64,000 nucleotides of DNA from Sinorhizobium medicae (GTDB lineage Bacteria > Pseudomonadota > Alphaproteobacteria > Rhizobiales > Rhizobiaceae): contig NZ_VITA01000018.1 in the NCBI RefSeq assembly GCF_007827695.1, forward strand, positions 1 through 64,000, read 5' to 3'. Positions 1 through 64,000 of the stretch are shown here, piece by piece. The notes under the pieces were generated by a model, which had not been told where the DNA came from, searched no databases, and saw nothing but the letters and a program-made list of their open reading frames with translations. Position 1 is the first letter of the stretch, and every line of letters starts with the position of its first letter. The position numbers and the translations under genes are program-made.

Positions 1-123
1 CATCTCCGCGCCCGGCCTCCTTCGCCCTAACCCGGGAGCAAAATGAATGAGGCACCGTGGTAATATCGGGGAGCATCGTTAGGTGCGGCAATACGCCGTC
101 TCATCCTGATCGCCGCGCTATAC

Positions 124-405
124 TTGCTGGACGTGGCCCTGGCAAAATCGAATATCAAGCTGCGCTGGTTCTACGAAGTGACCAATCTGTCCACCTCGCT
201 CGGTCTGGTCGATGCCCTTAGGGATTTCAGTCCTGCCGCGCATGACGACCCCCCGCAGGATGACCATCCGTTCTTGAACACACGCCCGATTAGCGATCCC
301 GAGATATCGCGTACCATCGGCGTGGTCCGCCGTCGCGGCGGCACCCTGTCGCCGGCCGCGGAAAGGTTTCTCAAGATGCTGATGGGCGTATGGGGCAGTA
401 ATTGA
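124..405 (+). pseudogene. LysR-type regulator, C-terminal relic
   Basis: This is the last part of a LysR-family effector-binding domain and has no DNA-binding half. The tail, with SRTIGVVRRRG and LSPAAERFL, is typical of these regulators. The middle is out of frame: reading one base over between about 215 and 247 gives LGISVLPRMTT, the expected family sequence. This implies two small deletions, about two bases and one base, that together restore the frame. In-frame stops lie just upstream at 28-30 and 61-63, so no longer protein is possible. The identification is confident; the deletion history is inferred. Confidence 0.6.
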
Positions 406-494
406 GGCGAGACCTTATGCGCGTCAAGTTGAGGTGAACAGATGTGTCAGCGGATCACGCACTTGAGCCTGCTGGGGTCGCTTACCCGCTCCGT

Positions 495-1370
495 TCACAA
501 GGGATCTTGCCCGGTGAATCCACAGAATAGCGGGGCGTTCGCTGCAAGCAGCGCCGACAGACGGTCAGCGACAGCGCGGACGGATTCCCGCTCCCGCTCG
601 TCATCATGCAGCACGATCCACAAGTGGTGGCTCAGCTCGTCAATCACGTGGCCCGCCCGAAGGAAGCCGGGATCGCGATCGCCGATGAAGCACGGCAGAA
701 CACCGACGCCCGCTCCCGCCTTCACAAGATCGAACATCGAACGAGGTGCATTCACCCAGTTTGTGATGAACTGGCCCCGATGTTCAAACGTCCACCGCTT
801 CCACCGCTGATTTGCGACGTCGGTGCCGAGCGACACCCAGTTGTTGTTGCGTTGCTGATCAAAACCCTGGGCGCAGTAGGGCGCGTAGGCGATCCGGACG
901 GAACGGCGGGCAGCGACATTACCAGTCTCCGGCCGCTCGGCGGCTAGTCCTATGTCTGCTTCGCGGTACGTCAGGTCCAGGATGGCCTCGGAAGTTTTGA
1001 AACACACGCGAAACGAGTCGCTGGGCGACCACAGGTGGTTGAAGCTCGCGGCCGTGAAGCACGACAACGTGCTGTCGGAAAGAAGCCGCACCATTGGCAG
1101 CGAGTGCACCGACTCCTGCCAGTTGTGGATATCTTGCGCCGCCTCATACATCGCCTTCACGCGCTCCAGCAGAACGTGTCCGTCCGGTGCAAGCTCGTAT
1201 CCCGTACGCGCCCGTACAAACAACGCTCTCCCAATGGCGCGTTCAAGCGCCAGCATGCGCCGTCCGATTGTAGGCGCGCTGACGCCCGCCCTCTCGGCGG
1301 CACCCGCCAGCCCGCCTTGTTCAGCGACGTGCAGGAACAAACGAAGATCATCCCAATTCTCGAGTTTCAT
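495..1370 (-). CDS. LysR-family transcriptional regulator
   Basis: A 291-residue protein of normal LysR length. The N-terminal winged helix-turn-helix (residues about 4-63) contains AAERAGVSAPTIGRRM followed by the usual linker helix. The C-terminal half is a shortened-looking substrate-binding domain with the late motif AGAGVGVLPCFIG. The ATG at 1370 begins right at the HTH, so the start is reasonable. No intact metabolic gene lies next to it: the neighbours are a LysR relic on one side and an empty stretch with an IS fragment on the other. Its target cannot be inferred here. Confidence 0.85.
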   Translation of the reverse strand: MKLENWDDLRLFLHVAEQGGLAGAAERAGVSAPTIGRRMLALERAIGRALFVRARTGYELAPDGHVLLERVKAMYEAAQDIHNWQESVHSLPMVRLLSDSTLSCFTAASFNHLWSPSDSFRVCFKTSEAILDLTYREADIGLAAERPETGNVAARRSVRIAYAPYCAQGFDQQRNNNWVSLGTDVANQRWKRWTFEHRGQFITNWVNAPRSMFDLVKAGAGVGVLPCFIGDRDPGFLRAGHVIDELSHHLWIVLHDDERERESVRAVADRLSALLAANAPLFCGFTGQDPL

Positions 1371-1869
1371 CTCTGAAACGTGCCTTTCGCTTGTGCGTCT
1401 ACATCTTCAAGCCGCCACGAACCACATTCTGGCCAGACAGCATGGCGGAGAAACGAGATGTTACTGCAATGGACGATTGTATATAGAGAGCTAGTAACCC
1501 AACACCGCAAGAAAAGAACCAATGCTTTTGCTGATCCGCTCGACGGGCGCGAATGGGACGGCTTCGGCTGGATCGTTAACTGGCTCGAGAAATCTGCGGA
1601 GCGCCGTTCAAAGGCGACGGAAGGCGTGCCAGGCTCAGCCCGTAGCACGAAACTGACCACTAACGCGCCCGGTTTCGCTAGTCCCTGCAGCTTGCGCTCC
1701 GCAGCTTGCGATCCGGTCCAGGCCCGCGCATCCCCTAACAAGTAAAGCTATTTTACATTTGTTTTAATCTTAAGTTGCGACGAACCTCGCCTCCGTTGAT
1801 GCCGATTAGTTCAGCCACCACCTCCTGGAGCCAGGAACCCGGCAGAAGGCCCCAGGTTCCCGTTGTGAT
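1371..1869. other. Intergenic stretch without recognisable gene
   Basis: No reading frame on either strand resembles a known protein. The part near 1460-1500 is AT-richer and may hold the promoter of the LysR gene starting at 1370. The right part leads into the IS21-type remnant. Confidence 0.4.
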
Positions 1870-2149
1870 CGAAGCCGATCCCGATACTGATGCGTGCGGC
1901 GGAATAGTCGTTGCTCCAGAACCTCGTCATCATCCAGGCCCGGTGGAAGCGGCCAGACCGCAAGCCCGGCTTCTCGCGCGCCCGCAGCAGATACGTCGAA
2001 ACCGACGTTTTGCTAATCTTCAGCCGCTCAGAAACGGCGCGTATCGACAATTCCTGCTCAAACGTCAGCCGCAGTATCGATCGGATGTCCTTCACGTCAG
2101 TATGTCTCGCTTGCTTCCGTCTGGGCATCATGTCCTCGCTCAAAAACAC
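1870..2149 (-). pseudogene. istA: IS21-family transposase (IstA) N-terminal remnant
   Basis: The first ~55 residues from the ATG near 2128 (MPRRKQ) match the N-terminal helix-turn-helix of IS21-type IstA transposases, including SIRAVSERLKISKTSVSTYL. After AREKPGL the frame is lost. Reading one base over restores the family sequence WPLPPGLDDDEVLEQRLFRR, showing a single-base change near 1965. Nothing recognisable follows below about 1870, so the DDE catalytic region and the partner istB are absent. It cannot encode an active transposase. Confidence 0.65.
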
Positions 2150-2206
2150 GAGGGCAAAGTGCCAGATCGGCGCTCACGAAAATCGATCTAAATCCGCCGC
2201 TATGCC

Positions 2207-2292
2207 TGTCCGCGACTTAGTGAAATCGCTGTCCCGGACTTACTGAAATTGTCCGCGACTTTCTGAAACCGCTGTCCCAATTTAATGAAATG
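2207..2292. repeat. IS21-type terminal repeats (four copies of a ~20-bp unit)
   Basis: Four related ~20-bp units lie side by side at 2207-2226, 2230-2249, 2250-2269 and 2273-2292, each of the pattern tgtcc-n6-ctnntgaaat or a close variant. Multiple tandem transposase-binding repeats at the end are typical of IS21-family elements. They sit just upstream of the transposase remnant start, as expected for the istA-proximal end. The opposite end was not found in this window. Confidence 0.65.
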
Positions 2293-2700
2293 CGCAGTCA
2301 GAAGCGGGCCTGGCCCCGAGTATGCGGAAATCGACCGCCTTCATAACGGCGAAGAAGTGTATTTGCACAGCGAGGGGCAAGTGGTTCGGCGTCGTTTACT
2401 CCAATCAGCGGCAGCACTGTAACGTCACAGCACCGTGGATTTCTACGCAGCCTTATACTAAGCCTTGTAAGTCAGGCTGGGTTCACCAAAAGTGGGTGAG
2501 ATTGTACGCAGGCTAGTACCCGGCGGCCTGAAGCGATGTCACCGTGGCAATGGCCGTCAAAAGCGGCTTTGGCCATGCCCGACGCCAACTTCCGTTCCGG
2601 GGGAGGACGGAAGTTCGCAGCGTAACGGCGAAGGACGGTAATGCGCCAGAAGCGGACGTACAAAGGAGCGACGACCGGAAAAGACTGAAGCCGGGCGCGG
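2293..2700. other. Non-coding stretch with one hairpin
   Basis: No gene was recognised. A perfect 9-bp inverted repeat, AACTTCCGT and ACGGAAGTT with an 11-base loop, lies at 2587-2615, downstream of the broken quinone oxidoreductase. It may be a terminator-like structure, but no T-run follows on either strand. Confidence 0.35.
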
Positions 2701-3649
2701 TCAAGGGCGAAGTATAACTGGTCCGCTAGCTTGACCACTTTGGATTGCTTCATGCGCTGCGGTAGCCTCATTGAGGGGAAATTCCTTCCAGAAGGCAGTA
2801 GGGAACATGCCTTTGGTGGCTGCTTCAAGAACGTCGGCGGCTCGCTCGTGTGCTGCGAGCCCAGGGCGGGTCAGAAACAGTGACCCCATGGCTTTAAGTG
2901 TACCGACTTCGACGGGCGGTGGCGCACCGGTGGAGGCACCGATAGAGACCATAAGCCCACGTGGACGCAGACTGTTGATTGAAGCCTCAAAGGTAAGCTT
3001 ACCCACGCCATCATAGACCAAGTCAGCCTTGTGTCCGTTCGTGAAAGCCGCGACCTTCTCCGCGAGGTCGCCTTTCCTCCAAACCAGGACTTCGTCGCAT
3101 CCGAGCACACGCGCCCGGTCTACGCTCGACGCCTTCGAGACGACGCCTATCACCGTCGCTCCAAGGTGCTTTGCCCAAGGTGCCATGATCTGGCCGAGCG
3201 CTCCGCCGACGCCATAGAGTAGTACGACCGTCCCCTGTTTGACCTGATAGGTGGATTTCAGGAGGTACTGCGCTGTTATGCCTTCAAAGAGGACCGTCGC
3301 AGTGATGTAGGATGTCACACTTGGTGGCAACGGGATGACTCTGTCGGCGGAATCGTCTGGCTTTCTGAGTAAGCTCCCAGAGGACCGAGAATATAGGCAG
3401 CGCGATCCCCCACCTTCAGGTCCTTACGGAGGAGCCAACTGCGCTCACGACACCGGCAGCGTCAAGGCCCAGGCCCGACGGCAAAGGTACCTTCACCGCA
3501 CCATTTCTCTGCGTGATATCGAGGTAGTTCACCCCGATGGCCTCGTTTTCGATTACAACATCATTCGATCCAGGCGCGACGTCGTCGACTTCAGTGGCGT
3601 GCAACACATCGGGGTCACCGGTCTCAGTGAATTGGATTGCAACGGGCAT
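2701..3649 (-). pseudogene. Zinc-independent quinone oxidoreductase (MDR family), frameshifted
   Basis: The intact ancestor would be a QOR-type NADPH:quinone reductase of about 320 residues. Residues 1-77 (3649-3416) contain the GroES-like start, ending AAGVVSAVGSSV. The next segment (VGDRAAYILGPLGAYSES) is in a second frame. The Rossmann half (from 3330), with LLYGVGGALGQ and the C-terminal GPVILRP, is in a third. Two single-base losses, near 3420 and 3345, account for this. It lies 78 bases after the F420-reductase-like gene on the same strand, so it was probably the last gene of the MarR-led operon. Confidence 0.75.
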
Positions 3650-3727
3650 GTGGAACCTCCCTGACAGCGGATTTCATGGGCCTTCGGATGCCTCCGACGA
3701 TCATTTGTGATCGTCGGAGCACGGATA

Positions 3728-4474
3728 CTACATGAACAACGCCCGACTTACACGGACCCCAAAGTCCGCGTCAGGGTTCGTCTTCGGGTCGCCCATTCTT
3801 TCCAAGAAGGCGGCAACTGCAATGTCGCGTCGCTTGGGCAGGCGATCCTTGTCGGCCGCTGCCAGCGCACCTGCCATCTCCTCCCGTGTAAGATCAGTGC
3901 AATAAGCTGGAGCGCCCGGCTGCTGCCGCCAGGACTCTGCAATGGAACCGGAATACACGGCATCGAGGCCTGAATCTTCAACAAGCATCATCGCGATCTC
4001 ACGATCTTTGTCCCGGTCGGCCGCGACCGGAATAGCAACGCGGTCTGCGCTACCTGCAGGCTTGCCCTTTCGCGCGAAGGAATCCGAGCCGATGGCGTTC
4101 CATGCCTTCGCGATTGGTCGGCTCAATTGCTCCGACACCCACACACTTTCGACTTTCCCCGCTTCGATAGCGTCGATTTTATTGTCTCGTGCTGGATAGT
4201 AGTTCGATGTGTCGATGATCACGGTGTCCGATGGGACTGATGCAATCATGGGTGCGACGTTCGGAATACGGTTGAGCGGGATCGATAGGATTAGAGCCTC
4301 CACGTCCTTGACCGCCTCCTCTACGTTGACTGCGCGTCCTCCCGATGACAGGACGTCAGAAGGGATGGTTTCCGGGCCGCGCGAGTTGGCTACCTTTACC
4401 TCATGTCCCGCCGCGCTCAGCGTTCGGACCAGCGTCTTGCCGATGTGGCCAAAGCCGAGGATACCTATTCTCAT
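3728..4474 (-). CDS. NADPH-dependent F420 reductase-like NAD(P)-binding protein (paralog 2)
   Basis: A 248-residue Rossmann protein beginning with the dinucleotide-binding signature GILGFGHIGKTL. It belongs to the F420H2:NADP oxidoreductase-like family, in which non-F420 organisms use such proteins as NADP(H)-dependent reductases of unknown substrate. Conserved points shared with the neighbouring paralog are DTSNYYPARD and SWRQQPGAPAYCTDL. It follows that paralog with a 95-bp gap on the same strand, suggesting a tandem duplication and one operon under the upstream MarR gene. Substrate is not predictable. Confidence 0.8.
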   Translation of the reverse strand: MRIGILGFGHIGKTLVRTLSAAGHEVKVANSRGPETIPSDVLSSGGRAVNVEEAVKDVEALILSIPLNRIPNVAPMIASVPSDTVIIDTSNYYPARDNKIDAIEAGKVESVWVSEQLSRPIAKAWNAIGSDSFARKGKPAGSADRVAIPVAADRDKDREIAMMLVEDSGLDAVYSGSIAESWRQQPGAPAYCTDLTREEMAGALAAADKDRLPKRRDIAVAAFLERMGDPKTNPDADFGVRVSRALFM

Positions 4475-4569
4475 GGATCATTCTCCTATTGTCGTGGGTG
4501 TGCGAGAGGCGAAGTTCAGCCGTTCCTGTCGTCAACGAGCTATGCCGGAGCATGCTAATGGCACTGGCC

Positions 4570-5304
4570 TCATGTTGTAGCAGCACGGTTGCGAGCAACC
4601 ATGTCGTCATGGGAAACCGGCGCTCCCGCTTCCATGAACTGCTTGATCAAAGCGTCCCGAATACTGGCCGCACGAGACCGATCCGCTGCTTCGAGTGCTG
4701 CTTTCAACTGCTCTGCCGTGAGTTCGGTGCAATACGCAGGGGTGCCTGGCTGCTGACGCCAGGACGAGACTAGCTCTCCAGAATCCACCGGATCGAACCC
4801 GGTCTCCTCGACCAGGTTCATGACAACCGACTTCGCCTTAGGATCGTTGCCTGCAACGGGAATGGCGATGCGGTCTTTGTCCCCTGATTGCTTGCCCCGC
4901 TCCGACAGCGTGGCTGCCAGAACGGCATTCCAGGCCTTCACGATGGGATGCTTGATGTGATCGCTGACCCAAACAGACTCCGGCTTTCCGGCATCGACCT
5001 CCGGAATTGAACCATCGCGGAACGGGTAGTAATTGGACGTATCCACCACGATGACGTCCTCCGGCACGTTCTGGAAAATCTTGGAAAGATTGGGATAGCT
5101 CCCAAATGGGATTGAGAGAATGACCACCTCGACGTCCGCCACGGCATCTTCCTTGGGAACTGCAGTCGCCCCGACGTTGCGAGAGAGGTCGGCCAGGCTA
5201 GCCGGACCTTTTGAATTCGCGATCTTGACCTCATGGCCTTGCGCGGCGAGCTTTCGGGCCAGTGTCGCTCCGATATTGCCCGCGCCGATGATGCCGACCT
5301 TCAT
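4570..5304 (-). CDS. NADPH-dependent F420 reductase-like NAD(P)-binding protein (paralog 1)
   Basis: A protein of about 244 residues starting MKVGIIGAGNIGATL, the Rossmann nucleotide-binding loop. I place the start at the ATG at 5304, because it has an aggaa ribosome-binding site just upstream; a start seven codons earlier is possible. It shares DTSNYYPFRD and SWRQQPGTPAYCTEL with the adjacent paralog, clearly a duplicate pair. It lies 30 bases downstream of a MarR-family gene on the same strand, so it is probably a redox-stress or xenobiotic-responsive reductase. No substrate evidence is visible. Confidence 0.82.
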   Translation of the reverse strand: MKVGIIGAGNIGATLARKLAAQGHEVKIANSKGPASLADLSRNVGATAVPKEDAVADVEVVILSIPFGSYPNLSKIFQNVPEDVIVVDTSNYYPFRDGSIPEVDAGKPESVWVSDHIKHPIVKAWNAVLAATLSERGKQSGDKDRIAIPVAGNDPKAKSVVMNLVEETGFDPVDSGELVSSWRQQPGTPAYCTELTAEQLKAALEAADRSRAASIRDALIKQFMEAGAPVSHDDMVARNRAATT

Positions 5305-5334
5305 GGGGTGTTCCTTCCTGTTCAAAAATGGACT

Positions 5335-5808
5335 TTAGTCGTGCGCAGGACGTGCCAGCGCCGTCAGCGTGTCCCGGAGTTTTGCGAGACCGTCATGGTC
5401 GAGTTGGCATGCAGTCTTGATCTTCTCGGTGACAATCCAGAGCTCTTCTCGAAGCGCCTCTCCGCCTTCTGTCAGGTTGATCATGACCCGGCGCTCGTCA
5501 TTTCTGTCGCGGGTGCGGGTAATCATGGAAAGGGCTTCAAGGCGCTTGAGAAGCGGCGTGATCGTTCCAGTATCCATGCCAAGTGCCGCGCCCAATTCCC
5601 CCACACTGCGCGGCGTGCCGCCATACAGTTCGAGCATTACCAGGTACTGCGGAAACGTCAGTCCCAGCGGCTCAAGAAATGGTTTGTGCAGGCGTGCCAT
5701 GCGGTTGGCCGCCCCATAGAGCGCAAAGGACAGCTGCGTTCCCAGTTCACGATCCCCAACGAGTTCCTTTAACACGGCATCTTCCGAGAACACTAGTATC
5801 TTGCGCAC
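5335..5808 (-). CDS. MarR-family regulator, OhrR-like without the N-terminal cysteine
   Basis: A 157-residue winged-helix regulator with RSVGELGAALGMDTGTITPLLKRLE as recognition region and the wing DRNDERRV. The start of helix 1 (LGTQLSFALYGAANRM) resembles OhrR, where this position normally carries the peroxide-sensing cysteine (QLCFALYS). Here it is serine, and the only cysteine is near the C-terminus (KTACQLD). So it may sense a ligand other than peroxide, or use that late cysteine. It leads an operon with two reductase-like genes and a broken quinone oxidoreductase. Confidence 0.85.
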   Translation of the reverse strand: MRKILVFSEDAVLKELVGDRELGTQLSFALYGAANRMARLHKPFLEPLGLTFPQYLVMLELYGGTPRSVGELGAALGMDTGTITPLLKRLEALSMITRTRDRNDERRVMINLTEGGEALREELWIVTEKIKTACQLDHDGLAKLRDTLTALARPAHD

Positions 5809-6075
5809 TAGATAAATAACCGCTTCCGGGTTTCAAGGGTCCGCCGTAAGTTGATCCGCTTGATCGTTGTTGACCCAACTCGATGCCGCAGAACATCGGG
5901 GATGAGGTTGTATGCCGGCTTTGGGCCGAAAGCTGCCAAGCACTTCGGTAGCGTCGCGCCCCGGAACGGACGCGGCACTTCAATTCGCGTCCGAAGGCGA
6001 GCACTGGGTGATCAGGTCAACCGTCGAAGCCTGTCTGACGACATGGGACGGCTTCACGAAGCCGAGTATTCGACG

Positions 6076-6450
6076 TTACGCCGCGCTGCTTTTGTCCAGT
6101 TCAGGCTGAGCGAAGCGGCAATGTAGAAGTTCCCAAGAGCCGAGCGCGCTTGAGAATCGAGCGTTGCGGGTTTGCATTTGACGCAATGGCCGTGCCGCGT
6201 GCGCAGACGATGTCCTCCGGAGCCACAAGGCACGCCGACGACCAGCACCTTGCCCAGTGCCTTGGGCCTCATCCTTCACGTCTTTGATTGACCGCCCCTT
6301 CGCGTCGAACACGTCATCTGGACCCAGATCCTGCGGCTTGAGGAACAGAAGTTCGGGTTTTGTCAGCATCCAACACCCATCTAGGGCGCACCCCTTAGCA
6401 TTACCTTCCGCAAACATGCCATTCCATCTAATAGCCATATTCCCCTTCCC
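6076..6450 (-). pseudogene. Possible broken GIY-YIG/T5orf172-like nuclease gene
   Basis: Two minus-strand frames read as one interrupted protein. The upstream frame ends with DVFDAKGRSIKDVKDEA; the other continues LGKVLVVGVPCGSGGHRLRTRHGHCVKC and then GNFYIAASLSLN. The H-x-L-R-T-R-x-G-H-C-x-x-C motif followed by an aromatic-rich FYIA segment recalls a rhizobial/methylobacterial group of small GIY-YIG-like proteins. At least one frameshift, near 6270, is needed and the C-terminal half is missing. The family assignment is tentative. Confidence 0.3.
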
Positions 6451-6529
6451 GGCCATAGCACCACCCCACTGCCTGGAGTTTTGCCCCGATCGCCTCCCGA
6501 CGGCTGCAGGCTTCCCGCGTTTCGTCTGA

Positions 6530-7207
6530 GGCGCTCGAAGCTGGACCCTCACCGCGCCTTATCTCGCAACGGGCTTTCGGCTCGTAGCGCCAGACCTGCG
6601 GGGCACGGGAATTCGGACCAGCCTGAGGGTTGCTACACTATTCCTGAGATGGCGAATGACGTCAGGTTCCTGACAGAGGTTCTGGAACTTGCGCCGACGC
6701 ACGTGGTCGGCCACTCGCTTGGGGGCGGCTTGGCCAAGCGATCGCCGAGCGATGGCCTCATCTCGTCCGAAAAATCGTTCTTGTGTCGACCTCCGCCGCG
6801 CTACGCGAACGTCGGGGGTGGGTGTGGGAAAACATCCGGATGCTCTGCGATCCGATCGATCCAAAAGCCCTTTCATTCGGGAATGGTCTTCTGGCGCAGT
6901 TCCGGTCGACGAGAATTTCCTCGCCCATGCCCGCCGTGAAAGCGCCGCGGTCCCGTAACGAATCTGGCATTCAATATTACGAACAGCTCGCCTATGATCC
7001 GTCGCCGCTGCTACAGGACATTTCCGCGCCGACGTTCATCCTCCGGGGCGAGGAGGATGCGATCGCTGAGGAACATCAGGCAATTATGCAGGCTGGTATC
7101 GCCGGCGCGGAGTTCACTCCCTCCCCGGCCATGGCCATACCCTCCATTGGGAAGACCCTGAAAAGGTTGCCGGCTTAATTCGGATATTTCTGGAACGCCC
7201 TCGATGA
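6530..7207 (+). pseudogene. Alpha/beta hydrolase, multiply frameshifted
   Basis: Pieces from all three forward frames join into one alpha/beta hydrolase. Their order is LVAPDLRG, then GNSDQPEGCYTI, the nucleophile elbow THVVGHSLGG, LGQAIAERWPHLVRKIVLVS, DENFLAHARRES, the acid region FILRGEEDAI, and the end GHTLHWEDPEKVAGLIRIF with the catalytic-His-type motif. The frame ends at a TGA at 7205-7207. At least five frame changes are required (near 6610, 6730, 6865, 6955 and 7115), yet almost no in-frame stops interrupt the correct reading. It is non-functional as written. Confidence 0.75.
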
Positions 7208-7790
7208 GCGGGAACCTCTTGCCAACGGACACCGCTGCAAGAATCTGTGGCATTTGCTAAATAAGTCCGATCATTTTTGGGTTGTAGCCTGCGGTGTGCG
7301 ACCCTCTGTCTCAGTACAGTTAGAGTATGCGGCCAAGTGCCGAAAACCTTAGGATGACCGAACGAGGCACGTTCGGGCATCCTCGAGACCATTTTACCAC
7401 GCCCGCCATCCAGCCAGTGGATATCCGAGGAAGCACCCTCGCAGCCTCAGCCCAGATTTAGACCTCCATCGCTCGTGAAGCAACGCCTCGCGCAACGGTT
7501 ATCCGCCTGTCGGGGCGCTCCAGCATTCACATGAATCACATCCGCCACGTTCAAGTGACCGCCGAACCTTCGAACGGTTTCCGGATGCGCATGAGACGGC
7601 AGCAATCGCTCTACAGCGACAGCAATTGTTCTGGCGCGGCCGCAAATCAGCTTCGATAGAACATCAGAGGACACGCCAGCAGTGGGTGTCGCCAATAGCT
7701 AAAGACTTCACCGGCGACCGCGCTTCCAGTCTAGCCAGGAAGAGTAAGCCACCCAGAATCTAGCACCAAAGAACGCAGGAGTTTTGAAAG
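7208..7790. other. Intergenic stretch without recognisable gene
   Basis: No frame on either strand gives a recognisable domain. The last ~80 bases should contain the promoter of the MBL hydrolase at 7791, which has no other upstream gene to share one with. Confidence 0.4.
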
Positions 7791-8744
7791 ATGAACCAGA
7801 TGATCAATAACTCTCAGAAGGCAAACATAAATCTGGACACCACATCCCAAACGAGCAGACCAGGAACAGAAGAACTGGTTCCGTCGCGCTACGCGCTGCG
7901 GATCGGCGAGATTGATGTCCTGGTGGTCAGCGATGGAGTGCTACCGCTTCCAACCGAAATGTTGGGACACAATGCCGCCTTGGCCGACCGGGAAACCTGG
8001 CTGGGCGACATGTTCCTGTCGAAGGACGCTTGCGATTGGGCGCTGAACGTAGTTGTGGTGCGCAGCGGAGCTCAGACCATACTCATCGATGCTGGACTAG
8101 GATTGGATCCCGACTTGAACCTTCCGAAGGCCGGGCAATTGGTCAGGCGACTGGAGTCTGCCGGCATTGATCTTGGTTCGGTGACCGATATTGTGTTGAC
8201 CCATATGCATATGGACCACGTTGGCGGGTTGATCGTTGGCGGAGTGAAGGAGCAGTTGCGGCCGGATCTAAGGATTCACGTAGCCGCCGCCGAGGTCAAA
8301 TTCTGGGAAGCGCCCGATTTCTCTCGTGTGCACATGCCGGCCGGCTTCCCGGACGCGCTTCGGGCTGCCGCCAAGCGGTTCGCGGAAGAATATCGCGGCA
8401 ATTTGCGCCTGTTCGATGAGGAATACGAGGTAGCGCCGGGAGTGGTCGTTACCCGCACCGGCGGCCACACCCCCGGCCACAGTATCGTGCGTCTGACGTC
8501 GGGCAGCGACCGATTGATGTTCGCCGGTGACGCCGTGTTCACGGTCGGCTTCGACCACCCCGACTGGCACAATGGTTTCGAACACGACCCGGAGGAGGCT
8601 GCCCGCGTTCGGGTTCGGCTCTTGAAGGAGCTGGCAGCGACCGGCGAACTGCTGGTGGCCACGCATATGCCATTCCCGTCCACGGGCCACGTCGCGGTCG
8701 AAGGTGACGCCTTTCGTTGGGTACCAATTGCCTGGGACTACTAA
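7791..8744 (+). CDS. MBL-fold metallo-hydrolase
   Basis: A 317-residue metallo-beta-lactamase-fold protein. The dinuclear metal site is visible: THMHMDHVGG at residues 137-146 (H138, H140, D142, H143), H226 and H230 in GGHTPGH, and D247 in FAGDAV. This fold serves lactonases, arylsulfatase- and quorum-quenching-type hydrolases; the sequence alone does not decide. The first ~30 residues are polar and low in conservation, and a later start is possible. A short gap separates it from an NmrA-type protein on the same strand, so the two may be co-transcribed. Confidence 0.87.
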   Translation: MNQMINNSQKANINLDTTSQTSRPGTEELVPSRYALRIGEIDVLVVSDGVLPLPTEMLGHNAALADRETWLGDMFLSKDACDWALNVVVVRSGAQTILIDAGLGLDPDLNLPKAGQLVRRLESAGIDLGSVTDIVLTHMHMDHVGGLIVGGVKEQLRPDLRIHVAAAEVKFWEAPDFSRVHMPAGFPDALRAAAKRFAEEYRGNLRLFDEEYEVAPGVVVTRTGGHTPGHSIVRLTSGSDRLMFAGDAVFTVGFDHPDWHNGFEHDPEEAARVRVRLLKELAATGELLVATHMPFPSTGHVAVEGDAFRWVPIAWDY

Positions 8745-8866
8745 CGCCACTTGAGTTGGGGCCGAGCCGGCACGTGTGCCCTTGAAGCTTATAACCGGTT
8801 CGGCCTTCCCCCTAATCACTATCGAACGATGCACCCCATACGGGAAGCTGCATATGGAGGTATCTC

Positions 8867-9619
8867 ATGAAAATCGTGATCATTGGCGGAACGGGATTGA
8901 TCGGCTCCAAGACTGCTGACCGCCTACGAAAGAAAGGGCATGAGGTCATTGCCGCTGCCCCCAAAACCGGTGTTAACACCCTGACCGGCGAGGGCTTAGC
9001 GGAAGTACTTGAGAATACAGAAGTTGTGATCGACCTCGCGAACTCGCCTTCCTTTGAGGATAAGGCCGTGCTCGAATTCTTCCAGACCGCGGGCAGGAAC
9101 CTAATGGCCGCGGAAATGTATGCCGGCGTGAAACACCATATCGCGCTTTCCATCGTAGGCACCGATCGATTGCCGGACAGCGGCTATCTTCGAGCCAAGG
9201 TCGCCCAGGAAAAGATTATTCGGGAAGGCAACATTCCATATACAATCGTGCGTTCGACACAGTTCATGGAGTTTCTCGGCGGCATCGCCCAAGAGGGCAC
9301 GGTCGGGGATACCGCCCGCTTGTCGACGGGTTTCCTGCAGCCGATCGCGTCCGACGACGTAGCTGATTTCGTAGCTGAGGCAGCCCTTGTTGTGCCAGCC
9401 AACGGCATCATCGAAATCTGCGGTCCCGAGCGAGCGCGGCTGTGCGACTTCGCGGCGCGCTACCTCAAGGCGATCGGAGATACCCGCAACGTTGTCGCAG
9501 ATCCGCAGGCCCGGTATTTCGGGGCCAAGTTGGAGGACGGGTCACTCGTCTCCGACAATCATCCTCGCATCGGCCGCATCCGTTTCGATGACTGGTTTGC
9601 GACAACACTGAGAAAATAA
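8867..9619 (+). CDS. NmrA/atypical SDR family NAD(P)-binding protein
   Basis: A 250-residue extended-SDR protein with the glycine loop GGTGLIGS at residues 7-14. It then shows the NmrA-like pattern of a variable middle, with the segment YLRAKVAQEKIIREGNIPYT where the usual tyrosine-lysine pair is replaced by a lysine-rich helix. These proteins act as NAD(P)H-dependent reductases or redox-sensing binders. A good ribosome-binding site (ggaggt) precedes the ATG at 8867. The next gene encodes an exported cupin, separated by a GC-rich hairpin. Confidence 0.82.
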   Translation: MKIVIIGGTGLIGSKTADRLRKKGHEVIAAAPKTGVNTLTGEGLAEVLENTEVVIDLANSPSFEDKAVLEFFQTAGRNLMAAEMYAGVKHHIALSIVGTDRLPDSGYLRAKVAQEKIIREGNIPYTIVRSTQFMEFLGGIAQEGTVGDTARLSTGFLQPIASDDVADFVAEAALVVPANGIIEICGPERARLCDFAARYLKAIGDTRNVVADPQARYFGAKLEDGSLVSDNHPRIGRIRFDDWFATTLRK

Positions 9620-9629
9620 AGAGCACACG

Positions 9630-9648
9630 GGCCGCCTGCGGGGCGGCC
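9630..9648. terminator. GC-rich intergenic hairpin
   Basis: GGCCGCC and GGCGGCC pair perfectly (7 bp) around a 5-base loop, ten bases after the stop of the NmrA-type gene. There is no T-run, so it is a weak terminator or a processing hairpin before the cupin gene. Confidence 0.4.
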
Positions 9649-9677
9649 GGTGCCCCACTCACGAAAGGACGATAGAC

Positions 9678-10103
9678 ATGATCAAGTCATTGCATTTTGC
9701 CGTTGCGTTGACGGTTCTCCTAGCAGGTGCGGCTCTTGCACATGATGCGCTGGACGGCGGCGAGGGCGCGAAGATTACGGTGGTCTATGACCATGAATTG
9801 CCGAACGTTCCCGGCAAGAGCATGAAAGGCGTTCTCGTCGAATATGCTCCGGGCGGGTTCTCGGAAGGCCACACGCATCCAGTGTCCTCCTTCATTTACG
9901 CTACCGTTCTCGAAGGCGCGATCCGCAGTCAGGTTAATGACGGTCCCGTCGCGGTTTATAAGGCGGGTGAAAGCTTTTCGGAATTGCCAGGCGACCGCCA
10001 TGGTCTAAGTGAAAACGCCAGCAAGAGTCACCCGGCAAAGCTGCTCGCTGTCTTCGTGGTCGATACCGCTGAGCAGGAATTGATCTACCCGATCAAGAAA
10101 TAG
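9678..10103 (+). CDS. Exported cupin-domain protein
   Basis: A 141-residue protein with a clear Sec signal peptide (residues 1-21, hydrophobic core ending GAALA before HDAL), so the mature protein is periplasmic. The cupin motif GGFSEGHTHPVSSFIYATVLEG supplies two metal-ligand histidines, and ELPGDRHGLSENAS the later histidine. It resembles small cupins found near redox or quinone-metabolising genes; no enzyme activity can be assigned. An aaagga ribosome-binding site precedes the ATG, and a strong terminator follows. Confidence 0.83.
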   Translation: MIKSLHFAVALTVLLAGAALAHDALDGGEGAKITVVYDHELPNVPGKSMKGVLVEYAPGGFSEGHTHPVSSFIYATVLEGAIRSQVNDGPVAVYKAGESFSELPGDRHGLSENASKSHPAKLLAVFVVDTAEQELIYPIKK

Positions 10104-10110
10104 TCTATCA

Positions 10111-10145
10111 GGCCGGGCTTGCAGTGCTGCTGCCCGGCCGTTCTT
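10111..10145 (+). terminator. Rho-independent terminator after the cupin gene
   Basis: A perfect 8-bp stem (GGCCGGGC and GCCCGGCC) with a 13-base loop is followed by gttctt. It lies eight bases past the cupin stop codon, ending the 7.8-10.1 kb transcription unit. Confidence 0.7.
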
Positions 10146-10173
10146 AGATGCAACCATAATCGGTGATTATGCC

Positions 10174-11211
10174 ATGTTTGGTGATGACAATTTCGTGCCT
10201 GTTATTCTGGTCAACCTCCTGGGTACTGCCGGCATCGTTGTTTGGCACATCCAGGGCGGCAACCGCCCGACGAGCCGCTTGCTCCTCCAGATCCTGTTCT
10301 TTACCGGCATGAGCCTCGTGCTCTATATGGCAGGCATCGCACCTCATCGGCCAGACGGTCTCTATACGCAGGGCTTTGGTGCGCTGCTTTCCAAATCAGC
10401 CAGGATCCTGTGGTGGACTCATCTCGCCTGGGCGATCATCGGGTTCATCCAAATCTACTTCAGATTGAACCGCAAGCCACGCGAAGCGCGTCTCATCCAG
10501 GATATGGCCATAGCCATCATCTATCTAGGCGTGGCGCTGTCCGTAATCGGTTTCGTCTTCGACATGCCGGTTGGCACGTTGGTCACAACGTCGGGCGTGA
10601 TAGCCGTTATCTTCGGCCTTGCGTTGCAGAATACGCTCGGAGACGTCTTTTCCGGCATCGCGCTGACACTCGGCAGAGCCTATGCAATAGGCGACTGGAT
10701 CCATTTGACCGACGGAACCGAGGGGCGCATCATCGAAACCAACTGGCGCTCCACCAACCTGCTGACCGTTACCCACAACGTCGTCGTGCTGCCGAACAGC
10801 ATCCTAGCAAAGCAGGGAGTGACAAATCTCAGCCGTCCTGACGAGACCCACCAAATCGCGGTGCGTGTGCGCATCGCCGCAACGCAAGCACCGCGCCTTG
10901 TCGACGAAGTCATGCGGTCTGTGCTACAATCCAGCGTCCTGATCATCAAGAATCCACCGCCGGTCGTCGTCCTAAAAGCCATCGACGCCATCGCCATCGA
11001 AGTCGAGCTGCAATTTCACGTCGACAGCGTTGCCGTTCGAACGCCGGCCAGGAACGAGATCGTAGACTTGATCCATGATCAATGCAAAGTAAGAGGGCTT
11101 TCTCTGGCCATGCCTGCCGAAAGCCTCGCTTTCGTGCCGGCACCGATGGGAAACAATGCTGCCGTGAGCAACGATTCATTCATCTCGATCGATCTAGGTC
11201 GCCGCCGATAA
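10174..11211 (+). CDS. MscS-family mechanosensitive channel
   Basis: A 345-residue inner-membrane protein. Four or five hydrophobic helices are followed by the MscS pore helix, TSGVIAVIFGLALQNTLGDVFSG, then the soluble beta domain signature GDWIHLTDGTEGRIIETNWRST and LPNSILAKQGVTN. Such channels release solutes on osmotic downshock. Some rhizobial relatives carry a C-terminal cyclic-nucleotide domain; this one stops soon after the alpha/beta vestibule (ending DLGRRR), so it is the short form or has lost that domain. It stands alone after a terminator. Confidence 0.88.
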   Translation: MFGDDNFVPVILVNLLGTAGIVVWHIQGGNRPTSRLLLQILFFTGMSLVLYMAGIAPHRPDGLYTQGFGALLSKSARILWWTHLAWAIIGFIQIYFRLNRKPREARLIQDMAIAIIYLGVALSVIGFVFDMPVGTLVTTSGVIAVIFGLALQNTLGDVFSGIALTLGRAYAIGDWIHLTDGTEGRIIETNWRSTNLLTVTHNVVVLPNSILAKQGVTNLSRPDETHQIAVRVRIAATQAPRLVDEVMRSVLQSSVLIIKNPPPVVVLKAIDAIAIEVELQFHVDSVAVRTPARNEIVDLIHDQCKVRGLSLAMPAESLAFVPAPMGNNAAVSNDSFISIDLGRRR

Positions 11212-11606
11212 AATCCTTCTCCACCGTTGCCCTATTCATAAAGCCGCAAGCTGAAGACCAACATTGACTCCGAATAGGTGTGAATCGATTTCAAGGCAGA
11301 TATCTTGCGGAGAGCTCAGCCATAGATGAGCGCGCGATCCCGTCCAAGTTGATGATGCCCCAATGGAGCGACCATTGGGCCTTGACGCCGGTGACGACCG
11401 CGGTGAGCGCGGACCGTGAACTGATAATAAACGTACTGTTTTCTGGATGGCTCGTCCCGGACAGCGCTAACGCGACCTTGCGAGCGTTCAAGCGCCCTCT
11501 CACGACTGACAGGAGAAGGCTTCTATGCGATGGAGCGTGTTACGAGGTGGATCGTAATATAACGAGCTGCGCTCGTGCCATAGGCAGCTCGCATAGTGTG
11601 ATGCAT
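11212..11606. other. Intergenic stretch without recognisable gene
   Basis: This lies between convergent genes (the MscS channel and the NDH-2-like flavoprotein). No convincing frame, repeat or terminator was found. Confidence 0.4.
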
Positions 11607-12812
11607 TCAGAGCTTCGTTACACGCTCAGGATCGGCGGAGGCCAACGCGGCCGCGCGCTCAGGCTGCGGCGGATAGATCCAGACGGTGTTGATCTCCTGC
11701 TTGGCCGCCTTCGCTTTCTCGCCGACCATCTCTACCATACCGTCCCAGCCTCGGGTGAAGAGTGCTCCGGCATCGCCGAGGTCCAAGCAAGTGACATAGG
11801 CCTCCTGGTGGTATTGCCGTGTCGCTACGCCCAACAGTTCGGCGGCGGCATTGTTGCCCGCGAAGGCGCCCATGCGCGTGGCGTGCTGGCATGACATCAG
11901 TGCGTAGTTGCCGCAGTTGTCGCAAGCGGCACGCGCTGCGTCCCCGGCGGCGAAGATGCCAGGCACGGACGGCACACGCAAGCAGCCGTCGACCAGCAGC
12001 CGGTCGAACTTATCGCGTTCGCCGGGGATTTTTGTGGTCAGCGGATTGGCGCGCATGCCTCCCGCCCAGATCACGGTCATGGTTTCGATATGCTCGCCGG
12101 TACTCAATGTCAAACCTGACTTATCCAGCGATGAAACCCCGGCGTTGAGCCGCGTTTCAACGCCGAGCTTGCGCAGTGCTTCCTCGATGACCGGCCGAGG
12201 ACCTTCGCCCATATCGGGAGCGACCGCACTGCTGCGATCGATGATAATGACGCGGGGATAAGCGGGTTTGTCGAACAAGGTCCTCAGCCGCGATTGCATT
12301 CCGGTCGCCGCCTCGATTCCTGTGAAGCCGGCGCCGGCAACAACGATGGTGTCGCGCGCGGCCGAAGCCGGCATCTTCGCAAGCTCGTGGAGATGGCGAT
12401 CGAGGGCGATAGCATCATCGATGTTATCGATGCTGAAGGGGTATTCGGCAAGGCCGGGAATATTCGGGCGGAACAGCCTGCTGCCGGTGGCAATCACAAG
12501 GCGATGGTACTGAAGGGGCTTTCGTTCGTGCTTGGCATTGACGACGTCGATGGTGCGGGCCTTCGGGTCAATCTCTTCGACGCTGCCCTGCACATAGGCG
12601 ACATCGATTGCGTCAAATACAGCCTGCAGAGGTGCCGTCAGGGTTTCTGGCTTCGGCTCGTAAAGCCGGGGGCGGATGACGAGCGTCGGTTCCGGTGACA
12701 CCAGCGCGATTTCGAGCTCTTCGGGCGAAATTCCTTCGATATCGCGCAAGCGGGCTGCGGAAAGTGCGGCGTACATGCCAGCAAAGCCGGCGCCCACTAT
12801 TACAAGTCTCAT
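11607..12812 (-). CDS. NDH-2-like FAD-dependent NAD(P)H oxidoreductase
   Basis: A 401-residue pyridine-nucleotide-disulfide-fold flavoprotein. The FAD loop GAGFAGMYAA is at the N-terminus, the NAD loop VVAGAGFTGIEAATGMQ in the middle, and the second FAD motif GIFAAGDAA near residue 310. This resembles type II NADH dehydrogenases and carotenoid/quinone reductases that pass electrons to the quinone pool without pumping. I chose the ATG at 12812, which begins directly at the Rossmann strand MRLVIVGAGFAG. No disulfide pair is seen at the active-site position. The next gene upstream on the same strand is the alpha/beta hydrolase. Confidence 0.85.
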   Translation of the reverse strand: MRLVIVGAGFAGMYAALSAARLRDIEGISPEELEIALVSPEPTLVIRPRLYEPKPETLTAPLQAVFDAIDVAYVQGSVEEIDPKARTIDVVNAKHERKPLQYHRLVIATGSRLFRPNIPGLAEYPFSIDNIDDAIALDRHLHELAKMPASAARDTIVVAGAGFTGIEAATGMQSRLRTLFDKPAYPRVIIIDRSSAVAPDMGEGPRPVIEEALRKLGVETRLNAGVSSLDKSGLTLSTGEHIETMTVIWAGGMRANPLTTKIPGERDKFDRLLVDGCLRVPSVPGIFAAGDAARAACDNCGNYALMSCQHATRMGAFAGNNAAAELLGVATRQYHQEAYVTCLDLGDAGALFTRGWDGMVEMVGEKAKAAKQEINTVWIYPPQPERAAALASADPERVTKL

Positions 12813-12926
12813 ATTATTCACTCCGAAATCTGTAGTTTCCGAGGGCCGCGCGTCACCGTTGCCGCTTCTGGTGGGCGGCGAGATGTTCGGCAATCGATGG
12901 CGCGCGGATTCGTGAAGCGATGTCGC

Positions 12927-13757
12927 TTAGCCGGCGATGAACGCCAGCACGTCGGCATTGATGACATCTGCATGGGTCGTGCACAGCCCATGCGGCAGAT
13001 TCTCGTAGATCTTCAGCGTCCCGGCCTGCAGGAGCTTCGCCGACAACGGAGCAGATGCGCCGATCGGGACGATCTGGTCGTCATCGCCATGCAACACCAG
13101 CGCCGGCACTGTGATGCTCTTCAGGTCCTCGGTGAAATCTGTTTCCGAGAATGCCTTGATGCCATCGTAATGCGCTTTCGCACCGCCCATCATACCCTGA
13201 CGCCACCAGTTTGAGATGACCGCCTGCGAAGGCTCCGAACCCGGGCGGTTGTAACCATAGAACGGGCCACTCGGAAAATCGTGATAGAACTGCGAACGGT
13301 TCGCGACCAGTTGGCTGCGCAATCCGTCGAATGCGTCGATAGGCAAGCCGCCGGGATTGGCGGCGGTCTTCAGCATCAATGGCGGCACGGCCGCAATCAG
13401 GATTAGTTTGGCAACGCGGCCCTTCCCGTAACGTGCGACATACCGCGCGGCTTCACCGCCCCCGGTAGAGTGTCCGACGTGGATAGCGTTGCGAAGATCG
13501 AGGTAGTCGATCATTGCGGCAACATCGGAGGCATAGTGATCCATGTCGTGACCGTCGCTCACCTGGTTAGACCGGCCATGACCGCGGCGATCATGAGCGA
13601 TCACGCGAAAGCCCTTGCTGAGGAAGAAGAGCATCTGATTATCCCAATCGTCGGAGCTGAGCGGCCAGCCGTGGTGAAAGACGATCGGTTGAGCGGACTT
13701 CGGTCCCCAGTCTTTGTAGAAAAGTTGAACACCGTTGCTGGTTGTAATGGAGGTCAT
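12927..13757 (-). CDS. Alpha/beta hydrolase, cofactor-free chloroperoxidase-like
   Basis: A protein of about 276 residues. The catalytic machinery is complete: oxyanion region [11 protein letters not shown], nucleophile serine in [14 protein letters not shown], acid in [11 protein letters not shown], and histidine in [12 protein letters not shown]. The full pattern matches non-heme haloperoxidase/esterase-type hydrolases. The ATG at 13757 with aggat upstream gives the family start [18 protein letters not shown]. An AraC-type regulator is encoded upstream on the same strand, ~420 bp away, and may control it. Confidence 0.88.
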
Positions 13758-14178
13758 TGTGCAGATCCTTTGTAAAATAATTGTTTCGTTGACCGTCATC
13801 GATTCGAACGGATCGTTGCTAAAATTGGTTACATGCAAGCCGCCACGGGTCGTTACGATTGACCCCTAATCGGTCTCATCCCACACCCAACCTCTGTTTT
13901 CGCAGGATCCATTGGCATGGACGCAATGGTGGTTTAGCGGAACAGGTCTCCCGCTGCGCCAGAGCGATTGGCGCTATTGCAGAGCGATTGCGGTTTAGCC
14001 GATGCGGCGCGGTTCATCGCAACGTTTTACACGGCCATGGCTGTCCGCAAGGCACAATGACGCCGCGACCGACGCATGCCAAGCGGATCGCGAAGCACGG
14101 TTGTGTGCCCGATCCGATCGCGTGCAAGCGAAGAACGAGAGAGTCCCGAACCTGAGGGAGGGCGAAAGGAGATCGCGG
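13758..14178. other. Regulatory stretch between the AraC and hydrolase genes
   Basis: No gene was recognised. An 11-base direct repeat, cagagcgattg, occurs twice about 19 bases apart near 13960-13990. That could be an AraC-type half-site pair, since such sites are often spaced by two helical turns. This is tentative. Confidence 0.3.
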
Positions 14179-15129
14179 TCAGCCGTGGCGGCGGCGCCAA
14201 TCTGTCGGTGTTTCACCGGTCAATTTGCGGAACGCAGCTGCAAATGCAGTTTGCGAGGCATACCCGAGGGAAGCTGCGACCAACGCGATCGATTGTTGAG
14301 GATCACGTAGCATGTTTATGGCCTGCTCGAGTCGATATTGACGCAGCCAGTTGTGAGGTGAAAGCCCCGTGCTTTCCTTGAAGGCCCGACAGAAATGAAA
14401 CCGCGACAGCCCGGAATCGGCAGCAAGGGCCGCAAGGGAGACGTCGGCGTCCGCGTCCGACCGTAATCGTTCGACGGCCCTGCGCAGAACGCTCGGCGCG
14501 AGGCCGCCGACCGCCGGCCGATAGCTCGGCGCCCTGCCAGTGTGCGCAGCCAGCAGGCGCGTGGCCAGAAGGTCGGTCAACTGCTGCCTGAACAGTGTAT
14601 CCAGTGCCGTATTGCCTTCTAAGACATCGGCCGCACTCAGGAGCAATCGGGATGTAATGTGGTCCGGATGCGCGGTTCGCTCCAGGAGGTCGGTCGGAGT
14701 GAATGTATCGGTTTCGTCGGCAATGCGCGTCAGTGTCGCGTGGGGAAGATAGAGCTGCACGACATCCACCGGCTTTGGAATATCCCAGCGGGAGCTTGAC
14801 CCAGCTGGAATGATGATCACCACCCCGCGACGAAACGTTCCGCTCTCGATCGATCTTCCGGACCGCCTTTCCATGCGTTGTATCGCGCCGTTATAAGCCA
14901 TGATGACGTGATCGGTCATAGGCTCGACGACGTCATGCAAGGCGTCGTGATGCCAATGGGCGATTGCGCCGCCGGACGGGTCTGCCGCTAGATGGACCGG
15001 CTCAGTCCCGAGAACGCGTGACATTTCGTTCGCGGGATTCCGGTTAACATCGGGCATCTCGTGCCGATGTGCGTCGATTGTCTCAGCCGGAGAGCTTTCG
15101 GCAGGTTCGCTGGCGGAAGGCAAACTCAT
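14179..15129 (-). CDS. AraC-family transcriptional regulator
   Basis: A 316-residue regulator. The C-terminal ~100 residues form the double helix-turn-helix: VSLAALAADSGLSRFHFCRAFKESTG, then QSIALVAASLGYASQTAFAAAFRK ending TGETPTDWRR. The N-terminal part is a degenerate cupin-like sensing domain. The region resembles AraC proteins that control hydrolases and SDR enzymes. The alpha/beta hydrolase at 12927-13757 lies downstream on the same strand and is the nearest plausible target. Confidence 0.87.
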   Translation of the reverse strand: MSLPSASEPAESSPAETIDAHRHEMPDVNRNPANEMSRVLGTEPVHLAADPSGGAIAHWHHDALHDVVEPMTDHVIMAYNGAIQRMERRSGRSIESGTFRRGVVIIIPAGSSSRWDIPKPVDVVQLYLPHATLTRIADETDTFTPTDLLERTAHPDHITSRLLLSAADVLEGNTALDTLFRQQLTDLLATRLLAAHTGRAPSYRPAVGGLAPSVLRRAVERLRSDADADVSLAALAADSGLSRFHFCRAFKESTGLSPHNWLRQYRLEQAINMLRDPQQSIALVAASLGYASQTAFAAAFRKLTGETPTDWRRRHG

Positions 15130-15544
15130 CGATGCACGTTCTTTAGGTGCTGCAGCTTATGTGCGATGTCGGTGGTACTCGCAGCATGAACGTACGTCGG
15201 CCTATGGCGGCCGAATTTGTCAGTCCTACTACGCATTTATCCCCCAATGTCGCGAGCGATTTCGCAGTGCTCCCCGATATTCGCACGTTTCTTGTATTGA
15301 GCAAATATTACAAATATTCGAAGGAAAACTTCCTGTTCAATAGAGACTACAATGGTCATTGCAGTTCGCTCCTAATCGTACCAGGGTTTAGCGAAGGGAG
15401 TCCAACGCTGCCATATTGTCCGGTCAGCGTTGGGGGGGGTAGAGAGCCGATCGATGGTCGCGTTGGACAGTGAAAGGTGGGCTCACTGCTACTGACCAGT
15501 CTAAGATCGCTTCGGCAGAATTGGCGCCATTTCTCTCACTCCTT
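15130..15544. other. Intergenic stretch with AT-rich promoter-like patch
   Basis: No gene was recognised between the AraC start and the SDR stop. Around 15300-15325 a short direct repeat (aaatatt twice, two bases apart) stands out as AT-rich against the GC-rich background. It may be a remnant or the AraC promoter area. Confidence 0.3.
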
Positions 15545-16294
15545 TCAAGCCAAGGTCATACCGCCGTCGACATGCAACTCTACGCCATTGACGAAGCTAC
15601 CCGCCTCAGAGGCGAGAAAGAGAGCGGCGCGGGCCAGTTCTTCGGGCTGTCCGAGACGGCCAGCCGGGATGATGGTAGCCAAATGGCTTTCGAGCGCCGG
15701 GCGATCGGCATCCGAAACTCCAAGCTTGCCGAGGATCGCAGTATCTACCGGTCCCGGGCTCAAGATGTTAACGCGGATCTTTCGGGGCTTGAACTCGATC
15801 GCCCAGTTCTTTGCAAATGCGGCGATGGCGGCTTTGGAGCCGGCATAAACGGCATGATCCGGCAGAACTTTCGTGGCAGCCAGCGAGCTCGTGACAATGA
15901 TATTGCCACCATCGCGGATCAACGGTTCCATCGCCTGCACGCCAAAAAACACTCCGCGCGTATTGGTGGCGAAGTGCCTGTCATAGTCTTCCGGTGTGAC
16001 GGTGCCGGAAGCGGTAAGGTTGATGATCCCGGCGTTGGCCATGTAGATGTCCAAGCTGCCAAACCGGCTCTTCACTATCTCTGCAAGCTTTTGATGGTGT
16101 TCAAGGTCGGCAACATCGCCAACGATGCCAATGACGCCGTTGCCTATTTCATCCACCACCTGATCTACGACGTTCTGTCGCCGGCCTGTGATAAGAACCT
16201 GCGCGCCTTCCTGTGCAAACAAGCGCGCAGTCGCCTTGCCGATACCGCTGTTCCCGCCGGTAATCACGGCAACCTTGTCTTTCAAATGTTGCAT
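15545..16294 (-). CDS. SDR-family oxidoreductase
   Basis: A 249-residue classical short-chain dehydrogenase. The NADP-loop TGGNSGIGKATA is at residues 13-24, NAG in YMANAGII, catalytic serine in VTSSLA, and the Y-x3-K pair in VYAGSKAAIAAF. The C-terminal dimer end VELHVDGGM is intact. Close relatives reduce small aldehydes and ketones or act as quinone reductases. It is divergent from a LysR gene 96 bp away, the standard arrangement in which the regulator controls the SDR. Confidence 0.88.
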   Translation of the reverse strand: MQHLKDKVAVITGGNSGIGKATARLFAQEGAQVLITGRRQNVVDQVVDEIGNGVIGIVGDVADLEHHQKLAEIVKSRFGSLDIYMANAGIINLTASGTVTPEDYDRHFATNTRGVFFGVQAMEPLIRDGGNIIVTSSLAATKVLPDHAVYAGSKAAIAAFAKNWAIEFKPRKIRVNILSPGPVDTAILGKLGVSDADRPALESHLATIIPAGRLGQPEELARAALFLASEAGSFVNGVELHVDGGMTLA

Positions 16295-16295
16295 T

Positions 16296-16330
16296 GTTTA
16301 TCTCCGTTTTCTGCTGAGACTGAGATAAAC
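16296..16330. promoter_or_regulatory. Perfect 9-bp inverted repeat at the SDR ribosome-binding site
   Basis: GTTTATCTC (16296-16304) and GAGATAAAC (16322-16330) are exact complements 17 bases apart. They lie immediately upstream of the SDR start codon in the 96-bp divergent SDR/LysR gap. The proximal arm includes the SDR Shine-Dalgarno (ggagataaac). It could be the LysR operator, an RNA hairpin hiding the ribosome-binding site, or both. Confidence 0.5.
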
Positions 16331-16390
16331 AGGAGTGCCTTGCGCCGTTAGATCACAGTCGGGCACATGAGCTGTGCCGGGGAGATGCAA

Positions 16391-17287
16391 ATGCCAAACC
16401 TATTGGGTGAGACGTCGGGATTAATGGCGTTTGTTCGGACCGTAGAAGCCGGATCTTTCAGCGCTGCAGCCCGCGATCTGAACACGACTCCATCGGCAGT
16501 CTCCAAAAGCGTTGCTCGGTTGGAAAAGAAAATCGGGACACGGCTTTTTTTCCGCACTACCCGTGCACTCACCCTTACCCAGGATGGCCAGCTTTTTTTC
16601 AAACGTGTGGCGCCGCTCCTGCGGGAACTCGATTCGAGCGACGATGCGATCCGGTCTCAAGCTGCACCGTCTGGACGGTTGCGCATCAGCATGCCCGGGG
16701 AACTGGCGCCATTACTGCTGCCTGGCCTGTTTGAGCGCTTTGCAACTGCCTATCCGGACCTACATCTCGATATCGGTTTGACGGACCGTTTTGTCGATCT
16801 TATCAGGGAAGACTATGACGTCGTTCTGCGTGTTGGAGATCCCAGACAGGGCGATCTCATTGTCCGTCACCTGGCAGATCTCCCAATGGTAGTGGTGGCA
16901 TCCTCGCCATTCCTGAAGAGTTGGGGATTGTTGGGATCCGCAGAGGCCCTGACAGGCGTTCCGTTCGCCCGATTTATGTCCGGTGGCATGGTATCGCCCT
17001 TGCGTTTGGCCGATGGAAGGACATTCATTCCCTCTGGGCGTGTTGACTGCGATTCTGGACGGGCTTTGATCTACGCCGCGCGGAGCGGTCTTGGTGCGGC
17101 TTATCTGCTAAGATGTTTGGTCGCCCGAGAGCTGAATGAGGGCGTCTTGCTCGACCTCGTACCCGAACTCGCCCTGCCCAAGCTACCGTTCAATGCTCTG
17201 CACGCCTTCGGGCGCACGGTGCCCTTGCGCGTAAAGTTGTTCTGCGACTTCATGGCGGGCGAAGCCAAAGCCCTTGCAGCGATTTGA
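16391..17287 (+). CDS. LysR-family transcriptional regulator
   Basis: A protein of about 298 residues with the LysR winged HTH near its start (SFSAAARDLNTTPSAVSKSVARLEKKIG) and a type-2 periplasmic-binding-like effector domain with the usual DLIREDYDVVLRVG and DSGRALIYAARSGLGAAYL. I prefer the ATG at 16391 because the ggggag ribosome-binding site is then at normal spacing; the ATG at 16385 would be too close. It is divergent from the SDR gene and likely regulates it. The LysR subgroup often governs such single dehydrogenase genes. Confidence 0.88.
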   Translation: MPNLLGETSGLMAFVRTVEAGSFSAAARDLNTTPSAVSKSVARLEKKIGTRLFFRTTRALTLTQDGQLFFKRVAPLLRELDSSDDAIRSQAAPSGRLRISMPGELAPLLLPGLFERFATAYPDLHLDIGLTDRFVDLIREDYDVVLRVGDPRQGDLIVRHLADLPMVVVASSPFLKSWGLLGSAEALTGVPFARFMSGGMVSPLRLADGRTFIPSGRVDCDSGRALIYAARSGLGAAYLLRCLVARELNEGVLLDLVPELALPKLPFNALHAFGRTVPLRVKLFCDFMAGEAKALAAI

Positions 17288-17415
17288 GCTTCACGACCAT
17301 TGGACTGGCGAGACATGCCGCCGATTTCGACGCCGCTGAGCGTTACGCTGGATTTGTTGCTGCAAGTTCCAAAGAGATTGCGCCGATATCGCCTGTGCCG
17401 CCTTGTTGCGTCGTG

Positions 17416-17622
17416 TTATCTCCGTTTGGCGTCCACGAAGCCCATGAGGAGGGCTCCGTCCGTTTCGCAGCGGCGCCGCAGCCGAGGGATCAGGTCCGCG
17501 GTGTCGCGGACGGGTTCGGGTGCGGAGATGATCCAGCCAGTCCCTCGGCGCTCGGCAACGCACATCCATCGCTTCTTACGGTCGACACTCCAATAGCAAT
17601 GAGCGACAACAGCCACAGACAT
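17416..17622 (-). pseudogene. Possible N-terminal remnant of a DUF429-like RNase H-fold protein
   Basis: A 68-residue frame starts MSVAVVAHCYWSVDRKKR after a gggagg ribosome-binding site. It continues with WMCVAERRGTGWIISAPEPV and ends DGALLMGF-VDAKRR. The pattern of a WS-aspartate start, then a lone LLMGF, resembles proteins that continue GFDFPIG; here the frame stops exactly there and no continuation was found. The remaining stretch from 17288 to 17831 holds nothing else I recognise. Confidence 0.3.
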
Positions 17623-17831
17623 TCCCGACCTCCCGCTTTGCACCATGTCCATGACGGCATCGCCATAGAGCGCCGGGCATCGAAGGGTGCGCGGACCAGC
17701 CGGTCGAAGGCGGTCCGGTTTTCGAGATAACTTTCGTAGCACGCGCTTGGGCGAACTCCAGACGCCAATGGACCCGCCATCCCGCGCTTGGAGGGCCGGT
17801 CATCGAGTGATTGCCGTAAGACTGTTTCGCT

Positions 17832-18713
17832 TCAGAGAGCGGCAATGGTGGCAGAAACGGTCAACCCCTCACCCGGTCCGAGAATCGTGAGGCCGTGGGC
17901 TTCCGGCTTGCCGGGAAGATTGAACGCATCGACGGGATGCGTCACCGGTTCGAAGCAGAAGAAGTCGGCGTCGGCTGCGGGTGAGAAGACGACATATTGG
18001 CGGAGCGCTTCGCTGGCTTTCAGATCTGCCGCGAGCCGACGTCCCGGCCAGTCGATACGGGCCTTGCCGTTCCAGCCGTCGAACCAGCTATTGATCCAGC
18101 GCGCCGGCAGAGGCTGCGGACTGTTGAAGTCCATATCCGGATGTGCCGCGATCGCTTCATAAGCCCTTGGCAGGTGATCCGATCGCTCGAGCCATACGCC
18201 GCCGGCCGGGGCGCGAAGGGTCGTATCCGGTTCGCGCACGAACCAGGGATGAAATCCGGCACCGTAAGGCAGCCGGATCTTGGCACGGTTGACGAAGCTC
18301 AGCTCCATCACGAGACCGGCGCCTTGCAGGCGGTAGGTCATCCTCGCAGCATAACAGAAAGGCCCCGGTCCTTCCGACGAAAGGGTGAGCGTGACGGCAT
18401 CCGTGCTTCGGAAGGCGACGTCCCATGCGGCTGAAAAGCCATTGCCGTGGATCGGGTATGGCTCCGTCTCCAGGTTCCGCGGCAAGGAGTGAAAGGTCCC
18501 GTCAAGCGCAAAACCGCCGCCGGAAACGCGACCCGAGAAAGGAAGAAGCAAGATGTTCGACAGGGCGAAGGGATGCGCGGTAGCCGGATCGACACTGCGG
18601 AGGATCGGCTGCCAGACGCCGTCGTGGTGCACGTCGAATGCGCACAGCCCGGCGCCCAGATCGGGGCGCACAACGATGCGGGCGTCGCCGTTGGAGAGGC
18701 CGATCGCCGTCAT
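17832..18713 (-). CDS. Aldose 1-epimerase (galactose mutarotase) family
   Basis: A protein of about 293 residues of the beta-sandwich mutarotase fold. The expected catalytic points are present: His in YPIHGNGFSAAW, His in YGAGFHPWF, and Glu in FCFEPVTHPVDAFN. It interconverts alpha and beta anomers so that a sugar dehydrogenase can act. Its start overlaps the stop of the SDR gene upstream (TGATG type), so it is translationally coupled and is the last gene of an operon with an ABC sugar importer and a dehydratase. The true substrate is probably the imported aldose. Confidence 0.85.
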   Translation of the reverse strand: MTAIGLSNGDARIVVRPDLGAGLCAFDVHHDGVWQPILRSVDPATAHPFALSNILLLPFSGRVSGGGFALDGTFHSLPRNLETEPYPIHGNGFSAAWDVAFRSTDAVTLTLSSEGPGPFCYAARMTYRLQGAGLVMELSFVNRAKIRLPYGAGFHPWFVREPDTTLRAPAGGVWLERSDHLPRAYEAIAAHPDMDFNSPQPLPARWINSWFDGWNGKARIDWPGRRLAADLKASEALRQYVVFSPAADADFFCFEPVTHPVDAFNLPGKPEAHGLTILGPGEGLTVSATIAAL

Positions 18714-19468
18714 CACCAGCCGCCGTCGATCGCGATGTTCTGGCCGGAGATCATGTCGGAAGCCGGCGAGACGAGGAAGTGCACCAGCTCGGCGACATCA
18801 AGGGGCTGGATACGCGCCTTCAGCGATTGATTTTCAAGTATCCAGTCATTGTATTGCTGCAGGCGATCGGCGAAAACGCGCTCCTCCGCCTCCGAAACCA
18901 CCGCCCCCGGCGAGACAGCGTTGACGCGCACGCCGTGGGGACCAAGTTCGCGCGCAAGCCCCTTCGTCAGCCCAAGCATCGCGCCCTTGGACGCAACATA
19001 GGGCACATAGCCGTCCCAGCGGCCGTTCAGCGTAAGCGAGCAGAAATTGACGATCTTGCCGTAACGCTTTTCCTTCATGCCCGGCGCGACGGCCCGGGCG
19101 AGCGCGAAGGCGGCCGACGAGTTGACGCGGACCTGGTCCTCGTATTCCTCGAGCGAAAAGTCCTCGAAAGGCTTGTTGATGATGAGCGCCGCGTTGTTGA
19201 TGAGAATGTCGATGCCGCCATGCTCGCCGGCAAGTGCTGCCACGCGTCGCTCCGCCGAAGCCAGGTTGTTCAGGTCCTCCCCCACATAGATCGCCCTGGT
19301 GTCGTGATCCGCGGCGATATGGGCGGCGAAGCGCTCGCCGGCCTCGGCGCTGGGCCGGTCGAGCAATAGCAGGGCAGCGCCGGCACGGGCCAGCCGCTCG
19401 GCCTGGGCGCGGCCGAGCGTGCCGAGCGCACCGGTGATGAGGACGGTCTTTGCGGAAAGATCTGTCAT
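18713..19468 (-). CDS. SDR-family sugar dehydrogenase
   Basis: A 251-residue classical SDR starting MTDLSAKTVLITGALGTLGRAQAE. NAA is present in INNAALI, catalytic serine in NFCSLTL, and the Y-x3-K in YVPYVASKGAMLG. It ends with the standard GQNIAIDGGW. Placed between an ABC-ATPase gene (seven bases upstream) and the mutarotase gene (overlapping), it is well positioned to oxidise the imported sugar to a lactone or a later intermediate. I chose the ATG at 19468 because an upstream GTG would overlap deeply with the ATPase gene. Confidence 0.87.
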   Translation of the reverse strand: MTDLSAKTVLITGALGTLGRAQAERLARAGAALLLLDRPSAEAGERFAAHIAADHDTRAIYVGEDLNNLASAERRVAALAGEHGGIDILINNAALIINKPFEDFSLEEYEDQVRVNSSAAFALARAVAPGMKEKRYGKIVNFCSLTLNGRWDGYVPYVASKGAMLGLTKGLARELGPHGVRVNAVSPGAVVSEAEERVFADRLQQYNDWILENQSLKARIQPLDVAELVHFLVSPASDMISGQNIAIDGGW

Positions 19469-19475
19469 GGTTGCC

Positions 19476-20207
19476 TCACAGAAGCGCGTGAACCTCGTCG
19501 ATGGACGTTTCGGCGGTGGGCTTATCGAACACGATCTCGCCGCGTGCCATTGCGACGATGCGGTCACAGGATTGGAACACGTGCTGCATGTTGTGCGAGA
19601 TGAAAATGCCGGTCAGGCCCTGTGCCTTCAGGCCACGGACGAAACCGATCACCTTGTCCGTTTCCTTGACCGAAAGGTGGTTCGTCGGCTCATCGAGGAT
19701 GAGCACCTTCGACTTGAAATGCATTGCGCGTGCAATTGCCACGCCCTGCCGCTGCCCGCCCGAAAGTTCTCCGACCAGCGCATCCGGCGAGCGCAGGTGC
19801 AGGTCGACGTCGGCGATGGCCTTGATGCTTTCGGCGCGCATGCGCTGCTGGTCCATGATGCCCACGCCGAAGACGGACCATTTCATCGGTTCGCGACCGA
19901 TGAAGAGATTGCGGGCGATCGACATAGTAGGGACCATGGAATTGTACTGATAGATCGTCTCCAGTCCGTGTCGCATGGCATCCTTCGGACTACGAAGGGC
20001 GACTTTGCGCCCTTCGATAAGCACCTCGCCGGAATCCTGATGATGGACGCCCGAGAGGATCTTGATGAGTGTCGACTTGCCGGCGCCGTTGTCGCCGACG
20101 AGACCGACTGTCTCGCCGGGATGAATGGTGAGGTCGACATTCTTCAGCGCATGCACGCCGCTATACCACTTCTGAAGGTTGCGGCACTCGATGATGGGTG
20201 TGGTCAT
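19476..20207 (-). CDS. Sugar ABC transporter ATP-binding protein (single-domain, FrcA-like)
   Basis: A 243-residue ATPase with Walker A GDNGAGKST, signature LSGGQRQGVAIARA and Walker B VLILDEPTNHL. It has one nucleotide-binding domain, like FrcA of fructose importers and unlike the two-domain RbsA type, so it should work as a homodimer on one permease homodimer. It overlaps the permease gene by four bases (ATGA). It powers the importer with the binding protein at 21323-22297. Confidence 0.9.
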   Translation of the reverse strand: MTTPIIECRNLQKWYSGVHALKNVDLTIHPGETVGLVGDNGAGKSTLIKILSGVHHQDSGEVLIEGRKVALRSPKDAMRHGLETIYQYNSMVPTMSIARNLFIGREPMKWSVFGVGIMDQQRMRAESIKAIADVDLHLRSPDALVGELSGGQRQGVAIARAMHFKSKVLILDEPTNHLSVKETDKVIGFVRGLKAQGLTGIFISHNMQHVFQSCDRIVAMARGEIVFDKPTAETSIDEVHALL

Positions 20208-21184
20208 TTGTGCGCCTCCACCTTGATCTTGCGGGACATCTTGCCCATCCAGGCATTGGCTATGACAGCGAACATGGTCAGAACGCCGATCGCGAACTTG
20301 AACCAGTTGGCATCGACGCGGGAGAGCACGAGGCCGTTATCGATCGTGCGGATGAGGAGCGTGCCGACAATGGCGCCGAAGACTGTCCCGATGCCACCGG
20401 CAAGGGCCGTGCCGCCGATGACGGCCGCCGCGACGGCCTGCAATTCCAGCCCCTCCCCGATCGAAGGCAGCGGCGAGCCGAGGCGCAGCACCTGAAGCAG
20501 GCCGGCAAAGCCAGCCAGCACCGAGCAGAGCATGAAGCAGGCGATCTTCACCCGCTTGACCGGGATGCCCATCGAGGCGGCGGCCTCGTTGAAACCGCCC
20601 GTCGCCCGGATCCAGTTGCCGAAATTGGTGAGCGACAGCAGTGCCGCCACCAGCGCGGCAATGACCACGAACCAGAGGAAGGACATGCGGAAAGGCGAGC
20701 CACCGATATAGTCCGTGAACAGCCAAGTCGGCAGGTCGGGCGGCAGGAGCGGCGGGAAGCCCCCGGAGATGACGATGGTCAGCGAACGCGCGATGAAGAG
20801 CATGCCGAGCGTCGTGATGAAGCTCGGTATCGAGAATTGCAGGGTGACATAGCCATTGATGAAACCGACCGCTCCGCAGATCATGAGACCGAGCAGCACC
20901 GCGGCGGTGAAGGGCACGCCGGAGTTCAGGATCACCGCCATCGACATCGGCATCAATGCAAAGACGGAACCGACAGACAGGTCGAATTCGCCGCAGATCA
21001 TCAGCAGCGTCACGCCGATGGCGACGAGTGCCATTTCGGGCAGAAGGCCCATGACGCCGCGTATGTTCTCGAAGGAAAGAAGAATGCCGTTCGATTTCGC
21101 CTGAAAGACGAGGACGAGGACGATCAGCAAGGCAAGGCCGGCAAGTTCCGGCTTGTCGAGATAGATTTTCAGAAACCGCTTCAT
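20204..21184 (-). CDS. Sugar ABC transporter permease (RbsC/FrcC family)
   Basis: A 326-residue inner-membrane permease with about eight to ten hydrophobic helices. The family hallmarks are FDLSVGSVFALMP near residue 70 and GGTALAGGIGTVFGAIVGTLLIRTIDNGL near residue 240. It forms the channel for a ribose/fructose/xylose-type (CUT2) sugar importer. A 13-bp perfect hairpin in the 138-bp gap separates it from the binding-protein gene upstream. Confidence 0.9.
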   Translation of the reverse strand: MKRFLKIYLDKPELAGLALLIVLVLVFQAKSNGILLSFENIRGVMGLLPEMALVAIGVTLLMICGEFDLSVGSVFALMPMSMAVILNSGVPFTAAVLLGLMICGAVGFINGYVTLQFSIPSFITTLGMLFIARSLTIVISGGFPPLLPPDLPTWLFTDYIGGSPFRMSFLWFVVIAALVAALLSLTNFGNWIRATGGFNEAAASMGIPVKRVKIACFMLCSVLAGFAGLLQVLRLGSPLPSIGEGLELQAVAAAVIGGTALAGGIGTVFGAIVGTLLIRTIDNGLVLSRVDANWFKFAIGVLTMFAVIANAWMGKMSRKIKVEAHK

Positions 21185-21227
21185 GGGTTGCCACTCAAGG
21201 TTCGGCGAATTGCCCGTCGGATTGCGA

Positions 21228-21256
21228 CGGTGTCAGGCCGGTTCGGCCTGACACCG
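21228..21256. promoter_or_regulatory. Intercistronic hairpin between binding-protein and permease genes
   Basis: A perfect 13-bp inverted repeat, CGGTGTCAGGCCG and CGGCCTGACACCG, has only gtt as loop. It follows the stop of the binding-protein gene (transcription is on the minus strand). There is no T-run. Such structures protect upstream mRNA from exonucleases or allow partial read-through, raising binding-protein levels relative to the membrane parts. Confidence 0.65.
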
Positions 21257-21322
21257 TGACGTGATCCGCTCCGTGCCAATTTGCTTGGGCAAAACGCCGG
21301 GTTACATTTTGGATGCGTTGGA

Positions 21323-22297
21323 TCAGCGCAGACCCTGCTTCGCCAGTTCGAGGATCGTCGGCACGTCCTCAGGAGTGACGATGCCCTGCCCCGTATCGAC
21401 GTCGGAGGGCGTCAGCCCGGCGGTCTTCCAGAGATAGGCCTGCATGACGGGGATGAAGCCCTGCATGTATGGCTGCTGGTCGACCTGCACCTGGACATAG
21501 CCCGCCTGCATCTGCTGCAGCACCTCGGGCACGAGGTCGAATCCGCCGAGCAGCACCTTGCCGGGCTCGATGCCGCGATCCTTCAGTACTTTTGCAACAC
21601 CGGCATGCCAGTAGCCCGTATCGAAATAGGCGGTCGTATCCGGATTGGCGTTGAGGTAGGCGCCGATACGGTCGGCCGTCAGCGCGAGGTCCGTCGCAGA
21701 GTCGACACGGGTAATGTTGATCTCGCGATCGGAGTGCTCGGCCTTATACTCCTCGAGGAACTTCGTAACCCCGCCGGCGCGTTGCTCCGACCAGGTCTGG
21801 CCCGGCGCATTGACGCCGACCACAAGGTTGAGCGGGCCCTCCTTCGGGAAGTTTTCCGATTGGGCTTTGGCGAGCGAGTAGCCGGCAGCGGAGAAACCCT
21901 GGCCGATGAAGGCCTTACGGGCGTTGCCCTTGGCGCCTTCGCTGTCGTCGACATTGACCGCGAGCACAAGGATGCCGGAATCGACGGCTTCCTTGATCAG
22001 GTTGTCATAGGCATTGTTGTCTACGATCGCGACGAAAATCGCGTCCGGCCTGGAAGCGATCGCCGCCTGCAGGTTGGCCACGGCCTGTTCGACTGCGCCT
22101 TCCGTCTGCGTGAGGATCAGCTGGCACGAGGCGCCGACCTTTTCGCAAGCGTCATCATAGCCCTTCTTCACCGCCTGCCAAAATGTATTCGAGGCCGAGG
22201 AATGGCTGATGAAGGCGATATTGAGTCCCTCCGCGCTGGCGGCCGGGGCCATCAGCGTCAGCCCGAGGGCCGTTCCTGCTACCAATTTCCGGATCAT
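21323..22297 (-). CDS. CUT2-type sugar ABC transporter substrate-binding protein
   Basis: A 324-residue periplasmic protein with a Sec signal peptide (MIRKLVAGTALGLTLM, cleavage near ASA-EG). The PBP1 fold shows LNIAFISHSSASNTFWQAVKKGY, the ligand-contact region IFVAIVDNNAYDNLIKEA, and DTTAYFDTGYWHAG. This is the ribose/xylose/galactose-type family; the bound sugar cannot be read from sequence. A cgggaggtaac ribosome-binding site precedes the ATG. It is the first transport gene of a minus-strand operon that also carries two GntR regulators and a DgoD-like dehydratase. Confidence 0.9.
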   Translation of the reverse strand: MIRKLVAGTALGLTLMAPAASAEGLNIAFISHSSASNTFWQAVKKGYDDACEKVGASCQLILTQTEGAVEQAVANLQAAIASRPDAIFVAIVDNNAYDNLIKEAVDSGILVLAVNVDDSEGAKGNARKAFIGQGFSAAGYSLAKAQSENFPKEGPLNLVVGVNAPGQTWSEQRAGGVTKFLEEYKAEHSDREINITRVDSATDLALTADRIGAYLNANPDTTAYFDTGYWHAGVAKVLKDRGIEPGKVLLGGFDLVPEVLQQMQAGYVQVQVDQQPYMQGFIPVMQAYLWKTAGLTPSDVDTGQGIVTPEDVPTILELAKQGLR

Positions 22298-22341
22298 GAT
22301 GCGTTACCTCCCGTTGAACATCGATCATGGTTTCGGCGACC

Positions 22342-23034
22342 TCACTCCGTGCCGTCGAAGAACTCCGCCCGCGATCGTGCGATCTCGGGCAGCGATTTGA
22401 GAATTTCGCGCAAATGCATGCGCAGCGCCTGCTCGGCTTCGCCGACCTCCCCCGACGCGATCGCATCGACGATGCGTTCGTGCTGTTCGATCAACCGGCC
22501 GACCTGCAGGTCGTCGACGCTCAGGAACCGGACGCGATCCATCTGCGCCTTGACGCTCTCGATCACGCTCCAGGCATAGGCCCGGCCGGCGGCGGTCGCC
22601 AGCGTATGGTGGAAGAGCTCGTCGAGCCGCAGGAACGCGGCGCGGTCGTCATGCGGCACCTGCTTCTGTCGAACGATCTGATCGCGCAGCTCGTCCACGG
22701 TCGCCGCCCTGTGTTCGCTCGCGACCTGGCGCACGATATCCGCCTCGATCGCCTCGCGCACGAAGCGCACATCCATGACGGACTCGGCCGAAATCCGGGT
22801 CACATAGGTGCCGCGTTGGGGCAGTACCTGGACCAGGCCCTCCTCCGACAGCTTGATGAATGCCTCGCGCACCGGCTGGCGGCTGATCGAAAGTGCTTTT
22901 GCGATCTCCGCTTCCGAAATGCGTTCCCCGGGCATGAGCTCCGCCTGGATGATCCGCTCGCGCAGAATGCGATGGACCTGCGGACCGACAGCTTCGATCG
23001 CGGACAGCACGCGCTGTGGTTTGCTGTTCTGCAT
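22342..23034 (-). CDS. GntR-family (FadR/VanR subgroup) regulator
   Basis: A protein of about 230 residues. The N-terminal winged HTH carries RISEAEIAKALSISRQPVREAFIKLSEEGLVQVLPQRG; the C-terminal FCD domain is all-helical with the metal-binding pattern LRLDELFHHTLATAAG and the late His in ALRMHLREIL. It lies between the dehydratase and binding-protein genes on the same strand and probably senses the sugar acid. The ATG at 23034 is chosen; a TTG four codons earlier is possible. A second GntR gene heads the same operon. Confidence 0.87.
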   Translation of the reverse strand: MQNSKPQRVLSAIEAVGPQVHRILRERIIQAELMPGERISEAEIAKALSISRQPVREAFIKLSEEGLVQVLPQRGTYVTRISAESVMDVRFVREAIEADIVRQVASEHRAATVDELRDQIVRQKQVPHDDRAAFLRLDELFHHTLATAAGRAYAWSVIESVKAQMDRVRFLSVDDLQVGRLIEQHERIVDAIASGEVGEAEQALRMHLREILKSLPEIARSRAEFFDGTE

Positions 23035-23091
23035 CCGCCCCCCCAATGCTTCGAAGCTACTGACCTACTACCATACAAGTCAAGTCCCGAT

Positions 23092-24294
23092 TCACGGTTG
23101 GACCTCGGAGCTGCGCCGCGATACCTCGAATTTCCGGTCGAGGTCGGGCGCAAGATCGACCCCGTGCCCTGCCCCCGGCGGAATGGTGATCATGCCGTTC
23201 GTCACGGTCGGCAGCTGCGTCGTCAGCTCCGCGTACCACGTTTTGTAATAGGCGCGCACGCTTTCCTGGACGAGCGCGTTCGGCGCATTCAGCGACAGAT
23301 GCGTCGATGCGGCCAGTACCACCGGCCCGGTGCAATCATGCGGCGCGACCGGCAGGTGCCAGGCCTCGGCCATGGTTGCGATCTTCTTGGCTTCCGAGAC
23401 GCCGCCGCACCAGGAGAGGTCGAGCATGACAACTCCGGCCGCATCCGTCTCCATGAGATCGCGGAAGGCCCAGCGGGTCGCAAGTGTCTCCGAGGCGCAA
23501 AGCGGCGCGCGGCTTGCCGCGGCATAGCGCTTGAGGCTTGAAAGCGAGTCCATCTTGATCGGATCCTCATGCCAGAAGGTGGCATAGGGCTCGAGCGCCC
23601 GGGCGATCTGGATGGCGGGCGTCAATTGCCACATGGAGTGGAACTCGACCATGATGTCGATGCGGTCGCCGACGCGCTTGCGGATCTTCTCGAAGGGCTC
23701 CAGCGCCTTGCGCAGGTCCGGCCCGGAAATATACTGGCCGCCGCTCTTCTCCGCCGCGATGTCGAACGGCCAGATCTTCATGGCCGTGATACCCTCCGAC
23801 AGGAGGTCCTCGGCGAGTTCGTCCGCCCGTTCCAGAAATCCGTTCAGGTCGTCATAGTCGCGCCGCGGTCCGCCAATGCCGTAGTTTGCGGTCTGCTGGC
23901 CCCTTGCGTCGCGCATATAGGTGTTGCCGGCGCAGGTATTATAGGTGCGGATCTCGCGCCGCGAAAAACCCCCGAGAAGCTGAGCGATCGGCAGGTTCGT
24001 CGCCTTGCCGAAGAGGTCCCAGAGCCCGATATCGACCGCCGAATTTCCGCGCATCTCCGCTCCAGTCGAGCGAAAACCGAGATAGCCCGTCAGATCCTTG
24101 GAGATGCGGTCGATCTCCAGTGGATCACGCCCGAGGAGTTTGGGGGCTACGACCTCATGGATATAGGTCTCCACGGTTTGCGCCATGAAGAAGGTTTCGC
24201 CGAGCCCGACAAGGCCTTCGTCGGTGTGGATACGAACCCAGAGAATGTTGGGAAAGTCACGGACTCGAACCGTTTCGAACGACGTAATTTTCAT
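23092..24294 (-). CDS. Enolase-superfamily acid-sugar dehydratase, galactonate dehydratase-like
   Basis: A protein of about 400 residues of the mandelate-racemase/muconate-lactonising group. The metal ligands and base follow the DgoD pattern: acid plus histidine in MVEFHSMW, Glu in WHEDPI, Glu in ASETLATRW, and histidine in PVAPHDCTGPV. The usual K-x-K is replaced by MKIWPFD. It should dehydrate an aldonate to a 2-keto-3-deoxy acid. Its ATG at 24294 is nearly coupled to the GntR stop at 24297. With the importer, SDR and mutarotase downstream it forms an oxidative sugar pathway. Confidence 0.85.
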   Translation of the reverse strand: MKITSFETVRVRDFPNILWVRIHTDEGLVGLGETFFMAQTVETYIHEVVAPKLLGRDPLEIDRISKDLTGYLGFRSTGAEMRGNSAVDIGLWDLFGKATNLPIAQLLGGFSRREIRTYNTCAGNTYMRDARGQQTANYGIGGPRRDYDDLNGFLERADELAEDLLSEGITAMKIWPFDIAAEKSGGQYISGPDLRKALEPFEKIRKRVGDRIDIMVEFHSMWQLTPAIQIARALEPYATFWHEDPIKMDSLSSLKRYAAASRAPLCASETLATRWAFRDLMETDAAGVVMLDLSWCGGVSEAKKIATMAEAWHLPVAPHDCTGPVVLAASTHLSLNAPNALVQESVRAYYKTWYAELTTQLPTVTNGMITIPPGAGHGVDLAPDLDRKFEVSRRSSEVQP

Positions 24295-24296
24295 GC

Positions 24297-25028
24297 TCAA
24301 TATACTCCAGCCGCCAGCAGCGCCTTCACTGTCAGGTCGAAATGCTCGACCATTGCCTGTTCGCCTTTCGTCGGGTCGCCGTTGGCGATCGCCTGCGCGA
24401 TCGTCACGTGCCCTTCAATGCTCTCCTGCCGCGTCTCGTTGCTGCCGCGGCTCGCCCAGCCGATCGGCCAGGTATGCCGCGTAACCACGTGGAACGAGCC
24501 AACGATCAGCGCGAACATCGGATTGCGCGAAGCCGTGCCGATCGCTTCGTGAAATGCGATGTCGTGTTCCATCACCCGAGCGGGCTCTTCGAAATCCCGC
24601 CGCATCGCTTCCGCCAGCGCGATGATCTCGGCCGCCTCCTTGTCCGTGCGCCGCATGGCGGCCAGCACGACGGTGCGGCTCTCTATGGTGCGGCGGACGT
24701 CGAAAATCTGCTGGATCGTCACCTGGTCGGTATGCACAGCATGGTCGGTCACCAGGGCCAGGACGTCGGCCTTAGGTGCCGCGACACGCGGGCGTCGGCC
24801 ATTGCCGATGTCGATCAGCGTCAGCGCGGCGAGCGAACGGTAAGCTTCGCGCACGATGCTGCGCGAGACGCCGAGCGTCTCGGCAAAGGCCCCCTCGCTC
24901 GGCAGCCAGTCGCCGACCTGAAGACCGTTGTCGCGGATATGAGTCTTCACGGCGGTCATTACCCCGCCAAGCAGCCCATCGCCTCTCGAGCGGCCGGCCG
25001 ACGGCTTTTGTGTTCCGAGCTCTATCAG
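24297..25028 (-). CDS. GntR-family (FadR subgroup) regulator with probable CTG start
   Basis: The first ATG, at 24959, would cut into helix 1 of the winged HTH (MTAVKTHIRDNGLQVGDWLPSE follows at once). Upstream in frame the only sensible start is a CTG at 25028-25026. It has an ideal AGGAGG five bases before it and an in-frame stop just beyond; no ATG, GTG or TTG lies between. That gives 243 residues. The HTH is FAETLGVSRSIVREAYRSLAAL, and the FCD domain has RVMEHDIAFHEAIGTAS. It leads the operon and overlaps its own likely operator. The protein identity is firm; the start is inferred. Confidence 0.85.
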   Translation of the reverse strand: MIELGTQKPSAGRSRGDGLLGGVMTAVKTHIRDNGLQVGDWLPSEGAFAETLGVSRSIVREAYRSLAALTLIDIGNGRRPRVAAPKADVLALVTDHAVHTDQVTIQQIFDVRRTIESRTVVLAAMRRTDKEAAEIIALAEAMRRDFEEPARVMEHDIAFHEAIGTASRNPMFALIVGSFHVVTRHTWPIGWASRGSNETRQESIEGHVTIAQAIANGDPTKGEQAMVEHFDLTVKALLAAGVY

Positions 25029-25039
25029 GTTACCCTCCT

Positions 25040-25054
25040 ACCTATATGATAGGT
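25040..25054. promoter_or_regulatory. Palindromic GntR-type operator candidate
   Basis: ACCTAT-atg-ATAGGT, perfect 6-bp arms, lies directly upstream of the ribosome-binding site of the leading GntR gene. Short palindromes with a three-base centre suit FadR-subgroup dimers. It would allow autoregulation of the whole minus-strand sugar operon. Confidence 0.5.
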
Positions 25055-25057
25055 TAG

Positions 25058-25077
25058 AATCTACCTTTTGATAGATT
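25058..25077. promoter_or_regulatory. Second inverted repeat in the same promoter
   Basis: AATCTA at 25058-25063 and TAGATT at 25072-25077 form a 20-bp imperfect palindrome, aatctaccttttgatagatt. It lies just upstream of the ACCTAT operator candidate and may overlap the promoter of the minus-strand operon. Confidence 0.4.
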
Positions 25078-25092
25078 GGCCTTCAGCTGTTG

Positions 25093-25964
25093 TCAACGCT
25101 CTTTTGGAAGCGCGTTGCTGCTTCGAGACGGATGACGAATAGTCTGGCGCTCCTTTCCACACCAGATCCCAGGGCGCCCCGGCCGGACCGACCGGACCGC
25201 TCTGGGTTCGAAGCAGGCCAAGCTGTTCCCGCCGGCTGCGCGGACGGAGAGATCAGGCCACGGTCCCCTCATGCCGTAGTCGGGCCGCCAGATTCTGCCC
25301 TCGGGATATCCGACCGCGGGCTCAGGGTTAAGCGCAGGATGACTGGGCTCATCGGTCAGTTCGTCGAACTCTGCGATGAAATCCGCGAGCAGCGCGACAT
25401 GGGCCCGGTCGCAAAACCAGCCTGTGAAACCAAGCTCGCGGGCTCGGTGCCAGGCCATGCCGGAGACGGAAACCATGACGTCCCAGGCGCAAAACCAGGC
25501 GCCGCGCTCTTCGGAATTGAAGCGGTTGCCTCCTATCATCCCGGGAAGGTGAATGCCGCATTGATATGCGTGTCGCCGTAAATACGCAGGCCGCGATCAC
25601 GGCGCCGCCAGGCCAATTCCCGAGGATAGAGATGCGGATTGCGGCCGCGCTTTGCGAGTAGCCGGCGCTGGCCCTCGATCTCGGCGAGGACTTGCAGTTC
25701 ATCGGCATCGACCAGCCCGCCCAGCGCGGTAGGTTGCTGACAACAGCGGACCGGGCCTCGGACCGAGGGCTTGGTCTTTCTCGTGCCGCCCCGCAGAGCG
25801 TCGAAAAAGGTCCGGATCGCCAGAATCTGCGGCAGGCCACCTTCGGTGGCGGTTTCGACTGGTCGTGCACCAGCAAAAAGAGGGCTGGTGTTCGGGCGGG
25901 CGAACCAGGTTCGGGCGAGTCGCCCGGAGAAGTAGCGCTCAAGAGACTTGTAGAAACCTACCAC
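25093..25964 (-). pseudogene. RES-domain protein (NAD+ phosphorylase/toxin family), frameshifted
   Basis: Two minus-strand frames join into one RES-domain protein. The first (25964-25536) ends RGLRIYGDTHINAAFTFPG. The second (from 25539) continues IGGNRFNSEERGAWFCAWD and VAWHR-like TGWFCDRAHVALLADFI, then LSVRAAGGNSLACFEPRAV. The RFN arginine and the SVR-x-GG serine region characteristic of RES domains are visible, but the expected glutamate after VSVS is glycine, and a frameshift lies at about 25537. More shifts are likely near 25290. No Xre-type antitoxin gene was found beside it. Non-functional as written. Confidence 0.5.
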
Positions 25965-26310
25965 GGCGCTCGGCCGCAGCAGTTAATCCTTGGTCTGTTC
26001 GCCGGAGAAGCCCCGCTTCCGTACGCGCATTCAGGTGCTCTCCGACATGTCGGCGGGACCGGCCGCTTTTCGAAGGCTGAGCGACCCGGCGCCAGCTATC
26101 CTAGCATAGGCCCTAAGGCGACAGCATTGTGTTCCGCCGGTTCGTGCGGCTTGCCGGCGATCTGCAGAACGGCCTGCTGTCGTTGCATTGTCCATCTGGC
26201 CTTCGTGTAAAGGTCATATGGTCAGGAAATGCGGCTGGATAAGAGAACCAGCAACGATGCCGACCGTCTGATGAAGTATCTTGCAAGCTTCGATCTCAAA
26301 AGCGAGGAAG
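25965..26310. other. Intergenic stretch without recognisable gene
   Basis: This lies between the broken RES gene and the stop of the next GntR gene. No convincing frame or repeat was found. Confidence 0.35.
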
Positions 26311-26988
26311 TCAGGAGGCGTCCGACGCAAAATAGGAGGGAAACCGCCGGGCAAGCTCGTTCAGGTCGAGCATTGCGCGCCGCAGGTGGAGCCGCATGGT
26401 CTCCTGAGCACTGGCGGCATCCCCTTCGGTCACCGCCTCGAGGACCCTCTGGTGGTCCTCGACCAGCTGGTCGAGCTGGCCAGCCTGTATCGATAGCCGG
26501 CGAACGCGGTCCATGTGCTTCTTGGCTTCGGAAATGAAGCTCCACACCCCATCGCGTCCTGCGAGGTTGCAGTAAAGCGCGTGCATGCGCTCGTCGCACT
26601 CGAAGAACAGGTCGGGATTGTCTTCGAGGATGGCAAGCTCCTGCTCCTCTATCGCCTGCCTGATGCCGAGCAGTATGCGGCGGTTGCTTTGCCGGGCCGC
26701 TTCGGCGACGATTGCCACCTCCAGCTGTTCGCGAACAAATTGTGCCGTACGGACCGCATCCATGCGGATCGGCGCGACCACGACGCCTGCCCTTGACCGC
26801 AGGTCGACAAGTCCTTCCGCGCTCAACCGCGACAAAGCCTCGCGCACAGGCGTGCGGCTGACGCCGAGGAGACCCGCGAGAGTATGCTCTCCGATCGGCG
26901 CGTTCGGCTTGAGCTCCAACCCGATGATCTTGCGCGAAAGGGTGCGGTAGCAATGCTGCGCCGCCGAGATTGTCGCGTCACGCGCCAT
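26311..26988 (-). CDS. GntR-family (FadR/VanR subgroup) regulator
   Basis: A protein of about 225 residues. The winged HTH contains GEHTLAGLLGVSRTPVREALSRLSAEGLVDLRSRAG, and the helical FCD domain has FFECDERMHALYCNLAGRD and a late TMRLHLRRAMLDL. It is divergent from the SMP-30/SDR/AGE/dehydratase operon and probably represses it. Two starts are possible. The ATG at 27015 lies in the centre of a perfect palindrome that looks like an operator, so I favour the ATG at 26988; the HTH is unaffected. Confidence 0.86.
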   Translation of the reverse strand: MARDATISAAQHCYRTLSRKIIGLELKPNAPIGEHTLAGLLGVSRTPVREALSRLSAEGLVDLRSRAGVVVAPIRMDAVRTAQFVREQLEVAIVAEAARQSNRRILLGIRQAIEEQELAILEDNPDLFFECDERMHALYCNLAGRDGVWSFISEAKKHMDRVRRLSIQAGQLDQLVEDHQRVLEAVTEGDAASAQETMRLHLRRAMLDLNELARRFPSYFASDAS

Positions 26989-27007
26989 ATAGTGGTAACC
27001 TTTGCTT

Positions 27008-27021
27008 TCTTGCATGCAAGA
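27008..27021. promoter_or_regulatory. Perfect palindrome, GntR operator candidate 1
   Basis: TCTTGCATGCAAGA is a perfect 14-bp palindrome just upstream of the GntR coding region. It shares the core TTGCAT-n-CAA with the site at 27100-27110 on the other side of the divergent promoter. Confidence 0.55.
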
Positions 27022-27099
27022 TTTAATTTTGCGCAGAATAGCTTGAAGCGCTGGCCATTTCTACTCGCTCTATGCAGATGCTTGACGAACGTTAGAATA

Positions 27100-27117
27100 T
27101 TGCATACAAGAATGCAA
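27100..27117. promoter_or_regulatory. GntR operator candidate 2
   Basis: TTGCATACAAG, followed at once by aatgcaa, repeats the palindromic core of the site at 27008-27021. It lies 50-65 bp before the SMP-30 gene start. A regulator bound at both sites could control both directions. Confidence 0.5.
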
Positions 27118-27166
27118 CAGGCTGGGAGGTGGCCATGGCTGGTAAAAAGACGCAGGGGATCATGCC

Positions 27167-28102
27167 ATGAGCGAGGTTTCCCTGATCCTCGACGCGAAGG
27201 ATATCGTCGGCGAGAGCATCCTGTGGTCCGAGGAAGAAAAGGCGCTCTACTGGGTCGACATCGTCGGAAAGCGCATCCATCGGCTGGAGCCGGAAAACGG
27301 TCGCCATGACCTGTGGCCGACACCGGATTTCGTGACGTCCATCGGCATGCGGGCAGATGGCGGTTTCATTGTCGGGCTCACCCGTGCCGTTTGCCTATGG
27401 ACCCCCGAAGGGGTCTTCGAAGAGTTTGCCGTGCCGGAGCCGGATCTGCCGGAAAACCGCCTGAATGAAGGGCGCGTCTCACCGGACGGCTCATTTTGGG
27501 TCGCGACGATGCAGAGTAATCTCAACCCGGATGGCTCCCCGAAGGACATGGACCGACAGTCGGGAGCGATCTACCGCATTGATCCTGCCGGTCACGTCGC
27601 GCAGCTTACGCCCAACGAATATGGCATCAGCAACACCATGGGCTGGACGCGCGACGATCGCTTCTTTTTCGCCGACACGCTCGCGAACGAAATCTACGTG
27701 TTCGACTGCGATCTTTCCGCCGGGACGATCGACAACCGTCGCACCATATCTGCCGGCTTCGAGCGCGGCCTGCCGGACGGCTCCTGCCTCGACGCGGAGG
27801 GCCGGCTCTGGAACTGCCGTGTGGCCGGCGGCGCAGCCGTCGCGGGATTCGACGGCAATGGCCGTCTGCTGGAGCTGGTCGAACTCCCCGCAAGCTGGCC
27901 GACAAGCTGCGCATTCGGCGGCGCGGATCTTGCCACCCTCTATGTCACGTCGGCGCGCTTTGCCATGCCGGGCGCACATCTCGACGCGCATCCGCTGGAG
28001 GGCGGATTGTTCGCGGTCGAGGGCGTGGGGCGCGGACTTGCCGAACCGAAGTTCGGATCGGCGCCGGACATAACCCGTTCTGCTTTGGAGATAGCGCGAT
28101 GA
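27167..28102 (+). CDS. SMP-30/gluconolactonase-family sugar lactonase
   Basis: A 311-residue six-bladed beta-propeller. Family marks include GESILWSEEEKALYWVDI with the metal Glu early in the first blade, NEGRVSPDGSFWVATM for the central Asn/Asp sites, ISNTMGWTRDDRFFFADT, and RGLPDGSCLDAEGRLWNCRV with the conserved aspartate. It hydrolyses an aldonolactone to the free acid, the step between a sugar dehydrogenase and an acid-sugar dehydratase, both encoded next to it. It overlaps the SDR gene by four bases. Confidence 0.9.
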   Translation: MSEVSLILDAKDIVGESILWSEEEKALYWVDIVGKRIHRLEPENGRHDLWPTPDFVTSIGMRADGGFIVGLTRAVCLWTPEGVFEEFAVPEPDLPENRLNEGRVSPDGSFWVATMQSNLNPDGSPKDMDRQSGAIYRIDPAGHVAQLTPNEYGISNTMGWTRDDRFFFADTLANEIYVFDCDLSAGTIDNRRTISAGFERGLPDGSCLDAEGRLWNCRVAGGAAVAGFDGNGRLLELVELPASWPTSCAFGGADLATLYVTSARFAMPGAHLDAHPLEGGLFAVEGVGRGLAEPKFGSAPDITRSALEIAR

Positions 28103-28884
28103 GTGATTTCAACGGCAAGAGTATCATCGTCACCGGAGGCGGTCTCGGCATGGGCCTCGCCTGTGCCCGTCGCTTTGCCGCGGGCGGCGGCAAGGTGATG
28201 ATCGTGGCGAACGACAAGGCTTCGGTCGACAGTGCCGTTGCCGAGATCGGCGAGAACGCCGCCGGGTTTGTCGGCGATGTCCGCCGCAACGACGATATGG
28301 CGGCGGCGGTTCAGACCGCGGCATCGCGCCATGGCGGCGTGGATGTTCTCGCCTGCTGCGCCGGCATTCAGCGCTACGGGACCGTGGTCGATACGCCGGA
28401 AGAGGTCTGGGACGACGTTCTCGATATCAATCTGAAGGGCATCTTTCTCGCCTCCAAATTCGCAATCCCCGAAATGCGCAAGCGCGGCGGCGGCGCGATC
28501 GTCGCCATCTCATCCGTGCAGGCCTATGCTTCGCAGGCGGGCGTCGCCGCCTATACGGCGAGCAAGGGCGCGATCAACGCGCTCGTGCGTGCCATGGCGC
28601 TCGACCATGCCGGGGACAATATCACGGTCAACGCCGTGTGCCCCGCCTCCATCGATACTCCGATGCTGCACTGGGCCGCTGATCTCTGGAAGGGTGACGG
28701 TACCGCCGAGGCGACGCTCGATGCCTGGGGCAGAGGGCATCCACTCGGCCGCATAGGCAAGCCTTGCGAAGTCGCCGAACTGGTCGCCTTCCTCGCCAGC
28801 GAAAAAGCCCGCTTCATCACCGGCGCCGACGTCAAGATCGACGGCGGAGTCCTCTCCAAGCTCGGCATCGTCATCCCAGATTGA
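28099..28884 (+). CDS. SDR-family oxidoreductase
   Basis: A 261-residue classical SDR. Its loop TGGGLGMGLACAR, NAG-equivalent CAGIQRYG, catalytic serine in ISSVQAY and the Y-x3-K in VAAYTASKGAINALV are all present, with the end KIDGGVLS. It is the second gene of the SMP-30 operon, overlapping the lactonase stop (ATGA). In such pathways this enzyme oxidises the sugar to a lactone, or acts later on a 2-keto-3-deoxy acid. Which role applies is not visible. Confidence 0.88.
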   Translation: MSDFNGKSIIVTGGGLGMGLACARRFAAGGGKVMIVANDKASVDSAVAEIGENAAGFVGDVRRNDDMAAAVQTAASRHGGVDVLACCAGIQRYGTVVDTPEEVWDDVLDINLKGIFLASKFAIPEMRKRGGGAIVAISSVQAYASQAGVAAYTASKGAINALVRAMALDHAGDNITVNAVCPASIDTPMLHWAADLWKGDGTAEATLDAWGRGHPLGRIGKPCEVAELVAFLASEKARFITGADVKIDGGVLSKLGIVIPD

Positions 28885-28897
28885 CCGGAAGCCCGTC

Positions 28898-30094
28898 ATG
28901 AGACCATTCCCCGATTTCCGCTCGAAAGACTTCCTGCTCGCCCATATGCGCGAGATCATGGATTTCTATCATCCGATCTGCCTCAACAGGGAACACGGCG
29001 GCTACCATAACGAATATCGTGACGACGGCTTCATCACCGATCGGAAGACCCAGCACCTCGTCTCAACCACCCGCTTCATCTTCAACTATGCGACAGCCTC
29101 CGTCCTCTTCCAGAGGCCGGATTACGCAGAGGCGGCTGCCCATGGCGTCAGATATCTCGACGAGGTCCACCGCGATTCCGAGCACGGTGGCTATTTCTGG
29201 GTAATGCACGGGCGCGGGGCAGCGGATACGACGAAGCACTGCTACGGCCACGCCTTCGTTTTGCTCGCTTACGCGGCCGCCATGAAGGCCGGTATTCCAG
29301 GCATGGGCGCGCGGATTTCGGACACATGGGGCCTTCTCGAAAACCGCTTCTGGGAGCCGGAGCGCGAGCTCTACAAGGACGAGATCAGCCGCGACTGGCA
29401 GAAGATCTCGCCCTATCGGGGCCAGAACGCCAACATGCATATGACAGAGGCGATGCTGGCGGCCTATGAGGCGACCGGTGAGATTCGCTATCTCGACCGT
29501 GCCGAAACGCTCGCCCGGCGTATCTGTGTGGAACTTGCCGCCACCGCTCAAGGTGTGGTCTGGGAGCATTACCGCGCGGACTGGTCGATCGACTGGGATT
29601 ACAACAAGGACGATCCGAAGCACCTGTTCCGACCCTACGGCTATCTGCCAGGCCATATGACGGAATGGACCAAGCTGCTGCTGATCCTCGAGCGCTACCG
29701 ACCGCAGGACTGGATCCTGCCGAAAGCCATTCTCCTCTACGAGACGGCCCTGGCAAACAGCGCCGATCTCGAATTCGGGGGCATGCATTACACTTACGGT
29801 CCGGACGGAAGGCTCTACGATCCCGATAAGTATCATTGGGTCCATTGCGAAACGCTGGCCGCCGCGGCAGCACTTGCCGGGCGCACCGGCCGGGAGCGTT
29901 ACTGGCAGGATTACGACAGGCTCTGGCGCTACAGCTGGCGGCACCTGATCGACCATGAATATGGCTGCTGGTTCCGCATACTCTCGCCGGAGGGCGTGAA
30001 GCAGAGCGATATCAAAAGCCCTTCGGGCAAGACCGACTACCATCCATTCGGGGCCTGCTACGAAATTCTGCGCGTGCTTGGGGAAGCGAAGTAG
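28898..30094 (+). CDS. AGE-family epimerase/isomerase
   Basis: A 398-residue (alpha/alpha)6-barrel protein of the N-acylglucosamine 2-epimerase superfamily. Family landmarks are NREHGGYHNEYRDDG with the early histidine, DTTKHCYGHAFVLLAYA, NANMHMTEAMLAAYE, and YGYLPGHMTEWTKLLL with the late catalytic histidine. Members interconvert aldose/ketose or 2-epimers (mannose isomerase, YihS, cellobiose epimerase). It follows the SDR by 13 bases and precedes a dehydratase, so it probably feeds one sugar epimer into the oxidative route. Confidence 0.86.
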   Translation: MRPFPDFRSKDFLLAHMREIMDFYHPICLNREHGGYHNEYRDDGFITDRKTQHLVSTTRFIFNYATASVLFQRPDYAEAAAHGVRYLDEVHRDSEHGGYFWVMHGRGAADTTKHCYGHAFVLLAYAAAMKAGIPGMGARISDTWGLLENRFWEPERELYKDEISRDWQKISPYRGQNANMHMTEAMLAAYEATGEIRYLDRAETLARRICVELAATAQGVVWEHYRADWSIDWDYNKDDPKHLFRPYGYLPGHMTEWTKLLLILERYRPQDWILPKAILLYETALANSADLEFGGMHYTYGPDGRLYDPDKYHWVHCETLAAAAALAGRTGRERYWQDYDRLWRYSWRHLIDHEYGCWFRILSPEGVKQSDIKSPSGKTDYHPFGACYEILRVLGEAK

Positions 30095-30110
30095 AGCCCA
30101 GGCAAAATAT

Positions 30111-30215
30111 ATGGATCCGATTTCCGACCGTATCGTTGCGACGGCGGGCGGAGAGAAGATTGCCCTGCCGGCCAACGAGATCAGGGTGGACGAGATGACC
30201 CGCATGATCAGCTGA
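30111..30215 (+). CDS. Possible small ORF, 34 residues
   Basis: An open frame starts [16 protein letters not shown] and ends [10 protein letters not shown] in the 198-bp gap between the AGE epimerase and dehydratase genes. It has only a weak ribosome-binding site and matches no family I recognise. It may be a fragment of a lost gene or chance. Confidence 0.2.
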
Positions 30216-30292
30216 TGCACGCCGCCGGGGTGTACGGACCTGTAGCCGGCGCCCCCTGCCCTCCCCACAGAAGAGATTGCCTGGAGCCTGCC

Positions 30293-31540
30293 ATGAAGCG
30301 ACCCAGAATCACCGACATCCGTGCAACCACCGTCACGGTTCCGCTGGAGGCGCCGCTGCGCCATTCCAACGGCGCCCATTGGGGGCGGTTCGTGCGCACC
30401 ATCGTCGAGGTAGAGACCGACGTGGGCATCATCGGCCTTGGCGAGATGGGCGGCGGCGGGGAGAGCGCCGAGGCGGCGTTTCGGGCCTTGAAGTCCTATC
30501 TCGTCGGCCACGATCCCTTCGAGCTGGAAAATCTCCGCTTCATGATCTGCAACCCGACCGCCAGCCTCTACAACAATCGCACCCAGATGCATGCGGCCAT
30601 CGAATTCGCCTGTCTGGACATCATGGGCAAGTTTCTCGGCGTGCCGGTCTGCGACATCCTGGGCGGTAAGATGCGCGATGCCGTTCCTTTTGCCAGCTAC
30701 ATGTTTTTCCGCCTCGCCAACAAGGATACCGGCGAGGGCGAGACGCGCACGGCCGATCAGCTTATCGAGCAGACCTTGGCGCTGAAAAAGAAGTGCGGCT
30801 TCACCTCGCACAAGCTGAAGAGCGGCGTCTTCCCGCCGGATTATGAGCTGGAGGTTTTTCGCGCATGGTCAAAGGCGCTCGGCCCCGACAGCGTCCGCTA
30901 CGACCCCAACGCGGCCTTCAGCGTCGAGGAGGCGATCCGCTTCGCCAGGGGCATCGAAGATCTGAACAATGATTATTATGAGGACCCGACCTGGGGGTTG
31001 AACGGCATGCGGCGGGTGCGCGAAAACACGACGATGCCGCTCGCCACCAACACCGTTGTCGTGAATTTCGAACAGCTCGCCGCCAATATTCTCAATCCCG
31101 CGGTCGACGTCATTCTGCTCGACACCACCTTCTGGGGCGGCATCCGGCCATGCGTAAAGGCGGCGGGCGTTTGCGAGACCTTTCAGCTCGGCATCGCGGT
31201 GCATTCATCTGGCGAACTTGGCGTTCAGCTCGCCACCATGCTGCATCTCGGCGCGGTCCTTCCGAACCTCGTTTTCCATGCCGACGCGCATTATCACCAG
31301 CTCACGGACGACATCATCATCGGGGGACCGATGCGTTACGAGAACGGCGCGATCAAGGTGCCGACGGCGCCCGGCCTCGGGGTCGAGCTCGATCGCAACA
31401 AGCTCGGCCAGTATGCCGATCTTCACAAGACGCTCGGTGGCTATTCCTATGACCGGGATCCGTCCCGCCCCGGCTGGTTCTCGGTCGTCCCGAACACCCG
31501 ATGGGCGGACCCCAGCGATGATCGCGTCGTGGACTACTGA
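30293..31540 (+). CDS. Enolase-superfamily acid-sugar dehydratase, glucarate dehydratase-like
   Basis: A 415-residue enzyme from the ATG at 30293. The glucarate-dehydratase subgroup pattern is visible: K-x-K in [10 protein letters not shown], Asp/Asn in [13 protein letters not shown], Glu in YYEDPTWG, Asn in [12 protein letters not shown], and histidine in [15 protein letters not shown]. It should remove water from an aldarate or aldonate and is the last enzyme of the SMP-30 operon. The motif differs from true GudD (HSNSH-type) so the substrate is probably different. Confidence 0.85.
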
Positions 31541-31764
31541 GGCCGCGGCACCCGAAGTGGGACCGGCGCTTCTGCAGGATGAGGTCCGGTATAGGCAGAA
31601 CGCGGCGAAAGTCTTCAAAACGCTTCGCTGATCGCCCATGGAGGTGCCCGGCGGCGAGTGCTTCCTGTTTTTGACAAGCAAACCGTCGAACTGGTGATCC
31701 GTGTCGCCGATTACTTTCGAGTCAACGGATTCCGCTTCGCTGCAGGCTGAAATGGAACGAATGC

Positions 31765-32382
31765 TCATCGTCTCCGTCCTCCCACGGCATCCAGCGCAAG
31801 AGCCACGATCCGCCTGAACACGGCATCCTCGGCCAGCGCCGGATTGTACCGGCGGGCCGCAAAGACGCCCAGCAAAGCAAGATAAATGCCCTTGGCGAGC
31901 AGCTCAGCCTGAGCCGTGTCGGCGCCCATAAGCGAAAGCTCGCGCACGAGGTAACCGATGCGCTGCGCCTCGATGGCGCGCACTCGAACCGCAGCGGCGG
32001 GGTCGAGCACGGCCCAGGCACTGAACGCGCCCTCGGCTTGCGCCACGTCTACACCATCCATGCTCGCGTCCAGCGCTTCCTCAGCGAGCGCGAGCAAGCG
32101 TGCGCGTGGCGTCGGCTGGGAGGCGACATTGGCAATCAGTTGGGCCGTGAAGTCCTTCTCCCAAAGGTCGAGCAGGGCGGAAAGCAAGTCTGACCGGTCC
32201 GAAAAGTGCCAGTAGAAAGATCCCTTGCTGACATTCAGACTTTTTGCGAGCCGCTCCACCCGGACGGAATCGATACCCCCTTCGGCCAACGCAGCGAGAC
32301 CGGCCAGAACCCAATCGTTGCGGGTCAATTCCTTTGCTTTCCTGGTCAAATGACTCTCCTTCCCGAACGGCAACAGCGGCAT
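31765..32382 (-). CDS. TetR-family transcriptional regulator
   Basis: A 205-residue regulator. The HTH is VRVERLAKSLNVSKGSFYWHFSDRSDLLSALLDLWE near residues 39-75, followed by a long helical ligand domain. ggagc before the ATG at 32382 supports the start. It is divergent from a small membrane protein gene and an SRPBCC gene. Two CATAC-n6-GTATG sites lie in the gap and match a TetR dimer repeating its own motif, so it very likely represses both directions. Confidence 0.88.
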   Translation of the reverse strand: MPLLPFGKESHLTRKAKELTRNDWVLAGLAALAEGGIDSVRVERLAKSLNVSKGSFYWHFSDRSDLLSALLDLWEKDFTAQLIANVASQPTPRARLLALAEEALDASMDGVDVAQAEGAFSAWAVLDPAAAVRVRAIEAQRIGYLVRELSLMGADTAQAELLAKGIYLALLGVFAARRYNPALAEDAVFRRIVALALDAVGGRRR

Positions 32383-32389
32383 ACGAGCT

Positions 32390-32407
32390 CCATACGCCAG
32401 GGTATGG
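32390..32407. promoter_or_regulatory. TetR operator candidate A
   Basis: CCATAC-gccagg-GTATGG, perfect 6-bp arms, lies eight bases upstream of the TetR start codon. It shares CATAC-n6-GTATG with site B 39 bp away. Confidence 0.6.
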
Positions 32408-32429
32408 ACATTGAGAAGCGAGCATTGTA

Positions 32430-32445
32430 CATACGGTGCCGTATG
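32430..32445. promoter_or_regulatory. TetR operator candidate B
   Basis: CATACGG-tg-CCGTATG has perfect 7-bp arms, with the same CATAC-n6-GTATG frame as site A. It lies upstream of the membrane-protein gene start at 32526. Confidence 0.6.
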
Positions 32446-32525
32446 GAATACTTAGCCAAGGCGGCCCAGCTTCCCAGGCTCGAAGTCCAGGACCAAAGGT
32501 TCGGCGTATTAAAAGGATTGCAGCT

Positions 32526-32948
32526 ATGATCAGGTGGAGCGGAATTGCGTTGATGGTGATCGGAATTCTGCACATGGTGGTGCTGGGCATTGATGCCGCG
32601 GCTGAAATCACGGGCTGGTTGAGGCTGGAGCTTTGGACGGTGGAGCATTGGCAGCCTCTCCGCACGCAGCGTCTCGAAGTGCTGGCAAGCAATGCCGCAT
32701 TTTGGTCGACGGTTGGAAGTTTTGCCTTGCCGCTGATCATGATTGGCGCCTTGGTGGTCTGGCTGGGCGGGAAGCATTTACCGCTCCCGTCCTTCCTCGG
32801 TTGGTCGCTGCTGGCCTGGATCGTCGTCGCGTCGCTGATAATCGAAGTGAGCGGGTTCCCGCTTGGCATCCCCGTCGCAATCTGCCTCATTATCGGCGCC
32901 CGACGACAAAAATTGAGACGTGTGACATTGGAGGAGGCAAGCGCGTGA
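32526..32948 (+). CDS. Small membrane protein, DUF6463-like
   Basis: A 140-residue integral membrane protein from the ATG at 32526 with about four helices: WSGIALMVIGILHMVVLG, SFALPLIMIGALVVWLGG, LGWSLLAWIVVASLI and GFPLGIPVAICLIIGA. The N-terminal LHMVVL helix and the spacing recall the DUF6463 group of unknown function. It is divergent from TetR and overlaps the SRPBCC gene start by four bases, so the pair is co-expressed under that repressor. Confidence 0.72.
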   Translation: MIRWSGIALMVIGILHMVVLGIDAAAEITGWLRLELWTVEHWQPLRTQRLEVLASNAAFWSTVGSFALPLIMIGALVVWLGGKHLPLPSFLGWSLLAWIVVASLIIEVSGFPLGIPVAICLIIGARRQKLRRVTLEEASA

Positions 32949-33451
32949 CTGTTCATCCCCGTGCAAGAGCGGAAATGCTTATCCGGAAGCCGGTCCGGGA
33001 GGTCTTCGAAGCCTTCGTCGACCCGGAGATCACCGCGAAATTCTGGTTTACGGGCGGCAGCGGCAGACTTGAAAAGGGTAAGAGCGTCACCTGGGAATGG
33101 GCCATGTACGGCGTAACGGTTCCCGTGACCGTGAAAGCGCTCGAAGAGAACAGGCGCATCCTTATCGATTGGCTCGGCGATCTGGACAGCTCTACGGAAG
33201 TGGAGTGGGTGTTTACGCCGCGCCCGGATGGCTCCACCTTCGTCAGCATAACCAATTGGGGCTTTAACGGTGACGACGTAGAGCGGATCGAGCACGCCGT
33301 CGGCTCGACCGAAGGTTTCACACTCGTGCTGGCCGGATTAAAAGCTTTCCTGGAACACGGCGTACAACTGAACCTCGTCGCCGACCGCTTTCCGGACGGG
33401 CTCGGCGCCGTAACGCCGGAGGCAGGCGGCGATGAGCCGCCGAGGCAGTGA
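32945..33451 (+). CDS. SRPBCC/AHSA1-domain protein
   Basis: A 168-residue protein with a GTG start at 32945, preceded by ggaggag and overlapping the previous stop. The fold shows the AHSA1-type start IRKPVREVFEAFVDPEITAKFWF, a central GKSVTWEWAMYGVTVPVTVKAL and the late helix GFTLVLAGLKAFLEHG. This hydrophobic-cavity fold binds lipids or aromatic ligands; no catalytic residues are visible. Its role with the TetR/membrane pair is probably in a xenobiotic response, which is inference. Confidence 0.85.
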   Translation: MTVHPRARAEMLIRKPVREVFEAFVDPEITAKFWFTGGSGRLEKGKSVTWEWAMYGVTVPVTVKALEENRRILIDWLGDLDSSTEVEWVFTPRPDGSTFVSITNWGFNGDDVERIEHAVGSTEGFTLVLAGLKAFLEHGVQLNLVADRFPDGLGAVTPEAGGDEPPRQ

Positions 33452-33613
33452 GGCAGCCGGAAAAGCCGCGCACACTTTATCCTCATCCCGCGCTAAGGCA
33501 CTGCTTGGCGCTGCACCCGGCTCGACCGGTTGCAAATGGCGGTCGAGCGACTAACTTCAGCAACAGGGCTACTTCCCTCCGTGGCCGGGAGAAAGATGAC
33601 CGGGAGCAAAGTC

Positions 33614-33880
33614 ATGTGCCGAAACATAAAACCCCTGTTCAACTTCGATCCGCCGGCAACGGACGAGGAGATCCGCGACGCGGCGCTGCAGTTCGTGCGC
33701 AAGCTGAGCGGAACAACCAAACCCGCGAAACGCAACGAGGAAGCCTTCGAACGCGCGGTTAGTTCGATTGCGGCATGCGCTCGCGAACTTCTGGATTCGT
33801 TGGAGACTTCGCAGCCTGCGCGCAATCGAGAGGAGGTCGCAGCAAAGGCACGCGAGCGATCGGCGATGCGGTTTGCCTGA
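33614..33880 (+). CDS. DUF2277-family protein
   Basis: An 88-residue protein. The start MCRNIKPLFNFDPPATDEEI and the continuation QFVRKLSGTTKPAKRNEEAF closely follow the DUF2277 pattern, including the family-typical MCRNI start, which fixes the ATG at 33614. Function is unknown. The second half is helical and charged, ending KARERSAMRFA. It stands between the SRPBCC gene and a convergent oxidoreductase gene with no clear operon. Confidence 0.82.
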   Translation: MCRNIKPLFNFDPPATDEEIRDAALQFVRKLSGTTKPAKRNEEAFERAVSSIAACARELLDSLETSQPARNREEVAAKARERSAMRFA

Positions 33881-33956
33881 CAACGCTTGTCCTCAGCGCA
33901 GCGCCAAGTCGAAGTACGGCCAAGTCGAAGTGCGGGGGCGGAAAGCGCTTTATGCA

Positions 33957-34943
33957 TCAGACGGTCACGACGATCTTGCCGAACTGTTCGTTGGATTCCA
34001 GAAAACGGTGCGCCTCTACGATCTGATCGAATTGGAACGTCCTGGCGATAATGGGCTTCAGGTCGCCTTCCTCCAATCCGTCCAGGATGAACGCCTTGGC
34101 GCGCTCGAGGCGCATCGGATCGGCGAGCAGTTCATGGACCAGATAGCCACGCAGCGTCAATGTCTTGCTCAGCACGGCCAACAGTGGAAACGGAGTCTTC
34201 TGCGGGCTCAGCCCTCCGTACTCGATAAGGATGCCACCAGGTGCCATTGCGGCGGCCAAAGGCTCAAAGACCGGTCCGCCTACGGGATCGAAGACGAGGC
34301 GGACCCCCCGCGGGGAAACGCGCCTCAACCGCGCTTCCAGCTCCTCCTCCTGAGAAGCGATGACATGCGCCGCACCGGCCTCAAGCAGAAGCTGCCTCTT
34401 GGCTGAGGTCCGGGTGACGGCCACCGGTATGGCGCCGATCCTGTTGGCGATCTGGATTGCGGCAAGCCCAACGCTGCTCGAGGCCGCTGTTATGACGACG
34501 AAGTCTCCCCTGCGCAGCCCTCCGATATCCACAAGTCCGCCATAGGCGGTGAGATACTGCATCCACACAGCGGCCGCCTCTTCCCAGGTCAGTGAGGGCG
34601 GGTGTCTGGCGAGCAGCGCGGCGGGAAATGTTGCAAGTTCCCCGTAGGCGGGCCACCGGACCATAGATTTTGGCGGCAGCACACTGACCGGGTCGCCAGG
34701 TTCGAAACCTTGGACCCCCAAACCGATCCTTTCCACCAACCCGGCTGCCTCGAGACCAAGCCCTGAGGGAAGAGTGGCGGTCTCGATGTAGGCACCCGAA
34801 CGCATCAACGCCTCCGCCCGGTTCAGGCCCAGCGCCTTGACCCGGATACGAACTTCTCCCGGGCCTGGCTCCGGAAGGTCGACCTCCTCGATCCGCAGCA
34901 CTTCCGGACCACCCAATTCATGAAAGCGAACGACGCGCGCCAT
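33957..34943 (-). CDS. MDR-family (quinone oxidoreductase-like) alcohol dehydrogenase
   Basis: A 328-residue zinc-independent medium-chain dehydrogenase. The GroES-like part begins MARVVRFHELGGPEVLRIEEVDL and has GLGLEAAGLVERIG; the Rossmann part has ITAASSSVGLAAIQIANRIGA. No structural-zinc cysteine cluster is visible, so it is a QOR-type NADPH:quinone/enone reductase. The ATG at 34943 gives the family start. It is divergent from a LysR gene 101 bp away, which should regulate it. Confidence 0.88.
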   Translation of the reverse strand: MARVVRFHELGGPEVLRIEEVDLPEPGPGEVRIRVKALGLNRAEALMRSGAYIETATLPSGLGLEAAGLVERIGLGVQGFEPGDPVSVLPPKSMVRWPAYGELATFPAALLARHPPSLTWEEAAAVWMQYLTAYGGLVDIGGLRRGDFVVITAASSSVGLAAIQIANRIGAIPVAVTRTSAKRQLLLEAGAAHVIASQEEELEARLRRVSPRGVRLVFDPVGGPVFEPLAAAMAPGGILIEYGGLSPQKTPFPLLAVLSKTLTLRGYLVHELLADPMRLERAKAFILDGLEEGDLKPIIARTFQFDQIVEAHRFLESNEQFGKIVVTV

Positions 34944-35044
34944 GGCAACACTCCAAAACAAATGCGTTGAATGAGCTATGACAGCGGCGGTGTAGTGGAT
35001 AAATAGCGAGAAGGGCAGCACAGTCGAAACGGGGAGTTTTCAAT

Positions 35045-35944
35045 ATGGATCGCCTGACCAGCATGGCTGTCTTCGTCAAAGCGGTCGATCTCGGCTCGTT
35101 TGCCGCGGCGGCGGAAGCGCTCGACCTATCCGGGCCGATGGTCGGCAAACATGTTCGGTTTCTGGAGGATCGGCTCGGCGTGCGGCTTATAAACCGTACC
35201 ACCCGGCGGCAGAGCCTGACGGAATTCGGCTGCGTCTATTACGAGCGCTGCCGGGTGGTGCTCGCGGAAGCGCAGGCAGCGGACGCGCTTGCCGCCGATC
35301 AGCTTTCCGAGCCCAGCGGCAAGCTGCGCGTGACGATGCCGGTCCATTTCGGCCGGCACTGCGTCATCCCGGTATTGCTGGAGCTCGCTCGAAGATATCC
35401 GGCACTGGAACTTGATCTGTCGTTCAGTGATCGCCTTATTGACCTCGCCGAAGACGGCTATGATCTCTCCATTCGAACTGGCTTGTTGGAGGACAGGGCC
35501 GGATTGATAGCCCGCCGTGTCGCACGACAGCCGATGATCGTTTGCGCCTCACCCGCCTATCTGGAACCGCATGGCTATCCCGAGACGGTAGAGGATCTGT
35601 CGCAGCACGCGGCAATCGTCTATCGCCGGTCCGGACCGGTCCCACCTTGGCTCTTTCCAAGGGAGGGACAACGCCCGATCGAGGTAACGCCGCTCCACCG
35701 GTTCCGCCTCGACGACCTCGATGCGATAGCGGACGCCGCCATGGCGGGGATGGGGCTTGCCTGGCTTCCTTTATGGCTGGTGCGGAACCGGATCGAGGAG
35801 GGCAGGCTCGTGCGGCTTCTGCCCGAGCAGGCGCCATTTCTCTATGATTGTCACGCCTTGTGGCTGCAGACGCCGCATTTGCCGCTCAAAGTTCGCGTTG
35901 CAATCGATGCCTTGGCGGCTCAATTGCCCAAATTCATGACCTGA
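35045..35944 (+). CDS. LysR-family transcriptional regulator
   Basis: A 299-residue LysR protein. HTH: SFAAAAEALDLSGPMVGKHVRFLEDRLGVRLINRTTRR. Effector domain: the family tract FSDRLIDLAEDGYDLSIRTG and DAAMAGMGLAWLPLWLVRN. This subgroup often lies divergent from single oxidoreductase genes, as here with the MDR gene starting at 34943. The ATG at 35045 begins the HTH domain directly. Confidence 0.89.
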   Translation: MDRLTSMAVFVKAVDLGSFAAAAEALDLSGPMVGKHVRFLEDRLGVRLINRTTRRQSLTEFGCVYYERCRVVLAEAQAADALAADQLSEPSGKLRVTMPVHFGRHCVIPVLLELARRYPALELDLSFSDRLIDLAEDGYDLSIRTGLLEDRAGLIARRVARQPMIVCASPAYLEPHGYPETVEDLSQHAAIVYRRSGPVPPWLFPREGQRPIEVTPLHRFRLDDLDAIADAAMAGMGLAWLPLWLVRNRIEEGRLVRLLPEQAPFLYDCHALWLQTPHLPLKVRVAIDALAAQLPKFMT

Positions 35945-36069
35945 GTGCTTTGCGGGTGCTCGGTTAACTGCGCCTTCAAAACCAGCCCGAAAGCTGTCGC
36001 CAATGTCGGCGAATCCCTCCTCTCGCCTGCCATTGACGCGGCCTCGTATGTATTCGTCAGCCGATCGCG

Positions 36070-36285
36070 CTACCAGTTACCGGGGTCCGCCGTGTGATCC
36101 ACACTGGCGAACGCATCTGCCTTTTCCCGGTCCAGCGTGAGATTGGTTACAGTCCTTAATTCATCCATGGCCGTGTAGTGCAGAGGTGCCGGCCGCTTCG
36201 TCAGCTCCTGATACATAAGCAAGGCAGCTTCCTCGGCGGTGTCAGCTTCGAATTCTTCTGTAATGGTAACAGTGAACTTGTGCAT
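36070..36285 (-). CDS. Small conserved-looking protein of unknown function
   Basis: A 71-residue soluble protein starting MHKFTVTITEEFEADTAEEAALLMYQEL. Alternating beta-strand and helix with acidic residues suggest a small ferredoxin-like or dodecin-like fold, but I recognise no family. It is isolated between the LysR gene and the M24 peptidase gene. A ribosome-binding site (aaggg) precedes the ATG, favouring a real gene. Confidence 0.6.
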   Translation of the reverse strand: MHKFTVTITEEFEADTAEEAALLMYQELTKRPAPLHYTAMDELRTVTNLTLDREKADAFASVDHTADPGNW

Positions 36286-36407
36286 CCCTTGACCTCATCA
36301 GTGCCGATTTGCAGGCGGCCACCGAGATCTACCACAACAGGTAGACTCCGAAACCGGGGCATGGTGGAGCTTCTGGCTCCCGTCTTTTCGTACAAGCTTC
36401 GCCGGCG

Positions 36408-37595
36408 CTATGCCGCCCCGAGATTCCAGCCGCGCCCACTGTTGCCGAACATCTCGTATCCGCCGTTCGTGACGGCGAGCGTATCCTCGAGCTTGATGAA
36501 ACCGCGCTTTGGGTGAAGCATCGTCGTCTCCACAGAAATGACCATGCCTGCCTCCAGCGGCTGATCCGCGTCCTTGCCTTCATAGGCGACCGGGTGGTTG
36601 GTCATCAAAAACGGAGCTTCGTGGCTAATGAGCCCCATGCCGTGGCAGAAAAAATCGGTAAAGGCGGCCGATGGCGAGCTTTGCAAAACCTCTTCCGCGG
36701 CCGCAATCATCTCACTGGCCGCGGCCCCGGCCTTGATCTTGGCGAAGGCCGTCTGCTGGATCGACTCGACTTCAGCCAGCAGATCTTCGAGCTCCGCATC
36801 GGGGTCTCCGAGCACTCCCATACGGCAAAGGTCCCCGATGTAGCCGCAATGGTTCCCCCCGGAATCTATCGAAAGCACCTCGCCCTTCTCCCACGCCTGC
36901 AGCGAGGCCGCACGGTTGTGACTGGCACCTAAGGTCAGCAGGCAATACTCGAAATGCAGCCCGCGATTGGTCTCCTCCCGCCTGAGCCGTTCAATGATCT
37001 CGATCTTGGTGGAACCCTCCCGCGCTGCCGCGATGGTGGCGAGCATTGAATCCGTGATCAGTTCGGACGCCAGCTTGAGCTTCTGCAGTTCCTCAGGCCT
37101 CTTGATCGCCCGCAGTCGCTCCAGCGCGTGCGTCGCATCCATGAACCGCGCACCTTCGAGACGAGAAGCCAGAAAGTCCCGCGCATCCGCCGGCAGAAAG
37201 GCCGGCTCAATACCGATGCGAGCACTCGCCTTACCTATCTTCGTCAGATGCTCTACGGCAAGCTCTGCAGCGTCGAGCGTACCCCAAGTCGCTGTATGAA
37301 CGGCGGGCGTCCAGAACGGATTGTTCTGATGTTCTCCTCCCTCCATGCGATTGCCAACATAAGCGGCATGATCGGGTGAGCCCTTCTCATAAACGACAAT
37401 CGGCAGATAGCGGCTGTGGCCGATCGCATCCATTGCGGCGAAGAAGATGAATTTATAGCCGCCCAGCAGGTACTGCGTATTGTGCTTGGAGGTGGCGAGC
37501 AGAACGTCGATACCCGCCTGTTCCATCAGTCTGTCGAGTTTCGCGGCATCGAAGGGCGGCTCCCCTGCCCGCGCGTCCCTTGCGTTGATGTTCAC
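36408..37595 (-). CDS. M24-family metallopeptidase-like (Xaa-Pro dipeptidase/creatinase fold)
   Basis: A 395-residue pita-bread-fold enzyme. The N-terminal creatinase-type domain precedes the catalytic half with the metal ligands: Asp in LSIDSGGNHCGYIGD (two aspartates), His in FFCHGMGLISHE, Glu in MVISVETTM, and Glu in GFIKLEDTL. So a two-metal site is intact. Family members cleave Xaa-Pro dipeptides or act as amidinohydrolases such as creatinase, which has the same fold but not all ligands. It heads a minus-strand set with a cupin and Tm-1-type genes. Confidence 0.85.
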   Translation of the reverse strand: MNINARDARAGEPPFDAAKLDRLMEQAGIDVLLATSKHNTQYLLGGYKFIFFAAMDAIGHSRYLPIVVYEKGSPDHAAYVGNRMEGGEHQNNPFWTPAVHTATWGTLDAAELAVEHLTKIGKASARIGIEPAFLPADARDFLASRLEGARFMDATHALERLRAIKRPEELQKLKLASELITDSMLATIAAAREGSTKIEIIERLRREETNRGLHFEYCLLTLGASHNRAASLQAWEKGEVLSIDSGGNHCGYIGDLCRMGVLGDPDAELEDLLAEVESIQQTAFAKIKAGAAASEMIAAAEEVLQSSPSAAFTDFFCHGMGLISHEAPFLMTNHPVAYEGKDADQPLEAGMVISVETTMLHPKRGFIKLEDTLAVTNGGYEMFGNSGRGWNLGAA

Positions 37596-37620
37596 GGTAT
37601 TTCTCCCACTCCGTGCGCCT

Positions 37621-38034
37621 TTAGATCCCAGGCGGAACTAATCGGAAATCAGGCAGATCCCGAAGCGCACGCTCTGGACCGGCCGGCGAATAGACGACGA
37701 AGAGTTGCATCGGGCCGTGTCCCGTGTTTTTCGTCGAGTGAAATCGGCTTTCTGGTACATAGATCGTGCAGCCGGGCCCGACATTTTTCGTCACCGGAAT
37801 GCCGTTCTCGTCCTCCACCATCTGCTCGCCCTCACCCGAAATGACGAAGATGATCTCCTCCGACCCGGGGTGATTGTGGCGCGCATGCCCCTCACCGCTT
37901 GGCAAGTCCACGACACCACCCGAGAAGCGTTCGGCCCCATTCACCTCCGGCGCGACCGTCAGTGCGAGACGGCCCCAGTCGAAGCCGAAGCTGTCGACGT
38001 CCTTGGGATAAAGAAAAAATTTGTGCTTTGTCAT
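37621..38034 (-). CDS. Cupin-domain protein
   Basis: A 137-residue single-domain cupin. Motif 1 is GEGHARHNHPGSEEIIFVISGEG with two histidines and a glutamate; motif 2 is PESRFHSTKNTGHGP with the late histidine. No signal peptide is present, so it is cytoplasmic. Such proteins include sugar-lyase-like and dioxygenase-like cupins; function here is unknown. It lies between the M24 gene (25 bp downstream) and the TIM-barrel gene (33 bp upstream) in one operon. Confidence 0.82.
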   Translation of the reverse strand: MTKHKFFLYPKDVDSFGFDWGRLALTVAPEVNGAERFSGGVVDLPSGEGHARHNHPGSEEIIFVISGEGEQMVEDENGIPVTKNVGPGCTIYVPESRFHSTKNTGHGPMQLFVVYSPAGPERALRDLPDFRLVPPGI

Positions 38035-38067
38035 GTCGAGGCCTCCTCTCGCCCCCTTGCCCCGTTT

Positions 38068-38910
38068 TCAGACCACCGTCCTGGCGGCTAGCGCTTTGAA
38101 ATCTTCCGTTTGCTTTCGGATCGCCATCTCGGCGGGCAGGCGCTCCATGGAACTTGCGCCATAAAAACCATTGCAGCCTGAGCAATGGTCCAGGATGTAG
38201 CGTGCATCCTCGGGCATAGAAATCGGTCCTCCATGGCATAGCACGATGACGTCTTTGCGCACCGACCGTGCGGCCTTTGCTATTGCATCAATTTCTCTCA
38301 CACAGCCATCGAGCGAGATCGCGGAAGTGGCGCCGATCGCGCCGCCTGTTGTAACGCCCATATGCGCGACGACGATGTCGGCGCCCGCCTCGGCCATCGC
38401 GATCGCTTCTTCTGCGTTGAAGACATAAGGCGTGGTTAACAGGTCGAGCCGGTTGGCCTCGGCGATCATATCCACCTCGAGAGCGTAGCCCATGCCGGTT
38501 TCCTCGAAGCTCCGCCGCATCCGTCCATCGAAGAGACCAATGGTCGGAAAATTTTGCACGCCCGAAAAGCCCATCGCCTTCAGTTCTGCAAGGAATTGCG
38601 GGATGGAGACGAATGGGTCTGTGCCGTTTACCCCAGCGAGTACCGGCGTGGCCTTCACCACCGGCAAGACCTCCAGGGCCATTTCCTTCACGATCTCGTT
38701 GGCGTTGCCATAGGCGAGCAGGCCGGCCGCCGAACCTCGCCCCGCCATTCTATAGCGGCCGGAATTGTAGATGATGATCAGGTCGATGCCGCCCGCCTCC
38801 TCGGCCTTGGCCGAAATCCCCGTGCCGGCGCCACCGCCGATGATCGGCTTGCCGGCGGCGATCATGGCGTGGAAGTTTTCGAGAATGTTCCGGCGGGGGA
38901 TGCTTGGCAT
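38068..38910 (-). CDS. TIM-barrel protein of the PEP-hydrolase/Tm-1 C-terminal family
   Basis: A 280-residue protein from the ATG at 38908-38910. It starts [51 protein letters not shown], the typical phosphoenolpyruvate-hydrolase-like TIM-barrel opening. Later parts include [22 protein letters not shown] and [14 protein letters not shown]. In plants the same domain is fused to the Tm-1 ATP-binding domain; here it is a separate gene 11 bases after that one. Bacterial pairs of this kind are of uncertain function. Confidence 0.85.
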
Positions 38911-38921
38911 ATTTGTCTCTC

Positions 38922-40118
38922 TCAATGTTTTGCGATTTCTCGGTAGGCCGCGACTGCGGCCTCGGCAAACTGCGGATCGTTGATGTGAAGCGGAAGACGG
39001 ACGATACGGCGGCGCTCGGTCCTGTCGACAGTCGCTTCCAGCGCCTCGAAAAGGGCCGCGTCTGCTGTCGGATCGAAAAAGGCTCCCCCCTCGACATCGA
39101 GGGCCGACACGCCCTTCTCCGGAATAAGGAAGCGAACGACACCTTTGCAGAGGTTGAGCTTGGCCCCAATCCATCTTCCGATGGCAGCGCACTCCCTCGG
39201 AGTCGTACGCATGAGCGTGACGTTGGGATTATGGTGATAGAGAAGTCGCCCCGCGTAGCGCTCCGGCACGGTTTCGGGCGCCCAGAAATTCACCATATCC
39301 AACGCACCGACGGAGCCGACATAAGGCAGTCCCGTGCGCGCAATCGCACCGAAGCGATCCTGCGTTGCCGAAAGGACGCCACCAAGGAGAAAGTCGCAAA
39401 CCTCTGTCGTGGTAATGTCGAGCACGCCTGAAAGAAACCCGCTATCTGCGAGCTTCTCCATCGTGCGTCCGCCTGCGCCAGTGGCGTGGAAGACCAGACA
39501 ATCGTGATCCGCCCTCAGTCTGTCGACAATGGTGGTCACGCAGGGAGTCGTCACGCCAAACATAGTAAGACCGAGAGCGGGCTTGGAGGCCGCTTCCTCA
39601 GTTGGCCGACTGGCCATTGCCGTAATTGCCGCCGCCGCGTTTTGCAAGATCACGCGGCTGATGCGGTTGAGCCCGGCCATGTCTGTGACCGATGGCATCA
39701 TGACAATGTCGGAAACGTCAACGTAAGGTGCTACGTCGCCGGACGCGAGCGTCGAGACCATGAGCTTCGGCAGACCGAGTGGCAATCCGCGCATGCCCGC
39801 AGTGATGATTAATGTGCCGCCCCCACCACCAATGCCTACCACGCCGGCGACATCGTCGCATTTAGGAAGGAAGCGCGCGAAGGCCTCACCCATTGCAGCG
39901 ACCGCCTTCCCCCGGTCATCGCCGGAAAGCACTGCTGCAACGCCGTCAGGATGCGCGGCCGCCACTGTCTCGGCTGAGATGTCCACCGCAACCGTGGGGC
40001 GACGCGTGCCGACATCGACGCGAACGGGCCGGCCGCCGGCGGCCTCGACCCGCGCCGCCAGATAAGTGAGTTCCTCCCCCTTCGTGTCGGCCGTGCCTAC
40101 GATGTAGATGCGCTGCAT
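38922..40118 (-). CDS. Tm-1-like ATP-binding-domain protein (UPF0261)
   Basis: A 398-residue protein starting [28 protein letters not shown], the typical opening of the UPF0261/Tm-1-like domain. It has [32 protein letters not shown] as the nucleotide-binding region and ends in [21 protein letters not shown]. The plant homologue Tm-1 gives resistance to tomato mosaic virus and fuses this part with the TIM barrel encoded next door. In bacteria the pair occurs in catabolic operons. A TetR gene is divergent from it 105 bp away. Confidence 0.87.
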
Positions 40119-40223
40119 TTCTCCTCCCCTGGCGGCTCAGGCCTCCTCTGCCTTGAAATTCCACGCAATCCCGGCGGGTCTGCCGGCTCTTGCAAAATTA
40201 TGAGATGTGCGTATCGTAAAGAT

Positions 40224-40862
40224 ATGGATGTCTCACGTCAACAGAGCGAACCCTCCCCCGAACGCGGTCCCCGAGCCCGCACCCGCAAGCTCATGTTGGA
40301 AACCGCTACACGGCTGATGCAGTCCGGTTTCACGCCGTCGGTGAGTGAGGTCGCGGAAGCGGCCGAAGTGTCCCGGGCCACGGCCTATCGCTACTTTCCC
40401 AGCCAGGCGGCGTTGGTTCACGCGGTCGTCGATGAGGCACTCGGGCCGATCCTCGATTGGCGCTCCGACGCGCCCGATGCCCTCACCCGCATCGCCGATC
40501 TGCTCGCCACGGCTATGCCGCGCATTGACGAATTTGAAGCGACTTTCAAGGCTGCGCTCAAGCTCTCGCTCGACCAGTGGGCGCAGCGCCAGGCCGGCAC
40601 GCTGGGCAACGAACCACAGTTCATGCGCGGTCACCGCGTGGAACTGCTGCGGCAGGCTACCGCACCGCTGGAGGGCAAAGTTTCCAAGGAGTCGCGAGAG
40701 CAACTCGCTCAGGCGCTCTCGCTCGTCTTCGGACTTGAGGTACTCATCGTCCTCAAGGATATTTGGGGTCTCTCGGCCGAACGCGCGCAATCCGTTGCCG
40801 AATGGGCGGCGGCGGCCTTGGTCGAGGCGGCGGTCCGGGAGGCGCAGACTGCAGCACCATGA
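40224..40862 (+). CDS. TetR-family transcriptional regulator
   Basis: A protein of about 212 residues. The HTH is PSVSEVAEAAEVSRATAYRYFPSQAALVHAVVDEAL, followed by a variable helical ligand domain. Two starts (40200 and 40224) are open; I take the later ATG because the extra eight residues add nothing recognisable. It is divergent from the Tm-1/cupin/M24 operon and probably controls it. The next plus-strand gene is the ABC binding-protein gene 331 bp downstream. Confidence 0.85.
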   Translation: MDVSRQQSEPSPERGPRARTRKLMLETATRLMQSGFTPSVSEVAEAAEVSRATAYRYFPSQAALVHAVVDEALGPILDWRSDAPDALTRIADLLATAMPRIDEFEATFKAALKLSLDQWAQRQAGTLGNEPQFMRGHRVELLRQATAPLEGKVSKESREQLAQALSLVFGLEVLIVLKDIWGLSAERAQSVAEWAAAALVEAAVREAQTAAP

Positions 40863-40868
40863 GACACC

Positions 40869-40892
40869 GTTTACTCCTGTCCGGCAGTAAAC
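40869..40892 (+). terminator. Hairpin after the TetR gene
   Basis: GTTTACT and AGTAAAC (7 bp, 10-base loop) start seven bases past the TetR stop. There is no T-run. It overlaps an operator-like sequence at 40889-40907, so it could be a chance structure. Confidence 0.3.
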
Positions 40893-40907
40893 TGGTTTGA
40901 CCAGATT
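40889..40907. promoter_or_regulatory. GntR-type operator candidate upstream of ABC operon
   Basis: AAACTGGTTTGACCAGATT contains the perfect palindrome CTGGT-ttg-ACCAG, the TGGT-n3-ACCA form bound by FadR-like regulators. Its first fifteen bases match the sequence at 50931-50949 at thirteen positions. The GntR at 48048-48740 is the obvious candidate to bind both. Confidence 0.5.
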
Positions 40908-41193
40908 GGTGACCTGCTCGTGAGGCGCAGTTAAACTGTTGGGAGAGCATGCCAGGCTACGTTCCAAACTATAGGTTCGTTTCGCGTGGTGAGTCGGGCG
41001 AAGGCCATCAGACAGGAACCTTGACGCTCGTTAGCTTTGGTACTACCAGATTGGGACTACGGCCTGTCAAGGTTTAGATCCGGTTCAAGGCATAAGGGTC
41101 GAGGAGGCCCCGCCCGCGGAACCGCCAGGAGGATTTGACAGGCCGACCGCTCGCGCAATCCGGGCGGCGCACATAAAAAGGGGAGGAAATAAC

Positions 41194-42501
41194 ATGCGCA
41201 AGACAGTGGCCGGACTAATGACCGGCATCGGTTTCATGTTTGCCTGCGGAACATCGGCGCAGTCGCAAGAACTGACGATCTTCTGGGCGGAATGGGATCC
41301 AGCCAACTACCTCCAGGAGCTTGTAAACGAGTACGAAGCCGAGACCGGTGTGACGATCACCGTGGAGACGACACCTTGGGCGGATTTCCAGACGAAGGCC
41401 TTCACCGAGTTCAATGCCAAGGGATCAGCCTATGATATGGTCGTCGGCGACTCTCAATGGATCGGGGCCGCGTCGGAGGCCGGCCACTACGTGGATCTCA
41501 CGGAGTTCTTCAACAAGCACAAGCTAAAGGAGGTAATGGCCCCGGCGACCGTGAAGTACTACGCGGAGTACCCGGCAAACTCCGGTAAATACTGGTCGAT
41601 ACCGGCCGAAGGCGACGCTGTCGGTTGGTCCTATCGTAAGGATTGGTTTGAAGATCCAAAGGAAATGGAGGCCTTCAAGGCGAAGTATGGCTATGACCTT
41701 GCTCCTCCGAAGGATTGGAAACAACTGCGTGACATCGCCGAATTCTTCCATCGTCCGGACCAGAAGCGCTACGGCATCGCAATCTACACCGACAACTCCT
41801 ATGACGGATTGGTCATGGGCGTAGAGAACGCCATCTTCTCTTTCGGTGGAGAACTCGGCGACTACAGCACCTACAAGGTGGACAGCATCATCAACTCGGA
41901 GAAGAACGTCAAGGCTCTGGAAACGTACCGCGAGCTCTATGGTTTCACGCCTCCGGGCTGGGCCAAGTCTTTCTTTGTCGAGAACAACCAGGCTATCACC
42001 GAGAACCTGGCAGCGATGAGCATGAACTACTTCGCCTTCTTCCCGGCGCTGGTCAATGAAGCTTCGAACCCGAACGCGAAGGTCACCGGCTTCTTCGCCA
42101 ATCCCGCCGGTCCAGACGGGGACCAGTATGCCGCTCTTGGCGGCCAGGGCATTTCGATTGTCTCCTATTCCCAGAACAAGGAAGAGGCGATGAAATTTCT
42201 CGAATGGTTCATCAAGGACGAGACACAGAAGCGCTGGGCCGAGCTCGGCGGCTATACGGCAAGCGCCAAGGTTCTGGAGTCGGAAGAGTTCCAGAACGCG
42301 ACGCCATACAACAAGGCATTTTACGAGACCATGTTCCGGGTGAAGGACTTCTGGGCAACACCGGAATATGCCGAGTTGCTGATCCAGATGAACCAGCGCA
42401 TCTATCCTTATGTCACCGCGGGCCAGGGCACGGCAAAGGAGGCGCTCGACGCACTTGCTGAGGACTGGAACGCAACCTTCAAGAAGTACGGCCGCCACTA
42501 A
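41194..42501 (+). CDS. ABC transporter extracellular solute-binding protein (family 1)
   Basis: A 435-residue periplasmic protein with a Sec signal peptide (MRKTVAGLMTGIGFMF, cleavage near SAQSQE). The mature part shows the sugar/polyol-binding type: LTIFWAEWDPANYLQELVNEYEAETG, DMVVGDSQWIG, WSIPAEGDAVGWSYRKDWF and late GGQGISIVSYSQNKEEAMKFLEW. This class (CUT1-like) binds oligosaccharides, polyols and related compounds. ggggaggaaa precedes the ATG. It heads a six-gene importer operon, and a strong hairpin follows it. Confidence 0.88.
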   Translation: MRKTVAGLMTGIGFMFACGTSAQSQELTIFWAEWDPANYLQELVNEYEAETGVTITVETTPWADFQTKAFTEFNAKGSAYDMVVGDSQWIGAASEAGHYVDLTEFFNKHKLKEVMAPATVKYYAEYPANSGKYWSIPAEGDAVGWSYRKDWFEDPKEMEAFKAKYGYDLAPPKDWKQLRDIAEFFHRPDQKRYGIAIYTDNSYDGLVMGVENAIFSFGGELGDYSTYKVDSIINSEKNVKALETYRELYGFTPPGWAKSFFVENNQAITENLAAMSMNYFAFFPALVNEASNPNAKVTGFFANPAGPDGDQYAALGGQGISIVSYSQNKEEAMKFLEWFIKDETQKRWAELGGYTASAKVLESEEFQNATPYNKAFYETMFRVKDFWATPEYAELLIQMNQRIYPYVTAGQGTAKEALDALAEDWNATFKKYGRH

Positions 42502-42516
42502 AGGGCGCTGTTCCGT

Positions 42517-42549
42517 GGGAGTGAGCCCGCCGTTTCTGGGCTCCCTCCC
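42517..42549 (+). promoter_or_regulatory. Intercistronic hairpin after binding-protein gene
   Basis: GGGAGTGAGCCC and GGGCTCCCTCCC pair over 12 positions with one T-C mismatch and a 9-base loop, followed by ccttt. It lies 16 bases after the stop of the binding-protein gene and 109 before the permease start. A likely 3' stabiliser or partial terminator of the binding-protein mRNA. Confidence 0.65.
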
Positions 42550-42657
42550 CTTTCTTCACTGGCACCAGAAGGTGCTCACGCGGCGCAGCCGTCGCGGCTA
42601 AGCAATGCGCAGCAGGACGGGAGAGCGCCCGGCGCTGGGTTTGGGAGGAGGAACACA

Positions 42658-43563
42658 TTGGCCACAGTGGTTATGACATCGTTGGATTCGAGGTCGCGTG
42701 CTGCTTCGCGAGGCTTGAGCGACATCAAGATTCGCAACCTTTTCATTATTCCGACAATCCTGTTCCTGATCGTCTTCAACATCTTCCCGCTCATCTATTC
42801 GCTCGGCTACTCTTTCACTGACTTTCGCGCCTCTTCGAACGCTCCGGCCAACTTTGTCGGCCTGCAGAACTATCGGGAGCTGCTAAACGACCCGTTCATC
42901 TGGGCAAACTTCGCAATCACGGCGAAGTACGTGATCGTTTCGGTCACCGGTCAAGTTGTGGTCGGCTTCGGCACGGCAATGTTGCTCAACCGCGCAATTC
43001 CGTTCAAAGGCCTGATTACAACGCTGCTCCTGCTGCCGATGATGCTCTCCATGGCAGTGGTCGGACTCTTCTGGAAGCTGCTCTACGATCCGTCCTTTGG
43101 CATCATCAACTATGCGCTCGGTCTTGGTACTTTCGAGTGGTTGGCCAATCCCGACATGGCGCTCTACGCTGTTGCGATTACCGACATTTGGATGTGGTCA
43201 CCTTTTGTGATGCTGCTCTCGCTCGCGGGCCTCTCAGCCGTACCGAGACATCTTTATGAAGCGGCGGCCATCGACCGGGCCGGTCCTTTCTATACCTTCT
43301 TCCGCATCACCCTCCCGCTTGTCGCGCCGATACTTATGATCGCGATCATCTTCCGAACCATGGAGGCCTTCAAGACTTTCGACCTTGCCTACATCCTCAC
43401 GAGCCAGCCGACTACCGAAGTGATCTCGATCCGCCTTTACAAAATGGCGTTCCAGGAATGGCAGACCGGGCGGTCCTGCGCTCTCGCCTATATCGTGCTC
43501 ATCATGGTGCTCGCGATCACCAACATTTACGTCAAATACCTCAACAGGGTGAAGGAGCGCTGA
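42658..43563 (+). CDS. ABC transporter permease (CUT1-type, first)
   Basis: A 301-residue permease. The start is a TTG at 42658, preceded by a strong ggaggaggaac; a later ATG would leave that site too far. About six membrane helices and the coupling motif EAAAIDRAGPFYTFFRITLPLVAPI (EAA loop) are clear. It is the MalF-type half of the channel; the partner permease follows after one base. Confidence 0.88.
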   Translation: MATVVMTSLDSRSRAASRGLSDIKIRNLFIIPTILFLIVFNIFPLIYSLGYSFTDFRASSNAPANFVGLQNYRELLNDPFIWANFAITAKYVIVSVTGQVVVGFGTAMLLNRAIPFKGLITTLLLLPMMLSMAVVGLFWKLLYDPSFGIINYALGLGTFEWLANPDMALYAVAITDIWMWSPFVMLLSLAGLSAVPRHLYEAAAIDRAGPFYTFFRITLPLVAPILMIAIIFRTMEAFKTFDLAYILTSQPTTEVISIRLYKMAFQEWQTGRSCALAYIVLIMVLAITNIYVKYLNRVKER

Positions 43564-43564
43564 G

Positions 43565-44524
43565 ATGGCGGCCGTGCAAACTCGCTCCGAGCGTGCCCTC
43601 CACCGGTTGGCGATCGCCGCCGTGCTCGTGATCACGCTGCTGTTCCTTGCGCCCATCTACTGGATCACGTCGACGGCTTTCAAACCGCGCAATCTCGCGA
43701 CAACAATTCCGCCGACGGTTATCTTCGAGCCGGAGATCTCGCCATTCGTGAAGCTCTTTACCAAGCGCTCTCAGTTGCGTACAGCGCCGGCGCCTGAAGT
43801 CTATGCCGCCGCTCCCTGGTGGGAACGGCTGGTCTTCGACGGCGGCGAGAAGGTCGTACGCTCGGGCAGGGGTGAGGTGCAATTATCCGGCTATCCCAAC
43901 CGCTTCATGAATTCGCTTATCGTGGCGATCACCTCGACAGTGCTTGCCGTCGGCATGGGTACGTTTACAGCTTACGGCTTCTCGCGCTTTAGGGTGAAGG
44001 GCGAAGCGGACCTGTTGTTCTTCATTTTGTCGACACGCATGCTGCCGCCCGTGGTCGTAGCGATCCCCATGTTCCTTATGTACCGGGCAGTGGGGCTGAA
44101 CGACACCCACTGGGGCCTTATCATCCTCTACACCGCCTTCAATCTCTCCTTCTCGGTCTGGCTCATGAAGGGCTTCATCGACGAGATTCCGAAGGAGTAC
44201 GAAGAAGCGGCACTCGTCGATGGCTATACGCGCTTGGAAGCTTTCTTCAAGATTGTACTGCCAGAGGCCGCCACAGGAATAGCCGCGACTGCGGTCTTTT
44301 GCTTCATCACGGCGTGGAACGAGTATGCATTCGCGTTGATCATGACGAATCGGCGGGCACAAACGGCACCGCCCTTCATCCCAAGCCAGGTCGGCAGTGG
44401 TCTTCCGGATTGGACCGTCATTGCCGCCGGTACCTTCTTGTTCTTGCTACCCGTCGCGATTTTCACGTTCCTGCTCAGGAACCATCTCCTGAGAGGCATG
44501 AGTTTTGGAGCGATCCGCAAATGA
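43565..44524 (+). CDS. ABC transporter permease (CUT1-type, second)
   Basis: A 319-residue permease, MalG-type. Six helices and the EAA motif EYEEAALVDGYTRLEAFFKIVLPEA are visible. An insertion of about 60 residues after helix 1 (FEPEISPFVKLFTKRSQ onward) forms a larger periplasmic loop than usual. Its end overlaps the small membrane protein gene by four bases. Confidence 0.88.
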   Translation: MAAVQTRSERALHRLAIAAVLVITLLFLAPIYWITSTAFKPRNLATTIPPTVIFEPEISPFVKLFTKRSQLRTAPAPEVYAAAPWWERLVFDGGEKVVRSGRGEVQLSGYPNRFMNSLIVAITSTVLAVGMGTFTAYGFSRFRVKGEADLLFFILSTRMLPPVVVAIPMFLMYRAVGLNDTHWGLIILYTAFNLSFSVWLMKGFIDEIPKEYEEAALVDGYTRLEAFFKIVLPEAATGIAATAVFCFITAWNEYAFALIMTNRRAQTAPPFIPSQVGSGLPDWTVIAAGTFLFLLPVAIFTFLLRNHLLRGMSFGAIRK

Positions 44525-44724
44525 CGTTTCGTGCCATAAACCGGAAGTATTTCGAACCAGGGTCACAGCTGCTGATGATATTCGGCATCATTGCGCTGTG
44601 CCAGCCATGGAACCTGTTCCTTCACCGCTACGGGCTGACGATGACACTGGTGGGGCTGATTGCTTTCATGATCACGTCGAAGGTGCCGCCGGATCAAAAG
44701 ACAGACGAGAGCACGAGCCCATGA
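44521..44724 (+). CDS. Small two-helix membrane protein of the ABC operon
   Basis: A 67-residue protein, MTFRAINRKYFEPGSQLL and then two hydrophobic helices (MIFGIIALCQPWNLFLH and MTLVGLIAFMIT). It overlaps the permease gene before it and the ATPase gene after it (ATGA both sides), so it is a genuine operon member. The gene order resembles the glycerol importer of Rhizobium leguminosarum, where GlpU is also a small membrane protein in the operon. The sequence itself I do not recognise. It could be an accessory subunit. Confidence 0.75.
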   Translation: MTFRAINRKYFEPGSQLLMIFGIIALCQPWNLFLHRYGLTMTLVGLIAFMITSKVPPDQKTDESTSP

Positions 44725-45830
44725 CGCAGATCGAATTACGCAACATTGAGAAGCGCTTTGGCGCCGTCCAGGTCATCAAGAACCTCAATCTCGCCATCGC
44801 AGACAACGAGTTCATTGTTCTGCTTGGTCAGTCAGGCTGCGGCAAGACGACGACGCTGCGCGCGATCGCCGGGCTTGAAACGATTGATGAAGGCGACGTC
44901 CTCATCGATGGCCAGCCGGTGCAGCATATGAAAGCTTCGGCCCGCGACATCGCTTTCGTGTTCCAGTCGTTTTCGCTCTACCCGCACATGACGGTCTTCG
45001 AAAATATCGCCTTTCCGCTTCGAGCCACTCGCGGCAACCGTAGCGAGATCGAGCGCGAGGTTCAGGCGGTTGCCAAGACGCTGCAGATCACGCACCTGCT
45101 CTCCAAAAGACCCTCCGCTCTTTCAGGTGGCGACATGCAGCGCGTGGCGATCGGCCGGGCACTCGTCAGGCGCCCAAAAGCGATGCTCATGGATGAGCCT
45201 ATCGGCGCGCTCGACGCGAAGCTCCGTGAAGAGATGCGCGCCGAGATCAAGCGACTTCACATCAAACAGGGCTCGACGACAATCTACGTAACCCATGACC
45301 AGGTCGAGGCCATGTCGCTCGCTGATCGTATTGTCGTAATGCATGAGGGCGTGCTGCAGCAGGTCGGCACCCCTCATGAGGTCTACGCCCATCCATCCAA
45401 CATGTTCGTCGCTCAATTCGTCGGTAGTCCGGTCATGAACATGGCTGAGGTGACAGTTTCCGAGGCGGCGCAGCATGCCCAGGTCCTGCTGCGAGGTGCT
45501 CCAACCGCTTTCAATCTTCCATCCACTCTTACGGCCCAACTCGCTGCCGCTGGGGCCGAAAACGGCAATCTCACGCTCGGCATACGACCTGAAGGGGTCC
45601 TCGTCTCCCGGGAACCACGCGAGGGCTTCGTGACCGCCGAGGCCCATATCATTGAACCGCTCGGCTCGCATGACATCATAGACTTGCAGCTAGGCGATCA
45701 GATGCTGCGCGCACGGACAAAAAGTGGGTTCGTGCAGAGACCTGGTGTGGCTGTCTGGGCCAGGTTGAATCCGGCTCAGGCGCATTTCTTCAAGAGCTCT
45801 ACCGGCGCATCTTTCGGGATCAGGCTCTGA
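44721..45830 (+). CDS. ABC transporter ATP-binding protein (MalK-type, first)
   Basis: A 369-residue ATPase. Walker A GQSGCGKTT, signature LSGGDMQRVAIGRA, Walker B AMLMDEPIGALDAKLREEM, and a C-terminal TOBE-like regulatory domain (GIRPEGVL). The signature is SGGDMQR rather than the usual SGGQ-Q-R. It overlaps the small membrane protein gene and the next ATPase gene, giving a heterodimeric ATPase pair as in glycerol-type importers. Confidence 0.9.
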   Translation: MTQIELRNIEKRFGAVQVIKNLNLAIADNEFIVLLGQSGCGKTTTLRAIAGLETIDEGDVLIDGQPVQHMKASARDIAFVFQSFSLYPHMTVFENIAFPLRATRGNRSEIEREVQAVAKTLQITHLLSKRPSALSGGDMQRVAIGRALVRRPKAMLMDEPIGALDAKLREEMRAEIKRLHIKQGSTTIYVTHDQVEAMSLADRIVVMHEGVLQQVGTPHEVYAHPSNMFVAQFVGSPVMNMAEVTVSEAAQHAQVLLRGAPTAFNLPSTLTAQLAAAGAENGNLTLGIRPEGVLVSREPREGFVTAEAHIIEPLGSHDIIDLQLGDQMLRARTKSGFVQRPGVAVWARLNPAQAHFFKSSTGASFGIRL

Positions 45831-46906
45831 TGGCACATATCGAACTCAAGGGCATCAACAAGGCTTTCGGTACCCACACCGCCCTTAAGGATCTCAGTTT
45901 CGAGATAGCCGACGGCGAGTTTTTTGTGCTGCTGGGCGAAACGGGCGCAGGCAAGACGACGACCCTCAGGCTGATTGCCGGCCTTGAAAAGCCAACGGGC
46001 GGGCAGATCTTTATCGACGGTGAGGATGTCGCCGACTGGGGCGCGGCAGAGCGCGACGTTGCGCTCGTCCTGCAGCAATATTCCCTTTATCCGCGCTACA
46101 CGGTTCGCGAGAACCTCGAATTCCCGCTCAAGGCTCGCATCCGGCGTGTTGAGCCAGCCGAGATCAAAGAGCGGGTCGCCCGGGTGGCGAGGACACTCCG
46201 CATCGAGCATCTGCTTGACCGCAAAACGGACCGCCTATCTGGTGGCGAGATGCAGCGCGTTTCAATCGGCCGGGCCATCGTACGCAAGCCCCGCGTCTTT
46301 CTGATGGACGAGCCTCTTTCCGCTCTCGATGCCAAACTGCGGGAGGCGCTGCGAACGGAGCTCAAGAATCTCCAGATGAATCTCGGGGCGACCTTCCTCT
46401 TCGTGACCCACGACCAGATCGAAGCCATGTCGATGGGCGACAAGATCGGCGTCCTCAACAACGGCCAACTCGTTCAATCTGGCACACCGCACGAGATCTA
46501 TCGCAATCCGGTCAACACTTTCGTTGCACGCGCCGTAGGCTCGCCGCCGATGAACCTGTTCTCAGGAAAACTTTCGGGATGCGAGGCGATCGCAGACGAA
46601 GGCTATCGCTTACCATTCGGGGCGGCGTTCGGCCCGTCGGCTGAGGGTCAGCGCCTCACCTTCGGGATCCGTCCTGAAGATCTCTTCCTTGAAAGCGGCG
46701 CACCCGCCGAAGCGCGCGTCCACGGCGTCGAAAACCACGGCGTCGAGAAGATCGTTACGCTTCGCACAGGCAATCACTTCTTGCAGGCGACGGTTCCGGC
46801 TCAGATGGACCTTGCGATCGAGGAGGCTGTTCGCTTCTCCTGGAACCCTGATAAAGTCGTACTCTTTGACGGCGGAAGCGGGAAGAGCCTGCGCCACGTT
46901 GGCTAA
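45830..46906 (+). CDS. ABC transporter ATP-binding protein (MalK-type, second)
   Basis: A 358-residue ATPase. Walker A GETGAGKTT, signature LSGGEMQRVSIGRA, Walker B VFLMDEPLSALDAKLREAL, and a TOBE-like C-terminal domain (GIRPEDLFLE). The start shares one base with the first ATPase stop (TGATG). Two distinct ATPases with two permeases make this importer asymmetric. It ends the six-gene operon; a CGGCCG-acaa-CGGCCG hairpin follows at 46911-46926. Confidence 0.9.
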   Translation: MAHIELKGINKAFGTHTALKDLSFEIADGEFFVLLGETGAGKTTTLRLIAGLEKPTGGQIFIDGEDVADWGAAERDVALVLQQYSLYPRYTVRENLEFPLKARIRRVEPAEIKERVARVARTLRIEHLLDRKTDRLSGGEMQRVSIGRAIVRKPRVFLMDEPLSALDAKLREALRTELKNLQMNLGATFLFVTHDQIEAMSMGDKIGVLNNGQLVQSGTPHEIYRNPVNTFVARAVGSPPMNLFSGKLSGCEAIADEGYRLPFGAAFGPSAEGQRLTFGIRPEDLFLESGAPAEARVHGVENHGVEKIVTLRTGNHFLQATVPAQMDLAIEEAVRFSWNPDKVVLFDGGSGKSLRHVG

Positions 46907-46910
46907 GACG

Positions 46911-46926
46911 CGGCCGACAACGGCCG
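46911..46926 (+). terminator. Short hairpin after the ABC operon
   Basis: CGGCCG, acaa loop, CGGCCG, five bases past the last stop codon of the operon. There is no T-run; possible weak terminator. Confidence 0.35.
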
Positions 46927-47050
46927 AGCTGGCGGTCTGACGATTGCGACCAGCCACCCTGTCGCCTCCCTAGGATCAGCATTATACCGGCCCCACAACG
47001 ATGCGCGGTTCCGCAAAAGGAGACCGGGAGTAGGATGGGATCGCTATGCC

Positions 47051-48025
47051 TTACGCCGGGAACCTTCGCCTATAGTGTTGAATAACCTCAGGGTTGCGCA
47101 GATTAGTGGGCAACCCGCCTTCCAAGACGCGGATGGCTTCCGCCGCAGCTTCCGTCCCCATCCGCATCATGCTCTCCTCGGTAATGCCGGCGAGATGAGG
47201 CGTCACGATCACATTGTTGAGCCTGAAGTAAGGATGCTCGAGCGGCAGGGGCTGGGTGGAGAACACGTCGAGCGCCGCGCCCCCGATACGGCCCCCCTCT
47301 AGCGCCTGGATCAACGCTGCATCGTCCACTACGGGGCCGCGCGACACATTGACGAGGATCGTACCTGGCTTCATGCGCGCTATCCGATCGCGGCTTACAA
47401 GCCCGGTCGTCTCGGGTGTAAGCGGACAGCAGAGAACGACGATGTCCGCAGTCGAAACCAAGTCGTCGACCGAAACAAATCGTACACCATGGGGGAGGCT
47501 TGCCGGCGCGCGACTGTTGGCCACAATCTCCAGCCCAAACCCGTATTTTGCTATGCGGAAGACCGCCTTTCCCACACTACCCATGCCGACAATGCCCATA
47601 GTGCGGCCGGCGAGATCGAGCGCTCGGTCGCTGTGGGCTCGCCCAGCGCTCCACCCGATGTCTCTGAGATCCCGGTCCATCGGACGGAATTGACGCAGCA
47701 GCGCAAGCGAAACCATGAGGACGTGCTCCGCAACAGTCAGTGCATTCGCGCCCGGCACGTTGGCGATCAACACACCCGCCGCCGTGGCCGTATCATAAGG
47801 GATCATGTCGATCCCCGCGCCGTGCCTGATGACCGCACGCAGCATCGATGCGAGCTGGAAAAACGCCGGTGGGATCCGCGCGCGCACGATGACAATCTCC
47901 GCACCCGCGCCTTCCCGAAGCAGCGTCTCGGGATCGGGAGCGGACGCGATGCGCAAATCACCCGCGGCTTTCAGCAAAGCCTCGGCCTGGGGGTGCAGCG
48001 GATGGGTGGAGAAAATGACACTCAT
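47051..48025 (-). CDS. D-2-hydroxyacid dehydrogenase (NAD-dependent)
   Basis: A 324-residue protein from the ATG at 48025, preceded by gaggaagcc. The Rossmann motif GIVGMGSVGKAVFRIAKYGFG is central, catalytic Arg in VNVSRGPVVDD, Glu in EHPYFRL and His in VIVTPHLAGITEE. Family members reduce or oxidise glycerate, hydroxypyruvate or phosphoglycerate-like acids. Between the importer and the GntR/enolase genes, it fits a late step, such as reduction of a 2-keto acid made by the nearby dehydratase. Confidence 0.88.
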   Translation of the reverse strand: MSVIFSTHPLHPQAEALLKAAGDLRIASAPDPETLLREGAGAEIVIVRARIPPAFFQLASMLRAVIRHGAGIDMIPYDTATAAGVLIANVPGANALTVAEHVLMVSLALLRQFRPMDRDLRDIGWSAGRAHSDRALDLAGRTMGIVGMGSVGKAVFRIAKYGFGLEIVANSRAPASLPHGVRFVSVDDLVSTADIVVLCCPLTPETTGLVSRDRIARMKPGTILVNVSRGPVVDDAALIQALEGGRIGGAALDVFSTQPLPLEHPYFRLNNVIVTPHLAGITEESMMRMGTEAAAEAIRVLEGGLPTNLRNPEVIQHYRRRFPA

Positions 48026-48047
48026 CGGCTTCCTCTCACTCCACGGC

Positions 48048-48740
48048 CTATTCCACAACTGTCGCTGGCCCGCCGATCAGGCCCTTCCAGTAGCTTTCTG
48101 CGCCTTGAAGATGCGCGTTCATCAATGCCTGGGCGAGATTTCCGTCGCGTGCTAGCAGCGCCTCGTAAATGCGAATATGCTCGTCGTGCGAGCGACGGCT
48201 GCGGTCGAGATCCGCGAAGTAGATTGGGAGCCGCTTTTCGCCCATCGTGTAGTAAACGCTGCAGACACGGTGAAACACGCTATTTTTCGTCGCCCGGACG
48301 ATTTCCAGATGAAAGTCCCTGTCCTCGCGCGCGAGGCCCTCGCCTGCTGCGATCTTCCGCTCGGATGCGGCAAGAATTTCGCGCAGGCGCTCGTAATTTT
48401 CCTCCGTCGCCCGCGCGCTGGCGAGTTCCGCCGCCTTGATCTCGTGGATCTTGCGCAGTTCCACCGTCTCGTAGATCACAATCGGATCGAGGGGCACGCC
48501 TGCCCGCGCGAACAGTGCTATTGCCTCGACGCTCGCTTCAGTCGTCGTCAGATAGATGCCCGACTTCGCTCGGCGCTCCACGATACGCATGGCCTCAAGG
48601 ATTGCCAAGGCTTCCCGGACCTGCCCGCGGCTAACGGTGAAATGCTCGGCCAGTTCCCGCTCCGAGGGCGTTCGGCCGTTGCCGCTCGAACTCGAAAAAA
48701 GGTGGGCCGCTAGGTCCGATAGGAGGTTGCTTTCTTTCAT
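48048..48740 (-). CDS. GntR-family (FadR subgroup) regulator
   Basis: A protein of about 230 residues. HTH: TPSERELAEHFTVSRGQVREALAILEAMRIVERR. FCD domain with EDRDFHLEIVRATKNSVFHRV and a late ARDGNLAQALMNAHLQG. The ATG at 48740 overlaps the end of the enolase-superfamily gene upstream on the same strand. It is the only GntR regulator of this island and so the best candidate to bind the AAACTGGTT-type sites at 40889 and 50931. Confidence 0.86.
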   Translation of the reverse strand: MKESNLLSDLAAHLFSSSSGNGRTPSERELAEHFTVSRGQVREALAILEAMRIVERRAKSGIYLTTTEASVEAIALFARAGVPLDPIVIYETVELRKIHEIKAAELASARATEENYERLREILAASERKIAAGEGLAREDRDFHLEIVRATKNSVFHRVCSVYYTMGEKRLPIYFADLDRSRRSHDEHIRIYEALLARDGNLAQALMNAHLQGAESYWKGLIGGPATVVE

Positions 48741-48742
48741 CG

Positions 48743-49912
48743 TCACAGTCTTTGCGCGTGGTTCTCTAGGACGCGCTCGTTGATCGTAAACCCCAGACCG
48801 GGTCTATCGGGGATCTCTATCATACCGTCCTTTACGGCCACAGTGTCTTCGACGAGGTCGTGGATCATCGGGTTTGCACCGAGGGAGTATTCGACGACGA
48901 AGCTTGCCGGAGAAGCCGCACAGATCTGCAGTCCGGAGAAGAAACACGGAGCACCGGCCCACAGATGCGGAGCGAAACGGAGGTTGAAGGCACTGGCGAT
49001 CGCACCAATGCGCATCGCTTCCGTTATCCCGCCACAGAATGCCGGGTCGGGCTGGAATATATCGACCGCGCGCAGCACAGCAAGGTCTCGGAAGGCGAAA
49101 CGGGTCGCCTCGCTCTCTCCGGCCGCGATCGGCACGTTGCCGGCGGCACGCACCTCCGCCATGCCGTACTTGTCGTCCGCGATCACCGGCTCCTCGAACC
49201 AGGCGAGATCGAAGTCTTGGACGAGTTGGATGAACCGCTTAGCGTCAGCAACCGTGTAGGTGCCATGCGCATCGACCATGAGATCCACCGAAGGCCCCAG
49301 CGCCTTCCGCGCGGCACGCACGCGGGCTGCCGAGACATGCGGCCCGGCATCCATCGCACCGACCCGCATCTTGACCGACTTGAAGCCGCCACTGGCAATG
49401 TAGGATCGCAGTTGGTCGCCGATCTTCTCAGCTGTTTCCCATCCACCGGAAGCATAGGCAGGCAACCGATCCGCCTTACGTCCGCCAAGAAGCTTCCAAA
49501 CCGGCACGCCCAGCGACTTGCCGAGAATGTCCCACAGGGCAATGTCGACCGCACTGATCGCGGCGACAGAGAGGCCACGCCGTGCAAGTTCTGGCATCGC
49601 ATGCCCCGACGCCGCCGCCGTTTCGTGGCGCGTGCCGTTATAAAGCGTCTCCCAGATTGTGGAGATATCAGCGGGGTCGCGACCGATGAGCTGTCGCCCC
49701 ACCTCATGGTTGAGCATGTGTACGAGTGTGCCGTAAGTACCCGCGCTGCCCGCGGCGTTCTTGCCCTCGCCCCATCCAACTATGCCGTCATTCGTCTCGA
49801 TTCGCAGGATCGCCGCGTCGAAGGTCGTCAGGCGACCGAAATCGCTGCGATGCTGCCGACTTGCTTCGATGGGTATGCGAACCCACCAGGCCTGGACAGT
49901 CTTAATACGCAT
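48743..49912 (-). CDS. Enolase-superfamily (mandelate racemase group) protein
   Basis: A 389-residue enzyme from the ATG at 49912. Catalytic residues: K-x-R in GGFKSVKMRVG, Asp and His in MVDAHGTYT, Glu in WFEEPVI, Glu in AGESEATRF, Asp in FQPDPAF and His in FAPHLWAG. Racemase/dehydratase chemistry on a sugar acid is expected; the substrate is not. It lies between GntR and a sugar-epimerase gene, with 57 bp to the latter. Confidence 0.85.
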   Translation of the reverse strand: MRIKTVQAWWVRIPIEASRQHRSDFGRLTTFDAAILRIETNDGIVGWGEGKNAAGSAGTYGTLVHMLNHEVGRQLIGRDPADISTIWETLYNGTRHETAAASGHAMPELARRGLSVAAISAVDIALWDILGKSLGVPVWKLLGGRKADRLPAYASGGWETAEKIGDQLRSYIASGGFKSVKMRVGAMDAGPHVSAARVRAARKALGPSVDLMVDAHGTYTVADAKRFIQLVQDFDLAWFEEPVIADDKYGMAEVRAAGNVPIAAGESEATRFAFRDLAVLRAVDIFQPDPAFCGGITEAMRIGAIASAFNLRFAPHLWAGAPCFFSGLQICAASPASFVVEYSLGANPMIHDLVEDTVAVKDGMIEIPDRPGLGFTINERVLENHAQRL

Positions 49913-49969
49913 TTTGCCTCCCTGAACCTCACAGCGCGAGGGCCGTGAGGGCATGCTCGCCCCCGGTCG

Positions 49970-50857
49970 TCACTTGATCAGCGGCAGTATGGTCTCTGCT
50001 GTGATCCGCATCTGGTCGTCGTAGAACTTCTCAGTGAGCAAGCTCGATCCATGATCCTGGATGAACTTTAGCTGCTCCGGCGGGATATCAACCGGAGTGC
50101 GCTCCACCATGTCGGGATATTTGGCGGCCGGCGTGCGATCTACCGGTGCCACGAACTCATTCGTGAGCGCACCATCGTATCCGATCTCTTTCAGAGTGGC
50201 GACGATCTTCGGCCAGTCAAGATGACCCAGACCTGCCGCAAAGCGGTTGTTATCTGCCACGTGGAAGTCCAAAAGTCGATTTCCGGCGAGTCTGATTGCA
50301 TCGTATATGTCCTCCTCCTCGATATTTAGGTGGAAGGCATCAAGGCAGACACCGCACTCGGGACTGACTGCGTCGGCGAGCGCAAGCGCTTGCGCAGCAC
50401 GATTGAAGAGGTATGTCTCGAAACGGTTGAGCGGCTCGACCGCCAGCCGGACGCCTTTTTTCTGCGCGTGGGCGAAGCATTCCTTCGTCGCATCAACAAC
50501 CCACGTCCACTCCTCCTCCTCGGTGGCATCCGGAATGAGCTTGCCGACAGTTGCCGGCACGAGGGTAACGATTTCGCCTTCGAGTTCACTCACCATTGTG
50601 ATGACACTCTTTACGTAATCCACCGACTTTGCGCGCTGACTCTCGTCCTTGGCTGCGAAATTGCGCTCGCCCAAGGTTAGTGTCACCGCGCCCCAACAAC
50701 GGATGCCGTGTTCCTTAAGCAGCGCGCGAGTGTCCTTGATGTCGTATTGGGCCGGCTCACCCGAAATTTCGATGCTCTCGTAGCCATATTTTTTAATGCG
50801 CTTCAGCGTCACGGCGAGTGGCTCTGCTCGCATCCAGTTGTGCGTCGAAAGGTGCAT
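49970..50857 (-). CDS. TIM-barrel sugar phosphate isomerase/epimerase-like (first)
   Basis: A 295-residue protein from the ATG at 50857. It starts MHLSTHNWMRAEPLAVTLKRIKKYGYESIEISG and has VRLAVEPLNRFETYLFNRAAQALALADAV with the metal Glu, CGVCLDAFHLNIEEED with Asp and His, and DFHVADNNRFAAGLGHLDW with the later ligands. This is the IolE/D-tagatose 3-epimerase fold with a Mn/Mg site. It is divergent from a second such gene across a 316-bp control region. Confidence 0.87.
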   Translation of the reverse strand: MHLSTHNWMRAEPLAVTLKRIKKYGYESIEISGEPAQYDIKDTRALLKEHGIRCWGAVTLTLGERNFAAKDESQRAKSVDYVKSVITMVSELEGEIVTLVPATVGKLIPDATEEEEWTWVVDATKECFAHAQKKGVRLAVEPLNRFETYLFNRAAQALALADAVSPECGVCLDAFHLNIEEEDIYDAIRLAGNRLLDFHVADNNRFAAGLGHLDWPKIVATLKEIGYDGALTNEFVAPVDRTPAAKYPDMVERTPVDIPPEQLKFIQDHGSSLLTEKFYDDQMRITAETILPLIK

Positions 50858-51173
50858 AATGTCCTCCGAGACTATCTTTATCCGCGGTACCCAGAGGGTG
50901 CGCGCGGCCCTCCTCAACTTGGGCGAAACGAAACTGGTTCGGCCAATTCTTGCTTTTCAGTTGGTTTTATCCTAAACGAGCCCGATCAGCAATGCGTCTG
51001 CTCATTCGATTTTTCCCGCGAAATTCAACGAATACGTTGCGTAAAAGAGCATCGCTGGGGGCTCATTTGGAATGAGTGACGTTGCTTGCTTGACCTTGAT
51101 CGTAGAATTGGTAATACCAGACGCGTGAGTGCAGGAGACTGGCCGCGTTTGCGAGAACCTGGAGGGCGCACCC
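50858..51173. promoter_or_regulatory. Divergent control region between two epimerase genes
   Basis: 316 bp without a gene. The sequence AAACTGGTTCGGCCAATTC at 50931-50949 matches the operator-like site at 40889. A ggagggc ribosome-binding site for the plus-strand gene lies near 51161-51167. Confidence 0.55.
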
Positions 51174-52025
51174 ATGAAGATCGGTATGTGCATGTTTCTC
51201 TGGACCACAAGCGTTGGCCGAAAACATGAGAAACTACTGCGGGACATTCATGCGACCGGCTTCGATGGGGTAGAGATTCCGATCTTCGAGGGCAGCCCGG
51301 ATGACTACCGCCGACTTGGCGGGCTGCTCGATGACATAGGCCTGGAGCGCACGGCGGTTTCAGCCATGCCCGACCCTTCCATGAACCTGATTTCGCCTGA
51401 TCCTGAGACACGTAATCGCGGCATCACCTACACGCAATGGGCTATCGACTGCACCGCGGCTCTCGGTGCGGACAGGCTGAGCGGCCCTCTGCATTCTACT
51501 CTTGGGCACTTTTCCGGCGCCGGGCCGACGGCCGCGGAACTAAGGTGGTCCATTTCCTCGCAGCGGACGATCGGCGAACATGCTGCCAAGCGCGGCGTCA
51601 CAGTTGCGCTTGAAGCGCTGAACCGCTTCGAATGTTACCTCTTGAACACAATGGATGACCTTGCCGCCCATCTCGATGAGATTGGCCATCCGAATATTCG
51701 TGCGATGTACGATACGTTCCACAGCAATATCGAAGAAGCCGACCCTATCGGAGCTTTCACCCGTAACAAGGATTGCATCGTACACGTCCACATTTCGGAG
51801 AACGACCGCGGCGTCCCGGGGCGCGGGAACATTCCATGGACCGAGACCTTCAAGGCAATTCGCGCGAGCGGCTATGACGGCTGGCTTACAATCGAGGCCT
51901 TTGGTCGCGCGTTAAAGGATCTTGCGGCAGCAACGAAGGTCTGGCGCGATTTCTCCGAGACGCCCGAAGCGGTCTATCGCGAAGGATACCGTCACATCCG
52001 GACCGGATGGCAGGCAGCAGTTTGA
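51174..52025 (+). CDS. TIM-barrel sugar epimerase, D-tagatose/psicose 3-epimerase-like (second)
   Basis: A 283-residue protein from the ATG at 51174. It starts MKIGMCMFLWTTSVGRKHEKLLRDIHATGFDGVEIP. Metal site: Glu in VTVALEALNRFECYL, Asp and His in RAMYDTFHSNIEEAD, His in VHVHISENDRGVPGRGNIPW, and Glu in WLTIEAFG. This closely follows the ketose 3-epimerase pattern. With the other epimerase, the enolase-superfamily enzyme, the hydroxyacid dehydrogenase and the importer, it makes a complete uptake-and-conversion set for a rare sugar or polyol. Confidence 0.87.
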   Translation: MKIGMCMFLWTTSVGRKHEKLLRDIHATGFDGVEIPIFEGSPDDYRRLGGLLDDIGLERTAVSAMPDPSMNLISPDPETRNRGITYTQWAIDCTAALGADRLSGPLHSTLGHFSGAGPTAAELRWSISSQRTIGEHAAKRGVTVALEALNRFECYLLNTMDDLAAHLDEIGHPNIRAMYDTFHSNIEEADPIGAFTRNKDCIVHVHISENDRGVPGRGNIPWTETFKAIRASGYDGWLTIEAFGRALKDLAAATKVWRDFSETPEAVYREGYRHIRTGWQAAV

Positions 52026-52171
52026 GGGATCCGGTTATGCGAGTTGCAAGGCACACTTAGAACGTTTGGCGCTCTACCCTCCGGCTTCCCAATCGGCCGT
52101 ACGGAACGAGTTTGTCGAACGTGGGCATAGGGTGCCTGATTGCCCGTGCATCGTTAGTGTTTCCGCTCAGG

Positions 52172-52819
52172 TCAGGCCGCACGCGCAGGGCCGGCGGGAA
52201 AGATCCCGGACATGACCGTAAACCCTTTGATTCGCTTGACGCGATCGCACCAGCGGCGAATTGCCGGGTAATCCTGCCTGGAGACCCCACCCTCTTCGGA
52301 CAGCATGACGTAGGGGAAGCACGCGATGTCGGCGACTGTCGGATGTTGCCCCGAGCAGATCCAATCACGCCGTTCCTGCTCGCCGAACCAGAGGTGTTCG
52401 TCGAGGATGCGAAACAGCCTGTGCGCCCCGGCTCGAGCCGACTCGACGTCAAGATCGTAGAATAGGCCGTCATGGAGACGTGCGGCCGAAGCCGTGCCGG
52501 TGATACCGTCGGCAAAGGCGAGCCATTGGCTGATCTCGCCGAGAAGCGCCGGATCGCTGCGCGGGTACCAGGTGCCGGAAGGATCATATTTGGAGGCGAG
52601 ATAGACGAGGATCGCCTGCGCGTCGCGCAGCACCAGTCCGTCATCCTCGATCACCGGCAGTTGTCCGAGCGGATTGAGTCTCAGGAACCAATCCGACTTG
52701 TGTTCGCGGCCGGGGTAGAAATCGACCGGTACCGTATTGTACTCGATGCCGAGCATGCTCATCAGAAGTCTGAGCTTGTAGCAATTGCCCGAGAGTTCGT
52801 AATCGTAGAGGGTGATCAT
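52172..52819 (-). CDS. Glutathione S-transferase-fold protein, NdmE-like
   Basis: A 215-residue GST-fold protein. The N-terminal thioredoxin-like part is MITLYDYELSGNCYKLRLLMSMLGIEY, with a later PVIEDDGLVLRDAQAILVYLASKY (cis-Pro and Asp binding glutathione); the C-terminal part is all-helical. It is the last gene of a three-gene unit, 10 bases after the Rieske-reductase gene. In Pseudomonas putida CBB5 the gene at this place, ndmE, encodes a GST-like protein needed structurally for the N7-demethylase complex. Homology of position is clear; the same role is inferred. Confidence 0.85.
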   Translation of the reverse strand: MITLYDYELSGNCYKLRLLMSMLGIEYNTVPVDFYPGREHKSDWFLRLNPLGQLPVIEDDGLVLRDAQAILVYLASKYDPSGTWYPRSDPALLGEISQWLAFADGITGTASAARLHDGLFYDLDVESARAGAHRLFRILDEHLWFGEQERRDWICSGQHPTVADIACFPYVMLSEEGGVSRQDYPAIRRWCDRVKRIKGFTVMSGIFPAGPARAA

Positions 52820-52829
52820 CGGGCAGCTC

Positions 52830-54596
52830 CTAGAGATCGAGGACGAGGCGCGCGGACCTGGCGCGCGACACGCAGGTCATGATCTTGGTGCCGGACTTGC
52901 GCTCGGCATCGTTGAGATAGACGTCCTGGTGGTCTGGCTCGCCCTCGATCACCGTCGCAAGACAGGTGCCGCAGGCACCCTGCTCGCAGGATGAGGGCAT
53001 GTCGATTCCGGCTTCGCGCATGGTCTCCAGAATGGTTTTGCCGGCGGTCACCTGCAAAGTCACGCAGGAGCGCGCTAAGGCCACCTCGAAGCTCGAGCTG
53101 TCATCGATCGTGTTGGTGTTCTTGAAATATTCGAAATGCACCGCGGTTTCGGGCCAGCCGAGGTCCGCTGCGATCCGGCGCGCCGCCTCCAACATAGGCC
53201 CGGGCCCGCATAGATAGACGTGCATATCGGGCCGGTACCCGGAAAGAATCTCCTTAAGCTTAGCGGCAGTCGTTTCCGGGAGAAACCCCAGATGGGGCTT
53301 CAGTGCCTCGCCCAGGAGCGCGGTCTTTTCCGGGAATGCGAGTTGTTCCTGGTTTTGGGCAAAATAGTGGAACTCGTAGTCGAGGTTCTGATTCTTGAGC
53401 GCCTGCGCCATTGCAAGGAGCGGCGTAACGCCGATGCCGCCTGCAACGAAGATGGTGCGCACCGCATCGCGGCGCAGTGGGAAATTGTTGCGCGGCTCCG
53501 AGATGGCGAGAAGGTCGCCCTCGCGGACGGTCTCATGCATGCACAGCGAGCCCCCCATCGAATCCCGCTCAAGCTTGACACCAATGACATAGCTGTCGCT
53601 TTCGCCCGGACCATTGGTGATCGAGTATTGCCGGACCAGCCCATTCGGCATGTGCACGTCGATATGGGCGCCGGGTTGGAAAGTGGGCAGCAGCCCCTGG
53701 ACCGGACGCAGCTCGAACGCGGCGATCCCGTCGGCAGCCAGCCACTTCCGCGCGACCGTCACACGGATGGTCGCCTTGCGGCCATGGGCGGTCATTTCCG
53801 GCATCTCGGCAAGCTCCGGCGAGACGCGCTCGATTACCGGCTCGAGCGGCGCCGGCTGCGGTGCGGCTTGAGCCTCGCGCTCCGCGATCTCGCGGAGCTT
53901 CGAAAGCCGTTCGTTATGATGGCGCAGGATGGCCAGCCGTTCGGCGCCCTGGGGGCCGGCATCGAGTACGCCGCGGATGACCGATCGGCTGGAGTCGACC
54001 GGCTGGACGAAGAAGACGACAAGCGTCTCAGCCCCCTCCTCGTAGGCCCGGAGCGCCACCGAAAAAGTATCGCTCCCCTCCAGCGACACATTCGCCGTGT
54101 TACCTTGAAGCCTGCCATTCGGCTGAAAGCGATATCCCGTCAGCGCCGAGACAACCGCATCGGCCGGCGCATTGAGCGGGATACCGCGAAGCGCCAGTTG
54201 TTCGCCTTCTCGGAGGCCGGCAACGTCCGGCACCCGTCCATGCGGCTCCTCAGCCGACCAGACCAGACCGTAACGCTCGACGCCGGCGAAGGTGCGGTTG
54301 GTGATGGTGCGTGCCGGCGCGTCGGCCGGATGCGCGGGTATATAGGTGCAGCCGGCGGTGCGGTTGGAATAGCGCCAGCCATGATACTGACATTTCAGCT
54401 CCCGACCGTCGTTGATGCCGATCGACAGGCGGACGCCGCGATGAAGGCAGCGGTTTTCCCAGATGTTGACGTAGCCGTCGTCGGCGCGCCAGACGGCGAA
54501 TTCGCGGCCGAGCAATTGGGCGTGAAACACGTGGCGGAACGGCAGGTCATAGCTCGCGGCGATGGGATGCCATCTGGTCTTGGCGGTATCGAGCAT
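52830..54596 (-). CDS. Three-cofactor Rieske/flavin/ferredoxin reductase, NdmD-like
   Basis: A 588-residue protein with four parts in order. A Rieske domain (C50, H52, C69, H72, spacing C-x-H-x16-C-x2-H) is followed by a short oxygenase-like segment (about 150-240) with no iron site. Then comes a PDR/VanB-type flavin reductase (RQYS at 322-325, AGGIGVTP at 385-392), and a plant-type ferredoxin (C537, C542, C545, C575). Ordinary PDR reductases lack the Rieske domain; NdmD of caffeine degraders has exactly this addition. It would pass electrons from NADH to the partner oxygenase at 54621-55526. Confidence 0.88.
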   Translation of the reverse strand: MLDTAKTRWHPIAASYDLPFRHVFHAQLLGREFAVWRADDGYVNIWENRCLHRGVRLSIGINDGRELKCQYHGWRYSNRTAGCTYIPAHPADAPARTITNRTFAGVERYGLVWSAEEPHGRVPDVAGLREGEQLALRGIPLNAPADAVVSALTGYRFQPNGRLQGNTANVSLEGSDTFSVALRAYEEGAETLVVFFVQPVDSSRSVIRGVLDAGPQGAERLAILRHHNERLSKLREIAEREAQAAPQPAPLEPVIERVSPELAEMPEMTAHGRKATIRVTVARKWLAADGIAAFELRPVQGLLPTFQPGAHIDVHMPNGLVRQYSITNGPGESDSYVIGVKLERDSMGGSLCMHETVREGDLLAISEPRNNFPLRRDAVRTIFVAGGIGVTPLLAMAQALKNQNLDYEFHYFAQNQEQLAFPEKTALLGEALKPHLGFLPETTAAKLKEILSGYRPDMHVYLCGPGPMLEAARRIAADLGWPETAVHFEYFKNTNTIDDSSSFEVALARSCVTLQVTAGKTILETMREAGIDMPSSCEQGACGTCLATVIEGEPDHQDVYLNDAERKSGTKIMTCVSRARSARLVLDL

Positions 54597-54620
54597 CGTT
54601 CTCTCCAGAATTCTGAAACG

Positions 54621-55526
54621 TCAGGTGGCGGCCGGGATGACCCCGTAGGTCACGCCCTTCTGGCTGAGCCATCGGCGGTAGGCGATCGCCGACTTGTCGG
54701 CTCGGATCGGGGTTTCGGCGCGCGGATCGAGCGGCAGTCGCTTCGGGAACTGGTTCTCCAGGATCGGCTTGTCCTGGCCGAAAATGGTCTGCTGGAAGCG
54801 CTTGATCACCTTGTCTTCATTCTCATCGTCAAGGACGCAGAGCATCATATGTGCGCGGATGTGCTCCTGATCCATCGGCTGGAGGAAAACGGCTATGACG
54901 TCGAGCCGCGTCTCGTCTACCGGGCTCGATTTGTAGAGGATCGAGCAGTAGGGATGCGGCACCCGGTAGATGTATTCGACGTCGGCACCTTCTGTCGAAG
55001 CGGTCGAGGCTTTGGGCTGAAAGAAGCGACAGCGCGTCGCGACAATCTCGTCGCGCTCGACCGAGAGCTCGACATCGTATTCCTTGACCTCTGTGTGCGG
55101 TTCCGCCCCGAGAATGTCAGTATGGACATAGGGAAAGTGGCCCATGTCGAGGAAGTTCTCGATGGCGCGTGGCGCAGAGACGTTCACACCGACGGTGGCA
55201 GCGTTGAGCCTCCGGCGGTCGGGCTCGGCATATTCAGGAATGAAAAACAGTTCGGTCGGCGGAGTGCCGAGCGATGTCCAGATGTAGCCGTAGGCGACCT
55301 TGGCCGGCAGCGCCCTCGTCAGTGCGCCGGGTTCAAAGGGACAGCCGGCTACCAGGTCCGGGCGCGAAAGCCACACTGCGGCGTTGCCGCCGCCATCCGT
55401 CGCGTAACTGACACGTTCTTCCAGCAGCACCGTTTCCTGGACGAAACCCGCAGGTACCTCGGCGAGCGCTGCAAGCGGGTGCCACAGGTCGAGGACGACC
55501 TGATCCTGGCATTTGGTGGGCGTCAT
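54621..55526 (-). CDS. Rieske-less oxygenase catalytic subunit, NdmC-like
   Basis: A 301-residue protein with the fold of a Rieske oxygenase alpha subunit. The non-heme iron site is complete: D127, H130 and H135 in ENFLDMGHFPYVH, and D252 in FGQDKPILENQ. The N-terminal ~90 residues still look Rieske-like (LWHPLAALAEVPAG at the start, AYGYIWTSLG at the end) but contain no C-x-H/C-x2-H ligands, so the cluster is lost. NdmC, the methylxanthine N7-demethylase, has the same loss and uses the Rieske domain of NdmD. It heads the operon; ggagg precedes the ATG. Confidence 0.85.
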   Translation of the reverse strand: MTPTKCQDQVVLDLWHPLAALAEVPAGFVQETVLLEERVSYATDGGGNAAVWLSRPDLVAGCPFEPGALTRALPAKVAYGYIWTSLGTPPTELFFIPEYAEPDRRRLNAATVGVNVSAPRAIENFLDMGHFPYVHTDILGAEPHTEVKEYDVELSVERDEIVATRCRFFQPKASTASTEGADVEYIYRVPHPYCSILYKSSPVDETRLDVIAVFLQPMDQEHIRAHMMLCVLDDENEDKVIKRFQQTIFGQDKPILENQFPKRLPLDPRAETPIRADKSAIAYRRWLSQKGVTYGVIPAAT

Positions 55527-55864
55527 CTGTTGAATCCTCCGTAAATGGCTGCTGTGCCTATGACCGGGGCCAGAAACGCGCCATAGGTGACCACGCGGAG
55601 AGAAACTCCATTGCTGCGAAGGGCAGATCCGCTCATCGCATCCTCCCTGGCTAGCACTTCCCCATGAACCTAGCTCTGATGGGATCATTGGAAACACAAG
55701 ATTGGATATCAATCAATAAAAAATTGTCTGCCAAATATTCTTTTTTGATTGACAGCCCGCGCTGATTGAATACCGATATGCAAATCGTAACGCGGTATAT
55801 GCAGCCGGTCGATGCTCCATATGCTGTCCCGCAGTCAATTCTGTGGATCGTGGAGAAATTTGTC
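55527..55864. promoter_or_regulatory. Divergent control region of the NdmC-like operon and GntR gene
   Basis: 338 bp, AT-rich at 55676-55770. TCAATCAA at 55709-55716 is the exact complement of TTGATTGA at 55745-55752, and TGATTGA recurs at 55763-55769. The three copies in mixed orientation are a candidate operator for the GntR regulator starting near 55865. Confidence 0.45.
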
Positions 55865-56632
55865 ATGAGCAGCCGTTCGCAGGCGATTGCCGACATCTTG
55901 ACCCGTGCAATCATCGATCACCGGCTCGTGCCGGGCTGCAAGCTGGGCGAACGTGAGCTTGCCGAAATCTTCAAGGTCAGCCGGATTGTCATTCGCCAGG
56001 CATTGATCCGGCTCGCAGACGATGGTCTGGCGCAGATCGAACGCAATCGCGGTGCATTCGTCGCCCGCCCCAGCATGCAGGAGGCGATGGAGATCTACGA
56101 CGCGCTGACGCTGGTCGAACAAGGCGTGGCCGCACAGCTCAGCGACAGGCTTGGCCCTGCGGGGTTTGCCGAGCTGCGCCAGCACGTGGAACGGCAGCGT
56201 CAGGCCATCGAAGCGGGCAATGATGCGCTCGCCGACGTTCTCGGCCAGGAGTTCCACACGCTCTTCGTCCGTCTGAGCCGCAATAAGGTGATGCAGGAAA
56301 TCCATGCTCAACTTGTGCGGCGCACAACGCTTCTGCGCTCGTTGATCTCCGCCGACTTCGACTATTGCAATCTGCTCGACGATCATCAGCGGGTGATCGA
56401 CCTGCTCGAACGAGGCCGGCTGAAGCAGGTCATGGAACTGATCGATGCGCATCATCGCAGCGTCGTGCGCGGCTATATCATGGATCGACAGGTCTTTCCG
56501 GAGCTGACGCCACGCGAGGCGCTTCAGCCCTATATCGACGGCAAGATCGACAAGGCGCCGAAACCGCTGCGCAAGAAAACCGCAGAAAGCGGCGGGACCG
56601 GCACGCACGGCCACGTCCACGCCACGAAATAG
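55865..56632 (+). CDS. GntR-family (FadR/VanR subgroup) regulator
   Basis: A protein of about 255 residues. HTH: KLGERELAEIFKVSRIVIRQALIRLADDGLAQIERNRG; helical FCD domain with GQEFHTLFVRLSRNKVMQEIHAQL and late LMELIDAHHRSVVRGY-type end. The C-terminal tail (KAPKPLRKKTAES, then HGHVHATK) is long, basic and histidine-rich, unusual for the family. I choose the ATG at 55865, with ggag upstream; starts up to 33 codons earlier are open. It is divergent from the NdmC-like operon and directly before the BMP importer, so it likely controls both. Confidence 0.83.
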   Translation: MSSRSQAIADILTRAIIDHRLVPGCKLGERELAEIFKVSRIVIRQALIRLADDGLAQIERNRGAFVARPSMQEAMEIYDALTLVEQGVAAQLSDRLGPAGFAELRQHVERQRQAIEAGNDALADVLGQEFHTLFVRLSRNKVMQEIHAQLVRRTTLLRSLISADFDYCNLLDDHQRVIDLLERGRLKQVMELIDAHHRSVVRGYIMDRQVFPELTPREALQPYIDGKIDKAPKPLRKKTAESGGTGTHGHVHATK

Positions 56633-56685
56633 ACCCGGCGCCACAAGCCGGGCGAAACGACACGAACCGACAAAGGGGTACTGCC

Positions 56686-57780
56686 ATGTTCAGACTGACC
56701 AGACGACAATTTCTTCGATATTCCGGCGCCACCGGTGTGGCACTCAGCACCGGCGGCCTTGCGCAGGCTGCCAGCGCCGAAGACCCTCTTAAGATCGGCG
56801 TTGTCTATGTGTCGCCAATCGCGGAAATCGGTTGGACAAAACAGCACAGCCTCGGGGTAGATGCGATCAAGAACGAGTTCGGCGACAAAGTCGCCATTAC
56901 CGTCCTCGACAACATCTTCATGCCGCAGGATGCCGAGCGGGTGTTCCGCGAGCTTGCTGCCTCCGGCAATCAACTAATCTTCGGCACCAGCTTCTCGCAT
57001 GGCACGCCGCTGCAGAAAGTGGCGCCGCGCTTCCCCAAAACTGCGTTCGAGCACTGTTCGGGCATTGTGCACCTCGCAAATCTCGGCACCTTCGAAGCCA
57101 AATATTACGAGGGCACTTTCGTCGCAGGTGCTGCCGGCGCGCATATGAGCAAGTCCGGCAAAATCGGTTTCATCGGCGGCTTCCCAATTCCCGACATTGT
57201 CGGGCCGGCGAACGCGCTGCTGCTTGGCGCCCAGAGCGTCAATCCGGAGATCACTTGCAATGCCATTTTTCTCAATTCCTGGTTCGATCCGGGAAAGGAG
57301 AAGGAAGCGGCCAATACTCTGCTGTCGCAAGGATGTGACGTCATCTGCTCCATGACCGATACGGCAACCGGCGTGCAGGTCGCCGGCGAAGGCGGCGCCT
57401 GGTCGATCGGCTATGCTAGCGATATGGCCAAGTTCGGCTCCGGCAAGCACCTCACAGCCTTCGTCCTTGACTGGTCCACCAATTACGTCCGCGCGGCGAA
57501 GGGGGTGGCGGAAGGGAACTGGAAAGCCGAGGCACGCTGGGATGGCTTGGCCGCCGGCGTGGTCAAGATGGCGCCGTATAACGAGGCGATCCCCGCCGAT
57601 GTCCAAGGCAAGCTCAAGCAGCTCGAGGCCGACATCGGTGCCGGCAAACTCCATCCCTATGCCGGCGAATTGAAGGACCAGGACGGCAACGTGAAAGTGG
57701 CGGCAGGGTCTGTCCTCTCCGATACGGATATTCGGGGCATGAACTGGTTCGTCAGGGGAATGATCGGCAAGCTCGGCTGA
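56686..57780 (+). CDS. BMP-family ABC transporter substrate-binding protein (Tat signal)
   Basis: A 364-residue binding protein. The N-terminus has a twin-arginine motif, LTRRQFLRYSGATG, then a hydrophobic stretch to ASA-ED, so export by Tat is likely. Mature part: IGVVYVSPIAEIGWTKQHSLGVDAI, the BMP-type start, and NQLIFGTSFSHGTPLQKVA. BMP proteins bind nucleosides, purines and related compounds, unlike sugar-binding PBP1 members. It opens a four-gene importer operon next to the NdmCDE-like genes. Substrate not determined. Confidence 0.87.
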   Translation: MFRLTRRQFLRYSGATGVALSTGGLAQAASAEDPLKIGVVYVSPIAEIGWTKQHSLGVDAIKNEFGDKVAITVLDNIFMPQDAERVFRELAASGNQLIFGTSFSHGTPLQKVAPRFPKTAFEHCSGIVHLANLGTFEAKYYEGTFVAGAAGAHMSKSGKIGFIGGFPIPDIVGPANALLLGAQSVNPEITCNAIFLNSWFDPGKEKEAANTLLSQGCDVICSMTDTATGVQVAGEGGAWSIGYASDMAKFGSGKHLTAFVLDWSTNYVRAAKGVAEGNWKAEARWDGLAAGVVKMAPYNEAIPADVQGKLKQLEADIGAGKLHPYAGELKDQDGNVKVAAGSVLSDTDIRGMNWFVRGMIGKLG

Positions 57781-57793
57781 GCCGCCGGCAAAA

Positions 57794-57825
57794 GGACATG
57801 ACCGGCGGACATGCCGGTCGTGTCC
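57794..57825 (+). promoter_or_regulatory. Intercistronic hairpin after BMP binding-protein gene
   Basis: GGACATGACCGGC and GCCGGTCGTGTCC pair over 13 positions with one wobble, around a 6-base loop. It lies 14 bases after the stop of the binding-protein gene and before the ATPase gene. Confidence 0.65.
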
Positions 57826-57868
57826 AGATCCCTCCCCTCGGCTTTACCAATATTCGGCAGGAGCGGCC

Positions 57869-59387
<1,519 letters not shown>

Positions 59388-59404
<17 letters not shown>

Positions 59405-60455
59405 ACAAAGGCCGGAACCGTCCGCCCAGATGCGGATCGCCGCTCCGGTGATCGCGACGGCGCTGACCTTTCTTGCCGGCTCCGTCCTGTTTGCCGCGCT
59501 GGGCTATGATCCGCTGATCACACTGCACGCTTTCTTCGTCGCCCCGCTCAATTCCATCAACGGCCTGTCCGAATGGCTGCTGAAGGCTTCGCCCCTGATC
59601 CTGATCGCTTGCGGGCTCGCGGTCGGATTCCGTGCCAATATCTGGAACATCGGCGCCGAAGGACAACTGATCATCGGTGCCATCGCCGCCTGCGGCGTCG
59701 GCCTCTTTTATCCCAATCCGGAGAGCCCGCTCCTGCTGCCGCTGATGTTTCTCGCCGGCACAGGCGCCGGCATGGTTTGGGCGGCGATCCCGGCTTTTCT
59801 CAGGGCCCGCATGAACACCAACGAGATCCTCGTCACGCTCATGCTGACCTATATCGCGACGCTGTTGCTATCCTTTCTGGTGCACGGCCCGTGGCGCGAT
59901 CCGGCTGGGTTCAATTACCCGCAAACCGCGCTTTTGCCCCCGGCGGCAATGTTCGAGCCTTTCGATTATGCCTATCGGCTCAATCCATCTGTCTTCATCA
60001 CGGCCGTGGCGGTGGTGCTTATGTGGCTCTTCGCCGATCGGAGCTTTCTCGGCTACAAGATGTCGGTGAGCGGCGCCGCTCCGCTTGCGGCACGCTATGC
60101 AGGTTTTCGTGAGTCCTCCGCAGTCTGGACAGGATTGCTTGCCGGCGGCGCGGCGGCAGGAATTGCCGGCATGGCCGAAGTCGCCGGTCCTCTCGGGCAA
60201 TTGTCGCCGCAGATTTCGCCCGGCTATGGCTTTGCCGCAATCATCGTTGCGTTCATCGGACGCCTGAACGCATTCGGCATCGTCCTCGGGGGGCTTTTGA
60301 TGTCGCTTCTCTTCCTCGGCGGCGAAACCGTTCAGATGACGCTCGGCCTTCCGGCAGCGCTCACCCGCATCTTCCAAGGGGTTCTTCTGTTCTTTCTGCT
60401 CGCCGCCGATTTCTTCATCTACTACCGCCTTCGCCACATTCCGGAGCACGCGTGA
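59388..60455 (+). CDS. ABC transporter permease (BMP-type, first)
   Basis: A 355-residue permease from a TTG at 59388, chosen because aaggag lies eight bases before it; the ATG at 59364 is an alternative. Eight to ten membrane helices; PLILIACGLAVGFRANIWNIGAEGQLIIGAIAACG is the typical NupP/YufP-type tract. It shares four bases with the next permease gene. The heterodimeric permeases fit the two-domain ATPase and the BMP binding protein. Confidence 0.86.
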
Positions 60456-61375
60456 TGGACCTTTTCATTGCCATTTTCACCGGCACCATTATCGCCGCGA
60501 CGCCATTGATTTTCGCATCCCTCGGGGAGCTCGTCGTCGAAAAATCCGGCGTACTCAACCTCGGCCTGGAGGGAATGATGCTGATGGGAGCGGCTTTTGC
60601 CTTTTGGGCGGTGATCTCCGGCCTCCCCATGCCGGTAGCCATTGCGGCCGGCGCACTCGCCGGCGCCGCCACCTCGCTTCTCTTCGGCGTTCTGGCGCTG
60701 ACTTTTCTGACCAACCAGTATGCAGCCGGCCTGGCGCTCGCCATATTCGGATCGGGGGTCTCGGCGTTCCTCGGGCGCGGTTTCGGCAGCACGCCGATCG
60801 ATGCGCTCAAACGCATCCATATACCCCTGCTGTCCGATATCCCTGTGGTCGGGCCGCTGTTCTTCCGCTTCGACCCGATGGTCTACCTGGCGATCGCTAT
60901 ATTCGGGCTCATCACCTGGTTCCTTTACCGGACCAAAGGCGGCCTCATTCTCCGCACCATCGGCGAATCGCCCGAGACGTCACACGCGATCGGTTATCCG
61001 GTCACCAGGATCCGATATATGGCGGTGCTTTTCGGTGGGCTGATGGCCGGCCTGGCCGGCGCATATCTGTCGGTCGCCTACACCCCACTCTGGGTGGAGA
61101 ACATGACGGCCGGTAAGGGCTGGATTTCGCTGGCACTCGTCGTTTTTGCGACATGGCGGCCGCTGCGCGTCCTGATCGGCGCCTGGTTGTTCGGCGGCAT
61201 GACGATCCTGCAGCTACAAGGGCAGGCTCTCGGCATAGCAGTCCCGTCAGAGCTCCTCTCCGCCCTTCCCTACCTCGCAACGATCATCGTTCTGGTGATC
61301 ATTTCGCAAAATCGCCAGATGCTGGCACTGCACTTTCCGGCCTCGCTGGCAAAGCCATTTCGCGCAGCGAGCTGA
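60452..61375 (+). CDS. ABC transporter permease (BMP-type, second)
   Basis: A 307-residue permease with about eight to ten helices. The tract FASLGELVVEKSGVLNLGLEGMMLMGAAFAFW is characteristic of the second permease in nucleoside-type importers (NupQ/YufQ). A GTG at 60452 and an ATG at 60455 both fit. It ends the importer; the AadA-like gene follows after about 30 bases on the same strand. Confidence 0.88.
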   Translation: MMDLFIAIFTGTIIAATPLIFASLGELVVEKSGVLNLGLEGMMLMGAAFAFWAVISGLPMPVAIAAGALAGAATSLLFGVLALTFLTNQYAAGLALAIFGSGVSAFLGRGFGSTPIDALKRIHIPLLSDIPVVGPLFFRFDPMVYLAIAIFGLITWFLYRTKGGLILRTIGESPETSHAIGYPVTRIRYMAVLFGGLMAGLAGAYLSVAYTPLWVENMTAGKGWISLALVVFATWRPLRVLIGAWLFGGMTILQLQGQALGIAVPSELLSALPYLATIIVLVIISQNRQMLALHFPASLAKPFRAAS

Positions 61376-61405
61376 TCACCGGATCACGATGAGTTGAGAT
61401 GCGGG

Positions 61406-62188
61406 ATGCAATCAGCGACACCACCACAGCCGAGCGACCAGGCGCTGGCAGCATCGGAGACGATCAGCAGGATCCTTCAGGACGCGCTTCTCGCCGTCTA
61501 TCTGCATGGATCGGCCGTTTCGGGTGGGTTGCGGCCGCAGAGTGACGTTGACCTCCTGGCCGTCACAGACCGCCCCATGACTGACGAACAACGCAGAGCT
61601 CTTCTTTCGGCTTTGCTGCGCATTTCCGGGCGTCATCCCCGCCCGCCGGGAGCTCCACGCTGCGTCGAATTGATGGTGTTTCTGCAGGTAGACATCTCCG
61701 CGCCGATGTTTCCCGTTCGGGCTGAATTCATTTACGGCGAATGGTTGCGGGATGCCTTTGAATCCGGGCAACTCCCGATGCCGGTGTCCGATCCGGAGAA
61801 TACGCTGGTGCTCGCTCAGGCTCGACAAGAGGCAGTGCCGATATTAGGTCCAGAGCCTACGGGGCTCCTGCCCTCCATTCCGTTGGAACACGTCCGCGGC
61901 GCAATGCGCGAGGCGCTTCCCGTATTGGTCGACGGTCTCCATGGGGATGAGCGGAACGTATTGCTGACCCTCGCGCGGATGTGGCGCACGTCGGTCAGCG
62001 GCGACTTCATCACCAAGGATGCGGCGGCCGAATGGGCGGCGAACCAGATGCCGGACACGGAAGCTCAGACACTGCTCTATGCGCGTGACGCCTATTTGGG
62101 CAGAGTGAATGACGAATGGAGCAACCGGAAAACCGCAGCGCAGAGAACGGCAGCGCTTCTGCGTCAACGCGTGGCAGAGGCCCTATGA
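61406..62188 (+). CDS. AadA-like aminoglycoside nucleotidyltransferase-domain protein
   Basis: A protein of about 260 residues. The nucleotidyltransferase motif is LHGSAVSGGLRPQSDVDLLAVTD with the two metal aspartates; the second half resembles ANT(3'')/AadA, including TSVSGDFITKDAAAEWAANQMPD. So adenylylation of streptomycin- or spectinomycin-like compounds is plausible, but the neighbourhood is purine transport, not a resistance cassette, and no integron site is seen. I take the ATG at 61406; a TTG four codons earlier is open. Confidence 0.78.
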   Translation: MQSATPPQPSDQALAASETISRILQDALLAVYLHGSAVSGGLRPQSDVDLLAVTDRPMTDEQRRALLSALLRISGRHPRPPGAPRCVELMVFLQVDISAPMFPVRAEFIYGEWLRDAFESGQLPMPVSDPENTLVLAQARQEAVPILGPEPTGLLPSIPLEHVRGAMREALPVLVDGLHGDERNVLLTLARMWRTSVSGDFITKDAAAEWAANQMPDTEAQTLLYARDAYLGRVNDEWSNRKTAAQRTAALLRQRVAEAL

Positions 62189-62195
62189 CCGTCCG

Positions 62196-62217
62196 GGCCC
62201 GGGGTGATCCCCGGGCC
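62196..62217. terminator. Bidirectional hairpin between convergent genes
   Basis: A perfect 9-bp stem, GGCCCGGGG and CCCCGGGCC, with loop tgat, lies between the AadA-like gene and the MFS gene, which converge. No T-run is present; possible terminator for both. Confidence 0.5.
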
Positions 62218-62227
62218 TCATCCCCCG

Positions 62228-63400
62228 CTAGCGTGACGTAAGCGCAACGGTGAAGACCGCCGTCAGCATCAATCCGGCCGCGGCCATCGGAAGAATGGAA
62301 AAGCCGGTCAGGGCGTAAATTTCGCCGAAGCCGATCGTACCGGCGAAAAGGGCGAGATAGGTGACGCCGCTGTTCAGCCCCATGATGGCGCCGCGTTTTG
62401 CGGGATCGAGTGCGGTGAGCCGCATGATCAGCACGTTCAGCCCGAAATGATTGCAGAGGCCCCACAGAAATACGACCCCCAGCATGGCTGTGTAAGAGCC
62501 GCTCGCAGCCGACATCGAGACGTAGACGCCAGCGACGGCAAGAAATATCAGCGGCAACAGTCTCGCCGCGCCGAAGCGATCGATCAGGCGGTCGAGGAAG
62601 GCTGCAGCGCCGAAGCCAAGGCCGTACGAGACCGCAACGAGGCCGTTGGCACTGAGCGGCAGCCCAAGCGCGGCATGGAGATGATCGCCGATATAGCCGT
62701 AGACACCATAGAATGCGGCCATGAAGGCGGCGCAGGCGGCCAGAAGAGGGACGACCCCGCGCACGCCGAGTGCCGCGAGCGGCGAAGTCGCGTTGCCTTT
62801 CGATCCCTCCCGCACGGCAGCGAGCCGGACAGCGGCGCAGGCAATCAGCGTGGCGGCGGCGACAAGTGCGTAGACCGCCCGCCAGCCCGCGAAATCGGCG
62901 ACCGCCGCCGACAGCGGGACGCCCGCTACCATGCTCAGCGTCCAGCCGGTCAGCACCAGTCCGATGGTCTCACTCTCGCGGCCCGCCGGGGCGACAACGG
63001 CGGCAAGCGTGTAGATGGCGGGAAGTGCTATGCCTGCGGCGATCCCGACGAGGAGTTGCGCGGCGACGAGAAGCGGCAGGGCCGGTGCGACCGCGCTGCC
63101 GCCAAGCCCGACGGCAAGGACCAGAAGCGCGACGGCCAGCATGCGCCTTGCTCCATGACGATCGATGAGACGACCGAGAAAGACTGCGCTCGCTGCCGTG
63201 CCGAGACCGAAGGCAGCCGATGCCGTCATCACGGCTGGTACTCCAGCGCCGAGGCTGCGCGCCACTTCCGGCGCGATCGGGCCGAGCGCCAGCGAATTCG
63301 AACCGATGACGCCGACGCAGGCGGTCAGCATGAATGCCACGGGCGGAATGCGGGCCCTTTCCGCGGATGCGGCGGGGATGGATTGATTGATGTTCGTCAT
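62228..63400 (-). CDS. MFS-family transporter
   Basis: A 390-residue, twelve-helix transporter. The first-half signature is present in FLGRLIDRHGARRMLAVALLVLAVG, repeated in the second half as FLDRLIDRFGAARLLPL. It resembles drug/arabinose-type exporters (DHA1). It is divergent from an Lrp/AsnC gene across a 48-bp gap, the usual layout of an amino-acid or metabolite exporter under an Lrp-type activator. Substrate unknown. Confidence 0.87.
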   Translation of the reverse strand: MTNINQSIPAASAERARIPPVAFMLTACVGVIGSNSLALGPIAPEVARSLGAGVPAVMTASAAFGLGTAASAVFLGRLIDRHGARRMLAVALLVLAVGLGGSAVAPALPLLVAAQLLVGIAAGIALPAIYTLAAVVAPAGRESETIGLVLTGWTLSMVAGVPLSAAVADFAGWRAVYALVAAATLIACAAVRLAAVREGSKGNATSPLAALGVRGVVPLLAACAAFMAAFYGVYGYIGDHLHAALGLPLSANGLVAVSYGLGFGAAAFLDRLIDRFGAARLLPLIFLAVAGVYVSMSAASGSYTAMLGVVFLWGLCNHFGLNVLIMRLTALDPAKRGAIMGLNSGVTYLALFAGTIGFGEIYALTGFSILPMAAAGLMLTAVFTVALTSR

Positions 63401-63415
63401 TTCTCCATAGTTGCA

Positions 63416-63426
63416 GAACGTTGTTC
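63416..63426. promoter_or_regulatory. Short inverted repeat in MFS/Lrp divergent gap
   Basis: GAAC-gtt-GTTC in the 48-bp gap between MFS and Lrp starts. Too short to be sure; it may be part of an Lrp/AsnC binding site. Confidence 0.3.
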
Positions 63427-63448
63427 GGCATCAAGAGGAAACACCTGA

Positions 63449-64000
63449 ATGGAACAAAATACAGATGAAGTTCGGCGGAAGCGGCAGCCCGAGCGTGACC
63501 TCGACGCGATGGACCGAAAGCTGTTAGGCGTTCTGGTCGAGGACGCAACGACAAGCTACGCCGAACTCGGCGATCGAGTCGGGCTTTCGCCGCCAGCCGC
63601 GCACGAGCGGGTGAAGCGATTGCGGCGATCGGGCGCAATCCGCCGCGTCGCAGCGCTGATCGATCCGGAGGCTGTCGGAAAGACCTTGCTCGCCTTCGTC
63701 CATGTCGACACGACCGGCTGGGGCAAAACCCCGGCGCTGCTCGCGATCGAGCAGCACCCGGAAGTCGAAGAAATCCACTCGGTCGCTGGCGACACCTGCA
63801 TGCTGCTCAAGGTGCGCACGGAAAGCACCCATGCGCTCGAAGGGCTGCTGGCCCGGCTCTACGATACGCCCGGAGTGAAGGCGACACGCAGCTATGTCGT
63901 TCTTTCAACCTATCTGGAGCGGCCGGTGCAGCCGGGCACGACTCGCGAATGGCCGACCCCGGCGCAAAATGCCCGGGAGGGGAGTACCGGGTTCGACGAT
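63449..64000 (+). CDS. Lrp/AsnC-family regulator, partial at window end
   Basis: A 184-codon frame from the ATG at 63449 (aagagga upstream) runs to the edge without a stop. HTH: MDRKLLGVLVEDATTSYAELGDRVGLSPPAAHERVKRLRRSGAIRRV. RAM effector domain: HPEVEEIHSVAGDTCMLLKVRTEST and LARLYDTPGVKATRSYVVLSTYLER. Family proteins are usually 150-165 residues; the tail here (PVQPGTTREWPTP onward) is longer than usual. It is divergent from the MFS exporter gene and likely its activator. Confidence 0.86.
   Translation, partial: MEQNTDEVRRKRQPERDLDAMDRKLLGVLVEDATTSYAELGDRVGLSPPAAHERVKRLRRSGAIRRVAALIDPEAVGKTLLAFVHVDTTGWGKTPALLAIEQHPEVEEIHSVAGDTCMLLKVRTESTHALEGLLARLYDTPGVKATRSYVVLSTYLERPVQPGTTREWPTPAQNAREGSTGFDD

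What the first reader, a model, noticed from the sequence alone, without database searches (positions are those of the whole stretch)
52172..55526. NdmC-NdmD-NdmE-like N-demethylase module in a rhizobial-type genome
Three minus-strand genes have the same order and domain make-up as ndmC, ndmD and ndmE of Pseudomonas putida CBB5: a Rieske oxygenase subunit without a Rieske cluster, a reductase with an extra N-terminal Rieske domain, and a GST-fold protein. Seen directly: the missing cluster ligands in the first, the four Rieske ligands in the second, and the intact 2-His-1-Asp site in the first. Inference: N-demethylation of a methylxanthine, methyluric acid or similar N-methyl heterocycle. No ndmA or ndmB homologue lies in the window.
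Basis: partly seen in the sequence, partly recalled or inferred. Interest (0 to 1): 0.9.

Follow-up and report, generated by a model that had tools for sequence, protein, structure and literature searches.

The report
Likely split Rieske methylpurine demethylase
A nitrogen-fixing root bacterium carries a three-gene enzyme set closely related to the one that caffeine-eating bacteria use to cut a methyl group off purines; its neighbours in many bacteria suggest that it strips methyl groups from imported purine molecules, but the exact target is unknown.

Summary
Window 52172-55526 (Sinorhizobium medicae) encodes C (oxygenase without a Rieske cluster, iron triad H130/H135/D252 kept), D (Rieske domain fused to a phthalate-type reductase) and E (GST-fold), in the order and make-up of ndmC-ndmD-ndmE. 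A 2015 review already mentions ndmCDE homologues in Sinorhizobium and Mesorhizobium, function unknown, so the homology is not new. Added here: (1) C is outside the NdmC clade, in a sister clade. (2) Many relatives carry a tandem second Rieske-less subunit, C'; in the window C' is a deletion scar. (3) In 80 related loci, E follows D in 78, a BMP-type ABC binding protein is nearby in 60, formaldehyde-detoxification genes in 26, purine-deaminase-like genes in 22. (4) A palindrome ATTGnTATCCAAT lies between the GntR gene and C, once in the genome; its looser form is in 40 of 41 such gaps. (5) The middle of D may be a decayed oxygenase catalytic domain, and Rhizobium plasmids carry a stand-alone relative of D's front half. 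Best reading: NADH-driven N-demethylation of an imported N-methylpurine. Substrate and activity are untested.

The parts
54621..55526 (-). C: Rieske-less oxygenase catalytic subunit (301 aa), NdmC-like sister clade; iron site H130, H135, D252, bridging D127
52830..54596 (-). D: Rieske domain + remnant domain + phthalate-dioxygenase-reductase-type flavin/NADH and plant-type ferredoxin domains (588 aa), NdmD-like
54252..54596 (-). D residues 1-115: Rieske domain, ligands C50, H52, C69, H72
53847..54251 (-). D residues 116-250: possible decayed Rieske-oxygenase catalytic domain without iron ligands
   Evidence: locally confident fold: strand-helix-strands-long helix; one profile match to C above shuffles, another not; 20% identity to P. 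putida NdmD against 54% for the Rieske part; inference
52172..52819 (-). E: GST-fold protein, NdmE-like (215 aa)
55523..55636 (-). Deletion scar of C' (second Rieske-less subunit): first codons next to last codons, about 795 bp of the S. meliloti gene missing
   Evidence: same scar in S. medicae ml29
55701..55713 (-). Palindrome ATTGATATCCAAT, putative operator of the adjacent GntR regulator; only copy of ATTGnTATCCAAT in the held genome
55865..56632 (+). GntR/FCD-family regulator, divergent from C; start inferred from the ml29 annotation (the open frame begins at 55766)
56686..57780 (+). BMP/PnrA-like ABC substrate-binding protein; start inferred from the ml29 annotation
57869..59404 (+). ABC transporter ATP-binding protein of the BMP-type system
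59388..60455 (+). ABC permease 1 of the BMP-type system; start inferred from the ml29 annotation
60455..61375 (+). ABC permease 2 of the BMP-type system; start inferred from the ml29 annotation

Best explanation
C, D and E form one NADH-dependent oxygenase complex that removes an N-methyl group from a purine-type compound imported by the adjacent BMP-type ABC transporter, releasing formaldehyde. Electrons go from NADH through the flavin and plant-type [2Fe-2S] of D to the Rieske [2Fe-2S] of D and on to the mononuclear iron of C; E holds C and D together. The divergent GntR regulator binds the ATTGnTATCCAAT palindrome between the two transcription units and controls both. Shown here: gene order, domains, intact ligands, linkage, conserved palindrome. 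Inferred: complex formation, electron path and demethylation (from the characterised NdmCDE complex), regulator binding, purine substrate (from gene context). The exact substrate is open; 7-methylxanthine or a related N-methylpurine is the first candidate.
For: Architecture and order equal NdmCDE, for which PMC4408171 reports a complex that N7-demethylates 7-methylxanthine (passages). Formaldehyde link: FrmA in the held flanks of 25 of 80 loci, FrmA or FghA in 26 of 80; FrmA of two further loci, L046 and L050, is over the TIGR02818 cut-off; annotated FrmA and FghA lie beside C-D-E in L144 and L145. Background: 0-4 FrmA copies over the cut-off in each of 20 related genomes. Purine link: BMP binding protein in 60 of 80 loci, purine-deaminase-like genes in 22 of 80, against 5 BMP genes at E 1e-10 in the own genome; ureidoglycolate lyase and three xanthine dehydrogenase genes over cut-off beside the set in L077; 8-oxoguanine deaminase over cut-off in L049. 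The own genome has two guanine deaminases and two xanthine dehydrogenase small subunits over cut-off. ATTG-N5-CAAT in 40 of 41 GntR-C gaps (window, S. meliloti 1021 and S. medicae ml29 among the 41), 0.04 expected from base shuffles; ATTGnTATCCAAT once in the own genome.
Against: No assay. FrmA/FghA do not lie in the window and were matched in none of 23 Actinomycetota-titled loci nor the one Chloroflexota-titled locus (many of these are cut short). C is outside the NdmC clade, so its substrate may differ. The best solved matches of C by sequence and fold are SxtT and GxtA/SxtDIOX, ahead of NdmA/NdmB. The 80 loci are the best of 331 candidates and rich in close relatives, so counts are not independent. 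Deaminase calls rest partly on weak tblastn matches (many at 27-41% identity). The genes on the other side of E resemble sugar-acid enzymes, below the curated cut-offs, not purine genes. The palindrome was not found in seven stretches beside C genes of L050, L144, L145 and L146, nor in L048 or L049. The set is patchy: full-length D in 4 of 33 genomes of the genus and 6 of 398 of the phylum, own genome counted in both.
Confidence: 0.7

Rival explanations
1. The set hydroxylates a purine ring carbon (HpxDE-like xanthine or hypoxanthine oxidation) instead of removing a methyl group.
For: HpxD/HpxE-type genes are distant relatives and appear in the searches (Pantoea hit); purine context is shared; PMC7373994 (passages) ties hpxDE to oxidation of hypoxanthine and xanthine; no FrmA/FghA matched in Actinomycetota-titled loci.
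Against: Split Rieske/catalytic architecture and the GST partner match NdmCDE; FrmA or FghA in 26 of 80 loci; the own genome has two xanthine dehydrogenase small subunits, so a second xanthine oxidation route is not needed.
Confidence: 0.13
2. It is an N-demethylase for a non-purine plant N-methyl compound (for example trigonelline or a betaine met in the legume rhizosphere).
For: Plasmid of a nodulating species; such compounds are met by Sinorhizobium, and Rieske oxygenases do demethylate betaines (both recalled).
Against: Linkage to BMP-type transporters and purine-catabolism genes in many lineages, including MAGs that are not legume symbionts; the glycine betaine oxygenase model GbcA matches D weakly and C not at all.
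Confidence: 0.1
3. In S. medicae the set is decaying: loss of C' has left C, D and E without a main function.
For: C' deletion scar in the window and disrupted C' in L043 and L044.
Against: C, D and E are open and 87-93% identical to S. meliloti 1021 proteins; C is at least 99% identical in 13 S. medicae plasmid records; transporter, regulator and palindrome are kept. Many relatives have C without a matched C'.
Confidence: 0.07

Closest known systems
NdmCDE N7-demethylase of Pseudomonas putida CBB5 (reference loci here: P. putida MT178 plasmid L144, Paraburkholderia caffeinilytica L145, G287 L050; the CBB5 proteins themselves were available only as PDB chains of NdmA, NdmB and part of NdmD)
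   Same: Gene order C-D-E, C without Rieske cluster, Rieske fused to the reductase, GST-fold third protein, GntR gene nearby, formaldehyde-detoxification genes in part of the relatives
   Different: C sits in a separate clade; no ndmA/ndmB found in the genome; BMP-type ABC transporter where L144 and L145 have a nucleobase:cation symporter; tandem C' in many relatives; the palindrome was not found in the L050, L144 and L145 stretches checked
NdmA and NdmB methylxanthine N1/N3-demethylases (6ick, 6icl)
   Different: NdmA/NdmB keep their own Rieske cluster; C does not
SxtT and GxtA (SxtDIOX) Rieske oxygenases
   Different: Structures solved with saxitoxin-type compounds (PDB titles); they keep a Rieske domain (matched by D); only about 24% identity to C
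Phthalate dioxygenase reductase (2pia)
   Different: No Rieske front half
HpxDE
   Same: Distant Rieske oxygenase plus PDR-type reductase acting on purines
   Different: In the Pantoea hit the Rieske part and the reductase are in two genes; no GST partner (recalled)

Membership tests
NdmCDE | Contiguous C-D-E genes on one strand | tested here: met
NdmCDE | C lacks the Rieske ligands and keeps the 2-His-1-carboxylate site | tested here: met
NdmCDE | D has an extra N-terminal Rieske domain on a PDR-type reductase | tested here: met
NdmCDE | E is GST-fold and follows D | tested here: met
NdmCDE | C groups with NdmC of verified caffeine-type operons | tested here: not met
   Unrooted 77-row tree: 13 reference rows (two of them, L050 and L144, from operons with NdmB or NdmA+NdmB verified) on one side of a 100/97 branch; branch parting these plus C' from the window's C clade 99/93
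NdmCDE | Accompanied by ndmA and ndmB | tested here: not met
   whole held genome searched with an NdmB
NdmCDE | frmA/frmB beside the set | tested here: not met
   No such gene beside the set in the window; FrmA or FghA in 26 of 80 related loci
NdmCDE | N7-demethylation of 7-methylxanthine by a C-D-E complex | not testable with these tools
   needs purified proteins
HpxDE | Oxygenase subunit bears its own Rieske cluster (recalled) | tested here: not met
Canonical alpha3 Rieske oxygenase | Rieske and catalytic domains in one chain | tested here: not met
   C lacks the cluster motif; the Rieske domain sits on D

The most novel reading that the evidence does not exclude
The wider C-D-E family, of which caffeine NdmCDE would be a specialised branch, is a pathway for methylated nucleobases from RNA and DNA turnover: modified bases or nucleosides are imported by BMP-type transporters, deaminated by guanine/adenine-type deaminases (for example 7-methylguanine to 7-methylxanthine) and stripped of their methyl group by C or C' into ordinary purines. 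Its machine arose by complementary decay of two Rieske oxygenases: one lost the cluster (C), the other lost the iron site (front half of D), and Rhizobium plasmids still carry a relative of that front half as a separate gene.
Probability: 0.3. Interest if true: 0.75.

Novelty: new variant of a known kind. Interest (0 to 1): 0.55.

Why it matters
NdmCDE is known as a caffeine enzyme. Sister sets in rhizobia, Roseobacters, Acidimicrobiia MAGs and a Dehalococcoidia MAG, tied to BMP-type importers and purine catabolism and with an NdmB-like oxygenase matched in the flanks of only 3 of 80 loci, suggest an older and broader job: recycling N-methylpurines. That makes an open question directly testable: which methylated purine do nodulating bacteria use? 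The C'/C pair and the stand-alone Rieske form also give natural pieces to study how a Rieske oxygenase works when its two metal sites sit on different proteins.

Tried and rejected
Rejected: that the set is an artefact or chance ORFs (conserved in 80 loci); that C is simply NdmC; that the sugar-acid-like genes beside E belong to the module (no match to them in the stretches held for S. meliloti 1021, L008, or for L043-L045; S. medicae ml29, L009, does have them). The TIM-barrel gene before C in L144, L146 and L147 has no blastp match at E 1 or better to the window proteins.

Led nowhere: Rfam search of 47000-62000, no match at gathering threshold; six S. meliloti locus tags guessed from position, no paper; a survey of 369 genomes of the class of G287 found a D like that of L050 (E 1e-100) only in G287 itself, one of its family in 11 of 299. 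The VIA comparison of D showed no Rieske oxygenase in its 50 rows, which the reductase half fills, so the remnant-domain idea rests on the predicted fold and profile comparison only. The D model is middling overall (pLDDT 73.4, pTM 0.46), with the Rieske loop and ferredoxin part low. Profile results: D residues 130-250 against 55 C-type rows, probability 2.2; residues 100-250 gave 92 and 1-250 gave 98, but both include shared Rieske-domain sequence; residues 128-250 against 9 full oxygenases, score 19.5, below the best of 40 shuffles (25.9); against the 77 C-type rows, score 36.7 over 20 columns, best of 40 shuffles 20.9, reversed 12.1; against both sets together 35.6.

Trees: the 141-row tree used the L050 NdmC as its only caffeine-type row, with NdmB and one Rieske-bearing oxygenase as outgroups; it grouped that NdmC with C' (SH-aLRT 95) but warned that long branches meet there. 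For the 77-row tree I dropped both outgroups, thinned the rows by hand and added 12 reference rows, so it is unrooted. Identities do not tell whether C or C' is nearer to NdmC (about 43-51% for both).
Full report
What is there. The window belongs to a Sinorhizobium medicae genome (C is 100% identical to S. medicae plasmid records such as that of WSM419; the window is part of contig C18 of a 6.5-Mb genome). Genes C, D and E lie at 54621-55526, 52830-54596 and 52172-52819, all minus strand. C matches VanA_C and KshA_C but no Rieske model; D matches Rieske, NAD-binding and 2Fe-2S ferredoxin models; E matches GST models. C has no CxH...CxxH motif; D has one at residue 50 and a plant-type cluster motif at 537. 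Across 78 aligned C-type rows N124, D127, H135 and D252 are in 78 of 78 and H130 in 77 of 78. The four Rieske ligands of D are invariant in 40 of 40 D rows.

Against the known system. I located caffeine-type operons by sequence. In L144 (P. putida MT178 plasmid) two genes match solved NdmB (6icl, E 9.5e-236) and NdmA (6ick, E 1.1e-229), and the ferredoxin end of its D matches the solved NdmD fragment (E 2.5e-49); in L050 (G287) one gene matches NdmB (5e-203). The L144 order is FrmA, ndmA, GntR, ndmB, nucleobase:cation symporter, TIM-barrel gene, C, D, E, fghA, with two small genes not listed here. The window proteins share 49% (C), 37% (D) and 65% (E) identity with these. PMC4408171 (passages read) reports that NdmC, NdmD and NdmE form a complex that N7-demethylates 7-methylxanthine, that NdmE is postulated to align the Rieske cluster of NdmD with NdmC, and that 18 organisms with ndmCDE homologues of unknown function were found, predominantly Sinorhizobium and Mesorhizobium. 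So the homology itself is in print; the listings of my paper searches showed no paper on the function of these homologues, and the original 2013 paper is not held.

C is a sister, not NdmC. In a 77-row unrooted tree the 13 reference rows (two from operons with verified NdmA/NdmB, the rest chosen by likeness) form one side of a 100/97 branch, the C' rows one side of a 100/99 branch, and these two together are parted from the window's C clade by a 99/93 branch. An earlier 141-row tree with two outgroups and one reference row gave the same grouping, with a long-branch warning.

C' and its loss. S. meliloti 1021 has a second Rieske-less subunit, C', just upstream of C (49% identical to the window's C). 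Two C-family genes sit just upstream of D in 42 of 80 related loci. In the window the first codons of C' stand next to its last codons and about 795 bp are missing (55523-55636); S. medicae ml29 has the same scar. L043 and L044 have C' broken in other ways.

How widespread. Full-length D was found in 4 of 33 genomes of the genus and 6 of 398 drawn from the phylum, the own genome counted in both, so it is an accessory set. A scan of 84,980 species genomes gave 331 relatives of D among 352 pattern matches, of which the best 80 were kept. Many of the 80 are close relatives and only 54 have at least 3 kb on both sides, so the counts below are neither independent nor complete.

Context in relatives. 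Of 80: C-family gene directly upstream of D 70; E directly after D 78 (partial matches at contig ends included); GntR relative 38; BMP-type binding protein 60; FrmA 25; FrmA or FghA 26; purine-deaminase-like gene 22; NdmB-like full oxygenase 3. By record title: of 23 Actinomycetota loci 0 have FrmA or FghA, 11 BMP, 16 a deaminase-like gene; the one Chloroflexota locus has a deaminase-like gene; of the other 56, 25 have FrmA, 11 FghA, 49 BMP and 5 a deaminase-like gene. Thus the formaldehyde link is seen in Proteobacteria only and the deaminase link mainly in Actinomycetota. Representative FrmA, FghA, adenosine deaminase, 8-oxoguanine deaminase, ureidoglycolate lyase and xanthine dehydrogenase genes pass curated cut-offs; the adenine-deaminase-like gene of L087 and the amidohydrolase of L148 do not reach theirs. 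Twenty related genomes hold 0-4 FrmA copies over cut-off and the own genome 5 BMP genes, so crowding around D is well above background.

Regulation. Between GntR and C (or C') ATTG-N5-CAAT occurs in 40 of 41 gaps (38 of the scan loci plus the window, S. meliloti 1021 and S. medicae ml29), with 0.04 expected over the set from base shuffles; 36 of the 41 hold ATTGnTATCCAAT (the sequences are related, so descent explains part of this). ATTGnTATCCAAT occurs once in the whole own genome, at window 55701-55713. The looser form was not found in seven stretches beside C genes of L050, L144, L145 and L146, nor in L048 and L049. A local operator of the divergent GntR gene is the natural reading; binding is inferred.

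Mechanism proposed. NADH reduces D; electrons pass its flavin and ferredoxin cluster to its Rieske cluster and on to the iron of C through D127; C hydroxylates an N-methyl group, which leaves as formaldehyde; E holds C and D together. E is the best conserved of the three against P. putida (65%) and is present in 22 of 23 Actinomycetota-titled loci, a phylum that mostly uses mycothiol (recalled); D66 and A67, where GSTs usually have Glu-Ser (recalled), are each kept in at least 95% of 83 E rows. This favours a structural role over glutathione chemistry; it is inference.

Substrate. BMP-family proteins include nucleoside-transporter components (title and abstract start of PMC7093131 in a listing). 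The own genome has two guanine deaminases and two xanthine dehydrogenase small subunits over cut-off, so a product such as xanthine could be used. No ndmA/ndmB orthologue was found, so full caffeine breakdown by this route is unlikely. An N-methylated base or nucleoside from plants or from RNA turnover fits best; which one is open.

Verdict. It is a new variant of a known kind, with a well-supported purine context and a testable, undetermined substrate.

Noticed in passing
L148:3767-11955 (Rhizobium indicum plasmid): Variant with a stand-alone Rieske protein, Rieske-less C, GST, 8-oxoguanine-deaminase-like amidohydrolase and BMP-type transporter; the Rieske protein is matched at 60% identity or more in 123 plasmid records.
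   Followed up: partly
L045:13080-19110: Second purine-looking cluster in a Sinorhizobium relative: Rieske oxygenase, PDR-type reductase, adenosine deaminase and BMP-type transporter; the oxygenase is matched in 20 of 80 loci, often weakly.
   Followed up: no
L129:7370-8032 region: A Rieske-bearing oxygenase most similar to C' (39%) near a C gene, a possible intact relative of the ancestor of C.
   Followed up: partly
window 61394-62188: Nucleotidyltransferase gene annotated in S. medicae ml29 as aminoglycoside nucleotidyltransferase ANT9, directly after the BMP-type transporter genes.
   Followed up: no
window 47051-52025: Two TIM-barrel epimerase-like genes, a mandelate-racemase-family gene, a FadR-type regulator and a hydroxyacid dehydrogenase: a sugar-acid-like cluster next to E.
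   Followed up: partly
L050:3123-3716: Second GST-fold gene (46% to window E) near FrmA in the caffeine-type locus of G287.
   Followed up: no
S. meliloti 1021 L008:15384-17317: GntR then BMP gene; by order and annotation these may be SMa1505 and SMa1507 (not verified). PMC11387232 lists SMa1505 among regulators found only in the symbiotic network, PMC4941405 lists SMa1507 as found at pH 7.0 and not 6.1 (passages).
   Followed up: partly
G688:C4:97770-99502 (L140): A D 99-100% identical to that of G287 falls in two overlapping frames, and its C match also comes in two pieces.
   Followed up: no
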